In this document: positions 1-64,000 of the stretch, one piece after another
Layout: each line of letters opens with the position of its first letter
How positions within the stretch are numbered: the first letter of the stretch is position 1
From: Pseudoxanthomonas kaohsiungensis
Lineage (GTDB): Bacteria; Pseudomonadota; Gammaproteobacteria; Xanthomonadales; Xanthomonadaceae
NCBI RefSeq assembly: GCF_010211765.1
Contig: NZ_PDWO01000004.1
Coordinates: forward strand, 62,001-126,000
Reading direction: 5' to 3'
DNA: 64,000 nt
Translations under genes and position numbers: made by a program
Notes under the pieces: generated by a model
Databases searched by the model: none
The model's input: only the letters and a program-made list of their open reading frames with translations
What the model was told of the DNA's origin: nothing

Positions 1-260
<260 letters not shown>

Positions 261-291
261 GCGGCGGCACGCCGCGGCGTAAGTTGCACCG

Positions 292-317
292 GAAAGGGCG
301 CCGCAGGGCGCCCTTTC
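292..317 (+). terminator. terminator-like hairpin after gap
   Basis: Perfect 11-bp inverted repeat (GAAAGGGCGCC at 292-302, its complement at 307-317) with a 4-base loop, starting 31 bases after the gap stop codon and followed by GCGTTTA. The stem is strong but the T run is short, so termination is likely but not certain. Confidence 0.75.
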
Positions 318-453
318 GCGTTTAACGCGGCGCTTACGGACGGCGTCGCGGCCTTGCATTCCCGCCGCGCATCGCCGACGCTGCCGGCGCCATGGCCGGC
401 AGGGATCCGCCGGCCACCGCTGCGCGACGCGTACCGATACGGACGGGGGAGGA

Positions 454-3291
454 ATGGACGACGTGGCAGGGATACTCGTGATCGTGGGCCTGGCCTTGCT
501 GGCCATGCCGGTGTTGCTGGTCGTCGCGCTGGTATCGCTCTCCTCGCTGAAGGGGCGCGTGGCCGAACTCGAAAGGAACCTGGCGGAGCTGCGGTTCGCG
601 GCCGAGCGTCCGTCCGTGCGCGAAAGTGGCGCGGCGGCGGCTCCGCGCGATCCGGCGGTGCCGCCGGGTCCACAGCCCGCATCGGCGGCCGGCGATGCCC
701 CGACCCTGTCCGAACTGATGCGGCGGCAGGCCGGCGACGCCACCGCGCCGGCCGCGCCGGCGGTACCCGCACCGCCGCAGGCGCCCGTCGGACCGCCCGC
801 CACGCCCCCGACGGCGTCCGCGACCGGTGCCGCCGCCTCCGCGCCCCCGCCGTTGCCGCCGCCGGGCCCGCGGCAGGAGGCCGCCCGGGAGACGGTCGAC
901 GATACCGCGCGCGCGCGCGCGGCCACGGCCTCGGCGCGCATCGCCCATGGACGCGCCGCGCCGGCGGAGAACGCGCTGCTGCGCATGGTCAAGCGCTGGT
1001 TCACGGTCGGCAACGTGCCAGTCAAGATCGGCATGCTGGTGCTGCTGGCGGGCGTGGCCGCGCTGCTGAAGTACGCCAGCGACCAGGGCCTGTTCGTGCT
1101 GCCGCTGGAACTGCGCCTGGCGGCCGTGGCGGCCGCGGCGCTGGGCGCGCTGGTCTTCGCCTGGCGACGCCGCGACAGCAACCGCATCTTCGCGCTGAGC
1201 CTGCAGGGCGGGGCGATCGGCGTGCTGCTGCTGACCGTGTTCGCCGCCTTCAAGCTCTATGGCGTGATCGACCCGGGGCCGGCGTTCGCGCTGAGCGTGC
1301 TGCTGGTGGCCGGCATGGGACTGCTGGCGGTGCTGCAGGACGCCAAGGCGCTGGCGGTTTTCGCGCTGCTCGCCGGCTTCCTCGCGCCGCTGTGGCTGTC
1401 GACCGGCAGCGGCAACCATGTCGCGCTGTTCTCGTACTACGCGCTGCTCAACGCGGCGATCGTGGCCATCGCCTGGTTCCGTGCCTGGCGCATCCTCAAC
1501 CTGCTCGGCTTCCTCTTCACCTTCGGCATCGGCAGCCTGTGGGGTGCCAGCGCCTACACGCCGGAGAAGTTCGCCAGCACGCAGCCGTTCCTGCTGCTGT
1601 TCTTCGCGTTCTACCTGGTCGTGCCGATCCTGTTCGCGCGGCGGCAGCCGGCGGGGCGGCGCGACCTGGTCGACGGTTGCCTGGTGTTCGGCACGCCGCT
1701 GGTGGCATTCACGCTGCAGGCCGGCCTGATGGACGGCCTGTTCGCCGATGGCAGCCGCATGCCATTGGCGCTGTGCGCGCTGGGACTGGCCCTGCTGTAC
1801 GCGGCATTGGCATGGGTACTGCTGCGCCGCGCCGGCTACCGGGTGCTCGGCCAGTCGCATGCGATCCTGGCGGTCGGCTTCGCCACCCTGGCCGTGCCGC
1901 TGGCGCTGTCGGCACGCGCCACCGCGAGCGTGTTCGCGCTGGAAGGCGCCGGCCTGGTCTGGCTCGGCCTGCGCCAGGGGCGTGGCCTGCCGGTGTTCAA
2001 CGGCAGCGCGCTGCAGCTGGTGGCCGCGTGCGCGTTGCTGCTGGGTGCGGTCGACGATGCCGCGGGCGACGCCCACCTGCTGCTCAATCCCACCGCCATG
2101 GCCGCGCTGCTGGTCGCGCTGGCGGGGCTGGCCAGTGCGTGGGCGGCGCGCCTGCACGGTGCGACGGTGCGGGCGGTGGCGTTCTACCTGTGGGGCCTGC
2201 TCTGGTGGTGCGGAAACGGCGTCCACGAGATCGACCGGTTCGTCGAGCCCGTCGCACGGGCGGACTGGTTGCTGGTGTTCGCCATCGCCACGGCCTGGCT
2301 GGCGGCGGAAGTCCACCGCCTGAGCCCGGCGCGTGCGCTGGCGTGGACCGTGGCGGGCGGTTTCGCGGCGGCCCTGCCGCTGACATTGGCACAGCACGCC
2401 GCGCATTCGCATGCGTTCGGCGGCGACTACGGGCTGGTGGCCTGGGTGGCGTTCGCGCTGCTGGGCCTGCGCAGCCTGGCCTGCCTGCGCGGGGACGCGA
2501 GCCGCCTCGCCAGCCTGGCGCAGTTCGCCTGGTGGCTGGCCTGGGCGATGGTGCTGTCGCTATGGGCCGGCTGGTGGTCGTCGCACGCCGGCCTTGCGCA
2601 GGGCTGGCATCTAACCCTGGGCCTCGCCCCGTGGCTGGTGCTGGTCGCGCTGGCGCTGTGGCGCTGGCAATGGCTGGCGATCCCGCGCGGTGCACTGGCC
2701 GATGGCGCGCGCACGCCGCTGCTGTGCGTGGCGTTTGCGGTGGTCGCGCTGGACTGGCTGCTGGCCTTGCGCCAGGCCGCGCCGTCCGCGCCACTGCCGT
2801 GGCTGCCGCTGCTCAATCCGGCCGAGCTCGTCCATTCGCTGGCCCTGCTGCTCGCCGCGGCATGGCTGTGGTCGCCTTGGGCGCCGCAGGCGCTGCGGCC
2901 TCTGCGCATGGCAGTGGTCGCCGCCGTCGGGTTCGTGCTGCTGAGCGTGAGCACGCTGCGTGGCGTGCACCACTGGGGCGGCGTCGCCTGGGAGCCGGGC
3001 CTACTGTCCAGCAGCCTGGCCCAGACCAGCCTGACCGTAACCTGGAGCGTGCTCGGCGTGATCGGCTGGATCACCGGTTCGCGCCGCGGCCGCCGCGGCC
3101 TGTGGCTGGCCGGCGCGCTGCTGATGGGCGTGGTCCTGGCCAAGCTGCTGCTGGTCGACCGGCAGCACCTGGGCGGCATGCTCGGTATCGTCTCGTTCAT
3201 TGCCTATGGGGTCCTGTGCACCATCGTCGGCTACCTGGCGCCGGCGCCCCCGCGCATGCCGGGCGCATCGGCTGGGGAGTCGCACGCATGA
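454..3291 (+). CDS. DUF2339 family large polytopic membrane protein
   Basis: 945 aa. Residues 6-30 form one hydrophobic segment, followed by a short charged helix (GRVAELERNLAELRF) and an Ala/Pro-rich low-complexity linker to about residue 150. From about residue 190 to the C-terminus it is an almost unbroken series of transmembrane helices, far more than a typical transporter. This layout matches the DUF2339 predicted membrane protein family, whose biochemical role is not established. The ATG at 454 follows GGGGGAGGA, a good ribosome site. The stop overlaps the start of the DUF3999 gene (ATGA), so the two are probably translated together and may act together in the envelope. Confidence 0.85.
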   Translation: MDDVAGILVIVGLALLAMPVLLVVALVSLSSLKGRVAELERNLAELRFAAERPSVRESGAAAAPRDPAVPPGPQPASAAGDAPTLSELMRRQAGDATAPAAPAVPAPPQAPVGPPATPPTASATGAAASAPPPLPPPGPRQEAARETVDDTARARAATASARIAHGRAAPAENALLRMVKRWFTVGNVPVKIGMLVLLAGVAALLKYASDQGLFVLPLELRLAAVAAAALGALVFAWRRRDSNRIFALSLQGGAIGVLLLTVFAAFKLYGVIDPGPAFALSVLLVAGMGLLAVLQDAKALAVFALLAGFLAPLWLSTGSGNHVALFSYYALLNAAIVAIAWFRAWRILNLLGFLFTFGIGSLWGASAYTPEKFASTQPFLLLFFAFYLVVPILFARRQPAGRRDLVDGCLVFGTPLVAFTLQAGLMDGLFADGSRMPLALCALGLALLYAALAWVLLRRAGYRVLGQSHAILAVGFATLAVPLALSARATASVFALEGAGLVWLGLRQGRGLPVFNGSALQLVAACALLLGAVDDAAGDAHLLLNPTAMAALLVALAGLASAWAARLHGATVRAVAFYLWGLLWWCGNGVHEIDRFVEPVARADWLLVFAIATAWLAAEVHRLSPARALAWTVAGGFAAALPLTLAQHAAHSHAFGGDYGLVAWVAFALLGLRSLACLRGDASRLASLAQFAWWLAWAMVLSLWAGWWSSHAGLAQGWHLTLGLAPWLVLVALALWRWQWLAIPRGALADGARTPLLCVAFAVVALDWLLALRQAAPSAPLPWLPLLNPAELVHSLALLLAAAWLWSPWAPQALRPLRMAVVAAVGFVLLSVSTLRGVHHWGGVAWEPGLLSSSLAQTSLTVTWSVLGVIGWITGSRRGRRGLWLAGALLMGVVLAKLLLVDRQHLGGMLGIVSFIAYGVLCTIVGYLAPAPPRMPGASAGESHA

Positions 3292-4697
3292 CGCTTCGCA
3301 CGGGAGCCGCCGGAACGAGGATCGCCGCCTGGCTGGCGGTCGTGGTTTCGCTGGTGATGTCCGTGGTGGCCAACGCCGCATCGCGCGACGATTACGCGCG
3401 GCAGTGGCCGCTGACCCTGGGCCAGGAGGAAAGCGGCGCCTACCGCGTGCTGCTGGACGAGGCGGTGTACCGCAGCGCCAGCCAGGCCGCCCTGGTCGAC
3501 GTGGAGGTGTTCAACGCGCAAGGGCAGCCGCTGCCGGCCGCGCTGCTGTCGCCGGCGCAACCGCTGGCGCAGGCGCCGCGCACGCTGGCGCTGCCGTGGT
3601 TCCCGTTGCCGGCGCTGGATCCGGCCGCCGGTGGCGGCGACCTTCGCCTGGTGGCCGAGCGTGACGAGGCCGGCGGCATCGTCCGCATCGAGGCCGGCGT
3701 GCCGCCGCGCGACGCCGCGGTCGCGGTGCCGGGGCAGTGGCTGGTCGACGCCAGCCCCCTGCGGGAACCGGTGCGCGCGCTGCGGCTGGAGTGGGAGCGG
3801 CCACGCGAGTCGCTGCAGGCCCGCTACCGGGTCGAGGGCAGCAACGACCTGCGCCAGTGGCGCACGCTCAACGAAGGCACCACCCTGCTGGACCTGGAGC
3901 GCGGCGGCGAGCGCCTGCGCCAGGGCCGGATCGAACTGGACGGGCAGGCGCGCTACCTGCGCCTGCTGCCGGTGCGGCCCGGTCCCGGGCTCTTGCCGGT
4001 GCTCAGCGGCGTGGCCGGCGAGCTGGAGCCGCCGCCGCCGCAGGCGCGCTGGGAGTGGGTGGAACTCGAAGGCCAACGCCGCAGCGAAGGCGGCCGCGAG
4101 TACTTCGAGTTCAAGCTGCCCGGACGCATTCCGGTCGAGCGCGCCGACGTGCGCCTGCCGGGCAACAACGCGGTGGAATGGACCCTGCACAGCCGCGAAC
4201 GCGGGGACGCCTCGTGGATCTGGCGGGCCGGTCCGTGGATGGCGTTCCAGGTGGGCGCTGGCGCGGGGCAGGCCAGCCAGTCCGATCCCCGGCCGCTGGC
4301 GATGGTCGTGCGCGACCGCCAGTGGCGGCTGGGCGCAGGCAGCGCGGTCGGCGCGCAGGCGCCGGTGCTGCGGCTGGGATATCGCCCCGAAGTGATGGTG
4401 TTCCTGGCCCAGGGCGAACCGCCTTATGCGCTGGCCGCCGGCAGCGCCAATGCCCGGCGTGCCGATGCGCCGATCCCGGCACTGCTGGAGGCTTTGCGCC
4501 GCCAGCGCGGTGCGGGATGGCAACCCGCACCGGCCTACCTGGCTCCGGAGCCGGAGGAGCTGGCCGGCGAACGCGCCTTGGCGCCGCAGCGGCAGATCGA
4601 CTGGAAGAGCCTGCTGTTGTGGGCGCTGCTGGTCGGCGGCGCGGTGCTGGTCGCCGCGCTGGGCCTGAGCCTGTTGCGGCAGCCGCCGCGCGATTGA
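3288..4697 (+). CDS. DUF3999 family exported/membrane-anchored protein
   Basis: 469 aa. An N-terminal signal peptide (hydrophobic [17 protein letters not shown], likely cut near residue 31) is followed by a long beta-rich extracytoplasmic region and one C-terminal transmembrane helix ([20 protein letters not shown]) with a short cytoplasmic tail. DUF3999 proteins are commonly encoded next to DUF2339 genes, as here, but have no assigned activity. The start is fixed by the ATGA overlap with the upstream gene. The same frame stays open far upstream of this ATG; that part is a shadow of the DUF2339 gene. Confidence 0.82.
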
Positions 4698-4703
4698 GCC
4701 TGG

Positions 4704-4733
4704 TTTGCCGTGGCGGCGCGCGGGCGGGACAAT
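4704..4733 (+). promoter_or_regulatory. candidate pgk promoter
   Basis: TTTGCC at 4704-4709 and GACAAT at 4728-4733, separated by 18 bases, in the 145-base gap before pgk. The match to the sigma-70 consensus is partial (3/6 and 4/6), so this is tentative. Confidence 0.35.
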
Positions 4734-4842
4734 GCCGCTCCCGCGCCGGCGGCGACGCGTTTCGTTTCCGGCGCAACGGCGCCCGTGCCACGCGTGCCCG
4801 CGGCGAACCGCCGCTTCCCAACTGAATGATGAGAGCCCAACG

Positions 4843-6018
4843 ATGACGATCCTGCGGATGACCGACCTCGACCTCGCCGGCAAGCGCGTGCTGATCCGCC
4901 AGGACCTCAACGTGCCGATCGAGCAGGGCAGGATCACCTCCGAACAGCGCATCACCGCCTCGGTGCCCACGCTCAGGCTCGCGCTGGAGAAGGGCGCGGC
5001 GGTGATGGTGACCTCGCACCTGGGCCGGCCGAAGGAAGGCGTGTGGAGCGAGGCCGATTCGCTGGCCCCGGTCGCTGCGCGGCTGTCGCAGCTGCTGGGC
5101 GTGGACGTGCCGCTGGTGCGCGACTGGGTCGACGGCGTCGAGGTGCGGCCGGGCCAGGTCGTGCTGCTGGAGAACTGCCGCATGAACGTCGGCGAGGGCA
5201 AGGACGACGAGGCGCTGTCGAAGAAGTACGCCGCGCTGTGCGATGTGTTCGTGATGGATGCGTTCGGCACCGCGCACCGCGCCCAGGCCTCGACCCATGG
5301 CGTGATCCGCTTCGCCCCGGTCGCCGCCGGCGGCCCGCTGCTGATGGCCGAACTCGACGCGCTGGACAAGGCGCTGGCCAGCCCGGCGCGGCCCTTGCTG
5401 GCGATCGTGGCCGGCAGCAAGGTCTCGACCAAGCTCGAGCTGCTCACCAGCCTGGTCGGCAAGGTCGACCAGTTGATCGTCGGCGGCGGCATCGCCAACA
5501 CCTTCCTCGCCGCCACCGGGCATCCGGTCGGCAAGTCGCTGTACGAGGCGGACCTGCTGGACACGGCGAAGAAGATCCTCGCCGACGCGAAGGCGCGCGG
5601 CGCCGACATCCCGCTGCCCAGCGACGTGGTCGTGGCCAAGGCTTTCGCCGCCGATGCCCCGGCCACGGTCAAGCCGGTGGGCGAGGTCGCCGACGACGAC
5701 CTGATCCTGGACATCGGCCCGCAGACCGGTGCGCGCTACGCCGCGCTGATCGCCGCCGCGGGCACGGTGGTGTGGAACGGGCCGGTCGGCGTGTTCGAGT
5801 TCGATGCGTTCGCCGGCGGCACCGAGGCGGTGGCGCGGGCGATCGCCGCATCCAAGGCGTTCTCCATCGCCGGCGGCGGCGACACCCTGGCGGCGGTGGA
5901 CAAGTTCGGCATCGAGCAGCAGGTCAGCTACATCTCCACCGGCGGCGGCGCCTTCCTGGAGTTCCTCGAAGGCAAGACCCTGCCGGCGGTGGCGGCGCTG
6001 GACGCCCGCGGCGGCTGA
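4843..6018 (+). CDS. pgk: phosphoglycerate kinase
   Basis: 391 aa, the usual bacterial length. It transfers phosphate from 1,3-bisphosphoglycerate to ADP in glycolysis, in the cytoplasm. Visible motifs are the N-terminal substrate-binding region ([21 protein letters not shown]), the hinge and nucleotide region ([22 protein letters not shown]) and the C-terminal Gly-rich loop [12 protein letters not shown]. The ATG at 4843 gives the standard N-terminus; in-frame sequence further upstream is not PGK-like. Having gap nearby fits a glycolytic locus, though the DUF2339/DUF3999 pair lies between them. Confidence 0.98.
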
Positions 6019-6079
6019 CGCGCGGGCACGCGCCGGCACGGCGGCCGATCGCCTGACCGGTCGCCGTGTCTTCGACTAG

Positions 6080-6108
6080 AAAAACCGGTCCGGCGCAGCG
6101 CGCCGGAC
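6080..6108 (-). terminator. intrinsic terminator of rnk
   Basis: Nine-bp perfect stem (GTCCGGCGC at 6088-6096, complement at 6100-6108) with a 3-base loop. Read on the minus strand it is followed within a few bases by a run of five T (plus-strand A at 6080-6084), the layout of a Rho-independent terminator for rnk. It may also slow transcription arriving from pgk. Confidence 0.75.
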
Positions 6109-6118
6109 GGCAGGTGAA

Positions 6119-6550
6119 TCAGCGGTGGAAATCGCCGGCCGCTTCGGGCTGGTAACGCACCGAGCGCACGCGCAGCTTCAGGGTGCGCCCACCGGGCGCT
6201 TCCCACTCGATCGACTGGCCCACCGACAGGCCCAGCAGGGCGCTGCCCACCGGCGCCAGCACCGAGACGCGGCCCTTCTCGACGTCGGCTTCGTTCGGGT
6301 AGACCAGGGTGAGGACGTGGTCCTCGCCGGTGGCGATGTCTTCGCACTCCACCCGCGAGTGCATGGTCACCACGTCGGCAGGCACGCGCTCGGGCGGCAG
6401 CACTTCGGCGCGGTTGAGCTCGTCCATCAGCGCGATCGCGGCAGGATGGCGGCTGAGCACGGGCGAATCGAGCAGGGCTTCCAGGCGCGCGAGGTCGCGG
6501 CTGGAGATGATCAGGGAGGGCGGCAGGCCGCTGGTGGGCTGGTTGGACAT
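6119..6550 (-). CDS. rnk: Rnk/GreA-type nucleoside diphosphate kinase regulator
   Basis: 143 aa. The C-terminal half (VSVLAPVGSALLGLSVGQSIEWEAPGG) is the GreA/GreB C-terminal fold, and the N-terminal part (LIISSRDLARLEALLDS) is a short helical domain like that of Rnk. Rnk family proteins bind RNA polymerase near the secondary channel and were first described as regulators of nucleoside diphosphate kinase in E. coli. The start at 6550 is preceded by AGAGGAACACC, a good ribosome site; the open frame continues upstream only as a shadow. A full coiled-coil Gre N-terminus is absent, so this is not a canonical GreA. Confidence 0.85.
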   Translation of the reverse strand: MSNQPTSGLPPSLIISSRDLARLEALLDSPVLSRHPAAIALMDELNRAEVLPPERVPADVVTMHSRVECEDIATGEDHVLTLVYPNEADVEKGRVSVLAPVGSALLGLSVGQSIEWEAPGGRTLKLRVRSVRYQPEAAGDFHR

Positions 6551-6696
6551 GGTGTTCCTCTGGGGTGGGCGCGCCGGGCGCGCATGAAGAAAAGGCGGCG
6601 CGTTTCCGCCCCGCCCCGGGTATCTGGGTTGTGCGCAAACCGTAGCCCGTAACCGGCGCGGTTTCAACCGCGTCCGGGGTGGCCGATCGCCTGCGT

Positions 6697-7668
6697 TCAG
6701 CCCCAGTCGCTGCGGGGCGCCGGGGCGGTCGTGGCGGCCTGCTGCAGCGGCGCCGGATCGCCGGCGTCGGGGGCGAGCAGGCCGGGGGGCAGGTCGGCGA
6801 ACACCCGCGCCAGGCGGGCCAGGAAGCCGGCCATGGCCGAGCTGCGCCGCCAGACCATGGCGATGCTGCGGCTGGGATGGGAGTCGGCGAATCGCAGCAG
6901 GTGGATGTTGTCCGAGCGCGCCACCGGGGGCTTGATCGCCAGGGTCGGCAGCAGGGTCACCCCGACGTTGGCCGCCACCATCTGCCGCAGCGTTTCCAGG
7001 CTGGTGGCGCGGAACTCGGTCCGCTCGTGCGCGCCGGAGAGGCGGCACACGTCCAGCGCCTGTTCGCGCAGGCAGTGGCCGTCCTCGAGCAGCAGCAGGC
7101 GTTGTTCGGCCAGTTCGTCCAGGGTGAGCGCATCGCGGCGCGAGAGCGGGTGGTTCTCCGGCACGGCCAGCACGAACGGTTCCTCGAACAGGAACTCGGC
7201 ATGCAGCTGCTCGTCGTGCACGGGCAGGGCCAGCACGGCCGCGTCGAGCTTGCCGTCGCGCAGGCGCGCGAGCAGTTCGTCGCTCTTCTCCTCGACCAGC
7301 AGCAGCTCCAGCTGCGGGAAGCGCGCACGCACCCGCGGCACCACGTGCGGCAGCAGGTAGGGGGCGAGGGTGGGGAAGATGCCCAGGCGCACGGTGCCCG
7401 CTTCCGGATCCTTGCTGCGGCGCGCGGCCTCCTTCATCTGCTCGACCTCGGCCACGATCCGGCGCGCGCGCTCGGCGGCCTCGCGGCCGGCCGGCGTGAG
7501 CATCACCTTGCGCGGCGCGCGCTCGACCAGCGGCACGCCCAGCTCGTCCTCGAGCTTGCGGATCTGGGTGGAGAGGGTGGGCTGGCTGACGTGGCAGGCC
7601 GCGGCGGCGCGGCCGAAATGCTTCTGGTCGGCCAGTGCCACCAGGTATTTCAGGTCACGCAGGTTCAT
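6697..7668 (-). CDS. oxyR: peroxide-sensing LysR-type regulator OxyR
   Basis: 323 aa with an N-terminal winged helix-turn-helix (KHFGRAAAACHVSQPTLSTQ) and a LysR substrate domain. Both redox cysteines sit at residues 199 and 208 in EDGHCLREQALDVC, the same positions and spacing as in E. coli OxyR, so disulphide-based H2O2 sensing is expected. The start was placed at MNLRDLKYLV, the standard N-terminus, rather than 16 codons upstream. It lies downstream of ahpF on the same strand. The ahpC-ahpF-oxyR order is the arrangement known from Xanthomonas. Residues after about 300 form an Ala/Pro-rich tail. Confidence 0.95.
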   Translation of the reverse strand: MNLRDLKYLVALADQKHFGRAAAACHVSQPTLSTQIRKLEDELGVPLVERAPRKVMLTPAGREAAERARRIVAEVEQMKEAARRSKDPEAGTVRLGIFPTLAPYLLPHVVPRVRARFPQLELLLVEEKSDELLARLRDGKLDAAVLALPVHDEQLHAEFLFEEPFVLAVPENHPLSRRDALTLDELAEQRLLLLEDGHCLREQALDVCRLSGAHERTEFRATSLETLRQMVAANVGVTLLPTLAIKPPVARSDNIHLLRFADSHPSRSIAMVWRRSSAMAGFLARLARVFADLPPGLLAPDAGDPAPLQQAATTAPAPRSDWG

Positions 7669-7789
7669 TGCCGGTCGCCCTCCCGGAATGCGCGTCGGTG
7701 GTGGTCCGCCCCGCACGCGGGGCCGACCACGGAAGCCACTCTACCCTGTGCGCCGGCGTACCGTGGACCGGCGGCCCACGGCGACGCGC

Positions 7790-9379
7790 TCACGCCGCCT
7801 CGGCGACCGCCTCGGCCTTCGGGGCCGAGGTGCGGATCAGGTGGTCGAAGGCGGCCAGCGCGGCCTTGGAACCTTCGCCCATCGCGATCACGATCTGCTT
7901 GTACGGCACGGTGGTGCAGTCGCCCGCGGCGAACACGCCCGCCACGCTGGTCTGGCCGCGCTCGTCGACGATGATCTCCCCGCGCGGGCTCAACGCGACG
8001 GTGCCCTTGAGCCATTCGGTGTTGGGCAGCAGCCCGATCTGGACGAACACGCCCTCCAGTTCGATCCGGTGCGAGTCGTGGCCGACGCGGTCGGTATAGA
8101 CCAGCCCGGTGACCTTCTGCCCGTCGCCGAGCACCTCGGTGGTCTGGGCGCTGGTGACCACCCGCACGTTGGCCAGGCTGCGCAGCTTGCGCTGCAGGAC
8201 CTCGTCGGCGCGCAGCGCACCGTCGAACTCGACCAGGGTGACATGGCTGACGATGCCGGCGAGGTCGATCGCCGCTTCCACGCCGGAGTTGCCGCCGCCG
8301 ATCACCGCCACGCGCTTGCCCTTGAACAGCGGGCCGTCGCAGTGCGGGCAGTAGGCCACGCCCTTGTTGCGGTATTCGTCCTCGCCGGGCACGTTCATCT
8401 GCCGCCAGCGCGCGCCGGTGGACAGGACCACGGCCTTGGACTTCAGCGAGGCGCCGTTTTCCAGCCTGATCTCGACCAGGCCGTCGTCGCCGGCCGGCAG
8501 CAGCGCGGTGGCGCGCTGCAGGTTCATCACGTCGACGTCGTACTCGCGCACGTGCTGCTCGAGCTGCGCGGCCAGCTTCGGGCCTTCGGTGTGCGGCACC
8601 GAGATGAAGTTCTCGATAGCCATGGTGTCCAGCACCTGGCCGCCGAAGCGCTCGGCCGCCACGCCGGTGCGGATGCCCTTGCGCGCGGCGTAGATCGCCG
8701 CGGCCGCGCCGGCCGGGCCGCCGCCGACGACGAGCACGTCGAACGCGGGCTTCTTCGCGATCTTCTCCGCTTCGCGCTTCGCGGCGCCGGTATCGAGCCT
8801 GGCGACGATCTCCTCCAGGCCCATGCGGCCATAGGCGAACAGCTCGCCGTTGAGGAACACCGCCGGCACCGACATCACCTGTCGCGACTCGACTTCCTGC
8901 TGGAACAGCGCGCCGTCGATGGCCACGTGCCTGATCTTCGGATTCAGCACCGCCATCAGGTTCAGCCCCTGGACCACGTCCGGGCAGTTCTGGCAGGACA
9001 GCGAGAAGTAGGTCTCGAACGCGAACTCGCCGTCGAGCGACTTCACCTGCTCGATCACCTCGGCCGCCGCCTTGGACGGATGGCCGCCGACCTGCAGCAG
9101 CGCCAGCACCAGCGAAGTGAACTCGTGGCCCATCGGCAGGCCGGCGAAGGCCAGCGAGATGTCCTGGCCGGGGCTGGTCACGGCGAAGGAGGGCTTGCGC
9201 TGGGCGTCGTCGCGGCGCACTTCCAGGCTGACCTTGGGCGAGAGCGCTTCGATGTCCTGTAGCAACTGCAGCATCTGTGCCGAGCTGTCGCCGTCGTCGA
9301 GCGAGGCGACCAGGTGCACCGGGCGGGTGAGGCGCTCCAGGTAGGCCTGGAGCTGGGTCTTGAGGCTGGCGTCCAACAT
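7790..9379 (-). CDS. ahpF: alkyl hydroperoxide reductase subunit F
   Basis: 529 aa. AhpF is a flavoprotein disulphide reductase that passes electrons from NADH to AhpC. Domains in order: a double thioredoxin-like N-terminal domain with CQNC at residues 129-132, an FAD-binding motif GGGPAG near 219, the active CPHC pair at residues 344-347, a pyridine-nucleotide loop GGGNSG at 361-366, and a closing FAD motif AAGDCT. Cysteine positions match E. coli AhpF closely. It follows ahpC after a 252-base gap that holds two large hairpins. Confidence 0.98.
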
Positions 9380-9467
9380 GGCGCGACTCCTTGGGGGAGG
9401 AATGGTCCGGCAGTGGCGGGCACGGTTGCCCGTTGCGTGTCCGGGGCGCCGGACACGGTGCGGCGTA

Positions 9468-9551
9468 GGAGTGGAAGGAAGCCGACGCGGCCTGCGTGGC
9501 GTGCCGGGAGAGACGGCGGCTGCGTGGGGCGCGATGGCTTCCTTCCACTCC
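9468..9551 (-). promoter_or_regulatory. long-range hairpin in the ahpC-ahpF gap
   Basis: A perfect 16-bp inverted repeat (GGAGTGGAAGGAAGCC at 9468-9483, complement at 9536-9551) encloses 52 bases between ahpC and ahpF. It lies just downstream of a second hairpin that borders the ahpC stop. Its position suggests mRNA stabilisation or partial termination that would favour ahpC over ahpF; this is inference. Confidence 0.6.
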
Positions 9552-9583
9552 CACCCCCGTCGGGCGACGGGGATGGGGTGGCG

Positions 9584-9623
9584 GTGCCTGTCCGTCCCGC
9601 CGGCGGGCGGAACGGACGGGCAC
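9584..9623 (-). terminator. terminator/attenuator-like hairpin after ahpC
   Basis: A 12-bp imperfect stem (9584-9595 with 9612-9623, one mismatched pair in the minus-strand RNA) closes over an internal GGCGGG/CCCGCC pairing. It begins 8 bases after the ahpC stop. There is no T run on the minus strand, so it more likely acts as a partial terminator or a 3' end barrier than as a full stop. Confidence 0.55.
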
Positions 9624-9631
9624 GGACGGCC

Positions 9632-10195
9632 TTAGATCTTGCCGACCAGGTCCAGCGACGGGGCGATGGTCTGGGCGCCTTCCTTCCACTTGGCCGGGCA
9701 GACCTGGCCGGGGTTGGCGGCGACGAACTGGGCGGCCTTCAGCTTGCGCAGGGTCTCGCTGACGTCGCGGGCGATCGCGTTGTCGTGGATCTCCAGCGTC
9801 TTGATCACGCCTTCCGGGTTGATGATGAAGGTGCCGCGCAGGGCCAGGCCTTCTTCCTCGATGTGCACGCCGAAGGCGCGGGTCAGCTGGTGGGTCGGGT
9901 CGCCGACCAGCGGGAACTGGGCCTTGCCCACCGCCGGGGAGGTCTCGTGCCACACCTTGTGCGAGAAGTGGGTGTCGGTGGTCACGATGTAGACCTCGGC
10001 ACCGGCCTTCTGGAACTCGGCGTAGTTGTTGGCGGCGTCCTCGACCTCGGTCGGGCAGTTGAAGGTGAAGGCGGCCGGCATGAAGATCAGGACCGACCAC
10101 TTGCCCTTGAGGCTGGCGTCGGTGACTTCGATGAACTCGCCGTTCTGGAACGCGGTGGCCTTGAACGGCTTGACCGTGGTGTTGATCAGGGACAT
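9632..10195 (-). CDS. ahpC: alkyl hydroperoxide reductase subunit C (peroxiredoxin)
   Basis: 187 aa, the same length as E. coli AhpC. This 2-Cys peroxiredoxin reduces organic hydroperoxides, H2O2 and peroxynitrite and is recycled by AhpF. The peroxidatic Cys47 is in FTFNCPTE and the resolving Cys166 in PGQVCPAKWKEG; the C-terminal SLDLVGKI is typical. A GAGAGGACCTCCC ribosome site precedes the ATG at 10195. An OxyR-type operator and a promoter lie just upstream. Confidence 0.98.
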   Translation of the reverse strand: MSLINTTVKPFKATAFQNGEFIEVTDASLKGKWSVLIFMPAAFTFNCPTEVEDAANNYAEFQKAGAEVYIVTTDTHFSHKVWHETSPAVGKAQFPLVGDPTHQLTRAFGVHIEEEGLALRGTFIINPEGVIKTLEIHDNAIARDVSETLRKLKAAQFVAANPGQVCPAKWKEGAQTIAPSLDLVGKI

Positions 10196-10235
10196 GGGGA
10201 GGTCCTCTCGGTTGGGGTGGAAGGGAACGGCGACC

Positions 10236-10264
10236 ATGCTAGGCCGCCTCGATAGACAGAGCAA
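10236..10264 (-). promoter_or_regulatory. ahpC promoter
   Basis: On the minus strand, TTGCTC (10264-10259) and TAGCAT (10241-10236) are separated by exactly 17 bases, about 40 bases before the ahpC start. The OxyR-like operator abuts the -35 element on its upstream side, the usual geometry for OxyR activation. Confidence 0.6.
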
Positions 10265-10301
10265 ATCGATTAAAAGGATTGAATAGATAGTCATTGGCTA
10301 T
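10265..10301 (-). promoter_or_regulatory. OxyR operator upstream of ahpC
   Basis: A perfect ATAG-N7-CTAT pair sits at 10287-10301. Two further tetranucleotides with 7-base spacing, GGAT at 10276-10279 and ATCG at 10265-10268, match the OxyR pattern ATAG-N7-CTAT-N7-ATAG-N7-CTAT imperfectly (2/4 and 3/4). With OxyR encoded in the same block this is very probably the OxyR site. Confidence 0.7.
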
Positions 10302-10376
10302 CGATATTCAAGCCCCGGCCTTTGGTGCAGCGCCACAGGCTTGGCGCGCGGCCGCCGCTGGTCCATCGTTCCGGAC

Positions 10377-11252
10377 ATGAGCTCCTCCCCTCCAGACCCG
10401 CCCGGCCCCGTAACGCCAGACCCGTCCGGCATCCGCGCCGACGCCCTGCTGCGCGAGTCCTCCGCCCGGATCGGGCGCGAGGACGCCGAACCCCTGCTGA
10501 TCCATGCGCTGGGGGTCGACCGCGCCTGGCTGTTCGCCCATGCCACGGACCCGGTCGCAGCCGCGGCCGCGGCGCGCGTCCGAGCCCTGGTCGAGCGCCG
10601 TGCCGCGGGTGAACCGGTGGCGTACCTGACCGGGCGCCGTGGCTTCTGGACCCTGGACCTGGAAGTCACCCCCGACACGCTGATCCCGCGGCCGGAAACC
10701 GAGCTGCTGGTGGAACTGGCACTGGCCTGCATCGGTCGCGACGCGCCGGCGCGGATCGCCGACCTGGGCACCGGCAGCGGCGCGATCGCGCTGGCCCTGG
10801 CCAGCGAACGGCCGGCCTCGGTGGTGGTCGCCACCGACGTCAGCGAGGACACGCTGGCCGTGGCCGTGCGCAACGCCCAGGCCCACGCACTGGACAATGT
10901 CTGGTTCAGGCGCGGCGACTGGTGCCAGGCGCTGGGCCACGACCGCTTCGACCTGATCGCGAGCAATCCTCCCTACATCGCCGATGGCGATCCGCACCTG
11001 GCCCGGGGCGACCTGCGCCACGAGCCCGGGCGCGCGCTGGCCTCCGGCAGCGACGGGCTCGATGCGATCCGCGCGATCGTGCAGGCGGCGCCGGGCCACC
11101 TGGTGCCCGGTGGCTGGCTGTTGCTGGAGCACGGGCTGGAGCAGGGGGCGGCGATCCGGGCGCTGATGCAGCAGGCCGGGATGGTCGAAGTGGCCACCGA
11201 GCGCGACCTCGAACAACGCGACCGCGTCACCCTCGGCCGCATGCCGCCGTAG
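10377..11252 (+). CDS. prmC: release factor glutamine methyltransferase
   Basis: 291 aa. PrmC (HemK) methylates the glutamine of the GGQ motif in release factors RF1 and RF2; RF1 (prfA) is encoded in this window at about 36 kb. Visible motifs are the SAM-binding loop [15 protein letters not shown] and the catalytic NPPYIA. An N-terminal helical domain precedes them, with [10 protein letters not shown] at the junction. ATG at 10377 was preferred over a TTG 12 codons upstream. The TAG stop at 11250-11252 is part of a GTAGAGC repeat. Confidence 0.93.
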
Positions 11253-11413
11253 AGCGGGGCTTGCCCCGCTGCTTGTGTCGCACGAACAGCGGGGCAAGCC
11301 CCGCTCTACGAACGCCGGCGAAGAGGGGGCAAGCCGCGATCCACGAACGCCGGCGAAGCGGGGCAGGCCCCGCTCCACGAAAGTCGGCGACGCGCGGCAG
11401 GCCCCGCTCCACC
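11249..11413 (+). repeat. GTAGAGC palindromic repeat cluster (site 1)
   Basis: Two 23-base copies, GTAGAGCGGGGCTTGCCCC plus GCTG at 11249-11271 and its exact complement at 11287-11309, form an inverted pair. Three degenerate half-copies follow every 30-36 bases to 11413, each ending in CGCTCCAC or CGATCCAC. The first copy supplies the TAG stop of prmC. The same 23-mer recurs at 26.8 and 28.1 kb. It resembles REP/BIME-type extragenic repeats. Confidence 0.9.
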
Positions 11414-11493
11414 GCGTCGCTTGCGGCGCCTGGAAGCGGTCGTGCCGGCCGGGCCGATACAATGCGGGTTGCTACCCGTTGCAGGACCCGCGC

Positions 11494-12438
11494 ATGCGCA
11501 AGCTCTATCCCGAGATCGAACCGTTCGACACCGGCACCCTGAAGGTCGACGCCCGGCACGAGCTGTACTACGAGCAGTGCGGCAACCCGGCGGGCAAGCC
11601 GGTGGTGATGCTGCACGGCGGTCCCGGCGGCGGCTGCAGCGCGAAGATGCGCTGCTTCCACGACCCGGCGCGCTACCGGATCGTACTGTTCGACCAGCGC
11701 GGCGCCGGCCGATCCACCCCGCACGCGGACCTGGTCGACAACACCACCTGGGACCTCGTCGCCGACATCGAGAAGCTGCGCACGAAGCTGGGCATCGACC
11801 GCTGGCAGGTGTTCGGCGGCAGCTGGGGCTCGACCCTGGCCCTGGCCTACGCGCAGGCCCACCCGCAGCGCGTGGCCGAGCTGGTCCTGCGCGGCATCTT
11901 CATGCTCCGCCGCTGGGAGCTGGAATGGTTCTACCAGGAGGGCGCCAACCGGCTGTTCCCGGACGCCTGGGAGCACTACGTCGCCGCGATCCCGCCGGTG
12001 GAGCGCCACGACCTGATCTCGGCGTTCCATCGCCGCCTGACCAGCGACGACGAGGCCACGCGCCTGGCGGCTGCGCGCGCGTGGAGCGTCTGGGAAGGCG
12101 CTACCAGCTTCCTGCACGTGGACGCGGATTTCGTCAGCAGCCACCAGGACGCGCGCTTCGCGCTGGCGTTCGCCCGGATCGAAAACCATTACTTCGTCAA
12201 TGGCGGCTTCTTCGAGGTCGAGGACCAGCTGCTGCGCGACGCGCACCGCATCGCCGGCATCCCCGGCGTGATCGTGCATGGCCGCTACGACGTGGTCTGC
12301 CCGCTGCAGAACGCCTGGGAACTGCACAAGGCCTGGCCGGCGTCGAAGCTGGAGATCACCGTGGCCTCCGGGCATTCGGCGTTCGAGCCGGAGAACATCG
12401 ACGCACTGGTTCGGGCGACCGACGCGTTCGCTTCGTAG
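11494..12438 (+). CDS. pip: proline iminopeptidase
   Basis: 314 aa, an alpha/beta-hydrolase of peptidase family S33 that removes N-terminal proline from peptides in the cytoplasm. Motifs: the oxyanion-hole HGGPGGGC, DQRGAGRS, nucleophile elbow GGSWGS, catalytic Asp in GRYDVVCP and His in GHSAFE. A helical cap (LRRWELEWFYQEGANRLFP) is typical of bacterial Pip. The start at 11494 gives the standard MRKLYPEIEPF N-terminus; TACAAT at 11458-11463 could be the -10 element. The TAG stop lies in a repeat arm shared with the convergent DUF2242 gene. Confidence 0.95.
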   Translation: MRKLYPEIEPFDTGTLKVDARHELYYEQCGNPAGKPVVMLHGGPGGGCSAKMRCFHDPARYRIVLFDQRGAGRSTPHADLVDNTTWDLVADIEKLRTKLGIDRWQVFGGSWGSTLALAYAQAHPQRVAELVLRGIFMLRRWELEWFYQEGANRLFPDAWEHYVAAIPPVERHDLISAFHRRLTSDDEATRLAAARAWSVWEGATSFLHVDADFVSSHQDARFALAFARIENHYFVNGGFFEVEDQLLRDAHRIAGIPGVIVHGRYDVVCPLQNAWELHKAWPASKLEITVASGHSAFEPENIDALVRATDAFAS

Positions 12439-12526
12439 GCGCCGATTCATCGGCGACACGGGCGTCGGGAGAACGAGGGAGCCGCCTGGGCGGACGGCGT
12501 CGGGTCGCCGATGAATCGGCTCCTAC
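12435..12526. repeat. inverted GTAGG(C/A)GCCGATTCATCGGCGAC repeat between convergent genes
   Basis: Two 23-base arms at 12435-12457 and 12504-12526 are complementary except for one base, each with the core CCGATTCATCGGCGAC on its own strand. Pip ends with the TAG inside the left arm (12436-12438), and the convergent DUF2242 gene ends with the TAG inside the right arm (12525-12523 on minus). The pair could form a bidirectional terminator. Confidence 0.88.
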
Positions 12527-13206
12527 AAGGGCGGCGGCGAAGGCTCGGCGGCCGGCGGGTCCGGCAACCCGGCCTGCTCGGCCGGCAGCTCGGCCGGCAC
12601 CGGCTGCGGATACGGCAGCACCGGGAACAGCGTCGGCTGGGCCTGGGTGGCGGCCGACGGCTTGGCCGGCCGTTCGATGTCCTCGGGCAGGAAGCGCTCG
12701 AGCACCGAGAAGAAACGCTTGTAGAAGTTGGGATCCTGCAGGGTCGCGCTGGCGACCTTGACCAGCGAGTCGTCGCTGGAGCCGATCGGCAGCGACAGCG
12801 AACCCAGCGCGCTCACGCCGACGCTGGCGCTGGTGCTGCTCTTGCGCAGCGCGTAGCGGTCCTGGACCGCGTTGACGAACACCAGTGTCTGCTGGTCGCC
12901 GCGGGTCTGCGGCATGCACACCGCGCGGAACTCCACCTGCTCGTGGCTCTCTTCCTGCTGGAAGTACTTGCGGGCCTCGACCACGTCCGCCTCGGCGCGG
13001 CCGACGACGAAACCCTGGCTCAGCAGCGCGCGGCGGGCGGCCTCGCAGGCCTGCGCCGGCGAATGGTCGAAGCTGCGCGAATAGGTGTTGGACGAATCGA
13101 AGGCCTCATAGGCGGTGGGCGTCGACTTGGTGCCGCCACCCATCGAACAGCCACCGAGCGTGGCGACCAGCAGCAGCGGCAGGAGGAGCGGGCGTGGCGC
13201 AGGCAT
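12523..13206 (-). CDS. DUF2242 family lipoprotein
   Basis: 227 aa. The N-terminus is a lipoprotein signal (hydrophobic LLLPLLLVA then lipobox TLGGC), so the mature protein is probably anchored by a lipidated Cys in the outer membrane. The central region (DHSPAQACEAARRALLSQGF, RYALRKSSTSASVGVSALGSLS) resembles DUF2242; the function is not known. The last 50 residues are Pro/Ala rich. Two adjacent ATGs (13209 and 13206) are possible; the second lies at better distance from GAAG. The stop codon is donated by the intergenic repeat. Confidence 0.72.
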   Translation of the reverse strand: MPAPRPLLLPLLLVATLGGCSMGGGTKSTPTAYEAFDSSNTYSRSFDHSPAQACEAARRALLSQGFVVGRAEADVVEARKYFQQEESHEQVEFRAVCMPQTRGDQQTLVFVNAVQDRYALRKSSTSASVGVSALGSLSLPIGSSDDSLVKVASATLQDPNFYKRFFSVLERFLPEDIERPAKPSAATQAQPTLFPVLPYPQPVPAELPAEQAGLPDPPAAEPSPPPL

Positions 13207-13316
13207 CATCAGCTTCGTGAAGGAGGAGCCGACCGAGTATGCCGGATGGCCGGGGCCCAGCACGAGACACCGGTGGTACCGTTTTCAGTGCCGCCGGTCA
13301 CGGATTCATTCGCGGG

Positions 13317-14108
13317 TCAGGCTGTGGCGAACCGGGCCGCGAGCGGCGGCAGCAGGCGGGCCAGCCGCAACGCCCATTGGCGCTGGCCGTCCGCATCGGC
13401 GATCAGGTCCTGGCGGATCTCCAGTTCCACGTGTGGAAGGCCACGCGCTTCGCCGTGCACCGGGATCGCGTAGTCGCTGCTGTCGCTCACCGCGTAAGGC
13501 TGGTTGTCGCCGACGACCAGGTCGCCTTCGGCCATGAGCGCGTCGCGCAGCGCATGCGCCAGGCGCGCGTCGCGGTGGTAGAGGACGCCGCAGTGCCAGG
13601 GGCGCGCCACCCCGGCCATAGCAGGAGTGAAGCTGTGCAGGGTCATCAGCAGGGTGGGGCGCGGCGCCAGGCGGCGCTGCTCGAGCGCTTCGACGATCGC
13701 GTCGTGATAGGGCCGGAATATCTCGCGGACGCGTGCGGCACGCGCCTGCGCGGTCAGCGTCGCGTTGGCCGGCACGGCGGTTCCGTCGCTGCTGGCCACG
13801 ATCAGGGTCGGCGACTCCAGCGGCCGGTTGCAGTCGATCACCAGCCGCGAATAGGCCTGCAGGATCGTCCATGCATCGAGCAGGGTCGCCAGTTCCCGGG
13901 CCACGCCGGCGATGCCGATGTCCCAGCCGATGTGGCGATCGATCTCGCCCGGCGGCAGGCCCAGGTCGCCAAGCGCGCGCGGGATCGCCTGGCCGGCGTG
14001 GTCGGCGGTGAGCAGCCAGGGCGATGCGCCGTGGCGGTTCAGCAGCTCGAACGGGGCCGGGTCGCCCGGCTGCAGCAGGGCCTCGATGGCCAGGGAATCA
14101 GCGTCCAC
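13317..14108 (-). CDS. N-formylglutamate amidohydrolase family protein
   Basis: 263 aa. Family features: SPWLLTADHAGQAIPRALG near the N-terminus, a DIGIAGVARELATLL helix, SRLVIDCNRP and MTLHSFTPAMAG. The family hydrolyses N-formyl-L-glutamate, the last step of one histidine degradation route, but no hut genes are nearby, so the substrate may differ. It starts with GTG at 14108 inside the end of the NUDIX gene (11-base overlap), which implies translational coupling in a minus-strand operon. Confidence 0.8.
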   Translation of the reverse strand: MDADSLAIEALLQPGDPAPFELLNRHGASPWLLTADHAGQAIPRALGDLGLPPGEIDRHIGWDIGIAGVARELATLLDAWTILQAYSRLVIDCNRPLESPTLIVASSDGTAVPANATLTAQARAARVREIFRPYHDAIVEALEQRRLAPRPTLLMTLHSFTPAMAGVARPWHCGVLYHRDARLAHALRDALMAEGDLVVGDNQPYAVSDSSDYAIPVHGEARGLPHVELEIRQDLIADADGQRQWALRLARLLPPLAARFATA

Positions 14109-14688
14109 GCGGACTGCCGTCGAGGTTGTGGTCGATCATCCACAGGCCGGCCCAGAGCTTGGCGTCCAGCTCGTAGCCCTGGCCGAGCTTGCCGGCCAGC
14201 CACGCCGCCGCGCTGGCGCGCGGAACCTCGTGCACCGTGATGTCCTCGCTCGCATCGCCGCCACCGGCGCCGACCTTGCGCAGGCCCGTGGCGCGCACGA
14301 AGGCGATCTTCTCGCTGCTGGCGCCCGAGGAGGTCGGGCCGACCATCAGCACTTCGGCGTGGTCGGCAGTCCAGCCGGTCTCTTCTTCCAGTTCACGGAT
14401 CGAGGACCGCTCGATCGTCTCGCCGGCGTCGACATCGCCGACCAGGCCGGCCGGCATCTCGATCGTGCGGGCCTGCAGCGGCACCCGGAACTGCTCGACG
14501 AACAGAACCCGGTCCTCGGGCGTGACCGCGATGATGATCGCCGCCAGGCCGCCGGCATGGGTGCGCTCGGAGTATTCCCAGGTGCCGCGGACCACCATGC
14601 GCTGGTAGCGGCCTTCATAGACGATGCGGGGGACGTCGCCGGGCTGCACGCCTGTGGCTTCGGGCGCGGTGTTTCGATCGTGGCTCAT
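14098..14688 (-). CDS. NUDIX hydrolase, ADP-sugar pyrophosphatase type
   Basis: 196 aa. The NUDIX box is complete (G-x5-E-x7-RELEEETGW, beginning GDVDAGE near residue 84). The order of an N-terminal beta domain, the box, then VGPTSSGASSEKIAFVRA resembles ADP-ribose pyrophosphatases (NudF-like). Such enzymes cleave nucleoside diphosphate derivatives and need divalent metals bound by the Glu residues of the box. The exact substrate cannot be read from sequence. It starts 9 bases after the exonuclease gene stop and overlaps the next gene. Confidence 0.86.
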   Translation of the reverse strand: MSHDRNTAPEATGVQPGDVPRIVYEGRYQRMVVRGTWEYSERTHAGGLAAIIIAVTPEDRVLFVEQFRVPLQARTIEMPAGLVGDVDAGETIERSSIRELEEETGWTADHAEVLMVGPTSSGASSEKIAFVRATGLRKVGAGGGDASEDITVHEVPRASAAAWLAGKLGQGYELDAKLWAGLWMIDHNLDGSPRGR

Positions 14689-14697
14689 GCGTCCATG

Positions 14698-15675
14698 CTA
14701 AGCCGGAAGCGGTGACGGTTGTGCGTCGCCGGTGGTGTCGGCGTCCAGCCCCGCGGCGCCGCGCAGGCGGCGCCGGGTCATCGGGCCGAAGCGCAGGGTG
14801 GCCGCCAGCGCGTCGAGCATCTCCGGGTCGGCCTCGGCGCGCGCAGCCACCGGGCCGTCGTAACCCAGCGGCGCATCGCAGGCGATGGTGGTCAACTGGC
14901 GCCACAGCAGCGCGTGTTCGCGCTGCTCGCGCAGCCGCGCCGCCACCTGCGCGGCACCGCGCAGGCGCAGGAAGCCGACTTCGTCCGCGCGCTCGAGCAG
15001 CGCGTCGAGGCTGCCGAAATGGGCCAGCAGCACGGCGGCGGTCTTGGCGCCGACGCCGCTGACGCCGGGGATGTTGTCGACCGCATCGCCGGTCAGGGCC
15101 AGGTAGTCGGCGATCTGGTGCGCGTGCACGCCATGGCGTGCCTTGACGCCATCGGCGCCCCAGCGCTGCGCGCGCGCGTAGTCCCACTGCTCGTCGTGCT
15201 CGCCCAGCAGCTGCGACAGGTCCTTGTCGGCCGAGACGATCACGCCGCGGTAGCCGGCCGGCCGCGCCCGGTGCAGGGCGCTGCCGATCAGGTCGTCGGC
15301 TTCGTAGTCGCGGTCGGCCAGCACCGCCAGGCCGAGCGCGGCGCACAGCGCCTTGCAGTGCGCGAACTGGCGGCGCAGCTCTACCGGTGCCGGCTCGCGG
15401 TTGGCCTTGTAGGCCGGATAGAGGCGGTTGCGGAAACAGCTGTCCAGCGCCTCGTCGAAGGCGATGGCGATCTGCGGTGGCCGCTCGCGCTCGAGCAGGT
15501 CGAGCAGGAACCGGGCGAAGCCGTGCACGGCGTTGGTCGGCCAACCATGCGCGTCGCGGAATTCGTCGGGCATCGAATGCCAGGCGCGGAACACGTACAG
15601 GCTGGCGTCGACCAGGTAGAGCGGGGCCCGCCCTGCAGCGCCCGCGTCCGCCAGCTCCGCCGCTGCCGAGCTCAC
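14698..15675 (-). CDS. 5'-3' exonuclease / flap endonuclease (stand-alone PolA N-terminal domain type)
   Basis: 325 aa. It matches the 5' nuclease domain of DNA polymerase I as a separate protein: YLVDASLYVFRAWHSMP, AFDEALDSCFRNRLYPAYKA, the metal-binding ADRDYEADDLIG and SADKDLSQLL, and the helix-3-turn-helix DNA clamp GDAVDNIPGVSGVGAKTAA. It probably processes flaps or RNA primers. The start is the GTG at 15675, which overlaps the TGA of the nitroreductase gene (GTGA). The open frame runs further upstream but has no family similarity there. Confidence 0.85.
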   Translation of the reverse strand: MSSAAAELADAGAAGRAPLYLVDASLYVFRAWHSMPDEFRDAHGWPTNAVHGFARFLLDLLERERPPQIAIAFDEALDSCFRNRLYPAYKANREPAPVELRRQFAHCKALCAALGLAVLADRDYEADDLIGSALHRARPAGYRGVIVSADKDLSQLLGEHDEQWDYARAQRWGADGVKARHGVHAHQIADYLALTGDAVDNIPGVSGVGAKTAAVLLAHFGSLDALLERADEVGFLRLRGAAQVAARLREQREHALLWRQLTTIACDAPLGYDGPVAARAEADPEMLDALAATLRFGPMTRRRLRGAAGLDADTTGDAQPSPLPA

Positions 15676-16247
15676 GGGTTCCAGTCCGACAGCAGGGCGC
15701 GTGGATCGGGGCGGTCGCGTTCCGGCACTGCCTGCAACGGCGTGCCGACATGGACGAAGCCGACGATGCGCTCGCCGTCGGCGAGGCCCAGGATGCGCGC
15801 GACCCCGGTGTCGTAAGCCATCCAGGCCGTCAGCCACTGCGCGCCGAAGCCCATCGCCTGCGCGGCCTGGAGCAGGGCGAAGCAGACGCAGCCGGCGGTC
15901 AGCAACTGCTCCTGCTCCGGCACCTTGTGCCCGGACTGGAGGCGGGCCACCACCGCCACCACCAGCGGCGCGTGCGAGAAGCGCTGGCGATCCTTCTCCA
16001 CGGCATGCGGCGGGGCGTCCGGATCCCGTTGCAGCGCGCGCCGGGCCAGGAACTCGCCCAGGACCTGCCGCGCGGTGCCGGCGATGCGCAGGAAGCGGAA
16101 CGGGACCAGCTTGCCGTGGTCGGGCACGCGCACGGCCGACTCGAGCATGCGCAGCAGGGTCGGCTCGTCGGGACCGGGTTCGCCCAGCTGCATGGAGGGA
16201 ACCGAGCGGCGCTGGTCCAGCGCTTGCAGGGCTGAAAGTGTGCGCAT
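15672..16247 (-). CDS. nitroreductase family protein, YdjA-like
   Basis: 191 aa, an FMN-dependent oxidoreductase fold. Motifs resemble E. coli YdjA: LDQRRSVPSMQL at the N-terminus (FMN phosphate contact), VRVPDHGKLVPFRF, GHKVPEQEQLLTAGC and GFGAQWLTAWM, then GFVHVGTP. YdjA-type proteins are minimal nitroreductases with no known natural substrate. It is the first gene of a tightly packed minus-strand operon leading into the exonuclease, NUDIX and amidohydrolase genes. ATG at 16247. Confidence 0.88.
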   Translation of the reverse strand: MRTLSALQALDQRRSVPSMQLGEPGPDEPTLLRMLESAVRVPDHGKLVPFRFLRIAGTARQVLGEFLARRALQRDPDAPPHAVEKDRQRFSHAPLVVAVVARLQSGHKVPEQEQLLTAGCVCFALLQAAQAMGFGAQWLTAWMAYDTGVARILGLADGERIVGFVHVGTPLQAVPERDRPDPRALLSDWNP

Positions 16248-16381
16248 AATCTCAAATCACTCAAGTCCGGCCGCGGCGTGCCGAAAGTGGGAAGTATAGG
16301 CGTCCCCCTCGCACGCCCCGGATCGGGGGCGGACCTGGCCTGCACAAGCGGTTCATGTGCGCGCCTTAAATTCGCAGGCCG

Positions 16382-18580
16382 ATGCAGACACCGCCGTTCG
16401 TAGACGAACTCCCCAGCCGCAACCCCGACCTGTTGAACCAGGTCCGGGAGGGCATGTTGCTGCCGCTGTCCGATGCCTTCGCCGCCGAGCTCGATGCGGC
16501 CGGTGCCGGGCTGTTCCAGTTGGCCGACACGGCCGCGCCGGCGCTGCAGAAGGAATACCTGGACGCAGTCCAGGAGCTCAAGCGCGACCGCGAGTCGCTG
16601 GTCGCCCGTTTCCGCGCGCACCTGGCCAGGGCCTGGCAGGCGCTCGAGGCGGGGCGGCCGCTTTCGGTCGAGCGCACGCTGGCGCGCGGCAACGACCTGA
16701 CCCTGGTCGCCGAGGCCGAGCTGGAGGTGCGCCTGGCCGTGCGCAACCTCGCCGGCGCGATCCAGCAGGCCTGGCGCCCGGAGCTGATGCGGCTGGACCG
16801 ATACCTGGGTTTCATCGCCGGTGGCATGCGCCTGGACAGCGACAGCAACCCGATCGGTCCCGAACACCTGGGCGTGGCGTTCTACGCCGCCCTCTCCGGC
16901 ACCCGGCTGGCGCCGCGCGCGCAGCTGGCGACCGTGCGCGTCTGCGAGCCGGGCATGGTCGAACGCGTCGGTCGGCTGTACGCCAGCCTGGAGACGCAGC
17001 TGCTGGCCATCGCCCGCGCCAGCGAGCTGCCCACGGGTCGCGCGCGTCGCCGCGGCATCCCCGGCCAGGCTAGGTCTGCGCGCGCCGAGGCGGACTGGAT
17101 CAGCCGCTTCTTCAGCCACTGGCAGGGTGGGCAGCGGGCGCCGGAGGCCGGCCATGCGATCGACGTCCATGCGCGCGCCGGCCATGAGCTCCTGCCGGCC
17201 GAGCTGCACCGGCTGCTGCAGGGTGCGCGTGCCGGGGGCGATCCGGGCGCCGCGGGCGACGGCCGGCGGGTGCTGTCTCCGCGCGAAATGGCGTCGGCCC
17301 TGTCGCTGCTGCAGACCACCCCCCATGCCGGCTTCGAGGAAATCGACCGGGGCGGCGACCTGCGCGCCGGATTGCGCGGGCAGCTGCTCGCGCACGGCGC
17401 GATGCTGGGGATCGACCCCGCCTCGGTGCGCATGGACGCGGCCGATGCCGACACCCTCGACCTGGTCGCCATGCTGTTCCAGGCCATGCTGCAGGAATCG
17501 CAGGTGCGCGCGGACCTGCGCCCGGTGCTGGGCCAGCTGCTCGTGCCGGTGGCCAAGGTCGCGCTGCAGGATCCACGCCTGTTCGTCCGCGACAGCCATC
17601 CGGCGCGTCGCCTGTTGAACTTGCTCGCCGACGCCTGCGACGGCAACCCCGGCGAGACCGCGGCCGAACTGGCGCTGCTGGCCCAGGTGCAGGCGGTTGC
17701 CGGGCGCGTGGCCCGCGATTTCGACGAACACCTGGGGGTGTTCCTCCAGGCTGAATCGGAATTCGGCGCGTACTTCGAGCAGTACCGGCGCCGCGTCGAG
17801 ATCGCCGAGCGGCGCGCCGCGGAGCTGCAGCGCGCCGAAGAGCGCCGCGTCGCCGCGCGCACCCTGGCCGCCGGCGCGCTGGAGGCCAGGATGCAGGGAC
17901 AGGCGCTGCCGCCCGTCCTGGAGGGCTTCCTGCGCCGGCCATGGGTACAGCACCTCGAGCGCGTCGCGCTGCGCGAGGGCGCGGCCGATGGCCCGGCCAC
18001 GACCGCGGCGCTGGCGGCGGCCGACGGCCTGCTGCGCGCGTGCGCGGAACCGGCGGCCCGCGACGATGCCTGGCTCGAACGGCCGCGCCCGGTCCTGCAG
18101 CGCATCTACACCGAGGCCGGGCTGGCGCCGGACAGCGCCGACGCGGCCACCGCCCCCCTGCTGGACGGGCTGCGCGGGCTGCGGGCGGCCGACCTGCCCG
18201 CACCCGAGCTGCCCCCGACCCCGCCGGCGCCGGCCCCGGTCGACGAGGCCGCCGACTCGCCGCTGCCCGACGAGCCCCCCGAGCAGGTCGGATTCGACAT
18301 GGAGACGGCCGAGTACTTCCAGTCGCTGCCGCTGGGGACCTGGCTGGACTTCGTCGACCGCTTCGGCCAGGTCCAGGCGGGCAAGCTGGCGTGGGTGAGC
18401 CCCATCTCCGGCCGGCGCATGTTCGTCAACCGCCGCGGCGCACGGTTCTGCGTGGCGTCGCCGGAGCAGCTGGCGACCATGGTCCGGCTGGGCCGGCTGC
18501 GACTGCACCGGGACGAGGATGCCTTCTACAGTGCCATGCAGTCGGTGGTCGATTCCCTGGGCACGCCGGCCGCGGCCTGA
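16382..18580 (+). CDS. DUF1631 family protein, copy 1
   Basis: 732 aa, soluble, with no signal peptide or membrane segment. It matches the DUF1631 family: the N-terminal LLNQVREGMLLPLSDAF, a conserved LVAEAELEVRLAVRNLAG block, LDPASVRMDAADADTLDLVAMLFQAML, HPARRLLNLLADACDGNPGE, and a C-terminal small beta domain (LPLGTWLDFVDRFGQVQAGK, then SGRRMFVNRRGARFCVAS). The C-terminal module looks PilZ-like in character but lacks an obvious RxxxR. The next gene is a paralogue that shares every block, so this is a tandem duplication. Function unknown. Confidence 0.82.
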   Translation: MQTPPFVDELPSRNPDLLNQVREGMLLPLSDAFAAELDAAGAGLFQLADTAAPALQKEYLDAVQELKRDRESLVARFRAHLARAWQALEAGRPLSVERTLARGNDLTLVAEAELEVRLAVRNLAGAIQQAWRPELMRLDRYLGFIAGGMRLDSDSNPIGPEHLGVAFYAALSGTRLAPRAQLATVRVCEPGMVERVGRLYASLETQLLAIARASELPTGRARRRGIPGQARSARAEADWISRFFSHWQGGQRAPEAGHAIDVHARAGHELLPAELHRLLQGARAGGDPGAAGDGRRVLSPREMASALSLLQTTPHAGFEEIDRGGDLRAGLRGQLLAHGAMLGIDPASVRMDAADADTLDLVAMLFQAMLQESQVRADLRPVLGQLLVPVAKVALQDPRLFVRDSHPARRLLNLLADACDGNPGETAAELALLAQVQAVAGRVARDFDEHLGVFLQAESEFGAYFEQYRRRVEIAERRAAELQRAEERRVAARTLAAGALEARMQGQALPPVLEGFLRRPWVQHLERVALREGAADGPATTAALAAADGLLRACAEPAARDDAWLERPRPVLQRIYTEAGLAPDSADAATAPLLDGLRGLRAADLPAPELPPTPPAPAPVDEAADSPLPDEPPEQVGFDMETAEYFQSLPLGTWLDFVDRFGQVQAGKLAWVSPISGRRMFVNRRGARFCVASPEQLATMVRLGRLRLHRDEDAFYSAMQSVVDSLGTPAAA

Positions 18581-18724
18581 CGCTGCGCGTCGGAAATTGC
18601 CCTGACGCGTCGGGAACTGCAGACTGGATCACGGTCGCTTGCGCGGCGAGCGCCTAGGATGCGAGTGCGGTAGTGGGGAGCCGCAACCCCCTCAGTTCCC
18701 CGAGTCCGCGCCGGAGTTGCGCGC

Positions 18725-21046
18725 ATGAGCCCGACCCAACAGCCCAATCCCAACTTCGAGCGCGCCCGCGATCCCGTCCTGCTTGCGATGGTGCGCGACG
18801 CGTTCCTGCCGCCGCTCGGCGATGCATTCGCCACCGCCGTCGCGCGCTATGACGACGTCCTGTTCGATCGCGCCGAGCGCGCCGGGGGATCGCAACTGCT
18901 GTTCCTCGACGGCATGCGCGAGCTGCGCCGCCGGCGCCAGGAGATCGCCAGCCGCTTCCGCGCCCAGCTGTCGCTGGCGTGGCAGGCGCTCGACGCCGGG
19001 TCGCCGCCATCGGCCGAAGCCGCGCTCTCCAGCCAGGCGTCCGGGCTGAGCCTGGTGGCCGAACACGAACTCGAATCGCGCCTGGCCGTGCGCAACCTGG
19101 CCAGCGTCCTGCTGCGCGACTGCAAGCCCGCGCTGTCGCGGCTGGACCGCCGGCTGGGCTGGATCGCCGGCGGCTTCGAGCTGGATGCGGACACCAATCC
19201 GATCGGCCCCGAACACATCGGCGTGGCCGTGCACGAAGCCTTCGCCACCTGCGACCTGGCGCCGGAAGTGCGCCTGGTCCTGATCAAGCTGTGCGAGCGC
19301 GACCTGGTCGGCACGGTGTCCAAGCTGTACGAGGCGCTGGACCTGCGCCTGGTCCGCGAAGGCGTGCTGCCAGGGGCGCCGGCCGGCGCCCGCGCCCCGC
19401 AGCGGCCCGCGCGGCCAGCCGACCAGGCGCATGCCGCCGGCGCGGGTGGCTGGGCCGAGGGCGCCGGCGGCGACGAATACTCGCCGGCGTGGGCGGATCG
19501 CTTCATGCAGCGCTGGCAGGAAACCCGCGGGGTGATGCAGCACGGCCTGGACGCTCCGGGCGAGGCCGGCCACGCAGGCAACCACGGCGGCTCGCTGCTG
19601 GACGCCCTGCACCAGCTGCTGCAGCAGAGCCGCGAACTGCGTGGCGGCGCCGAGCAGGCCGCCGGTGGCGTGCAGGCGGCGCAGGCCGCGCAGCGCCCGC
19701 TCAGCCAGCGCGAGATGTTGTCGGTGCTGTCGCTGCTGCAGGCCACGCCCAACGCGGCACTGAACGCGGCGATCGGCGACGAACAGGAGTCGCTGTCGCA
19801 GCGGCTCAAGAGCGAAGTGCTTTCCAACGCCAGCCAGCTCGGCATGGACCCGACCAGCACGCGCCTGGATCCGAAGGACGAGGACGCGATCGACCTGGTC
19901 GGCATGCTGTTCGACGTGCTCCTCGACGAACGCGACCTGGCCGGGCGCCCGCGCGAGCTGATCGGCCGGCTGGTGGTGCCGTTCGTGAAGGTGGCGCTGC
20001 TGGACCGGCGCATGTTCGTGCAGAAGACCCACCCGGCCCGGCGCCTGCTCAACGCGCTGGCCGAGGCCTGCGAGGGCAACCAGGGCGAGAGCGCGGCCGA
20101 GCGCACGCTGCTGGCCAAGGTCGAGGAGATCATCCACCGGCTGGTGGCCGAGTTCAACGAGAACCTGGCCATCTTCATGACCCTGGAGGAGGAGTTCCGC
20201 GACTTCCTCGAGCAGCATCGCCGCCGGATCGAGATCACCGAGCGCCGCGCCGCCGAGATCCAGCGTGGCCAGGAGCGCCTGGAGCTGGCCCGGAGCCGTG
20301 CCGAGTTCGAGCTGGCCTCGCGCCTGGAAGGCCGGCAGCTGCCGCAGGCGGTGGCCGAGTTCCTGCGTAACCCGTGGCAGCACCACGTGACCCTGGCGTT
20401 GCTGCGCGAAGGCGAGGTCGGCGACGTGTTCGTCGAGTCGCTGGAACTCGCCGACGGCATCCTCGAGGAAGTGGCCGAGGCGCAGCGCCACATCGTCGGC
20501 AAGCTGTGGCTGCAGAACTGGCAGCCGGGCCTGCGCAAGGTGTTCTCCAGCATCGGCCTGCACGGCGATGCGGCCGACGCCGCGATCGGCGCGCTGCACG
20601 ACACCCTGCAGGCGGTGGCCGATGCCCGTCCGGAGCTGGAGAAGCCGCTGCCGGAACTGCCGGCGGTGACCCTGCCGCAGCCGGCACCGGTGGAACGCGG
20701 CGGGATCGAGCTGGTGGCCGGCACCGATACCCTGGACTTCGACAATGCCGACGCGGACCGGATCCGCGCGCTGCCGGTCGGTACCTGGCTGGACTTCGTG
20801 GACAAGGAAGGGCGCGTGCAGGCGGGCAAGCTGTCGTGGATCAGCCCGATCTCCTCGCGCCTGCTGTTCGTCAACCGTCGCGGGGTGCGCTTCTGCGTGG
20901 CTTCGCCGGAAGAGCTGGCGGTGATGGTGCGGCTCGGTCGCCTGCGCACCCACGTGGCCGACGACGGCGCCTTCGACAGCGCGATGCAGGGCGTGATCGA
21001 GCGCCTGGACGTGCCGGCCGTGCAGGAAGCGGTGACCCTGCACTGA
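18725..21046 (+). CDS. DUF1631 family protein, copy 2
   Basis: 773 aa, paralogous to the upstream gene. Shared blocks include RFRAQLSLAWQALDAG, LVAEHELESRLAVRNLAS, DTNPIGPEHIGVAV, HPARRLLNALAEACEGNQGE, a charged helix FLEQHRRRIEITERRAAEI and the C-terminal GTWLDFVDKEGRVQAGKLSW module. It differs by a longer central Gly/Ala-rich insert (about residues 215-320) and a linker before the C-terminal domain. The 144-base gap to copy 1 leaves room for its own promoter. No function is assigned; the family is cytoplasmic and proteobacterial. Confidence 0.82.
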   Translation: MSPTQQPNPNFERARDPVLLAMVRDAFLPPLGDAFATAVARYDDVLFDRAERAGGSQLLFLDGMRELRRRRQEIASRFRAQLSLAWQALDAGSPPSAEAALSSQASGLSLVAEHELESRLAVRNLASVLLRDCKPALSRLDRRLGWIAGGFELDADTNPIGPEHIGVAVHEAFATCDLAPEVRLVLIKLCERDLVGTVSKLYEALDLRLVREGVLPGAPAGARAPQRPARPADQAHAAGAGGWAEGAGGDEYSPAWADRFMQRWQETRGVMQHGLDAPGEAGHAGNHGGSLLDALHQLLQQSRELRGGAEQAAGGVQAAQAAQRPLSQREMLSVLSLLQATPNAALNAAIGDEQESLSQRLKSEVLSNASQLGMDPTSTRLDPKDEDAIDLVGMLFDVLLDERDLAGRPRELIGRLVVPFVKVALLDRRMFVQKTHPARRLLNALAEACEGNQGESAAERTLLAKVEEIIHRLVAEFNENLAIFMTLEEEFRDFLEQHRRRIEITERRAAEIQRGQERLELARSRAEFELASRLEGRQLPQAVAEFLRNPWQHHVTLALLREGEVGDVFVESLELADGILEEVAEAQRHIVGKLWLQNWQPGLRKVFSSIGLHGDAADAAIGALHDTLQAVADARPELEKPLPELPAVTLPQPAPVERGGIELVAGTDTLDFDNADADRIRALPVGTWLDFVDKEGRVQAGKLSWISPISSRLLFVNRRGVRFCVASPEELAVMVRLGRLRTHVADDGAFDSAMQGVIERLDVPAVQEAVTLH

Positions 21047-21388
21047 CACCGCGCGCGGCGCCCGCGCGGCGCCGCGATCCCGCATACGTCGCGTCCGGCG
21101 GTAGGCCGGCGCAGACCATTCCGCATGGACGACGTGCTGCCGTCCCGGCGCGCGGGCGCTGTTGACCGGGCCGGCGCGCGGGGATTGCCGCCGCCGATCG
21201 ACGGGCACGCAAGCTGCCCGCGCGGCCGCCTGCCAGGCACCCACGACTTTTTTCGCGGCCCGCTTCCCGCACCTGGCCCCCGGCGTCGGCATGTCCTTCG
21301 GGTACGCCTGAAACCATCGCCCGGGCATCGTCGGCCGCATGCGGTTTGCTAGCATCGCCGCTCGGTCCGCATCTGGGCGGGGGGACGC
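21047..21388. other. gap before pntAa with no gene seen
   Basis: 342 bases. The first 40 bases form a very GC-rich self-complementary stretch (GCGCGGCGCC type) that may end the DUF1631 transcript. No convincing open frame with a ribosome site was found. The last 15 bases contain the run GGGCGGGGGG that serves as the pntAa ribosome site. A TAGCAT at about 21351 could be a -10 element but lacks a good -35. Confidence 0.5.
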
Positions 21389-22498
21389 ATGTCGGTGCAA
21401 GTGCTGGTGCTGAAGGAGTCGGCCGCGGGCGAGAAGCGCGTGGCGGCGACGCCGGAAACGGTGAAGAAGCTCGCCGCCGCCGGCGCGCAGGTCGCGGTGG
21501 AATCCGGCGCCGGCCTGGGCGCAGGCATCACCGACCAGGCCTACCTCGATGCCGGCGCGCAACTGGCGGCCGCCGATTCGAGCGGCAGCGCCGACCTGGT
21601 GCTGTGCGTGCAGCCACCACCGGCCGAGGCGATCGGCACGCTCAGGCAGGGCGCCACCCTGGTCGGCGTGCTGCATCCGCAGGCCGACCAGGCGCGCGCG
21701 GCAGCCCTGCGGTCGCGCGGGATCCGTGCCTTCCCGCTGGAGAGGCTGCCGCGCACCACCCGCGCGCAGGCGATGGACGTGCTCAGCTCGCAGGCCGGCA
21801 TGGCCGGCTACAAGGCGGTGCTGATCGCCGCGCAGCTGGCGCCGCGGTTCTTCCCCATGCTGACCACCGCGGCCGGCACGATCCGTCCGTCGAAGGTGCT
21901 GATCGTCGGTGCCGGCGTGGCCGGCCTGCAGGCGATCGCCACCGCGCGTCGGCTGGGCGCGCAGGTGGAGGGCTTCGACGTGCGGCCGGAGACGCGCGAG
22001 CAGATCGAATCGCTCGGCGGCAAGTTCCTGGACCTGGGCGTGAGCGCGGCGGGCGAAGGCGGTTACGCGCGCCAGCTGACCGACGATGAACGCGCCGAGC
22101 AGCAGCGACGCCTCGCCGACCATCTCAGGGGGATCGACGTCGTGGTCTGCACCGCCGCCGTGCCCGGCCGCCCGGCGCCGAAGATCGTCACCGCCGCGAT
22201 GGTGGCGGGCATGAAGCCGGGCAGCGTGATCGTCGACCTGGCCGCCGAGACCGGCGGCAACTGCGAGCTCACCCGGCCGGGCGAAACCGTGGAGGAGGGC
22301 GGGGTGGTGATCGACGGCCCGCTGAACCTGGCCAGCATGGGCGCGGTGCACGCCAGCGAGATGTACGCGCGCAACGTCTACAACTTCGTCGCGCTACTGC
22401 TGAAGGACGGCGTGCTGTCGTTCGACTGGAACGACGAGCTGGTGGCGAAGACGGCCTGGCCGGAACCGGCGCCCGAACCGGCAACCGCGGCCGGCTGA
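21389..22498 (+). CDS. pntAa: NAD(P) transhydrogenase subunit alpha part 1 (NAD-binding domain I)
   Basis: 369 aa. This is the soluble NAD(H)-binding component of proton-translocating transhydrogenase, which couples hydride transfer between NADH and NADP+ to proton movement. Motifs: AGEKRVAATPETVKKL, LSSQAGMAGYKAVL (the conserved SSQANxxGY-type segment), the nucleotide loop VLIVGAGVAGLQAIATARRLGA and FDVRPETREQIESLGG, and DLAAETGGNCE. The split alpha subunit is as in Rhodospirillum and xanthomonads. Its partners pntAb and pntB are 2 kb downstream, separated by a four-gene minus-strand module. Confidence 0.95.
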   Translation: MSVQVLVLKESAAGEKRVAATPETVKKLAAAGAQVAVESGAGLGAGITDQAYLDAGAQLAAADSSGSADLVLCVQPPPAEAIGTLRQGATLVGVLHPQADQARAAALRSRGIRAFPLERLPRTTRAQAMDVLSSQAGMAGYKAVLIAAQLAPRFFPMLTTAAGTIRPSKVLIVGAGVAGLQAIATARRLGAQVEGFDVRPETREQIESLGGKFLDLGVSAAGEGGYARQLTDDERAEQQRRLADHLRGIDVVVCTAAVPGRPAPKIVTAAMVAGMKPGSVIVDLAAETGGNCELTRPGETVEEGGVVIDGPLNLASMGAVHASEMYARNVYNFVALLLKDGVLSFDWNDELVAKTAWPEPAPEPATAAG

Positions 22499-22549
22499 GG
22501 CGATCGGTCCGATCCGTAACGGCATGCCTTCGCCGGCTGGCGGGGCGCG

Positions 22550-23038
22550 CTAGCGCGCCGGGGGCGGCGGCGCAGGGGGCGCGGGCGCGTGGCGCTGGAG
22601 CCACGCGCGCCGCTGTTCGGGACTCATTTTCGACCACTGTTCGCGGAAGGCCTTGCGCTGTTCGGGCGTCATGGCCCGGGTCTGGTCGAAGATCGCCCGC
22701 GCCTGGTCGCGTTGTTCCGGCGTCATGTGCTCGAACCGGCGCATGCCGCGGCGCGCGCGTTCGCGCTCCTCCGGCGGCATCGACTCCCAGCGCCGGGCAC
22801 GCTCGAGCATCCGCGCGCGCTCGGCGGGCGAGGCATTCCAGCGTTCGCGCAGCGGCGCCACCAGCGCCTCGCGCTGCTCGGCGCTGAGCTGGTCCCATGC
22901 GGGCAGGGGCGCTTCGGCCGCCGGCGCGCGGGCCGTTGCCGCCGGCGCGGGTTTGGCGCCAGTGGCCGGGGCGTCCTGGGCGTGGCCGAGCGCGGGCAGC
23001 CACAACAGCAGCAGGCAGGTGGAAAGGGGAAGCTTCAT
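22550..23038 (-). CDS. DUF3106 family exported protein
   Basis: 162 aa with a signal peptide (CLLLLWLPALGHA, cut before QDAP). After an Ala/Pro-rich linker the mature protein consists of helical repeats with the pattern MSPEQR-x3-R (LSAEQREALVAPL, MPPEERERARRGM, MTPEQRDQARAIF, MTPEQRKAFREQW, MSPEQRRAWLQRH). This is the DUF3106 pattern; the function is unknown and it may sense or bind something in the periplasm, as CpxP-like Met/Gln-rich helices do. It follows the DUF3619-like gene by 3 bases, last in the sigma operon. Confidence 0.82.
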   Translation of the reverse strand: MKLPLSTCLLLLWLPALGHAQDAPATGAKPAPAATARAPAAEAPLPAWDQLSAEQREALVAPLRERWNASPAERARMLERARRWESMPPEERERARRGMRRFEHMTPEQRDQARAIFDQTRAMTPEQRKAFREQWSKMSPEQRRAWLQRHAPAPPAPPPPAR

Positions 23039-23041
23039 GGT

Positions 23042-23431
23042 TTACTCCATGGCAAGTGCGGTGGCGTCGACCGAGTCCAGCCACAGGTAGAAACCCGGAT
23101 CCTCCTGCAGCGGGCCGACCGGCTCGTCCGTCGATCCGGCGGCTGGCAGGGCGGCGACCGCCGGGGCGGATGGAGCCGCCCGATCCGGTGCGGGCATGAC
23201 GCCGGGCAGCATGAGCACGGCCAGCGCCAGGCCGGCCGCCAGGGCACCGCCGGCGAACCACGGTCCCAGCGGCGCCCGCGTGCGGGAGGGCGCGGGCGTG
23301 GTGGCGTTCCGGCGCGCATCGCGCAGGCGGGCGAGCGTGCGCGGCGAGACCGTGGCCAGCGCGTCGGCGTGCAGCCGGCGCGCGCGCGCGTCCAGGGACG
23401 TGGGGTTGTCGTTGTCGGGGATGGTCGTCAC
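23042..23431 (-). CDS. DUF3619-like single-pass membrane protein (possible anti-sigma partner)
   Basis: 129 aa. The N-terminal 45 residues (SLDARARRLHADALATVSP, RTLARLRDARR) are cytoplasmic in character. One transmembrane helix (PWFAGGALAAGLALAVLMLP) follows, then a periplasmic tail. The size, topology and position right after an ECF sigma gene fit the DUF3619 family, which typically accompanies such sigma genes; anti-sigma activity is an inference. The start is GTG at 23431, overlapping the sigma stop (GTGA). Confidence 0.68.
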   Translation of the reverse strand: MTTIPDNDNPTSLDARARRLHADALATVSPRTLARLRDARRNATTPAPSRTRAPLGPWFAGGALAAGLALAVLMLPGVMPAPDRAAPSAPAVAALPAAGSTDEPVGPLQEDPGFYLWLDSVDATALAME

Positions 23432-23997
23432 AGGACGTCCTCCAGTTGCGATTGCAGTGCCTGCCGCGCCCGCGACAGGTGGGTCTTCACCGAGCCTTCC
23501 GAGCAGCCCATCACCTGGGCGGTGGTGGCCACGTCCAGCTCCTCGAACACACGCAGGGTGAACGCCTCGCGTTGCCGCGGCGGCAGCGCGCGCAGCGCCG
23601 CCACCAGCCGCGCATAGGACTCGCGCTGTTCGTGGGCGTTGGCCGGCCCGGCGCCCGGGTCGGCCCAGTCGATGCTGGCATCGTCGGCATGCGGCAGGTC
23701 GCCGGCCGGGCGCAGCCAGCGCAGGCGGAAACCCGCGCGCCGCTGCATGTCGATGATGCGCCGGCGCAGGATGCTCCAGAACAGCGGCGTCCATTCGCCC
23801 GCCGGGCGGTCGCGGTAGACCAGCATCTTCATCATCGCGTCCTGCACCGCGTCCAGCGCGTCGTCGTGGTGGCGCAGCCCGGCCTCGGCGAAGCGGAACG
23901 CGCGCGGACCGATGTCGGCCAGGAATGCGTCCAGCGACCCCCACACGGGCGTCGCTTGCGTTTCCCAGCCGGGATCCAGGGGCGCGGTCACCAGCAC
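23428..23997 (-). CDS. ECF-type RNA polymerase sigma factor
   Basis: 189 aa. Sigma region 2 is at about residues 25-90 (DDALDAVQDAMMKMLVYR, then FWSILRRRIIDMQRR), and region 4 at about 130-185 (LRALPPRQREAFTLRVFEEL, VMGCSEGSVKTHLSRARQAL). Group IV sigma factors direct transcription of stress or envelope regulons. The start is a GTG at 23997, 3 bases after the stop of the upstream secreted-protein gene; a second GTG two codons in is also possible. Its membrane partner overlaps its end. Confidence 0.9.
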   Translation of the reverse strand: MLVTAPLDPGWETQATPVWGSLDAFLADIGPRAFRFAEAGLRHHDDALDAVQDAMMKMLVYRDRPAGEWTPLFWSILRRRIIDMQRRAGFRLRWLRPAGDLPHADDASIDWADPGAGPANAHEQRESYARLVAALRALPPRQREAFTLRVFEELDVATTAQVMGCSEGSVKTHLSRARQALQSQLEDVL

Positions 23998-24000
23998 AGC

Positions 24001-24339
24001 TTAGCCGCGCGCATCCCAGCGGCGCTCGAAGCGGTCGCCGCGGCGGTCCCAGCGCCGGTCGGCGCGGTCGCCCTTGCGGTCCAGCGAGGCGTCGAGGCGG
24101 TCGCCGCGCAGGTCCAGCCGGTCCGCCAGGCGCGGATGGCCTTGCCGCCCGGCCACGCCCGCTGCGCGGTCGTAGCGGCGTTCGGCGACATCGCCACGGT
24201 GGTCCAGGCGGGCATCGATGCGCTCGCCCTTCCGGTCCAGGCGGGCGTCGACGCGATGGCCGCGGTCGGCGGCCAGGGCGGCGCCGGACAGACCCAGCAG
24301 CAGGAGGGCGGACAGCAAGGTCGGGGCACGATGCTTCAT
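24001..24339 (-). CDS. secreted protein of 11-residue charged repeats
   Basis: 112 aa. A signal peptide (LLSALLLLGLSGAALA) is followed by about 88 mature residues made almost entirely of an 11-residue repeat of the form RLDRKGDRIDA (RLDRKGERIDA, RLDHRGDVAER, RLDLRGDRLDA, SLDRKGDRADR, RWDRRGDRFER). It is very rich in Arg and Asp, has no cysteine, and probably forms a charged amphipathic helix in the periplasm or outside. ATG at 24339 has a GGAGGATTTCC ribosome site. It is the first gene of the sigma operon, 3 bases before the sigma gene. Function not known. Confidence 0.75.
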   Translation of the reverse strand: MKHRAPTLLSALLLLGLSGAALAADRGHRVDARLDRKGERIDARLDHRGDVAERRYDRAAGVAGRQGHPRLADRLDLRGDRLDASLDRKGDRADRRWDRRGDRFERRWDARG

Positions 24340-24472
24340 GGAAATCCTCCAGGGCGGTGGGTGGTGACGCCACTGGAAACGCATGCAGATGCAACCGGTT
24401 GACCGGGCTGTGCCATGTTCAGGCAGCGGTTATCATCCGGTGGGGCACCGTGCCCCGGGGAGTGAGGCGGTA

Positions 24473-24781
24473 ATGAACGACGGTTTCGTTGCGCTGTACA
24501 TCTTCATGCTGGCGGCCATCGCCGGCCACGTGATCATCTCGCGGGTGCCGGTGATCCTGCACACGCCGCTCATGTCCGGATCCAACTTCATCCACGGCAT
24601 CGTCCTGATCGGCGCCATGGTCGTGCTCGGCCATGCCGACACGACGCTGGAAAAGGCCATCGGCTTCATCGCCGTGGTCCTGGGCGCGGGCAATGCGGCT
24701 GGCGGCTACGTGGTCACCGAACGCATGCTGGAGATGTTCAAGAGCAGCAAGAAGCCGCCTGCCAAGGGCGGCGGCAAATGA
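24473..24781 (+). CDS. pntAb: NAD(P) transhydrogenase subunit alpha part 2 (membrane)
   Basis: 102 aa with three transmembrane helices (VALYIFMLAAIAGHVIIS, FIHGIVLIGAMVVLG, AIGFIAVVLGAGNAAGGYVV). It is the small membrane component of the proton channel of transhydrogenase. The SRVPVILHTPLMSGSNFIHG signature is diagnostic of PntA domain II. ATG at 24473 follows AGTGAGGCGGTA. Its stop overlaps the start of the next gene (ATGA). Confidence 0.95.
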   Translation: MNDGFVALYIFMLAAIAGHVIISRVPVILHTPLMSGSNFIHGIVLIGAMVVLGHADTTLEKAIGFIAVVLGAGNAAGGYVVTERMLEMFKSSKKPPAKGGGK

Positions 24782-25305
24782 GCGCGGACCGGGCCGCAGC
24801 GGCAACCGGCTGGCGCAGCCCGCGCAAGCTGTTCCATGCCGCCAGCTACCTGCAGTACCCGTTCATGGCGGTGGCGTGCTTTTACGTGGTGCGGCCGTAC
24901 TTCACCGGCTTCGCTTCGATCCTCGCCGACTTCAACCTGGCGCTGCTGCATGCGGGCATCGCGATCGGGTTCTCCTCGCTGCAGGATCCGACCACCACGC
25001 AGAACGAAATATCGCGCAAGGTCTGGGAAGACCCGGGCAAGGGCAGCTGGGGGATCGGGATCATCGCCGCGATCGTCGTGCTGGCACTGGGCGGCGGGTT
25101 GGCCGGCATGTACCTGGCCGACGGCTCGGCGTGGTCGCAGCTGGCCATGGGCCTGGTCGGCCTGGGGTTGGGCATGTTCGGGCTGCTGAAGACGGCGATC
25201 GAGATGTTCGAGCACCATCGACTGGACAGAAATCCGTCGCGCATCGATGGCGTCGCGCATCCGTCGCGCGCCGCAGGCGCGGCGCAACCGGGGGAAAAGG
25301 CATGA
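24778..25305 (+). CDS. unknown membrane protein inside the pnt operon
   Basis: 175 aa. Hydrophobic helices at about residues 28-45 (YPFMAVACFYVVRPY), 48-68 (ASILADFNLALLHAGIAIGF), 92-112 (WGIGIIAAIVVLALGGGLAGM) and 120-140 (LAMGLVGLGLGMFGLLKTAI). The segment SSLQDPTTTQNEISRKVWED between helices 2 and 3 is polar and looks conserved in character. I do not recognise a family. ATGA overlaps with pntAb upstream and pntB downstream show it is a true operon member, so it may be an accessory subunit or assembly factor of transhydrogenase. Confidence 0.75.
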   Translation: MSADRAAAATGWRSPRKLFHAASYLQYPFMAVACFYVVRPYFTGFASILADFNLALLHAGIAIGFSSLQDPTTTQNEISRKVWEDPGKGSWGIGIIAAIVVLALGGGLAGMYLADGSAWSQLAMGLVGLGLGMFGLLKTAIEMFEHHRLDRNPSRIDGVAHPSRAAGAAQPGEKA

Positions 25306-26741
25306 TCGGAGGGGAGTTCGATTTGCGTACGTGGTTCGTCGGCGCCAGTTACCTGGTGGCGGCCACGCTGTTCCTGCTGGGCCTGCAGCGGATGGCCTCG
25401 CCGGCCACCGCGCGCAGCGGCATCCACTGGGCCGGCTGGGGCATGCTGATCGCCACCGGGGCCACGTTCCTGCTGCCGGGCCTGCACAACATGCCGCTGA
25501 TCGTGACCGCGCTGGTGCTCGGCACGGTGGCGGCCTGGATCTCCGGCAAGCGTGTCGCCATCACCGACATGCCGCAGATGGTCGCCCTCTACAACGGCAT
25601 GGGTGGCGGGTCGGCCGCGGCCATCGGCGCGGTGGAGCTGCTGCGCTTCTCGTCCTTCGCGCATGGCGGCGCGCTCGGGCCCGACGGCCTGCCGCCGCAC
25701 CCGGGCACGGTGGTGCTGGTGCTGGCGGTGCTCGGCTCGGCGATCGGCGCGGTGTCGCTGTCCGGTTCGATCATCGCCTGGGCCAAGCTCGACGGCCGGC
25801 TCGACAAGCGCGTGGTGTTCCCCGGGCAGCAGGCGTTCAACCTGCTGGTGGCCGTGGCGATGGCCGTGCTGGGCGTCTGGGCCGGCGTGACCCTGGAGGT
25901 CTGGGCGATCGTCGCGTTCTTCGTGGTCGCCCTGGCGCTGGGCGTGCTGATGACCCTGCCGATCGGCGGGGCGGACATGCCGGTGGTGATCTCGCTCTAC
26001 AACGCGTTCACCGGCCTGGCAGTGGCGTTCGAAGGCTACGTGCTCGGCAACGAGGCGCTGATCATCGCCGGCATGATGGTCGGCGCGGCCGGCATCCTGT
26101 TGACCCGGCTGATGGCCAAGGCGATGAACCGGCCGATCACCGGCGTGCTGTTCGGCAGCTTCGGTGGCGGCGGCCAGCAGCAGGAAATCAGCGGATCGCA
26201 GAAGCCGATCGAGGCCGGCGACGTGGCCGCGATGATGGCCTACGCCGAGCGCGTGGTGATCGTGCCCGGCTATGGCCTGGCGGTGGCCCAGGCCCAGCAC
26301 AAGATCTGGGAGCTGGCGCAGCGGCTGATCGACCGCGGGGTGAAAGTGAAGTTCGCCATCCACCCGGTCGCCGGGCGCATGCCGGGGCACATGAACGTAC
26401 TGCTGGCCGAGGCCGGCGTGCCCTACGACCTGATCGCCGACATGGACGACATCAACCCGGAGTTCCCGAACACCGACGTGTCGCTGGTGATCGGCGCCAA
26501 CGACGTGGTCAACCCGGTGGCCAAGACCGATCCGGCCAGCCCGATCTACGGCATGCCGATCCTGGACGTGGTCGAGTCGAAGAACACCATCGTGATCAAG
26601 CGCGGCAAGGGGACGGGTTTCGCCGGCATCGAGAACGCGCTGTTCTATGCCGACAACACCCGCATGCTCTATGGCGATGGCGCGGAGATGGCCAGCGCCC
26701 TGGTCAGCGAACTGAAGGCGCTGGACGGCGGCGGGCACTGA
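25302..26741 (+). CDS. pntB: NAD(P) transhydrogenase subunit beta
   Basis: 479 aa. The first about 270 residues hold eight or nine transmembrane helices of the proton channel (for example GSAIGAVSLSGSIIAWAKL), and the rest is the NADP(H)-binding domain III with VPGYGLAVAQAQHKIWELA, HPVAGRMPGHMNVLLAEA and IGANDVVNPVA. The ATG at 25302 overlaps the previous stop (ATGA). A TTG seven codons later at 25323 has a stronger ribosome site (GGAGGGGAG, 6 bases before it), so the real N-terminus may be 7 residues shorter. Confidence 0.96.
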   Translation: MIGGEFDLRTWFVGASYLVAATLFLLGLQRMASPATARSGIHWAGWGMLIATGATFLLPGLHNMPLIVTALVLGTVAAWISGKRVAITDMPQMVALYNGMGGGSAAAIGAVELLRFSSFAHGGALGPDGLPPHPGTVVLVLAVLGSAIGAVSLSGSIIAWAKLDGRLDKRVVFPGQQAFNLLVAVAMAVLGVWAGVTLEVWAIVAFFVVALALGVLMTLPIGGADMPVVISLYNAFTGLAVAFEGYVLGNEALIIAGMMVGAAGILLTRLMAKAMNRPITGVLFGSFGGGGQQQEISGSQKPIEAGDVAAMMAYAERVVIVPGYGLAVAQAQHKIWELAQRLIDRGVKVKFAIHPVAGRMPGHMNVLLAEAGVPYDLIADMDDINPEFPNTDVSLVIGANDVVNPVAKTDPASPIYGMPILDVVESKNTIVIKRGKGTGFAGIENALFYADNTRMLYGDGAEMASALVSELKALDGGGH

Positions 26742-26777
26742 GCGGGCGCGCGTCGCGCCCTGCGCGGCCGGGGTTTC

Positions 26778-26916
26778 GTAGAGCGGGGCTCGCCCCGCTG
26801 CTTTTCTCCAAGATGGCGGCCAGCCGGGCAAGCCCGGCTCTACGCGGCACCGCCAAGCCGGGCAAGCCCGGCTCTACGGGACGCAGGCTTTTCGTAGAGC
26901 GGGGCTTGCCCCGCTG
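26778..26916. repeat. GTAGAGC palindromic repeat cluster (site 2)
   Basis: Four 23-base copies between the convergent pntB and the membrane-protein gene: forward copies starting GTAGAGCGGGGCT at 26778-26800 and 26894-26916, and inverted copies ending GCCCGGCTCTAC at 26821-26843 and about 26855-26877. The two inverted copies carry compensatory changes in the stem (AGCCGGGC with GCCCGGCT), which supports a paired structure. Probably bidirectional terminators of REP type. Confidence 0.88.
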
Positions 26917-26939
26917 CGCCTCCTCGGGCTGCTTTCCGC

Positions 26940-27374
26940 TCAGCGCGCGATCCGCAATGCCAGCAGCGGCGCTGCGACCAGGCAGATCACGTCCAGCCAT
27001 GTGTTCGCCAGCCGGGCCAGGGTCCACACGTAGAACGCGCCCATCTTGGGCGCCGCTTCCCAGGGCGCCAGGCCCATCTGCGCGCCGATATGGCCGGCGG
27101 CGACCAGCCACTGCACGGCCACGATCATCACTACGGTGGCGGCCAACGCGGTCAGCCGGCGTGGCCAGCCTGGGCGCATGCCGCCCAGGCGCAACATCCA
27201 GGCCGCTTCCAGGGCGGCGAGCAGGCCCAACCAGCCGTGCTGGAGGCCGGTGGCCAGGGCCAGCGAACTCCATGCCACCACCAGGGTGGTGCTGCCGAGC
27301 AGGAGCATGAAGGGCCACAGCCAGCCCGGGGCGCGATGCGCGGCGTGCGGCGGGCGAGGCGGGGCAGGTGGCAT
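26940..27374 (-). CDS. hypothetical four-helix membrane protein
   Basis: 144 aa with four predicted transmembrane helices (WPFMLLLGSTTLVVAWSSLA, WLGLLAALEAAWMLRL, LTALAATVVMIVAVQWLVAA and LDVICLVAAPLLALRI). No family recognised. The start was placed at 27374 (MPPAPPRPPHAA); the frame is open further upstream but that part overlaps the region before sufT and looks unlike protein. The pattern of hydrophobic helices and a single clean stop support a real gene. Confidence 0.62.
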   Translation of the reverse strand: MPPAPPRPPHAAHRAPGWLWPFMLLLGSTTLVVAWSSLALATGLQHGWLGLLAALEAAWMLRLGGMRPGWPRRLTALAATVVMIVAVQWLVAAGHIGAQMGLAPWEAAPKMGAFYVWTLARLANTWLDVICLVAAPLLALRIAR

Positions 27375-27504
27375 TCGGGCTCCAGGCAGGGCGGCCAAGG
27401 ATACGCGTTGCCCGCATCGGCTAGAATGCCGCCTCTCGCCCCCTTCCGCGGCCGCGTATCCGTCCCGCCTTGTGCGCCGGGCCTGCGCGCCCCATATCGG
27501 CTCC

Positions 27505-28056
27505 ATGTATTCCCGCAGCAGCGAACCCGTCCGTTTCGAGCGCGATTGCGCCGCCGTCATGGTGCCGCAGGGCGAAGCCGTGACCCTGCCGGCCGGCAGC
27601 GTCGGCTACATCACGCAGGGCCTGGGCGGCAGCTATACCGTGTTCGTGGAGGGCAACCTGTTCCGCATCGCGGGCAAGGATGCCGATGCCATCGGCAAGG
27701 AGCCGCCGGCCGAGCTGGACCTGCCCGCCGACGCCGGCGACGAGGAGGTCGAGGCGATGGTCTGGCGCCAGCTGCGCACCTGCTTCGACCCCGAGATCCC
27801 GTTCAACATCGTCGACCTGGGCCTGGTGTACGAGGCCAGCCTGAAGCCGCGCGACGACGGCCAGCGCATGGTCGAGGTCAGGATGACCCTGACCGCGCCC
27901 GGCTGCGGCATGGGCGAGATCCTGGTCGACGACGTGCGCAGCAAGCTGGAGCAGATCCCGACGATCGCCGAGGCCGACGTGGAGCTGGTGTTCGACCCGC
28001 CGTGGGGCCGGCACATGATGTCCGAAGCCGCGCGGCTGGAAACCGGGATGTTCTGA
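27505..28056 (+). CDS. sufT: SufT-like Fe-S assembly protein (MIP18/DUF59 family)
   Basis: 183 aa. The C-terminal MIP18/DUF59 domain carries TCFDPEIPFNIVDLGLVYE and the conserved Cys in LTAPGCGMGEILVDDV, ending FDPPWGRHMMSEAARLE. The N-terminal extension (GEAVTLPAGSVGYITQGLGG) matches SufT proteins, which help mature Fe-S proteins. No other suf genes are in the window. ATG at 27505 gives MYSRSSEPVRFERD. Confidence 0.88.
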   Translation: MYSRSSEPVRFERDCAAVMVPQGEAVTLPAGSVGYITQGLGGSYTVFVEGNLFRIAGKDADAIGKEPPAELDLPADAGDEEVEAMVWRQLRTCFDPEIPFNIVDLGLVYEASLKPRDDGQRMVEVRMTLTAPGCGMGEILVDDVRSKLEQIPTIAEADVELVFDPPWGRHMMSEAARLETGMF

Positions 28057-28134
28057 GCGGCGTTGCCGCACCCCATCCAGTTGGGCCCGGTGCGACCGTC
28101 GGATCGCGCGTCCCCTGCATTGCATCGCGCGTCC

Positions 28135-28240
28135 GTAGAGCGGGGCTTGCCCCGCTGCCGTCATGCGGCGTTCGTAGAGCGGGGCTTGCCCCGCTGCTCC
28201 TCGCCGGGAGACAACAGCAGCGGGGCAAGCCCCGCTCTAC
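28135..28240. repeat. GTAGAGC palindromic repeat cluster (site 3)
   Basis: Two forward 23-base copies at 28135-28157 and 28174-28196 and one inverted copy at 28218-28240, identical to the site-1 sequence. They fill the gap between the convergent sufT and ybaK genes. Pairing of the second and third copies gives a 23-bp stem with a 21-base loop. Confidence 0.9.
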
Positions 28241-28273
28241 GCGGTCGTGCGCGAGGCAGCCTGGTAGCCGGTG

Positions 28274-28744
28274 TCAGCGGCTGATCGCCGCGCTCGAGGC
28301 CTGCAGCACGCGCAGTGCGTCGGCCGGGGCGATCTCCAGCAGCAGTCCGCGCTGGCCTGCGTTGATCCACACGCTGGGCGCGGCCAGCGCATCGTGTTCG
28401 AACCACACCGGCACCGGCCGCTGCTGGCCGAACGGACTGACCCCGCCGACCTTGTAGCCGCTGCGGCGCTCGGCTTCGGCAGCCTCCATCATCCGTGCCG
28501 CCTTGCCGCCGCAGGCCGTGGCCAGCGCCTTGGGCTGCAGCTGGCGGTCGGAGGGAACGACCGCGCAGACCGCGCGCGCATCGACCCAGGCCATCAGCGT
28601 CTTGAGCACCCGGTCCGGGGCCAGGCCCAGCGCCGCGGCGGCCTGCAGGCCCTTGCCCACGGCCGCGCCGGCCTCGTAGTCGTACGGGTGCAGGCGATAG
28701 GCCACGCCTGCGGCGTCCAGCGCGCGGGTGGCGCGGGTAGCCAT
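28274..28744 (-). CDS. ybaK: Cys-tRNA(Pro)/Cys-tRNA(Cys) deacylase YbaK
   Basis: 156 aa, a stand-alone trans-editing domain. YbaK hydrolyses Cys mischarged on tRNA-Pro. Family signs: the N-terminal TRALDAAGVAYRLHPYDY, LKTLMAWVDARAVCAVVPSD, the catalytic Lys region ALATACGGKAARM and GYKVGGVSPFGQQRPVPVW. The start at 28744 lies 17 bases after the asparaginase stop, so the two are probably co-transcribed. Confidence 0.92.
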   Translation of the reverse strand: MATRATRALDAAGVAYRLHPYDYEAGAAVGKGLQAAAALGLAPDRVLKTLMAWVDARAVCAVVPSDRQLQPKALATACGGKAARMMEAAEAERRSGYKVGGVSPFGQQRPVPVWFEHDALAAPSVWINAGQRGLLLEIAPADALRVLQASSAAISR

Positions 28745-28761
28745 CGACACGGTGGTTGGCC

Positions 28762-29247
28762 TCAGGTCGCCTCGAAACGGTTGGCGGCCACGTTCTTGCG
28801 CACGTTCGCCGGATCCCAGATCAGTCCGTTCATGGCGATGTAGACGCCGCGCGGCAGCGACTGCACCGCGCCGATCGCGCAGCCGATGTTGAACTCGGCA
28901 TCCGAGCCGCGGAAGCGCGCCGGGCTCAGCGCGCCGGTCATGACGATGGTCTTGCCGGCGATGGACTTCAGCACCTGGCCGGTCTGGACCATGCTGTCGG
29001 TGCCATGGGTGACCAGCACGTGTTCGGTCGACTGGGCGGCGATGGTGGCGCGGACCAGCTCGCGGTCCTCGTCGGTGATGTGCAGCGAATCCTTGCGCAG
29101 GATCGGGATCACGCTGAAGCGGAAGCTCACCCCCAGCTCGCGCAGGATCGTGCCGATCTGCGGCTCGCCGATCTGGTAGTCGGACTTGTCGTCGAAGTAG
29201 ATCTTGTCGATGGTGCCACCGGTGGTGACGATCAGCAGTTCTTCCAT
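28762..29247 (-). CDS. single-domain asparaginase-like protein
   Basis: 161 aa, about half of a type I or II asparaginase. Only the N-terminal (active-site) domain is present: the nucleophile loop VTTGGTIDKIYFDDKS and the second catalytic motif LVTHGTDSMVQTG are intact, and KTIVMTGALSPARF follows. The usual C-terminal domain is absent, and the next gene starts 17 bases downstream, so this is a compact form rather than a recent frameshift. Short proteins of this type occur in other proteobacteria; whether they hydrolyse asparagine is not clear. Confidence 0.8.
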   Translation of the reverse strand: MEELLIVTTGGTIDKIYFDDKSDYQIGEPQIGTILRELGVSFRFSVIPILRKDSLHITDEDRELVRATIAAQSTEHVLVTHGTDSMVQTGQVLKSIAGKTIVMTGALSPARFRGSDAEFNIGCAIGAVQSLPRGVYIAMNGLIWDPANVRKNVAANRFEAT

Positions 29248-29380
29248 GTCGGTGCCCTGGTCCGGCGCGCGCGGCGTCCGGTACGGAGAGTGGGAGCGCG
29301 CGGGCCGGGGCCGTCGCGACGCGAAGTGCCGGCATTATCGACCATTGGCGATGGCGGCCGCCCGGCCGCCCGCACGCGGT

Positions 29381-29719
29381 TCAGCCGCGGCGACCAAAAC
29401 GGGCCTGGAGGCCGGCCCAGCTGACCGCGCCCACGATCAGCAGCGACAGCACGATCTCCAGCCACGCGAACAGCGCTTCGCCCGGGCGGGTCCAGGCGAC
29501 CATGACCCCGTGGCTGAACCAGAACAGCGCCAACACCCCCGCCCAGAAGCCCGCACGCCGGCCGCCGCGCCAGGCCGGCACGGCCAGCAGCAGCGGCGGC
29601 AGCGCGAATACCAGCAGCGCTGCGGCCGCATGGCGGTCGTCATGGAACCAGCCCACGAACAGGCCCGCCAGCGCCAGCAGCGCGACACCGGCCACGCGAT
29701 GCGAAGTCGTCGCCGCCAT
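29381..29719 (-). CDS. DUF2069 family small membrane protein
   Basis: 112 aa with four hydrophobic segments (VAGVALLALAGLFVGWF, AALLVFALPPLLLAV, FWAGVLALFWFSHGVMVAW, LFAWLEIVLSLLIVGAVSW). The FWFSHGVMVAWTRPGEALFAW block resembles DUF2069. The start is coupled to wrbA by a one-base TGATG overlap. Function unknown. Confidence 0.78.
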   Translation of the reverse strand: MAATTSHRVAGVALLALAGLFVGWFHDDRHAAAALLVFALPPLLLAVPAWRGGRRAGFWAGVLALFWFSHGVMVAWTRPGEALFAWLEIVLSLLIVGAVSWAGLQARFGRRG

Positions 29720-30312
29720 CAGCGTGCCAGCCGCGCGGCGATGTCGGCCAGGCGCCGGCCCAGGGCACGTGCCAGCGCCGCTTCCTCGTCGCTGGGCTGC
29801 GGATCGTCCTGCGCCCCGGCCACGTGGCTGGCGCCGTACGGCGTGCCGCCGCTGCGCGTCGAACTGAGCAGCGGCTCGGTGAAGGGGATGCCGACGATCA
29901 CGCAGCCGTGGTGCAGCAGCGGCACGTGCATGGTCAGCAGGGTCGATTCCTGGCCGCCGTGCTGGGTCGCGGTGGATGTGAACGCCGCCGCCGGCTTGCC
30001 GGCCAAGGTGCCGCTGGCCCACTCCGCGCCCAGGCCGTCGAGGAAGTGCTTGACCGGCGCGGCCATGTTGCCGAAGCGGGTGGGGCTGCCCAGGGCCAGG
30101 CCGACGCAATCGGCCAGGTCGCTGGCCTGCACGTACGGCGCGCCGTCGTCAGGCACCGGCGGGGCGGCCTGCTGGGTCACCGCGGCCACCGGCGGCACGG
30201 TGCGCAGGCGCGCCTGCATGCCGGGCACCTCCTCGATTCCGCGCGCGATCTGCCGCGCCAGGCGGGCGACGGAGCCGCCACGGCTGTAGTACAGGACCAG
30301 GATCTCCGGCAT
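29719..30312 (-). CDS. wrbA: NAD(P)H:quinone oxidoreductase WrbA
   Basis: 197 aa, a flavodoxin-like enzyme that reduces quinones by two electrons and limits semiquinone-driven oxidative stress. Motifs: the FMN phosphate loop near the N-terminus (LVLYYSRGGSVARLARQIA), GLALGSPTRFGNMAAPVKHF, TSTATQHGGQESTLL, and the C-terminal region before GAQDDPQPSDEE. The start at 30312 matches E. coli WrbA length (198 aa). Confidence 0.95.
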   Translation of the reverse strand: MPEILVLYYSRGGSVARLARQIARGIEEVPGMQARLRTVPPVAAVTQQAAPPVPDDGAPYVQASDLADCVGLALGSPTRFGNMAAPVKHFLDGLGAEWASGTLAGKPAAAFTSTATQHGGQESTLLTMHVPLLHHGCVIVGIPFTEPLLSSTRSGGTPYGASHVAGAQDDPQPSDEEAALARALGRRLADIAARLAR

Positions 30313-30388
30313 CGGGCTTCCACGTCGGTGGCGAGGGCGCCCAGTATCGACGATGCGGCCACGACCGCGCATCGGGTAGGCTTCCCCG

Positions 30389-31672
30389 ATGGGCATGGCG
30401 GATGTCGCGGACAGGCTGAGGGAACGGGTGCGCGACCGCGCCCGCGCGGCGACGTTCGCCCGCTTCCTGTGGCGCCGCTTCCTCGACGACAACCTGTTCC
30501 AGGCCGCCGGTTCGCTGGCCTACACCACCGCCTTCGCGCTGGTGCCGCTGGCGGTGGTGGTGCTGGGGGTGCTGTCGGCTTTCCCGGTGTTCCAGGACAT
30601 GGGCGAAAAGCTCGTCGACTATGTGCTCTCGAACTTCGTTCCAGCCGCCGCAGACTCGATCCGGGACCAGCTCAACACGCTGGCCGCACACACCAAGAAG
30701 CTCACCGCCGCCGGCACCGTAGCCCTGGTCATATCGCTGCTGGTGACACTCAACAGCGTGGAATCGACCTTCAACCGGATCTGGCGAGTGGCAAGCGCGC
30801 GGCCCAGGTTGTCGCGCTACCTCGTGTACTGGACCGTGCTGACCCTGGGCGCGCTGCTGGCCGCCGCCTCGTTGTCGATGTCGGCCCGCTTCTTCGCCAT
30901 GAAATTGTTCGTCGAAACGCCGCAGGGCCAGTGGATTGCAAACTTCAGCCTGGGCATCGCGCCGATACTGATCGAACTGGTGGTGGTGATGCTCGCCTAC
31001 CGGGTGGTGCCGCACCATACCGTCAAATGGCGCCACGCCGCGGCAGGCGCGCTGCTGGCGGTGGTGTTGCTGGAGAGCGTGAAGGCCGGCCTCGGCCTGT
31101 ATCTGGGCAGTTTTGACGGCTACCAGAATCTTTACGGCGCCATGGCCTTCATCCCGATCCTGATGCTCTGGATCTTCCTGGGCTGGGTCGCGATCCTGCT
31201 CGGCGCCTCGCTGGCCTCGTCGATGGCCGCCTTCCGCTACCAGCCGGCGGCGATGCGCCTGCCGCAGGGCTACGAGGGCTATGCGTTGCTGCGCCTGATC
31301 GGCCGTTTCCAGCAGGCGCGCCGCGAGGGCCGGGGCCTGCACACCGAGCAGATGCTGGCGCTGGAGCCGATGCTCACCGATTCGCTGCTGCAGGAATTCC
31401 TGTGCCGGCTGGACGAGATCCGGCTGGTGCGGCGCGACGAGCGCGGCGAATGGCTGCTCGCGCGCGACCTCGACACCCTGACCCTGGCCGAGCTGTACGA
31501 GGCCTGCCAGCTGCGGGTGCCGATCGAGGAAGCGTGGCTGCCGTGCCATGACGACACCCTCGGCGCCGCGGTGCAGGCCGTGCTGGACGACCTGCGCCTG
31601 CCGCTGCGCGACGCGCTCAAGCGCCGCGTCGGCGACATCTTCCCGCAGACCGACGAACGAACCGGAGCCTGA
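30389..31672 (+). CDS. YihY/virulence factor BrkB family membrane protein
   Basis: 427 aa. About six transmembrane helices lie in residues 35-275 (AAGSLAYTTAFALVPLAVVV at the start; IPILMLWIFLGWVAILLGAS near the end). The conserved FNRIWRV and YQNLYGAMAF motifs of the YihY/BrkB (UPF0761) family are present. A cytoplasmic C-terminal domain of about 140 residues follows and looks winged-helix-like. The name ribonuclease BN was wrongly used for this family. Two ATGs (30389, 30395) are possible. Three bases separate it from the TlpA-like gene. Confidence 0.88.
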   Translation: MGMADVADRLRERVRDRARAATFARFLWRRFLDDNLFQAAGSLAYTTAFALVPLAVVVLGVLSAFPVFQDMGEKLVDYVLSNFVPAAADSIRDQLNTLAAHTKKLTAAGTVALVISLLVTLNSVESTFNRIWRVASARPRLSRYLVYWTVLTLGALLAAASLSMSARFFAMKLFVETPQGQWIANFSLGIAPILIELVVVMLAYRVVPHHTVKWRHAAAGALLAVVLLESVKAGLGLYLGSFDGYQNLYGAMAFIPILMLWIFLGWVAILLGASLASSMAAFRYQPAAMRLPQGYEGYALLRLIGRFQQARREGRGLHTEQMLALEPMLTDSLLQEFLCRLDEIRLVRRDERGEWLLARDLDTLTLAELYEACQLRVPIEEAWLPCHDDTLGAAVQAVLDDLRLPLRDALKRRVGDIFPQTDERTGA

Positions 31673-31675
31673 CCC

Positions 31676-32254
31676 ATGCGCCTTCCCACCCTGTGCCTGT
31701 CCGTCCTGATCCTGGCCCTGGCGGCCTGCGGCCAGGAGCAGGCGCCGGCCACCACCGCCACGCCCGCGCCCGCCGCCACGCCGGCCGCGCCGCCGGCCGA
31801 GCCGGCCCCGGCGCAAGCCACCGTGGTCGATGAAACCGCCGAGGTGCCGCGCTTCTCCGCCCCGGCGGTCGACGGCGCCCTGTACGACCTGGCCGCCCAT
31901 CGCGGCAGATGGGTGGTGGTCAACTTCTGGGCGACCTGGTGCGGCCCCTGCCTGAAGGAGATGCCGGAGTTGTCGGCGCTGCACACCATGCGCGAGCAGG
32001 TGGAGGTGGTCGGGTTGGCCTACGAGGACATCACCGTCGAGGACATGCGCGCGTTCCTGGAGGAACGACCGGTCTCCTATCCGATCGTGATCCTGGACCC
32101 GATGAGCCCGCCGGCCGATTTCGCCACGCCGCGCGGCCTGCCCACCACCTACCTGCTGGCGCCCGACGGCAAGGTGGCGCGGCACTTCCTCGGCCCGGTG
32201 ACCGCCTACGACATCGAGAACGCGATCAAGGCCGGCGGCGGCACGCTGGAATGA
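31676..32254 (+). CDS. TlpA-like thioredoxin-fold lipoprotein
   Basis: 192 aa. A lipoprotein signal ([13 protein letters not shown], lipidated Cys18) and an Ala/Pro/Thr linker to about residue 50 precede a thioredoxin domain with the active site [17 protein letters not shown] and the cis-Pro loop GLPTTYLL. It is likely a membrane-bound periplasmic thiol-disulphide reductase, as in cytochrome c maturation or oxidative repair. It is co-transcribed with the BrkB gene before it and acylphosphatase after it. Confidence 0.9.
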
Positions 32255-32532
32255 GCGGGGTGGATGCGACCACGATGCGCTGGCGCGTGTGCGGTCGCGT
32301 GCAGGGCGTGTTCTTCCGCGCCTGGACCCGCGAGCAGGCCTTGCGATTGGCGCTGGACGGCAGCGCGACCAACCTGGACGACGGTTCGGTCGAAGTGGTC
32401 GCCTGCGGCGCGCCGCAGGCGTTGGCGCAACTGGAAGCGGCGTTGCGGCAGGGGCCGCCCCGGGCGCGCGTGGACGCGCTGGAACGGCTGGCGCCGCCGG
32501 CGTCGGTGGCACAGGGTTTCGCGATCGGGTGA
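32251..32532 (+). CDS. acyP: acylphosphatase
   Basis: 93 aa. It hydrolyses acyl phosphates such as 1,3-bisphosphoglycerate or carbamoyl phosphate. The signature [16 protein letters not shown] contains the phosphate-binding loop and catalytic Arg; the catalytic Asn is in [11 protein letters not shown]. The ATG overlaps the stop of the TlpA-like gene (ATGA). Confidence 0.92.
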
Positions 32533-32558
32533 GGCCACGCTGGACCCGGGCCGCCGGG

Positions 32559-33398
32559 TCAGCGGACCTCGTTGCCGTCGCCGCGCTTGTCCGGCGCATA
32601 GGGCGCGATCGGTTCGAGCACGCGGTAGCGTTCGCGGTGCGGCCTGCCCTTGAGCGGCACCAGCGGCGGGATGTCATTGGGCACCTCCACGTCGGGCAGC
32701 CGGTCGAGCAGGTCGGCGATCAGGGTCAGCCGGCCGCAGCGCTGGTCGTTGAAGTCGACCAGCGTCCAGGGCGCGTGGGGCGTGTGGGTGGCGGCGAGCA
32801 TGTCCTCGCGCGCACGGGTGTAGGCGTCGTAGCGTTGCCGCGCCTCCAGGTCCACCGGCGATAGCTTCCAGCCCTTGAGCCGGTTCTGGTGGCGCTCGGC
32901 GAAGCGTTGCTCCTGCTCGGCCTGGTCCACGCACAGCCAGTACTTGAACAGCAGGATGCCGTCGTCCACGAGCATGCGCTCGAACTGCGGCGCCTGGTGC
33001 AGGAAGGCGGTGTAGTCGGCGTGGGTGCAATAGCCCATCACCCGTTCCACGCCAGCGCGGTTGTACCAGCTGCGGTCGAACAGGGCCATCTCGCCGGCCG
33101 CGGGCAGGTGCGCGACATAGCGCTGGAAGTACCACTGGGTAGATTCGCGCTCGGTCGGCCTGGGCAGCGCGACGGTACGGCACTGGCGCGGGTTGAGATG
33201 CTCGGACAGGGCCTTGATCGCGCCGCCCTTGCCGGCGGTGTCGCGGCCCTCGAACAGCACCACCAGGCGCAGGCCGGTCGCCTGCAGCCACTCGGCCATG
33301 CGCACCAGTTCCAGCTGCAGCGGTTCGAGCAGGTCCTTGTAGTCGCCCTTGCCGAGCGCCTTCGCTCCCTTCGGATGCTTGCCCTTCTTGCCAGCCAT
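32559..33398 (-). CDS. ppk2: polyphosphate kinase 2 family protein
   Basis: 279 aa, single-domain. PPK2 uses polyphosphate to phosphorylate nucleotides. Walker A-like EGRDTAGKGGAIKAL is at about residue 50, and the Walker B/lid region contains MALFDRSWYNRAGVERVMGY. Other family blocks are WYFQRYVAHLPAAGEM and RQRYDAYTRAREDML. The length and motifs fit class I enzymes that make nucleoside triphosphates from diphosphates, though the exact specificity cannot be read. The start at 33398 (MAGKKGKHPKG, a basic N-terminus) lies 25 bases after the moaB stop. Confidence 0.92.
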   Translation of the reverse strand: MAGKKGKHPKGAKALGKGDYKDLLEPLQLELVRMAEWLQATGLRLVVLFEGRDTAGKGGAIKALSEHLNPRQCRTVALPRPTERESTQWYFQRYVAHLPAAGEMALFDRSWYNRAGVERVMGYCTHADYTAFLHQAPQFERMLVDDGILLFKYWLCVDQAEQEQRFAERHQNRLKGWKLSPVDLEARQRYDAYTRAREDMLAATHTPHAPWTLVDFNDQRCGRLTLIADLLDRLPDVEVPNDIPPLVPLKGRPHRERYRVLEPIAPYAPDKRGDGNEVR

Positions 33399-33423
33399 GC
33401 CGGTGCCTCCGCGTGGAGCAGGT

Positions 33424-33948
33424 CTACTCGCGCAACCGTGGCCGCAGGGTGGCCAGGTTGCATGGCTTGGTCCGCGCATCGAGCTGGTGGCGGATGATCT
33501 TTTCCCACGCGGTGCGGCAGGCCGAAGTCGAGCCGGGCAGCGCGAACAGGAAGGTCGCGTTTGCCAGGCCGGCGAATGCGCGCGACTGCAGCGACGACGT
33601 GCCGATCTCCTCGACGCTCACCGCGCGGAACAGTTCGCCGAAGCCCGGCATTTCCTTGTCCAGCAGGGGCAGCAGCGCTTCGGGCGTGGAGTCGCGCCCG
33701 GTGAAGCCGGTGCCGCCGGTGACGAGGATGCCGTCCACCTCGGGATCGGCGATCCACTGCGCGACGATCGCGCGCAGGCGGTAGCGGTCGTCGGGCATCA
33801 GCGCGCGCATCGGCACCCGGTGGCCGGCTGCTTCAAGCGACTGGACGAGGTAGTCGCCCGAGGTGTCGTTGGCCGCGGTGCGCGTGTCGGACACGGTCAG
33901 CACGCACACCTGCAGGGGGATGAAGTCGCGTTCGGCGGTCATGGACAT
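33424..33948 (-). CDS. moaB: molybdenum cofactor biosynthesis protein B
   Basis: 174 aa, a MogA/MoaB fold that binds molybdopterin and, in the MoaB form, is thought to adenylylate it. Motifs: LTVSDTRTAANDTSGDYL, MPDDRYRLRAIV, VTGGTGFTGRDSTPEAL and the C-terminal LPGSTSACRTAWEKII. Two starts are close, 33948 and 33942. No other moa or moe genes are in the window. Upstream lies the large repeat island. Confidence 0.94.
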   Translation of the reverse strand: MSMTAERDFIPLQVCVLTVSDTRTAANDTSGDYLVQSLEAAGHRVPMRALMPDDRYRLRAIVAQWIADPEVDGILVTGGTGFTGRDSTPEALLPLLDKEMPGFGELFRAVSVEEIGTSSLQSRAFAGLANATFLFALPGSTSACRTAWEKIIRHQLDARTKPCNLATLRPRLRE

Positions 33949-34054
33949 AGCCTATACCTTGCGGGCGTGGCGGCGTGGCGGCGGTGGGAAAGGCGGCGGC
34001 GCGGGCAGTGGCCTCGGCGACCTAGGCAACCGGGTGCGACTGGAGCGACAACGG

Positions 34055-34640
34055 AGCAAGTGCGGAAGCGCCGGTCGTGGTCGGCTCCGGCGGGAGCCGC
34101 GGTGGACCGGAGGCGTCGCAGCCGCTCGGGCGTACATCCCTGTACGCACTCGCTACCGCGGCCATCCATGGCCGCTGCTGCGACGCCTCCGGCCCACCAC
34201 GTCCTCGGGTGCGTGGGGCTTGTTGCTCCGCCAGGGCCGAAACGACAGAGACGACAGCGGCAGCAAGTGGGGAAGCGCCGGTCGTGGTCGGCTCGGCGGG
34301 AGCCGTGGTGGACCGGAGGCATCGCAGCCGCTCGGGCGTACATCCCTGTACGCACTCGCTACCGCGGCCATCCATGGCCGCTGCTGCGACGCCTCCGGCC
34401 CACCACGTCTTCGGGTGCGTTGGGGTTGTTGCTCCGCCAGGGCCGAAACGACAGAGACGACAGCGGCAGCAAGTGCGGAAGCGCCGGTCGTGGTCGGCTC
34501 CGGCGGGAGCCGTGGTGGACCGGAGGCATCGCAGCCGCTCGGGCGTACATCCCTGTACGCACTCGCTACCGCGGCCATCCATGGCCGCTGCTGCGACGCC
34601 TCCGGCCCACCACGTCTTCGGGGTGCGTTGGGGTCGTCGC
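34055..34640. repeat. three tandem ~206-bp units, each a nested palindrome
   Basis: Copies begin at the marker AGCAAGTG(C/G)GGAAGCGCC at 34055, 34262 and 34468 (period 207 and 206); the third is cut off near 34640. Each holds a 20-bp outer stem (unit 1: 34102-34121 with 34178-34197, one mismatch) enclosing two hairpins, GCGTAC-ATCCCT-GTACGC (34130-34147) and GCGGCCAT-CC-ATGGCCGC (34158-34175). The units are nearly identical, so the duplication is recent. The fold would be a three-way junction in DNA or RNA. Confidence 0.88.
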
Positions 34641-34797
34641 TCCGGTCATGCCCGTCCCTACAGGAGAGCATCCGTCGTCGCTGGTGCGTGGCCCGCCGAC
34701 GAAGGAAAGGGTGGAGACACCGTGGCATTGGCTCCTTCTGGCGATACCGTCGCGTCGAGCGAAGCCACGCCCACAACGTCGCCCGAGGACGTCGTGT

Positions 34798-34886
34798 CCT
34801 GGGGGCAGGGCGCAAGTGGCACAGGGATGTGCCACGACCCGAGTCCGGACAGGACGTCCGGTCGAGGGATGCGCCCTGCCCCCAGG
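34798..34886. repeat. fourth nested palindrome, same topology, different sequence
   Basis: Perfect 17-bp arms (CCTGGGGGCAGGGCGCA at 34798-34814, complement at 34870-34886) enclose two hairpins: GTGGCAC with GTGCCAC (34816-34835) and CCGGAC with GTCCGG (34845-34861). The arrangement, an outer stem around two internal hairpins, is that of the 206-bp units, though the bases are unrelated. Confidence 0.85.
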
Positions 34887-34977
34887 GCACGGCGGCCCGG
34901 TCCGGAGCTGGCACTACGGTCGCGAGTACCGCCTTGTAGGGCGCTCCCCCGTCACCGAACTCCTAGGCATCCCCCCG

Positions 34978-35362
34978 GGGCTTTTTGCCGTGCGCCCGGG
35001 GGTGCCCGGCCATGCGGCCTGGGCTTTTTGCTCCGATACCGGGGCTCCCGGGCCCCAACCGCAAGGCTTCTTGCCTTGCGCCCGGGGCTGCCGGGCTTCG
35101 CCATCGGGGCTTTTTGCTCCAACGCCGGGGCTCCCGGGCCCCGACTGCAAGGCTTTTTGCCTCGCGCCCGGAGCTGCCGGGCCCCGCGGCCAGGGCTTTT
35201 TGCTCCAGCGCCGGGGCTGCCGGGCCCCAATCGCAAGGCTTTTTGCCTTGCGCCCGGGGCTGCCGGGCTCCGCGATCGGGGCTTTTTGCTCCAACGCCGG
35301 GGCTCCCGGGCCCCAACCGCAAGGCCTTTTGCCTTGCGACTGGGCTCCTTGGCCCCGCCCGA
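34978..35362. repeat. nine-unit 43-bp array of two alternating unit types
   Basis: The marker GGCTTTTTGC recurs at about 34979, 35022, 35064, 35108, 35151, 35194, 35237, 35280 and 35323, giving a 43-bp period. Odd units continue CCTTGCGCCCGGGGCTGCC, even units TCCAACGCCGGGGCTCCC, in strict alternation (86-bp higher order). The even-odd junction forms CGCAAGGC-TTTTT-GCCTTGCG, an 8-bp stem with a T5 loop. There are no variable spacers, so it is not CRISPR. 43 is not a multiple of 3, which argues against a coding repeat. Confidence 0.88.
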
Positions 35363-35530
35363 CGTTCCGAGGCCGCGGCTTCCGCGCCGGCACCCCGCCC
35401 GGGGCCCCGGATGCGGCGGTCCGGTTCGAGGGCGGGTTGCCGCCGATGGTGTGGCGATTTCCGCCCGGCGCCGGAGCTCCCGCCCGGCGCTGAAAGAAGC
35501 CATGTGCGTGGCGACGGCGCCGCGCCGGCC

Positions 35531-36613
35531 TTACTCCGACGTCAGTCGCGCCAGCTCGTCGGCCTGGTGTTCCTGCTGCAGGCGGGTGACCAGCGGCCCG
35601 AGCTCGCCTTCCAGGATGTTGGGCAGGTCGTACAGGGTCAGGCCTTCGACCCGGTGGTCGGTGATCCGGCCCTGCGGGAAGTTGTAGGTGCGGATGCGCT
35701 GGCTGCGGTCGCCGCTGCCGACCTGCAGGCGGCGCGATTCGGCCTGCGCCGCCTGCTGGCGGCTGCGCTCGGCGTCGAGCAGCTGCGCCTTCAGCCGCTT
35801 CATCGCCTTGTCGCGGTTGGCGTGCTGGCTGCGCTCGGTCTGGCTCTCGACCACCACGCCGGTGGGCAGGTGGGTGATGCGGATCGCCGAGTCGGTCTTG
35901 TTGACGTGCTGGCCGCCGGCGCCGGAGGAGCGGAACGTATCCACCTTCAGGTCGGCCGGGTTGATCGCGATGTCCTCGATCTCGTCGGCTTCGGGGATGA
36001 TCGCCACCGTCGCGGCCGAGGTATGGATGCGACCCTGCGACTCGGTCGCCGGCACGCGCTGCACCCGGTGCGTGCCGGACTCGAACTTCAGCCGCGAGTA
36101 GGCGCCGCGGCCGACGATGCGCGCCACGATCTCCTTGTGCCCGCCGTGCTCGCCGGGATTGTCCGATTCGACCTCGACCTTCCAGCCCTGGCGCTCGGCG
36201 TAGCGGGCGTACATGCGGAACAGGTCGCCGGCGAAGATCGCCGCCTCGTCGCCGCCGGTGCCCGCGCGCACCTCCAGGAACAGGTTGCCGTCGTCGCGCG
36301 GATCCTTCGGCACCAGCAGCAGGGCCAGCTCGCGGTCGAGCGTGTCGAGCTGCGCGCGCGCCGCGGCGATTTCCTCGCCGGCCAGTTCGGCCAGTTCGGG
36401 GTCGTCGCGCATGGCCTCGGCGGCGGCCAGGTCGGCCTTGGCGCGGGCTTCGGCAGCCAGCGCGGTGGCGACCGGCTCCAGTTGGGCGAACTCGCGGGAA
36501 AGGTCGCGGAAGCGTGCGTTGTCGGCCAGCACGCCGGGATCGGCGAGCAGGCGTTCGAGTTCTTCGCGGCGCTCGGCCAGCGCTTCCAGCTTACGGCGCA
36601 GGCTCGGGGTCAT
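35531..36613 (-). CDS. prfA: peptide chain release factor 1
   Basis: 360 aa, as in E. coli. RF1 reads UAA and UAG stop codons and triggers peptide release. The stop-codon-recognising PAT motif is in [17 protein letters not shown], and the catalytic loop [18 protein letters not shown] holds the GGQ that PrmC (encoded at 10.4 kb) methylates. An N-terminal coiled-coil domain precedes them. The ATG at 36613 lies inside the end of hemA (23-base overlap), so the two are coupled. Confidence 0.98.
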
Positions 36614-37895
36614 CGGGCAGTCGCGGTTCGGCGGTCGGGGGAGTCGCCGGATGGGCGTAGGGCGCCCTGGCCGGGAACAGGCGTTCGGCGGCGCGGGCCA
36701 GCTCGGCGTCGCCGCTGAGCGCCGCTTCGCGCAGGGCGGCGGTCGGCGGGTGCAGCAGGCGGTTGGTCAGGGTGTGGGCGAGGAACTGCAGCACCTCGTC
36801 CGCGTCGCGGCCGCCGGCCAGCTGCTGGCGGGCGCGGGCGAGCAGTTCGTCGCGGGTGTTGTCGCCCAGCATGCGCAGGCGCTTGAGCGTCTCCTGGCGG
36901 TCGCCGGCGTGCAGGGCCTCCATGTAGCGGGCGACCTGCAGGTCGATGATCGCCTCGGCCGCCTCGGCGGCCTCATGCCGGCCGCGGCGGTTGTCCTCGA
37001 CCGCGCGTTCGAGGTCGTCCACGGTATAGAGGTAGGCGTCGTCCAGGCCGGCCACGCCCGGCTCGATGTCGCGTGGCACGGCCAGGTCGAACAGCAGCAC
37101 CGGCTTGCGCCGGCGCGCGGCCAGCGCGGCCTCGACCTGGGCCTGGCGCAGCACCGGCTCGCGGCTGGCGGTGGCCGAGAACACCACGTCGGCCTCGGCC
37201 AGGTGGCGGTCGAGCTCGGTCAGCGGCAAGGCGTAGCCACCATGGCGCGTGGCCAGGTCCTGGGCGTGGGCCAGGGTGCGGTTGGCGACCAGCAGCCGGC
37301 GCACCCCGCCCTTGGCCAGGTGGCGGGCGGCCAGTTCGATGGTCTCGCCGGCGCCGACCAGCAGCACGGTCGAATCGGGCAGGTGGGCAAAGGAGTCCTG
37401 GGCCAGCCGCACCGCGGTGGAGGCCACCGAGACCGGGTTGGCCCCGATTCGGGTGTCGGTGCGCGCGCGCTTGGCCACCGCGAAGGTCTGCTGGAACAGC
37501 CGGTCCAGGCGGCCGCCCAGTGCGCCGTGCTCGCGCGCCAGCGCCCACGCCTCCTTGACCTGGCCGAGGATCTGCGGCTCGCCGAGCACCATCGAATCCA
37601 GCCCGGTGGCGACCCGGAACAGGTGGCGCACGGCGTCGGCGTCGCGGTGCTGGTACAGGTAGGCGCCCAGCCCTTCGGCCTGTTCGTCCAGCCATGCCGC
37701 CAGCGCCTGGCCGTCAGCGGCCACCGCGTAGATCTCGGTGCGATTGCAGGTCGACAGCAGTGCGGCCTCGTGCACCTCCGGCAACTTGCGCAGCGAGGCC
37801 AGGGCCCGGCCCAGCGCATCGCCGGCAAAGGCCACCCGTTCGCGCAGGTCGACCGGCGCGGTCTGGTGGTTGAGGCCGAGGAGCCACAGCGTCAT
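36591..37895 (-). CDS. hemA: glutamyl-tRNA reductase
   Basis: 434 aa. It reduces glutamyl-tRNA(Glu) to glutamate-1-semialdehyde with NADPH, the first step of tetrapyrrole synthesis in this group. Motifs: LGLNHQTAP, the catalytic Cys in [30 protein letters not shown], and the NADPH loop [16 protein letters not shown]. The dimerisation domain follows ([20 protein letters not shown]). The last about 30 residues are Pro-rich and overlap prfA. hemA-prfA order is standard in gammaproteobacteria. It is divergent from the TPR gene with 65 bases between starts. Confidence 0.97.
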
Positions 37896-37960
37896 GTTCA
37901 GGTGCTTGCGTTAATCTGCTGGCTTGTTTGGGCCGCCATTTTACGGCCCGGTGGGTGCCA

Positions 37961-39742
37961 ATGCCCGTACCTGAGCTTTCCGAGATCGACACCGGACGCC
38001 CGCGTCCGTCGCCCGGCCGCCTGCGAAGGCGGCCGTGGCTGCTGCTCATGGCGCTGGCCGCGCCAGTGGTCGCCCCTGCCGCTCCGCTTCCGAAGCCGTC
38101 GGCCGAGGCCATTCCGCTGGAGCAGCTCATGGCGGGGGAGTTCGCGCTGCAGGCCGGCCAGCTGGCCGATGCGGCGCAATGGTCGCTGGAGGCGGCCCGG
38201 CTGGCGCAGGACGATGTGTTGCTCGCCGAGCGCGCCACCCGCATCGCGATGCTCGCCAATGACGACGTCCGCGCCGCCCAGGCGTTGAAACTCTGGCAGA
38301 AGCGTTCGCCCGATTCCCTGTCGCTGCAGGCGGCCACCGCCTCGCTGGCGCTGCGCGAAGGCAGGTTGCGCAAGGCGCGGCAGGAGCTGCTGCAGCTGCT
38401 CGCCGCCCCGGATCCGCGTGCCTGGCGTTACGCCCTGGTGGCGCTGGCCGGTGGCCGCGATCCCGAGGCGGTCGCCAAGGTGCTGGGGCAACTGGTCGAT
38501 GCCGGCGCCATTCCCGACCAGCTCCAGGCCTGGCAGGAGTTCGGCCGCCTGTCCCTGCGCCTGGATGCCCCGCAGGTGGCCGCGCGCATCGTCGACCAGA
38601 TGGTCGAGCGTTTCCCCGACGAGCCGCGGGTAGCGGTGCTGCGCGCCGGCCAGTTGCACCAGGCCGGCGAGACCGCGCGGGCGCGGGAGATGCTGGTGGC
38701 CGCCGAACCGCGTGCGGCCGCCGATCCGGAGGTGCGCGGCATGCTCGCGGTCGCCTACGAGGGCATGGGCGATTTCGCCGAGGCCGCCCGGGTGATGGCC
38801 CTGGGGCCGCAGGATGTCCAGACCTATGGCATCCGCGCGTCGCTGCTGGCGCGTGCCGAGGACAGCGCGACCCTGGAAGGGCTGTACCGGGAGCTTTCCG
38901 ACAGCCAGGGCGCCAGGCCCGATCCGGCGAGCCGGATGCTGCTCGGCCGGATCGCCGAGTTCCTCGAGCGCCCGGCCGAGGCGGTGGACTGGTACCGCGG
39001 CGTCCCGGGCGGTCCGTTGCGCGCCGAAGCGCGGATCCGGATCGCGGCGGCGCTGTACGAGCAGGGCCAGGTCGAGCAGGCCTACAGCGAGGCCCATGCC
39101 CTGCAGAACGACGCCGCCAGCGACGACGACGCGCGTCGCAACGCGTACCTGCTGGAAGGCGAGCTGCGCCAGCGTGGTGGCGACCCTGCCGCCGAGATCG
39201 AAGCCCTCAGCCGGGGGCTGGCCGCCTATCCCGACGACCCGGCGCTGCTGTACGCCCGCGCGCTGGCCTGGGAGCGCCAGGATCGCATCGACCGCACCGA
39301 GGCGGACCTGCGCAAGGTCCTGGTCGCCGAACCGGAAAACGTCGCTGCGCTCAATGCGCTCGGCTACACCCTGGCCGACCGCACCCAGCGCTACCAGGAA
39401 GCGCTGGAGCTGATCGACCGCGCGCGCACCGCCGAGCCCGACAACGCGGCCATCGTCGACAGTTATGGCTGGGTGCTCTATCGCCTCGGCCGCAACGAGG
39501 AGGCGCTCGTGGAGCTGCGCCGCGCCTGGGGCCTGCTCAAGGATCCGGAGATCGGCGCCCACGTCGGCGAGGTGCTGTGGGTGATGGGTCGGCGCGACGA
39601 GGCCATGCGCTACTTCGAGGACGCGCGCAGGCTCGATCCCGACAACCGCTCGCTGGTCCGCGCGCTGGAGAAGCTGCAGGTCGTGTTGCCGCCCGCCGCC
39701 CCGGCCGCCGCCCAGCCGGCCGCCGCGGGCCCGGAGCGATGA
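37961..39742 (+). CDS. tetratricopeptide repeat (TPR) exported protein
   Basis: 593 aa. A signal peptide with a long basic N-region (RRRPWLLLMALAAPVVAPAA) precedes a mature protein made of TPR helices: FALQAGQLADAAQWSLEAA, PDDPALLYARALAWERQDR, PENVAALNALGYTLADRTQR, PDNAAIVDSYGWVLYRLGR, ALVELRRAWGLLKDPEIGAH and RDEAMRYFEDARRLDPDNRS. TPR proteins at this position, upstream of lolB, are common in gammaproteobacteria and are presumed periplasmic scaffolds. ATG at 37961 chosen; an upstream TTG lies in a hairpin. The stop overlaps the lolB start. Confidence 0.88.
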   Translation: MPVPELSEIDTGRPRPSPGRLRRRPWLLLMALAAPVVAPAAPLPKPSAEAIPLEQLMAGEFALQAGQLADAAQWSLEAARLAQDDVLLAERATRIAMLANDDVRAAQALKLWQKRSPDSLSLQAATASLALREGRLRKARQELLQLLAAPDPRAWRYALVALAGGRDPEAVAKVLGQLVDAGAIPDQLQAWQEFGRLSLRLDAPQVAARIVDQMVERFPDEPRVAVLRAGQLHQAGETARAREMLVAAEPRAAADPEVRGMLAVAYEGMGDFAEAARVMALGPQDVQTYGIRASLLARAEDSATLEGLYRELSDSQGARPDPASRMLLGRIAEFLERPAEAVDWYRGVPGGPLRAEARIRIAAALYEQGQVEQAYSEAHALQNDAASDDDARRNAYLLEGELRQRGGDPAAEIEALSRGLAAYPDDPALLYARALAWERQDRIDRTEADLRKVLVAEPENVAALNALGYTLADRTQRYQEALELIDRARTAEPDNAAIVDSYGWVLYRLGRNEEALVELRRAWGLLKDPEIGAHVGEVLWVMGRRDEAMRYFEDARRLDPDNRSLVRALEKLQVVLPPAAPAAAQPAAAGPER

Positions 39743-40365
39743 TCCGGGCCCGCGCGTGGGCCGGCGCCTGGCTGGTCGTGGCCCTGCTCGCGGCGTGTGG
39801 CACCGCGCCGCGCCGGCCCCCGGCGCCCGCCGTGGACCGCGCCCAGGCCCTGGCGCTGCAGGCGCAACGGCAGGCGCAACTGGCGGCCATCCCCGCCTGG
39901 TCGATGCAGGGTCGGATCGCGGTCAGCGTCGACGGCAAGGGCGGCAGCGGTCGCCTGGACTGGCAGCAGCAGGGCCCCGCGTACCGGATTTCGCTCAGCG
40001 CACCGGTCACCCGCCAGAGCTGGCAGCTGTCCGGCGAGCCCGGCGGGGCGACCCTGGACGGGCTGGAGGGGGGCGTGCGGTCCGGCCCCGATGCCGCGCA
40101 GTTGCTGTACCAGGCCACCGGCTGGCCGATCCCGGTCGCGGCGATGGCGGCATGGCTGCAGGGCCTGCCGTCGACCCCGGAGGCCACGCAGGAGTTCGGT
40201 GCCGATGGCAGGTTGCGGCGGCTGGTGGCCGACGGCTGGACCGTGGAGTACCAGGAGTGGCAGCCGGCGGATGCGGACTGGCCGCAGATGCCGCGCCGGC
40301 TGCAGGCCAGCCGTGAGGGCGCGCGGGTCCGCCTGGTGATCGACGGCTGGGAAGCCGCCCCATGA
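39739..40365 (+). CDS. lolB: outer-membrane lipoprotein insertion protein LolB
   Basis: 208 aa. LolB receives lipoproteins from LolA and inserts them into the outer membrane. Lipobox VALLAACGT puts the lipidated Cys at residue 20. The mature domain shows the LolB features [39 protein letters not shown] and [16 protein letters not shown]. It overlaps the TPR gene and ispE by ATGA, a fixed operon order. Confidence 0.95.
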
Positions 40366-41228
40366 ATTCCGGCTGGAGCGAGTGGCCGGCGCCGGCCAAG
40401 CTGAACCTGTTCCTGCGGATTACCGGCCGCCGTGCCGACGGGTACCACGAGCTGCAGACGGTATTCCGCCTGCTGGACTGGGGAGACCGGATCCGGCTGC
40501 GTCCCCGCAGCGACGGCCGCATCGTCCGCCACGGCGACCGACTGCCCGGGGTGGAGGACCTCGCCGACCTGGCGGTCCGTGCGGCCAGCCTCCTGCAATC
40601 TTCGGCGAATTGTCCGCAAGGAGCCGACATCGAGGTGGAAAAGCGCATCCCGGCGGGGGGCGGGTTCGGCGGCGGTTCCTCGGACGCGGCCACCGTCCTT
40701 TGCGCCCTGGACCGGCTGTGGGGGTTGGAACTGGGCGAGGACCGGCTGGCGGCGCTCGGCCTGGAGCTGGGGGCGGATGTCCCGGTCTTCGTCCGCGGTC
40801 GCAGCGCCTGGGCCGAAGGGGTGGGGGAACGGCTGGTCCCGGTCGCGCTGCCGCCGGCCTGGTACGTGCTGGTCGACCCCGGGGTCCAGGTCCCCACCGC
40901 CGCGCTGTTCCAGTCCGCGGATTTGACTAGGGATTCGGCGCCCGCGAAAATATCCGACTTCGCTGCCGGAACCGTGCTCGACAATGCGTTCGAGCCGGTC
41001 CTGCGCCGCCGCGAACCTGCCGTCGAGGCCGTGTTCGAAGAGCTGGCGCGGATCGGGGTTCCGCGCCTGACCGGTACCGGCAGCGGCTGCTTCGTCGAGT
41101 TCGCCCACCGGGACGCGGCGCAGGAGGCTCTGGCGCGTTTGCCGCGACGGATGCACGCCTGGGTCGCGGCCGGCGTTTCGGATTCGCCGCTGCGGGCGGC
41201 GTTGGCGCGTCCGTCGCACCAGCACTGA
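40362..41228 (+). CDS. ispE: 4-diphosphocytidyl-2-C-methyl-D-erythritol kinase
   Basis: 288 aa. The fourth enzyme of the MEP isoprenoid pathway, a GHMP kinase. Motifs: [20 protein letters not shown] at the N-terminus, the ATP-binding [18 protein letters not shown], and [12 protein letters not shown] near the C-terminus. Start fixed by the ATGA overlap with lolB. Three bases after its stop begins a tRNA gene. Confidence 0.97.
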
Positions 41229-41231
41229 CAC

Positions 41232-41308
41232 AGGGGCGTCGCCAAGAGGTCCAAGGCACCGGGTTTTGATCCCGGCATCCGCAGGTTCGAATCCTGCCGC
41301 CCCTGCCA
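41232..41308 (+). tRNA. tRNA-Gln (anticodon TTG)
   Basis: 77 bases including an encoded CCA. Acceptor AGGGGCG (41232-41238) pairs with CGCCCCT (41298-41304); the T arm GCAGG-TTCGAAT-CCTGC is at 41281-41297. The anticodon stem CCGGG/CCCGG encloses TTTTGAT, giving TTG. It starts 3 bases after ispE and is probably processed from the ispE-prs transcript. Confidence 0.97.
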
Positions 41309-41421
41309 TGCATTGCGAGCCCCTCGCAAAAGCCCGCACATCCATGTGCGGGGATTCAACGGAAGGCCGCAGGGATCGTGGCGTTCCATCGATTTCCACC
41401 TTGATCCGAGCCGCCGCCGGT

Positions 41422-42390
41422 ATGACCAAGATGCAAGACGAACGCAGCCTGCTGGTCTTCTCCGGCAACGCCAACAAGCCGCTCGCCGACAGCATCTGCC
41501 GCGAGCTCGGGGTGCGGCCGGGCAAGGCGCTGGTGTCCACCTTCTCCGATGGCGAAGTGCAGGTGGAGATCGAGGAGAACGTGCGCCGCCAGGAAGTGTT
41601 CGTGGTCCAGCCGACCTGCGCGCCGACGGCCGAGAACCTGATGGAGCTGCTGGTGCTGATCGACGCGCTCAAGCGCGCCAGCGCCGCTTCGGTCACCGCG
41701 GTGGTGCCGTACTTCGGCTACTCGCGCCAGGACCGGCGCCTGCGTTCCTCGCGCGTGCCGATCACCGCCAAGGTCGCGGCCAAGATGTTCAGCGCGGTGG
41801 GTACCGACCGGGTGCTGACCGTGGACCTGCACGCGGACCAGATCCAGGGCTTCTTCGACGTGCCGGTCGACAACGTGTATGCCTCGCCGCTGCTGCTGGC
41901 CGACATCTGGCGCGCCTACGGCACCGAGAACCTGATCGTGGTCTCGCCCGACGTGGGCGGCGTGGTCCGCGCCCGCGCCGTGGCCAAGCGCCTGGATGAC
42001 GCCGACCTGGCGATCATCGACAAGCGCCGCCCGCGCGCGAACGTGTCCACGGTGATGAACATCATCGGCGACGTGGCCGGCAAGACCTGCGTGCTGGTGG
42101 ACGACATCGTCGACACCGCCGGCACGCTGTGCGCCGCGGCCGCGGCGCTGAAGGCGCAGGGCGCGACCAAGGTGGCCGCGTATTGCACCCACCCGGTGCT
42201 GTCGGGGCCGGCGGTCGACAACATCACCGGCTCGCAGCTGGACGAGCTGGTGGTGACCGACACCATCCCGCTGTCGCCGGCGGCCCGGGCCTGCGGGCGG
42301 ATCCGCCAGGTCAGCGTGGCCGAGCTGCTGGCCGAGACGATCCGCCGCATCGCCTTCGGCGAATCGGTCAGCTCGCTCTACGTCGACTGA
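41422..42390 (+). CDS. prs: ribose-phosphate pyrophosphokinase
   Basis: 322 aa from this start (319 from the ATG at 41431, also plausible). It makes PRPP from ribose-5-phosphate and ATP. Motifs: [80 protein letters not shown] and the PRPP loop [15 protein letters not shown]. No clear ribosome site marks either start. The ispE-tRNA-prs-rplY-pth-ychF series is a conserved order. Confidence 0.96.
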
Positions 42391-42590
42391 GCCTCGACGG
42401 CCCGGGCCGGCGGGATGCCGGCCACCGGGGGACGGCAATGCGGAATCGCTGCGGAGGCGATTCCGGATTCCCGATCCCCGGGAACCACACGACTCGTCTG
42501 GTCGCGGACGAGTCGCACGGATCGCCGCAAGGCGGTCCCCATCCAGGGCGTCCGCGAAGCGGTCCCCGCAAACTGAAGAGTGATAGAGCA
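42391..42590 (+). promoter_or_regulatory. structured leader of rplY
   Basis: 200 bases between prs and rplY with several hairpins in a row: TTCCC/GGGAA around 42467-42483, CGACTCGTC (42490-42498) with its complement at 42507-42515, and GGATCGCC (42519-42526) with GGCGGTCC (42531-42538) closed by a GCAA tetraloop. No clear promoter was found. A structured leader could mediate autoregulation by L25, but this is inference. Confidence 0.5.
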
Positions 42591-43214
42591 ATGGCAACTC
42601 ATGTGATCAACGTCGAGCGTCGCGAGGACGAGGGCAAGGGTGCGAGCCGCCGCCTGCGTCGCGACGGCAAGATTCCGGCAATCGTCTATGGCGGCGACCT
42701 GAAGCCGGTCAACATCCAGCTGGACCACGAGAAGCTGTGGCTGGCCAGCCAGAACGAGTGGTTCTACTCCTCGATCCTGGACCTGAGCCTCAACGGCGAC
42801 GTGCAGCGCGTGCTCCTGCGCGACATGCAGCGTCATCCGTACAAGCAGCTGATCATGCACCTGGACTTCCAGCGCGTGAATGACAACGAGGTCCTGCGCG
42901 CCGCCGTGCAGCTGCACTTCGTCAACGCCGAGAAGTCGCCGGCCGGCAAGTCGGCGGGCGTGGTCATCACCCACGAGCTGAACGAAGTCACCGTCTCGTG
43001 CCTGCCGAAGGACCTGCCGGAGGCCATCGAGGTCGACCTGTCCGAGCTGGCCGTGGGCGACGTGATCCACCTGTCGGCGCTCAAGCTGCCGGCCGGCGTG
43101 GAGATCCCCGAGCTGAAGCTCGGCCCCGACCACGACCTGGCCGTGGTGATCGCCAAGCATGCCCGCGTCGAGGAAGAGGCGCCGGCGGCCGAAGGCGACG
43201 AAGAGAAGAAGTAA
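42591..43214 (+). CDS. rplY: 50S ribosomal protein L25 (CTC form)
   Basis: 207 aa, the long two-domain form. The N-terminal L25 domain binds 5S rRNA (RREDEGKGASRRLRRDGKIP, IVYGGDLKPVNIQLDHEKL), and the C-terminal TL5/CTC domain follows (VPVQLHF-type AAVQLHFVNAEKS, SCLPKDLPEAIEVDLSEL). An acidic/Lys tail ends the protein. ATG at 42591. Confidence 0.97.
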   Translation: MATHVINVERREDEGKGASRRLRRDGKIPAIVYGGDLKPVNIQLDHEKLWLASQNEWFYSSILDLSLNGDVQRVLLRDMQRHPYKQLIMHLDFQRVNDNEVLRAAVQLHFVNAEKSPAGKSAGVVITHELNEVTVSCLPKDLPEAIEVDLSELAVGDVIHLSALKLPAGVEIPELKLGPDHDLAVVIAKHARVEEEAPAAEGDEEKK

Positions 43215-43221
43215 GCCGTCC

Positions 43222-43251
43222 GCATCCTGCCCGGCACGCCGGGCAGGATGC
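43222..43251 (+). terminator. hairpin between rplY and pth
   Basis: Perfect 13-bp stem (GCATCCTGCCCGG at 43222-43234, complement at 43239-43251) with a CACG loop, 7 bases after the rplY stop. No T run follows. It probably lowers read-through or shields the rplY mRNA. The upstream pth ATG (43248) lies within this stem, which favours the ATG at 43266. Confidence 0.65.
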
Positions 43252-43265
43252 AGGCTGCCAGTGCA

Positions 43266-43847
43266 ATGGCGGAACTGCGACTCATCGTCGGGCTGGGCAA
43301 TCCCGGTCCCGAACACGCGAACACCCGGCACAACGCCGGGTTTCGTTTTGTCGACGCGCTGGCCGCCCAGGCCGGCGTGCGCTTCGGCCTGGAGTCGAAG
43401 CTGTTCGGCGAGACGGCCAAGGCCGACATCGGTGGGCGGACGGTCTGGCTGCTCAAGCCGGCCACCTTCATGAACCTTTCCGGCAAGTCGGTGGCGGCGG
43501 CGCTGCGCTACTGGAAGATCGAGCCGGAGGAGGCCTTGCTGGCGCATGACGAGCTCGACCTGGCGCCGGGTGCGGCCCGGCTCAAGTTCGACGGCGGCCA
43601 TGGTGGGCAGAACGGCCTGCGCGACACGATCCAGCACCTGGGGCACGGCAGGTTCCACCGCTTGCGGATCGGGATCGGCCATCCCGGACACAAGGACCGG
43701 GTCACCGGCTGGGTCCTGGGCCGGCCGGGCAAGGACGACGCGGTGCTGATCGACCGCGCCATCGACGACGCCCTGGCGGTCATGCCGCTGGTGGTGGCCG
43801 GCGACGTCAACGAGGCGATGAAGCGGCTGCATACCGCCAAGGCCTAG
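43266..43847 (+). CDS. pth: peptidyl-tRNA hydrolase
   Basis: 193 aa. It frees tRNA from peptidyl-tRNA that drops off ribosomes. Motifs: LIVGLGNPGPEHANTRHNAG with the catalytic His, KPATFMNLSGKSV, LAHDELDLAPGAARLKFDGG, and GGHGGQNGLRDTIQHLG. Start at 43266 gives the standard MAELRLIVGLGNPG. Confidence 0.97.
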   Translation: MAELRLIVGLGNPGPEHANTRHNAGFRFVDALAAQAGVRFGLESKLFGETAKADIGGRTVWLLKPATFMNLSGKSVAAALRYWKIEPEEALLAHDELDLAPGAARLKFDGGHGGQNGLRDTIQHLGHGRFHRLRIGIGHPGHKDRVTGWVLGRPGKDDAVLIDRAIDDALAVMPLVVAGDVNEAMKRLHTAKA

Positions 43848-43853
43848 GTGGCT

Positions 43854-43893
43854 GGGGGCTGGGATCCGGCGGGAACGCCGGTCCCCAGCCCCC
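43854..43893 (+). terminator. hairpin between pth and ychF
   Basis: A 10-bp stem (GGGGGCTGGG at 43854-43863, complement at 43884-43893) over an inner CCGGC/GCCGG stem (43866-43870 with 43877-43881). It fills most of the 72-base gap. No T run follows. Confidence 0.6.
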
Positions 43894-43919
43894 AATCTCC
43901 TGCGGGACAACGGATAACC

Positions 43920-45011
43920 ATGGGCATCAAATGCGGCATCGTCGGCCTGCCCAACGTCGGCAAGTCGACCCTCTTCAACGCGCTGACCAAGGCGGGCATC
44001 GCCGCGGCCAACTTCCCGTTCTGCACGATCGAGCCGAACGTCGGCGTGGTTCCGGTGCCGGATCCGCGCCTGGGCCAGCTGGCCGAGATCGTGAAGCCCG
44101 AGAAGGTGGTGGCCACGGCCGTCGAGTTCGTCGACATCGCCGGCCTGGTGGCCGGCGCCGCCAGCGGCGAAGGCCTGGGCAACAAGTTCCTGGCCCATAT
44201 CCGCGAGGTCGACGCGATCTCGCACGTGGTCCGCTGCTTCGACCATCCGGACATCATCCACGTGGCCGGCAAGGTCGACCCGATTTCGGACATCGAGACG
44301 ATCGACACCGAGCTCGCCCTGGCCGACCTCGACAGCGTGGAAAAGGCGCTTAACCGCGCCGAACGATCGGCCAAGGCCGGGGAAAAGGATGCCATCGCGC
44401 GCAAGCCGGTGCTGCAGAAGCTGCATGCCGGGCTGAGCGAGGGCAAGCCCGGCCGGGCGCTGGGCCTGGACGAGGAGGAGCGGGCGCTGGTCCGCGACCT
44501 GTTCCTGTTGACCCTCAAGCCGGTCATGTACGTGGCCAACGTGCTCGAGGACGGCTTCCACGACAACCCGCTGCTGGAGGCCGTTCGCGCCCGCGCCGCG
44601 ACCGAGGGCGCCGAGGTGGTACCGGTGTCGGCGGCGATCGAGGAGGAGCTGGCGCAGCTCGACGATGCCGACCGCGACGCCTTCCTGGCCGACCTGGGCC
44701 TGGACGAGCCGGGCCTGAACCGGGTGATCCGCGCCGCCTACCGGCTGCTGGGGCTGCAGACCTACTTCACCGCCGGGGTAAAGGAGGTCCGCGCCTGGAC
44801 GGTCAAGGCCGGGGCCACCGCGCCGCAGGCCGCCGCTGTGATCCACACCGACTTCGAAAAGGGCTTCATCCGCGCCGAAACGATCGGCTTCGACGACTTC
44901 ATCCGCTACCGCGGCGAGGCGGGCGCCCGCGAGGCCGGCCGCATGCGCCTGGAGGGCAAGGAGTACCGGGTGCAGGAAGGCGACGTCCTGCATTTCCGCT
45001 TCAATGTCTGA
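43920..45011 (+). CDS. ychF: redox-regulated ATPase YchF (OLA1 family)
   Basis: 363 aa, as in E. coli. A P-loop protein of the Obg group that prefers ATP and binds ribosomes. Motifs: [17 protein letters not shown] (P-loop), [14 protein letters not shown] (switch I), the G3 [17 protein letters not shown], and NVLED in place of NKxD, the change that gives ATP preference. A C-terminal TGS domain ends with [19 protein letters not shown] at 43920; a longer in-frame extension crosses a hairpin and was rejected. Confidence 0.97.
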
Positions 45012-45035
45012 CCGGAAAAAGTCTCCCGGGGAACG

Positions 45036-45064
45036 TTGACAGCGCGCGCGGCGGTCGTCAGAAT
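45036..45064 (+). promoter_or_regulatory. promoter of the tRNA-Tyr/Gly/Thr-tuf operon
   Basis: Consensus -35 TTGACA (45036-45041), 17-base spacer, and -10 CAGAAT (45059-45064, 4/6). The predicted start is near 45071 in a GC-rich stretch (TGCGGGC), the discriminator type seen in stringently controlled stable-RNA promoters. It lies 60 bases before tRNA-Tyr. Confidence 0.75.
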
Positions 45065-45123
45065 TGCGGGCTGTTTCACCCCGGTCGTACACCTAGGTTG
45101 TATGGGTCGCGGTGGCAGATCCC

Positions 45124-45209
45124 GGAGGGATACCCAAGCGGCCAACGGGGGCAGACTGTAAATCTGCTGGCTTACGCCTTCGGTGGTTCGAATCCACCTC
45201 CCTCCACCA
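45124..45209 (+). tRNA. tRNA-Tyr (anticodon GTA)
   Basis: 86 bases including CCA, a class II tRNA with a long variable arm. Acceptor GGAGGGA/TCCCTCC; anticodon stem GCAGA/TCTGC around CTGTAAA gives GTA; T arm GGTGG-TTCGAAT-CCACC. Confidence 0.97.
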
Positions 45210-45273
45210 GTTTCAGGTTGTATCGGAACATCGAGGCAAGGCCCGGGGCGGTAGGCCGGGAGCGGTTCCCCTC

Positions 45274-45347
<74 letters not shown>

Positions 45348-45387
45348 TTGCGCCGCACCCGGTGTTCCGGCAAGTAACAGGTTCCAC

Positions 45388-45463
45388 GCTCACGTAGCTC
45401 AGTCGGTAGAGCACCTCCTTGGTAAGGAGGAGGTCGAAGGTTCGATTCCTTTCGTGAGCACCA
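45388..45463 (+). tRNA. tRNA-Thr (anticodon GGT)
   Basis: 76 bases including CCA. Acceptor GCTCACG/CGTGAGC; anticodon stem CCTCC/GGAGG around TTGGTAA gives GGT. Located 105 bases before tuf, the E. coli thrT-tufB type of arrangement. Confidence 0.97.
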
Positions 45464-45567
45464 TCTTCGACGCGGGCCCGCCCGCGGGAGCCGCCCGGAC
45501 CTGAGCCGGGCTGTTCCGCAGGAAAAACGCAGTACTCCATCTACAACCGTCAGCGAGATAGGCAGCC

Positions 45568-46758
<1,191 letters not shown>

Positions 46759-46796
46759 GCCCCCTGCGGATCCCGGCGACGGGTTCGCCGGAAAGC

Positions 46797-46831
46797 GCGA
46801 AGGGCGGGCCGGAACCACGGTCCGCCTTCGC
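46797..46831 (+). terminator. hairpin after tuf copy 1
   Basis: GCGAAG-(G)-GCGG at 46797-46807 pairs with CCGCCTTCGC ending at 46831, with one bulged G. It lies 38 bases after the tuf stop and 30 bases before tRNA-Trp. No T run, so read-through into tRNA-Trp and secE is possible. Confidence 0.5.
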
Positions 46832-46861
46832 CGTCTAAGGGAAGCCAGCGTTTTTCAACGT

Positions 46862-46937
<76 letters not shown>

Positions 46938-46997
46938 CTTCCCGCAGTTCCGCGAGGCAGGCCCCACCGGGCCGCAACCGCAAGAGAGCGACAAGAC

Positions 46998-47402
46998 TTG
47001 AACAGCAAGATCAACCCGGCACCGTCCGCTTCCGGCGGCGACATCGTCAAGTACGTCATTGCCGCGCTGCTGGTGCTGGGCGGATTGTTCGTCTGGTTCT
47101 GGTTCTCGGCGCCCGAGCGCGCCGTGGCGCTCGGCACGTGGGCCCCGCAGCTGCGCGGCCTGGCCGTCGCGCTGGGCCTGGTGGCGGGCACCCTGGTGTT
47201 CCTCACCAGCGCCAAGGGCCACGACGTCCGCGATTTCCTGTCCGAGTCCCGCTTCGAGCTGCGCAAGGTGGTCTGGCCGACCCGCCAGGAAACCACCCGC
47301 ATGACCTGGGTCGTGATCGCGGTGGTCATCATCCTGAGCCTGATCCTGGCCGGGTTCGATTTCGTCGTGCAGAAGGCGATCCAGTGGTTCCTGGGTCGCT
47401 GA
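46998..47402 (+). CDS. secE: preprotein translocase subunit SecE
   Basis: 134 aa with three transmembrane helices ([54 protein letters not shown]). The conserved amphipathic segment [19 protein letters not shown], which clamps SecY, is intact. The start is a TTG at 46998 (MNSKINP), 61 bases after tRNA-Trp; the in-frame upstream GTG would lie inside the tRNA. nusG follows by 13 bases. Confidence 0.93.
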
Positions 47403-47415
47403 GGAGAATGTCGCA

Positions 47416-47973
47416 GTGAAGCGTTGGTACGTGGTTCATGCCTATTCCGGTTTCGAGAAGAGCGTCGCCCAGGCGCTGCGCGACCGCATCGTCCGCAACG
47501 GCATGGAAGACCGCTTCGGCGAAGTCCTGGTCCCGACCGAGGAAGTGGTCGAGATGCGCGCCGGCCAGAAGCGCCGTTCCGAGCGCAAGTTCTTCCCGGG
47601 CTACGTGCTGGTGCAGATCGAGACCCACGACGAGGGCGGCATTCCCCGCATCGACAGCGAGAGCTGGCACCTGATCAAGGAAACCTCCCGGGTCATGGGC
47701 TTCATCGGCGGCACCGCCGACCGCCCGCTGCCGATCCGCGACGAGGAAGCCGACGCCATCCTGCAGCGTGTCCAGGAGGGCGTGGAGAAGCCGCGTCCGA
47801 AGGTCCTGTTCGAGCCGGGCCAGATGGTCCGGGTCACCGATGGTCCGTTCAACGACTTCAACGGCGTGGTCGAAGAGGTCAACTACGAGAAGAGCCGCCT
47901 GCGCGTGGCCGTGCTGATCTTCGGCCGCTCGACCCCGGTGGAGCTGGAGTTCGGCCAGGTCGAGAAGGCCTGA
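47416..47973 (+). CDS. nusG: transcription termination/antitermination protein NusG
   Basis: 185 aa. The NGN domain ([42 protein letters not shown]) binds RNA polymerase, and the C-terminal KOW domain ([20 protein letters not shown]) contacts Rho or S10. GTG start at 47416 preceded by GAGGAGA. It lies immediately downstream of secE, the standard secE-nusG pair. Confidence 0.97.
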
Positions 47974-48014
47974 CCCCCGGCGGCCCCGGCCGCCGCCCAA
48001 GGGGTCGAAAACCC

Positions 48015-48023
48015 TGCTATACT
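48015..48023 (+). promoter_or_regulatory. extended -10 promoter of rplK
   Basis: TGCTATACT at 48015-48023 contains TGn plus TATACT, an extended -10 element, with no good -35 at 17-18 bases upstream. The start would be near 48030, giving a 155-base leader before rplK, the expected place for L1 autoregulatory binding. Confidence 0.6.
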
Positions 48024-48186
48024 GCGCGGCTCCCTGCCCGGGTCAGCCGGGCTACCGCACCGGCCGCCGCCCTGGCGGCCGTTCGCGCGAACGGACTTCA
48101 AGCGTCAACGCGACGCCGGGACGCGTGATTTTCCCGGAACGATGGGGAGCCTGCCTTGCAGGCGCTAGCACCCGGAGAGCATTGAA

Positions 48187-48615
48187 ATGGCAAAGAAAGT
48201 CGTCGGTTACATCAAGCTGCAGGTGAAGGCCGGCCAGGCCAACCCCTCGCCGCCGGTCGGTCCCGCGCTGGGCCAGCGCGGCCTGAACATCATGGAGTTC
48301 TGCAAGGCGTTCAACGCGGCGACCTCCAAGCTCGAGCCGGGCCTGCCGACCCCGGTCATCATCACGGCCTACTCGGACCGTACCTTCACCTTCGTCACCA
48401 AGAGCACCCCGGCGACCGTGCTGCTCAAGAAGGCGGCCGGCATCACCTCCGGCTCCAAGCGCCCGAACACCGACAAGGTGGGCAAGGTCACCCGCAAGCA
48501 GCTCGAGGAAATCGCCAAGGCGAAGGAACCCGACCTGACCGCGGCCGACCTGGACGCGGCGGTTCGTACCATCGCGGGCTCGGCCCGTTCGATGGGTCTG
48601 GTGGTGGAGGGCTGA
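48187..48615 (+). CDS. rplK: 50S ribosomal protein L11
   Basis: 142 aa. It forms the GTPase-associated centre with 23S rRNA. Motifs: [20 protein letters not shown] ending in the Pro-rich linker, and the C-terminal rRNA-binding domain [20 protein letters not shown]. Followed by rplA after 4 bases. Confidence 0.98.
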
Positions 48616-48619
48616 GCAC

Positions 48620-49318
48620 ATGGCACTGAACAAGCGACAGAAGGCGATCAAGGCGGCGGTCGAGCCGGGCAAGGCTTACTCCATCGATGAGGCGCTGAAG
48701 ATCATCAAGGGCTTCACCAAGGCCAAGTTCGTCGAGTCCGTCGACGTGGCCGTGCGCCTGGGCGTGGACGCCAAGAAGTCCGACCAGCAGGTGCGCGGTT
48801 CGACCGTGCTGCCGGCCGGTACCGGCAAGAGCGTGCGCGTGGCCGTGTTCGCCCCGGCCGGCGCCAAGGCCGACGAGGCGCTGGCTGCCGGCGCCGAGGC
48901 CGTGGGCATGGACGACCTGGCCGAGAAGATGCTGGCCGGCGACCTGAACTACGACGTCGTCATCGCCACCCCGGACGCCATGCGCGTGGTCGGCAAGCTC
49001 GGCCAGGTGCTGGGCCCGCGCGGCCTGATGCCGAACCCGAAGGTCGGCACCGTGTCGCCGAACCCGGCCGAGGCGGTGAAGAACGCCAAGTCGGGCCAGG
49101 TCCGCTACCGCACCGACAAGGCCGGCATCATCCACGCCACGATCGGCAAGGCCGATTTCGGCGACGACGCGCTGAAGTCGAACCTGCAGGCGCTGCTGCT
49201 GGACCTGATCAAGGCCAAGCCGGCGACCTCCAAGGGCCAGTACCTGCAGAAGATCTCGCTGAGCTCGACCATGGGCCCGGGCGTGACCGTCGACCAGGCG
49301 TCGCTGAGCCTGAAGTAA
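48620..49318 (+). CDS. rplA: 50S ribosomal protein L1
   Basis: 232 aa. L1 stalk protein and, in E. coli, translational repressor of its own operon. Motifs: [19 protein letters not shown], the RNA-binding [17 protein letters not shown], and [17 protein letters not shown]. The stop is followed 10 bases later by a terminator-like hairpin. Confidence 0.98.
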
Positions 49319-49691
49319 TCGTTTCACCCCGCTTCGCCGCGCATGTGGCGGAGCGGGCTTTTGAGGGCAGTCGCCGCGCTCCGGCGTGGCGACAGCCGTC
49401 AAAGACCGCAGGTGCGGTCCGCGCACATCGGCGACGGGCAGGGAAGCTCGGGAACGGCAGGGATTCGCCGTCGATGCAGCGGGGTCGCTTAATCAAGGGT
49501 CCGTCCGGACCCCAAGCCTGCGTAGATGGTGCCGCCTTCTGGAAGTTTTCCCGGCACGACCGACCATTCGGGCGTACGGATCAGAAAGGCCAGCACCGGG
49601 ATGCCCGAGGCATCCCCGGCGCGCACGGAAGGGCGCCGCCCAGGACCGCAAGCGGCAGGAGCCGCGAGCGGAGTTACTACGGAGGAGTGTT
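49319..49691 (+). promoter_or_regulatory. rplJ leader region
   Basis: 373 bases without a gene. After the rplA hairpin the sequence is GC-rich and structured; the clearest element is a 10-bp hairpin at 49596-49619 (GGGATGCC with GGCATCCC, 3-base loop, one bulge). In other bacteria this leader binds L10-L7/L12 and controls rplJL translation, so the same is expected here. A promoter was not located with confidence. The rplJ ribosome site GGAGGAG precedes the ATG. Confidence 0.6.
49328..49361 (+). terminator. terminator-like hairpin between rplA and rplJ
   Basis: An 11-bp stem (CCCGCTTCGCC at 49328-49338 with GGCGGAGCGGG at 49347-49357, one T-G pair) with an 8-base loop, followed by CTTTTGA. 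It starts 10 bases after rplA. It would separate rplKA from rplJL-rpoBC, at least partly. Confidence 0.75.
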
Positions 49692-50225
49692 ATGGCTCTC
49701 AATCTGTCCCAGAAGAAGGAAGTCGTCGCCGAACTGGCCGACGTCGCCGCCAAGGCGCACTCCCTGATCGCCGCCGAGTACGCAGGCACCACGGTCTCCC
49801 AGATGACCGCGATGCGCAAGAAGGCCCGCGAGAACGGCGTGTTCTTGAAGGTTGTCAAGAACACGCTGGCCGCGCGCGCCGTCGAAGGCACGGAGTTCGA
49901 GTGCACGAAGGACGCGCTCACGGGCCCGCTGCTGTATGCGTTCTCGACCGAGGAGCCCGGCGCTGCCGGTCGCCTGATCAAGGAGTTCGCCAAGACCAAC
50001 GACAAGCTGCAGCCGAAGGTGGTCGCCGTGGGCGGCCAGCTGTACCCGGCCAGCCACGTCGAGGTCCTGGCTTCGCTGCCGACGCTCGACCAGGCCCTGG
50101 CCATGCTGGCCCGCGTCCTGGCCGAACCGGCCACCATGTTCGCCCGCGCGGTCAAGGCCGTCGCCGAGCAGCAGGGTGGTGGCGAAGAAGCCGCCCCGGC
50201 CGAAGAGGCTCCGGCCGAGGCCTGA
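49692..50225 (+). CDS. rplJ: 50S ribosomal protein L10
   Basis: 177 aa. It anchors the L7/L12 stalk and binds 23S rRNA through its N-terminal domain ([40 protein letters not shown]). The C-terminal helix that binds L7/L12 dimers is [20 protein letters not shown]. The tail is Ala/Glu rich. It is followed by rplL after 56 bases. Confidence 0.98.
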
Positions 50226-50281
50226 GCCGCGTCGACGATTCCCGAAATCCCTTTCCAGAAAACATTCAGAAGGTAATCACA

Positions 50282-50656
50282 ATGTCCCTTTCCAACGAGC
50301 AGATCGTCGAAGCCATCGCCGGCAAGACCCTGATGGAAGTGATGGAGCTGGTCAAGGCCATCGAAGAGAAGTTCGGCGTCTCCGCCGCCGCCCCGGTCGC
50401 CGTGGCCGCCGGCCCGGCCGCCGCCGCCGCCCCGGTCGAGGAGCAGACCGAGTTCACCGTCGTGCTGAAGGCCGCCGGCGAGAAGAAGGTCGAGGTCATC
50501 AAGGCCGTCCGTGCCATCACCGGCCTGGGCCTGAAGGAAGCCAAGGACCTGGTCGAAGGCGCCCCGAAGGACGTCAAGGAAGGCGTGTCGAAGGACGACG
50601 CCGCCAAGTTCAAGAAGGACCTGGAAGCCGCCGGCGCGACCGTCGAGCTCAAGTAA
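50282..50656 (+). CDS. rplL: 50S ribosomal protein L7/L12
   Basis: 124 aa. Multicopy stalk protein that recruits translational GTPases. N-terminal dimerisation helix pair ([20 protein letters not shown]), Ala-rich hinge ([16 protein letters not shown]), and the C-terminal factor-binding domain with [20 protein letters not shown]. Confidence 0.98.
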
Positions 50657-50696
50657 GCGGCATCTTGCATCGCCGGCATACTCGGTGATGCGCGGA

Positions 50697-50723
50697 GGCT
50701 GGGGGCGGAAGCCCCCGGCCTTT
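50697..50723 (+). terminator. attenuator between rplL and rpoB
   Basis: A 10-bp stem (GGCTGGGGGC at 50697-50706, GCCCCCGGCC at 50711-50720, one T-G pair) closed by a GGAA tetraloop and followed by TTT. The position matches the rplL-rpoB attenuator of E. coli, which cuts transcription so that ribosomal protein mRNA exceeds rpoBC mRNA. Confidence 0.75.
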
Positions 50724-50920
50724 GGTCGTTCCGGGGCTCCATGCCGCGGAATGGCGGAAACACCTCGAAAACCCAGCCTCACGCACATTGCGGAGCTGGT
50801 AGTCGGAAGTAGCGGGATAGGGCGTGCTGGTGCCGGCAATACCAGCGACTACCGACTGACAGCTTCATGTTCCCCCCGGTCCGCGGACGCGCGGCCCGCA
50901 CTGCCAAAGGTGGTACATCC

Positions 50921-55111
<4,191 letters not shown>

Positions 55112-55197
55112 GGCGCCAGGCGCCCCATCCCCCGGGATGGGGCGTCGCGATCCCCATCGACCCCTCGACCTGCCTTTACTCCTGACGGAGACACGAA

Positions 55198-59430
<4,233 letters not shown>

Positions 59431-59543
59431 TCACCGGCCGGGCCTAATCCCGGCTAACAAGAGGCGGGGAAGGACCCCCGCCGATCCGCCTACGCGCACC
59501 GGGTCGACCGGGGCCGCGGGCGGCGGGCCAGGGATGGGGTCGG

Positions 59544-59573
59544 TTGACGCAGTTTCCGGCCGGCCGCTATACT
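59544..59573 (+). promoter_or_regulatory. promoter of the rpsL-rpsG-fusA-tuf operon
   Basis: TTGACG (59544-59549) and TATACT (59568-59573) with an 18-base spacer, both 5/6 to the sigma-70 consensus. The predicted start is near 59580, about 83 bases before rpsL. Confidence 0.85.
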
Positions 59574-59582
59574 CTCCTGTCT

Positions 59583-59614
59583 CGGCAGGCCGTCCTTCGG
59601 CCTGCCGTCGTTTT
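59583..59614 (+). promoter_or_regulatory. terminator-like hairpin at the 5' end of the rpsL leader
   Basis: Perfect 10-bp stem (CGGCAGGCCG at 59583-59592, complement at 59598-59607) with a 5-base loop, followed by TCGTTTT. It begins about 3 bases after the predicted start of transcription, so it either ends transcripts from rpoC, attenuates the str operon, or caps its mRNA 5' end. Confidence 0.7.
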
Positions 59615-59662
59615 CACGTACCGGCTCCGGCTTGCGGAGCCCCAAGCAGAAGAACCTTACCA

Positions 59663-60037
59663 ATGGCGACAATCAACCAGCTGGTCCGCAAGCCGCGGCA
59701 GGCGGAAACCTACAAGAGTGCCTCGCCGGCGCTCGAGAAGTGCCCGCAGCGTCGTGGCGTTTGCACGCGCGTGTACACCACCACCCCGAAGAAGCCGAAC
59801 TCGGCCCTGCGCAAGGTCGCCAAGGTCCGCCTGACCAATGGCTACGAGGTCATCTCGTACATCGGCGGCGAAGGCCACAACCTGCAGGAGCACTCGGTCG
59901 TCCTGATCCGCGGTGGCCGCGTCAAGGACCTTCCCGGTGTCCGTTACCACACCGTCCGCGGTTCGCTTGACGCCGCTGGCGTGACCAAGCGTCGCCAGGG
60001 CCGTTCGAAGTACGGCGCCAAGCGCCCGAAGAGCTGA
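59663..60037 (+). CDS. rpsL: 30S ribosomal protein S12
   Basis: 124 aa. Decoding-centre protein. Lys43 ([13 protein letters not shown]) and Lys88 ([13 protein letters not shown]) are present, the streptomycin-sensitive residues. First gene of the str operon; rpsG follows by 16 bases. Confidence 0.98.
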
Positions 60038-60053
60038 TTGAGGAAGCCCGACA

Positions 60054-60521
60054 ATGTCCCGTAAAGGTTCCACCCCCCAGCGCGCCGTCCTTCCCGATCC
60101 GAAGCACGGGAGCGAGACCATCGCCCGCTTCATCAACATGGTGATGAAGAGCGGCAAGAAGTCGATCGCCGAGAACATCGTGTACGACGCGATGGACGTG
60201 ATCGGCGAGAAGAATCCCAACGCCATCGAGCTGGTGCAGAAGGCGCTGGACAACGTTTCGCCGTCGGTCGAGGTGAAGTCGCGTCGTGTTGGCGGCGCTA
60301 CCTACCAGGTGCCGGTCGAAGTACGTTCGTCCCGCCGCCTGGCCCTGTCCATGCGCTGGCTGATCGATTCCGCCCGCAAGCGCGGCGAGAACACGATGGC
60401 CCGCAAGCTGGCCGCCGAGCTGATCGACGCGTCGGAAAACCGCGGTGGCGCGATCAAGAAGCGCGAAGAAACCCACCGCATGGCCGAGGCCAACAAGGCC
60501 TTCGCGCACTACCGCTGGTAA
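60054..60521 (+). CDS. rpsG: 30S ribosomal protein S7
   Basis: 155 aa. 16S rRNA 3' domain organiser and E-site protein; in E. coli it represses its own operon. Typical blocks are [60 protein letters not shown] and the C-terminal [20 protein letters not shown]. Confidence 0.98.
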
Positions 60522-60652
60522 TGCCGCCGGGCCCGTGATCGGGCCCGAGCGACCAGCCCGGGCGGCGCGGCAGGCTCCGCGCCCCCGTATCCCGGAAGCC
60601 GGCGCCGAGCGCCGCTCCGCCATCGAAAGCCCCAAGCAAACGAGAGACTCCC

Positions 60653-62782
60653 GTGGCTCGCACCACTCCCATCGAGCGTTACCGCAACTTCGGCATCATG
60701 GCCCACATCGATGCCGGCAAGACCACGACGTCCGAGCGCATCCTGTTCTACACCGGCAAGAGCCACAAGATCGGTGAAGTGCACGATGGCGCCGCGACCA
60801 TGGACTGGATGGAGCAGGAGCAGGAGCGTGGCATCACGATCCAGTCCGCCGCCACGACCGCGTTCTGGAAGGGCATGGACAAGTCCCTGCCCGAGCACCG
60901 CTTCAACATCATCGACACCCCCGGGCACGTCGACTTCACCATCGAAGTCGAGCGTTCGCTGCGCGTGCTCGACGGCGCGGTGTTCGTGCTGTGCGCCGTG
61001 GGCGGCGTGCAGCCGCAGTCGGAAACCGTGTGGCGCCAGGCCAACAAGTACCACGTGCCGCGCATCGCGTTCGTCAACAAGATGGACCGCACCGGCGCCA
61101 ACTTCTACAAGGTCCGCGACCAGCTGAAGTCGCGCCTGGGCGCCGTTGCCGTGCCCATGCAGGTGCCGATCGGTGCCGAGGACGGCTTCGAGGGCGTGGT
61201 CGACCTGCTCAAGATGAAGGCCATCCACTGGGATGCAGCCTCGCAGGGCCTGAACTTCGAGTATCGCGACATCCCGGCCGACCTGGTTGCGAAGGCCGAG
61301 GAAGAGCGCGCCTTCATGGTCGAGTCCGCGGCCGAAGCCAGCGAAGAGCTGATGAACAAGTACCTCGAGGGCGGAGACCTGACCGAGGAAGAGATCATCG
61401 GCGGCCTGCGCGAGCGCACGCTGAAGACCGAGATCGTGCCGATGTTCTGCGGCTCGGCGTTCAAGAACAAGGGCGTTCAGGCCATGCTGGACGGCGTGGT
61501 CAGCCTGCTGCCGTCGCCGGTCGACGTGCCGCCGGTGAAGGGCGTCGACGTCGACGACGAGACCAAGGAGCTGACCCGCGAGTCCAGCGACAAGGCTCCG
61601 TTCTCGGCGCTCGCGTTCAAGATCATGACCGACCCGTTCGTCGGCTCGCTGACCTTCTTCCGCGTCTATTCCGGCACGCTGAACGCCGGCGACGCCGTGC
61701 TGAATTCGGTCAAGGGCAAGAAGGAGCGTATCGGCCGACTGCTGCAGATGCACTCCAACAATCGCGACGAGATCAAGGAAGTGCTGGCCGGCGACATCGC
61801 CGCGGCCGTCGGCCTGAAGGACGTCACCACCGGCGACACCCTGTGCTCGCAGGACGCGCCGATCGTGCTGGAGCGCATGGCGTTCCCGGAGCCGGTGATT
61901 TCCATGGCGGTCGAGCCGAAGACCAAGTCCGACCAGGAAAAGATGGGCATCGCCCTGGGCCGCCTGGCCCAGGAAGACCCGTCGTTCCGCGTGCGCACCG
62001 ACGAAGAGTCCGGCCAGACCATCATCTCGGGCATGGGCGAGCTGCACCTGGACATCATCGTTGACCGCATGAAGCGCGAGTTCAACGTCGAGGCCAACGT
62101 CGGCAAGCCGCAGGTGGCGTATCGCGAAACGATCCGCCTGAGCGACGTCAAGTCGGACTACAAGCACGCCAAGCAGTCGGGCGGCAAGGGCCAGTACGGC
62201 CACGTCGTCATCGAGCTGTCGCCGCTGACCGCCGAGGATCGCGAGAAGTACGCGGCCGACATCAAGGACGATTTCCTGTTCCTCAACGAGATCACCGGCG
62301 GCGTCATTCCGAAGGAGTTCATTCCCTCGGTCGAGAAGGGCATGCGCGAGACCATCACCAGCGGTCCGCTGGCCGGCTTCCCGGTCGTGGGCGTGAAGGC
62401 CAAGCTCGTGTTCGGTTCGTACCACGACGTCGACTCGTCGGAAATGGCATTCAAGCTGGCCGCCTCGATGGCGTTCAAGCAGGGCTTCGCCAAGGCCAAG
62501 CCGGTGCTGCTGGAGCCGATCATGAAGGTCGAAATCGTCAGCCCGGAGGATTACCTGGGCGACGTGATGGGCGACGTGAGCCGCCGCCGCGGCGTGCTGC
62601 AGGGCCAGGACGAAAGCCCGTCGGGCAAGATCATCAACGCGATGATCCCGCTGGGCGAGATGTTCGGCTACGCGACCACCCTGCGTTCCATGAGCCAGGG
62701 CCGCGCGACCTTCTCGATGGAGTTCGACCATTACGAAGAAGCGCCGAACAACATCGCCGAGACGGTTATCAAGAAGGCATGA
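60653..62782 (+). CDS. fusA: elongation factor G
   Basis: 709 aa. The translocase GTPase of translation. G motifs: [48 protein letters not shown]; domain IV carries [14 protein letters not shown] and domain V ends [15 protein letters not shown]-type ([17 protein letters not shown]). The start is GTG at 60653 ([12 protein letters not shown]), after a 131-base gap from rpsG. Confidence 0.98.
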
Positions 62783-62787
62783 CGTGT

Positions 62788-62835
62788 GCGCCCCTCCATG
62801 GGCGCGAATATCAGGAAGCGGCCATCCGTGGCCGC
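62788..62835 (+). repeat. two hairpins in the fusA-tuf gap
   Basis: GCGCCC-CTCCAT-GGGCGC (62788-62805) and GCGGCCA-TCCG-TGGCCGC (62818-62835) fill the 89-base gap before the second tuf. The second hairpin is the same, except for one base, as the GCGGCCATCCATGGCCGC hairpin inside the 206-bp island units at 34.1-34.6 kb. Confidence 0.7.
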
Positions 62836-62871
62836 ACTTCTCAAGAAAATCCAGTTCAAGAGGCATAGACA

Positions 62872-64000
62872 ATGGCCAAGGGTAAGTTCGAGCGCACCAA
62901 GCCCCACGTGAACGTGGGCACGATCGGTCACGTTGACCATGGCAAGACGACGCTGACGGCGGCGCTGACGAAGATCGGCGCGGAGCGTTTTGGCGGCGAG
63001 TTCAAGGCGTACGACGCGATCGACGCGGCGCCGGAAGAGAAGGCGCGCGGCATCACGATTTCGACGGCGCACGTGGAATACGAATCGGCCACGCGCCACT
63101 ACGCGCACGTGGACTGCCCGGGCCACGCCGACTACGTGAAGAACATGATCACCGGTGCGGCGCAGATGGACGGTGCGATCCTGGTGTGCTCGGCCGCCGA
63201 CGGCCCGATGCCGCAGACGCGCGAGCACATCCTGCTGTCGCGCCAGGTGGGCGTGCCGTACATCGTGGTCTTCCTGAACAAGGCGGACATGGTGGACGAC
63301 GCCGAGCTGCTGGAGCTGGTGGAGATGGAAGTCCGCGAGCTGCTGAGCAAGTACGAGTTCCCGGGCGACGACACCCCGATCATCTCGGGTTCGGCGCGCC
63401 TGGCGCTGGAAGGCGACCAGAGCGAGATCGGCGTGCCGGCGATCCTGAAGCTGGTGGACGCGCTGGACAGCTGGATTCCGCTGCCGGAGCGCGACATCGA
63501 CAAGCCGTTCCTGATGCCGGTGGAAGACGTGTTCTCGATTTCGGGCCGCGGCACCGTGGTGACCGGCCGCATCGAGCGCGGCATCATCAAGGTGGGCGAC
63601 GAAATCGAGATCGTGGGCATCCGTCCGACGCAGAAGACCACGGTCACCGGCGTGGAGATGTTCCGCAAGCTGCTGGACCAGGGCCAGGCGGGCGACAACG
63701 CGGGCCTGCTGCTGCGCGGCACCAAGCGTGACGACGTGGAGCGTGGCCAGGTGCTGGCCAAGCCGGGTTCGATCACCCCGCACACCGAGTTCGAGGCCGA
63801 GGTGTACGTGCTGTCGAAGGACGAGGGCGGCCGCCACACCCCGTTCTTCAAGGGCTACCGCCCGCAGTTCTACTTCCGCACCACCGACATCACCGGCGCG
63901 GTTCAGCTGCCGGAGGGTGTGGAGATGGTGATGCCGGGCGACAACGTGAAGATGGTGGTCACGCTGATCAACCCGGTGGCGATGGACGAAGGCCTGCGCT
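62872..64000 (+). CDS. tuf: elongation factor Tu, copy 2 (cut by window end)
   Basis: 1129 bases, 376 codons of about 396; the 3' end lies outside the window. The first 60 codons and everything after about codon 240 match copy 1 almost base for base, while codons 172-206 differ at many positions. Changed residues are P73A, Y134F, H172S, S190A, I192L, E196D, T200S, F201W, E204L, Q206E and V238I (copy 1 to copy 2). All GTP-binding motifs are kept. Last visible gene of the str operon. Confidence 0.98.

Follow-up and report, generated by a model that had tools for sequence, protein, structure and literature searches.

REP and REPIN sequences with their RAYT genes are, as outlined in PMC3116915 and PMC3733652, short intergenic palindromes that occur in clusters, have a linked gene and are also dispersed as copies without that gene. 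PMC3733652 places a GTAG or CGTC tag at the foot of the REP palindrome, and REPs are usually present in more than 100 copies per genome according to the abstract of PMC2817692. The array family described here resembles this layout in its short intergenic palindromes, its clusters, its linked gene and its dispersed gene-less copies. It differs in that its 21-bp dyads run head to tail, in that the consensus of the window's unit type carries no GTAG or CGTC tag, and in that genomes with any array confirmed by our scoring matrix have 1–5 of them, as opposed to the usual >100 REPs. The protein encoded by the linked gene, here called KSEAFCRQ, also sets the family apart: at E≤1, 23 KSEAFCRQ proteins together matched 13 families, and PF01797 (Y1, HUH transposase) is absent from that set. 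A RAYT was considered as the partner and rejected, PF01797 genes being present in 15 of 17 Pseudoxanthomonas genomes regardless of arrays. REP/RAYT is the nearest known layout, minus transposase, tag and copy number.

ParB–parS systems and plasmid iteron clusters place several phased sites beside the gene of the binding protein, with further sites elsewhere. The array family likewise combines sites elsewhere with phased ones next to a gene whose product is proposed to bind them, but KSEAFCRQ gave no ParB, ParA or Rep domain match, no partner gene was found and the array unit can differ between close homologues. CRISPR arrays have spacers of about 25–40 bp and nearly identical repeats. Regular palindromic repeats with short variable intervals are shared with the array family, whose centres, however, measure 5 bp and whose repeats diverge too; cas genes were found neither beside the window array, which is flanked by RF-1 and MoCF genes, nor among 30 flanking proteins of other arrays (E≤0.001). 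An intrinsic terminator consists of a GC-rich stem with a T run immediately after it. The array, too, has dyads rich in G and C together with T runs, but the T run is the loop of the window's main hairpins, and the dyads form tandem arrays that are not tied to gene 3' ends. No paper on the array or on the KSEAFCRQ protein was found among the matches listed in the open-licence literature.

Organization of the window array

The window, by which we mean the whole 64,000-nucleotide stretch of DNA analysed, carries the array in a 1,582-bp gap between an RF-1 gene and a MoCF_biosynth gene. The features of this region are listed below. The minus strand is displayed because it shows the A5 plus GTTGGRGC polarity known from some related arrays.

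33424..33948, minus strand: gene with a MoCF_biosynth domain match, which we take to be moaB-like
34787..34897: long inverted repeat with 28-nt arms 55 nt apart, separate from the window array
34978..35362, minus strand: whole solo array, in which an 86-bp higher-order repeat, itself made up of four dyad units of ~21.5 bp, recurs 4.2 times
35253..35338, minus strand: 86-bp copy, CGCAAGGCAAAAGGCCTTGCG / GTTGGGGC-CCGGG-AGCCCCGGC / GTTGGAGC-AAAAA-GCCCCGAT / CGCGGAGC-CCGGC-AGCCCCGGG
35167..35252, minus strand: 86-bp copy with the sole exact CGCAAGGC-A5-GCCTTGCG dyad, at 35232-35252
35081..35166, minus strand: 86-bp copy, first unit with one change per arm (CGCGAGGC / GCCTTGCA), neither of which restores a Watson-Crick pair
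34995..35080, minus strand: 86-bp copy, first unit CGCAAGGC-AAGAA-GCCTTGCG
34978..34994, minus strand: truncated fifth copy, CGCACGGC-AAAAA-GCCC
35531..36613, minus strand: gene with PCRF and RF-1 domains, presumably prfA (peptide chain release factor 1), with the array 168 bp beyond its stop

TRF reported the array as a tandem repeat of period 86 with 4.2 copies (85% matches, score 531) and, in a further reading, of period 43 with 7.2 copies (68% matches). Lag identity within the array was 0.81 at 86 and 0.63 at 43, whereas none of 1,000 base shuffles exceeded 0.39, and the five top-scoring 385-bp segments in a lag-86 scan of the entire 64 kb all overlap the array. The 86-bp period comprises four units of 21–22 bp, on the minus strand CGCAAGGC-AAAAA-GCCTTGCG, GTTGGGGC-CCGGG-AGCCCCGGC, GTTGGAGC-AAAAA-GCCCCGAT and CGCGGAGC-CCGGC-AGCCCCGGG. 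Four units per 86 bp correspond to a base unit of about 21.5 bp, or two helical turns.

The original prediction described a tandem array at 34978-35362 of two alternating 43-bp types. This description was borne out, with nine units alternating as claimed, and the array is indeed out of codon register, as 43 is not divisible by 3. The accompanying formula, a T5 junction between CGCAAGGC and GCCTTGCG at every even-odd boundary, applied in part: the exact CGCAAGGC-TTTTT-GCCTTGCG was present in one of four junctions, and the other three deviate as CGCAAGGC-TTCTT-GCCTTGCG, TGCAAGGC-TTTTT-GCCTCGCG and CGCAAGGC-CTTTT-GCCTTGCG. Likewise, the stated lack of variable spacers is true of the window array but does not extend to related arrays, in which the 5-bp centre is highly variable. 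The window array is real, yet neither unique nor best described as a series of T5-loop hairpins.

No array was found after prfA in 15 other Pseudoxanthomonas with readable sequence (0.4–1.5 kb each; G016 was cut off). In 8 of those 15, by-eye reading placed the MoCF gene closely behind prfA. In three of these species (locus L059 of G011, L060 of G003 and L061 of G012) the stretch following prfA seems by eye rich in other repeat elements, and it may therefore be a landing place for repeats. The inverted repeat at 34787-34897 is probably a member of a separate palindromic element family; the stretch around it is 78% similar over 190 bp to sequence flanking the array on C20 of the same genome. 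Between 34046 and 34644 the window also contains three 206-bp tandem repeats (96% matches), parts of which resemble an element next to the same C20 array (~71–73% over ~150 bp).

Dispersed relatives of the window array

The window array is one of a family and is not singular. Three more places in the window's own genome (G000) match it, and matches at E≤1e-3 were obtained in 8 of 59 other relatives searched. In related arrays the 21-bp dyad CGCAAGSC-N5-GSCTTGCG, whose 5-bp centre varies, is mostly repeated head to tail, and the family occurs as intergenic arrays in some Xanthomonadaceae, Accumulibacter and Aquabacterium. Among 306 spacings between 331 scored units of relatives, using a segmentation unable to report a spacing of 20, the values were 21 (196), 22 (5) and 23 (22), with longer spacings of 41 (20), 42 (32) and 43 (14), plus a few other values. 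Seventy-three of the 306 are not multiples of 3.

A two-unit pattern searched against contigs of 84,980 species (a figure from the database description) matched at six places, which belong to P. daejeonensis, Aquabacterium commune and two MAGs, one of Pseudoxanthomonas and one of Accumulibacter. Sequence model R1 detected arrays in 10 of 198 family genomes, representing 6 of 54 genera, and in 5 of 398 genomes of a phylum sample, two of these being G000 and G002 and two being weak. The scoring matrix confirmed an array in 30 of 33 loci, the exceptions being two loci of G174 and one of G027. Scored arrays contain 4–30 scored units and measure 254–464 bp in 27 of 30 cases. In all 30, overlap with genes called by a codon-usage script was at most 40 bp; the gene context of these arrays is tandem in 14, convergent in 4, divergent in 3 and undetermined in 9.

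The N5 centre of relatives is richer in A and T than most arm positions, and N5 spectra were more alike within than between genomes (25 arrays; 0 of 5,000 shuffles as high). Arrays also display local homogenisation into 42–86 bp repeats. A 169-bp array stretch is 88% identical between C11 of G000 and C32 of G002, with flanks that do not match, and in G127 two arrays together with their flanks share 83% identity over 618 bp. The C5 and C11 arrays of G000 lie near contig ends. A phage or plasmid origin was rejected: the two-unit pattern was absent from the viral contigs searched, one array used as a blastn query had no match in plasmids, and the KSEAFCRQ gene was not detected in the phages, plasmids or viral contigs searched.

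The KSEAFCRQ gene and its arrays

The linked gene was found without being assumed, by comparison of array-masked flanks of unrelated loci. One block common to these flanks proved to be a gene of 156–162 aa in five loci (~155 aa in the family), and its product was provisionally named KSEAFCRQ after the most conserved motif. One sequence, L134, was left out after the first protein alignment as unrelated (21% identity). KSEAFCRQ proteins had no match in NCBIfam or PHROGs at E≤0.01 and none reaching the cut-off in Pfam; three PADLOC families each gave a weak match to one of 23 proteins, and the best E value of a profile search against PDB was 0.19. AlphaFold, given a two-sequence input, returned helices only, at low confidence (pLDDT 49), and the protein is probably all-helical. 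Ratios of dN/dS between 0.05 and 0.51 in 10 gene pairs showed that the gene is under purifying selection. A search for a second partner gene yielded no ORF group of at least 90 aa in more than 3 of 26 loci, frames overlapping the KSEAFCRQ gene aside. A second conserved block was observed near arrays L137, L138, L139, L141, L143, L148, L150, L151 and L152 (genomes G206, G229, G127 and G100), and in the four loci tested (L143, L148, L150 and L151) it encodes an XAC0095-family protein (NF047335).

Of 31 gene loci, 24 had exactly 21 as the best flank period in the range 13–30, versus 21 of 170 random positions (located >1.8 kb from the gene in 20 loci) and 2 of 16 prfA loci used as a second control. 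Omission of the five discovery loci left 20 of 26 with this period, and further omission of L040, chosen earlier for its array, left 19 of 25. From genomes in which R1 detected no array of the window's unit type, 22 gene loci were available, 16 of which read 21 clearly. A second, later gene set gave a period of 21 in 15 of 19 loci, or 14 of 18 without the repeated L040 locus. Gene loci without a 21-bp array include L175, L183, L186, L212 and L226. Gene loci of both gamma- and betaproteobacteria have a 21-bp architecture, built from different unit sequences.

Units often differ between gene loci, for example CCTCAAACGCGAGGCTCGGAG in L170 and CGtkccGAGcTngkwGCTCGG in L185, and those of three G002 paralogues (L158, L203 and L204) differ from one another. 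The L187 and L203 proteins are 87% identical, yet the resemblance of their units does not exceed the average (0.37); recognition may therefore be loose or of architecture. Overall, loci with more similar genes tend to have more similar units (Mantel r 0.36, p 0.0002; 20 of 36 loci, L180 dropped by hand). The side of the gene on which the array lies, assigned as upstream or downstream in the period test, tracks the gene tree, with 4 changes versus a shuffled mean of 13 (43 rows). Array regions were less alike than genes in four of four pairs. Of 19 loci whose best array is downstream, 13 have a terminator-like hairpin 37–76 nt past the stop of the gene, a count made without a shuffled control. 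Beside a G006 paralogue (L205:2960-3250) we observed an array of 42-bp period with long near-perfect dyads such as CCGTTGGACAAA-TTTTGTCCAACGG.

Across the family, the gene is carried by 65 of 198 genomes and by 10 of 10 R1-positive ones (raw counts, uncorrected for relatedness), one of the latter, G174, not being confirmed by the scoring matrix. Within Pseudoxanthomonas, 7 of 17 genomes have the gene (G000, G001, G002, G006, G013, G014 and G015). All five with array matches at E≤1e-6 (G000, G001, G002, G006 and G013) are among them, although that of G013 did not hold up in the scoring matrix. Nine of the 10 gene-less Pseudoxanthomonas had no array match, and G016 had one weak match of 57 bp. 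G014 and G015 possess the gene and have no match to the window array; the G015 gene adjoins a GCAAG-type array. In the 398-genome phylum sample the gene was present in G000 and G002 only. Accumulibacter ACC003 has six gene matches, of which one lies ~30 bp from an array; four were obtained in Aquabacterium commune. Exceptions to co-occurrence are G055, with a short array and no gene, and G035 and G056, with weak single short matches and no gene. In six genomes (G000, G002, G006, G206, G229 and G127), 19 of 24 scored arrays lack the gene in the stretch examined around them.

The window's genome has two KSEAFCRQ copies, C11:53006-53467 and C15:281-730. The C11 copy has a GTCGGA-type array downstream. 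The product of the C15 gene shares 79% identity with the protein that P. daejeonensis encodes beside a CGCAAGGC array, an identity that makes the C15 gene the likely cognate of the window array. The C15 contig (L165:1-280) opens 280 bp upstream of the gene with what appears by eye to be adapter sequence. Because the contig ends there, the array side of the C15 gene is missing from the assembly. The window array is a solo copy, with its likely cognate gene on another contig.

Proposed mechanism and alternatives

Our main reading, to which we give a probability of roughly 0.6, is that the window array is a solo member of a 21-bp dyad-array family, the gene-linked members of which adjoin the KSEAFCRQ gene, and that the array would be a DNA platform for the KSEAFCRQ protein. 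The protein would recognise short half-sites, here GSCTTGCG and its complement, recurring in alternating orientation every two helical turns. Many protein copies could then load on one DNA face and build a nucleoprotein array. A gene-linked array would serve the gene's own locus, and solo arrays, including that of the window, would be copies dispersed among intergenic regions and kept alike in any one genome, like REPs around RAYT genes. Of the roles put forward by the original prediction, a serial protein-binding platform fits best in view of the two-turn period, the conserved half-sites and the one travelling gene; we infer multivalent binding of KSEAFCRQ to the array and a role for this protein in array spread or maintenance. 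A gene-less array copy together with gene-linked relatives suggests an undescribed bacterial gene-and-repeat system. More tentatively, and with doubt slightly outweighing conviction, this system may constitute a new gene-repeat class in which a small helical protein without a recognisable enzyme domain is accompanied in most copies by its own fast-rewritten 21-bp array, seeds solo arrays and moves between distant proteobacteria, operating by cooperative loading on helically phased half-sites and not by transposition.

The window array folds better than 100 shuffles, with z scores of -6.4 on the minus and -4.35 on the plus strand, as would be expected of tandem dyads. It falls under the matrix threshold, and covariation tests therefore rest on relatives. 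In 44 three-unit segments of relatives, the stem around the N5 loop showed no compensatory change overall, with 436 of 500 shuffles pairing as well; two further N5 tests point the same way, pairing at some positions being slightly below expectation. A slight excess of pairing was seen at the innermost N5 pair (p 0.013 and 0.03 in two tests). In alignment A1 the junction dyad, which spans neighbouring units, showed weak covariation (equalled by 5 of 500 shuffles), and two further tests behaved likewise; a hairpin could account for this signal too. Tested per array, nine arrays of the GCAAG type gave no covariation (Stouffer z -1.23); for 10 arrays of other types the score was +2.95 at the better-paired dyad and -2.78 at the other. 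The junction signal was not relied on, being weak in A1, absent per array in the GCAAG type and mixed in others. A selected hairpin was rejected as an explanation, as arms of relatives do not covary across N5 save at the innermost pair, and the earlier hairpin reading, with its suggestion of a decoy RNA, finds no support in the same result.

Transcription of the arrays into hairpin RNA, whether decoy or structured non-coding, is an improbable function: the strong predicted folding of both strands and the weak covariation at the junction dyad and innermost N5 pair are countered by the lack of overall covariation across the N5 loop, by the mixed gene contexts, by terminator-like hairpins 37–76 nt past the gene stop in 13 of 19 downstream-array loci and by Rfam matches that all score below gathering. 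Those same terminator-like hairpins, which provide many gene-linked loci with an ordinary terminator-like structure already, also speak against the idea that arrays act as transcription terminators or as barriers between genes. Stem-like units with T5 tracts and the avoidance of called genes (0 of 30 overlapping by >40 bp) would suit such a role; we nonetheless consider it improbable, given that T5 in the window array is a loop and does not follow the stem, and that contexts are mixed. That open frames cross the array on both strands might indicate a repeat-protein gene, a possibility reduced almost to nothing by periods of 43 and 86 that shift the frame, by the 73 of 306 spacings in relatives that are not multiples of 3 and by palindromic units, which are unexpected in a coding repeat.

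A more serious, if still unlikely, explanation is that the arrays are satellite-like junk or selfish DNA generated by slippage and template switching and tolerated in gaps, with the gene linked through a shared element. The patchy distribution of arrays and gene, the 15 readable Pseudoxanthomonas without an array after prfA, the lower similarity of array regions than of genes in all four pairs and the local homogenisation into 42–86 bp repeats are as this explanation would have it. Less easily accommodated are the recurrence of a 21-bp architecture, built of different units, at gene loci of gamma- and betaproteobacteria, the length of 254–464 bp in 27 of the 30 scored arrays and purifying selection on the gene.

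By this work, an orphan-looking DNA repeat is joined to a conserved, unnamed protein family, and a testable pairing of a protein with its cognate array is offered. If KSEAFCRQ binds the array, the pair would represent a non-transposase counterpart of REP/RAYT, and a fast-changing repeat beside a conserved protein would furnish a model for array-protein co-evolution. If it does not, the tight linkage of gene and array itself calls for explanation.
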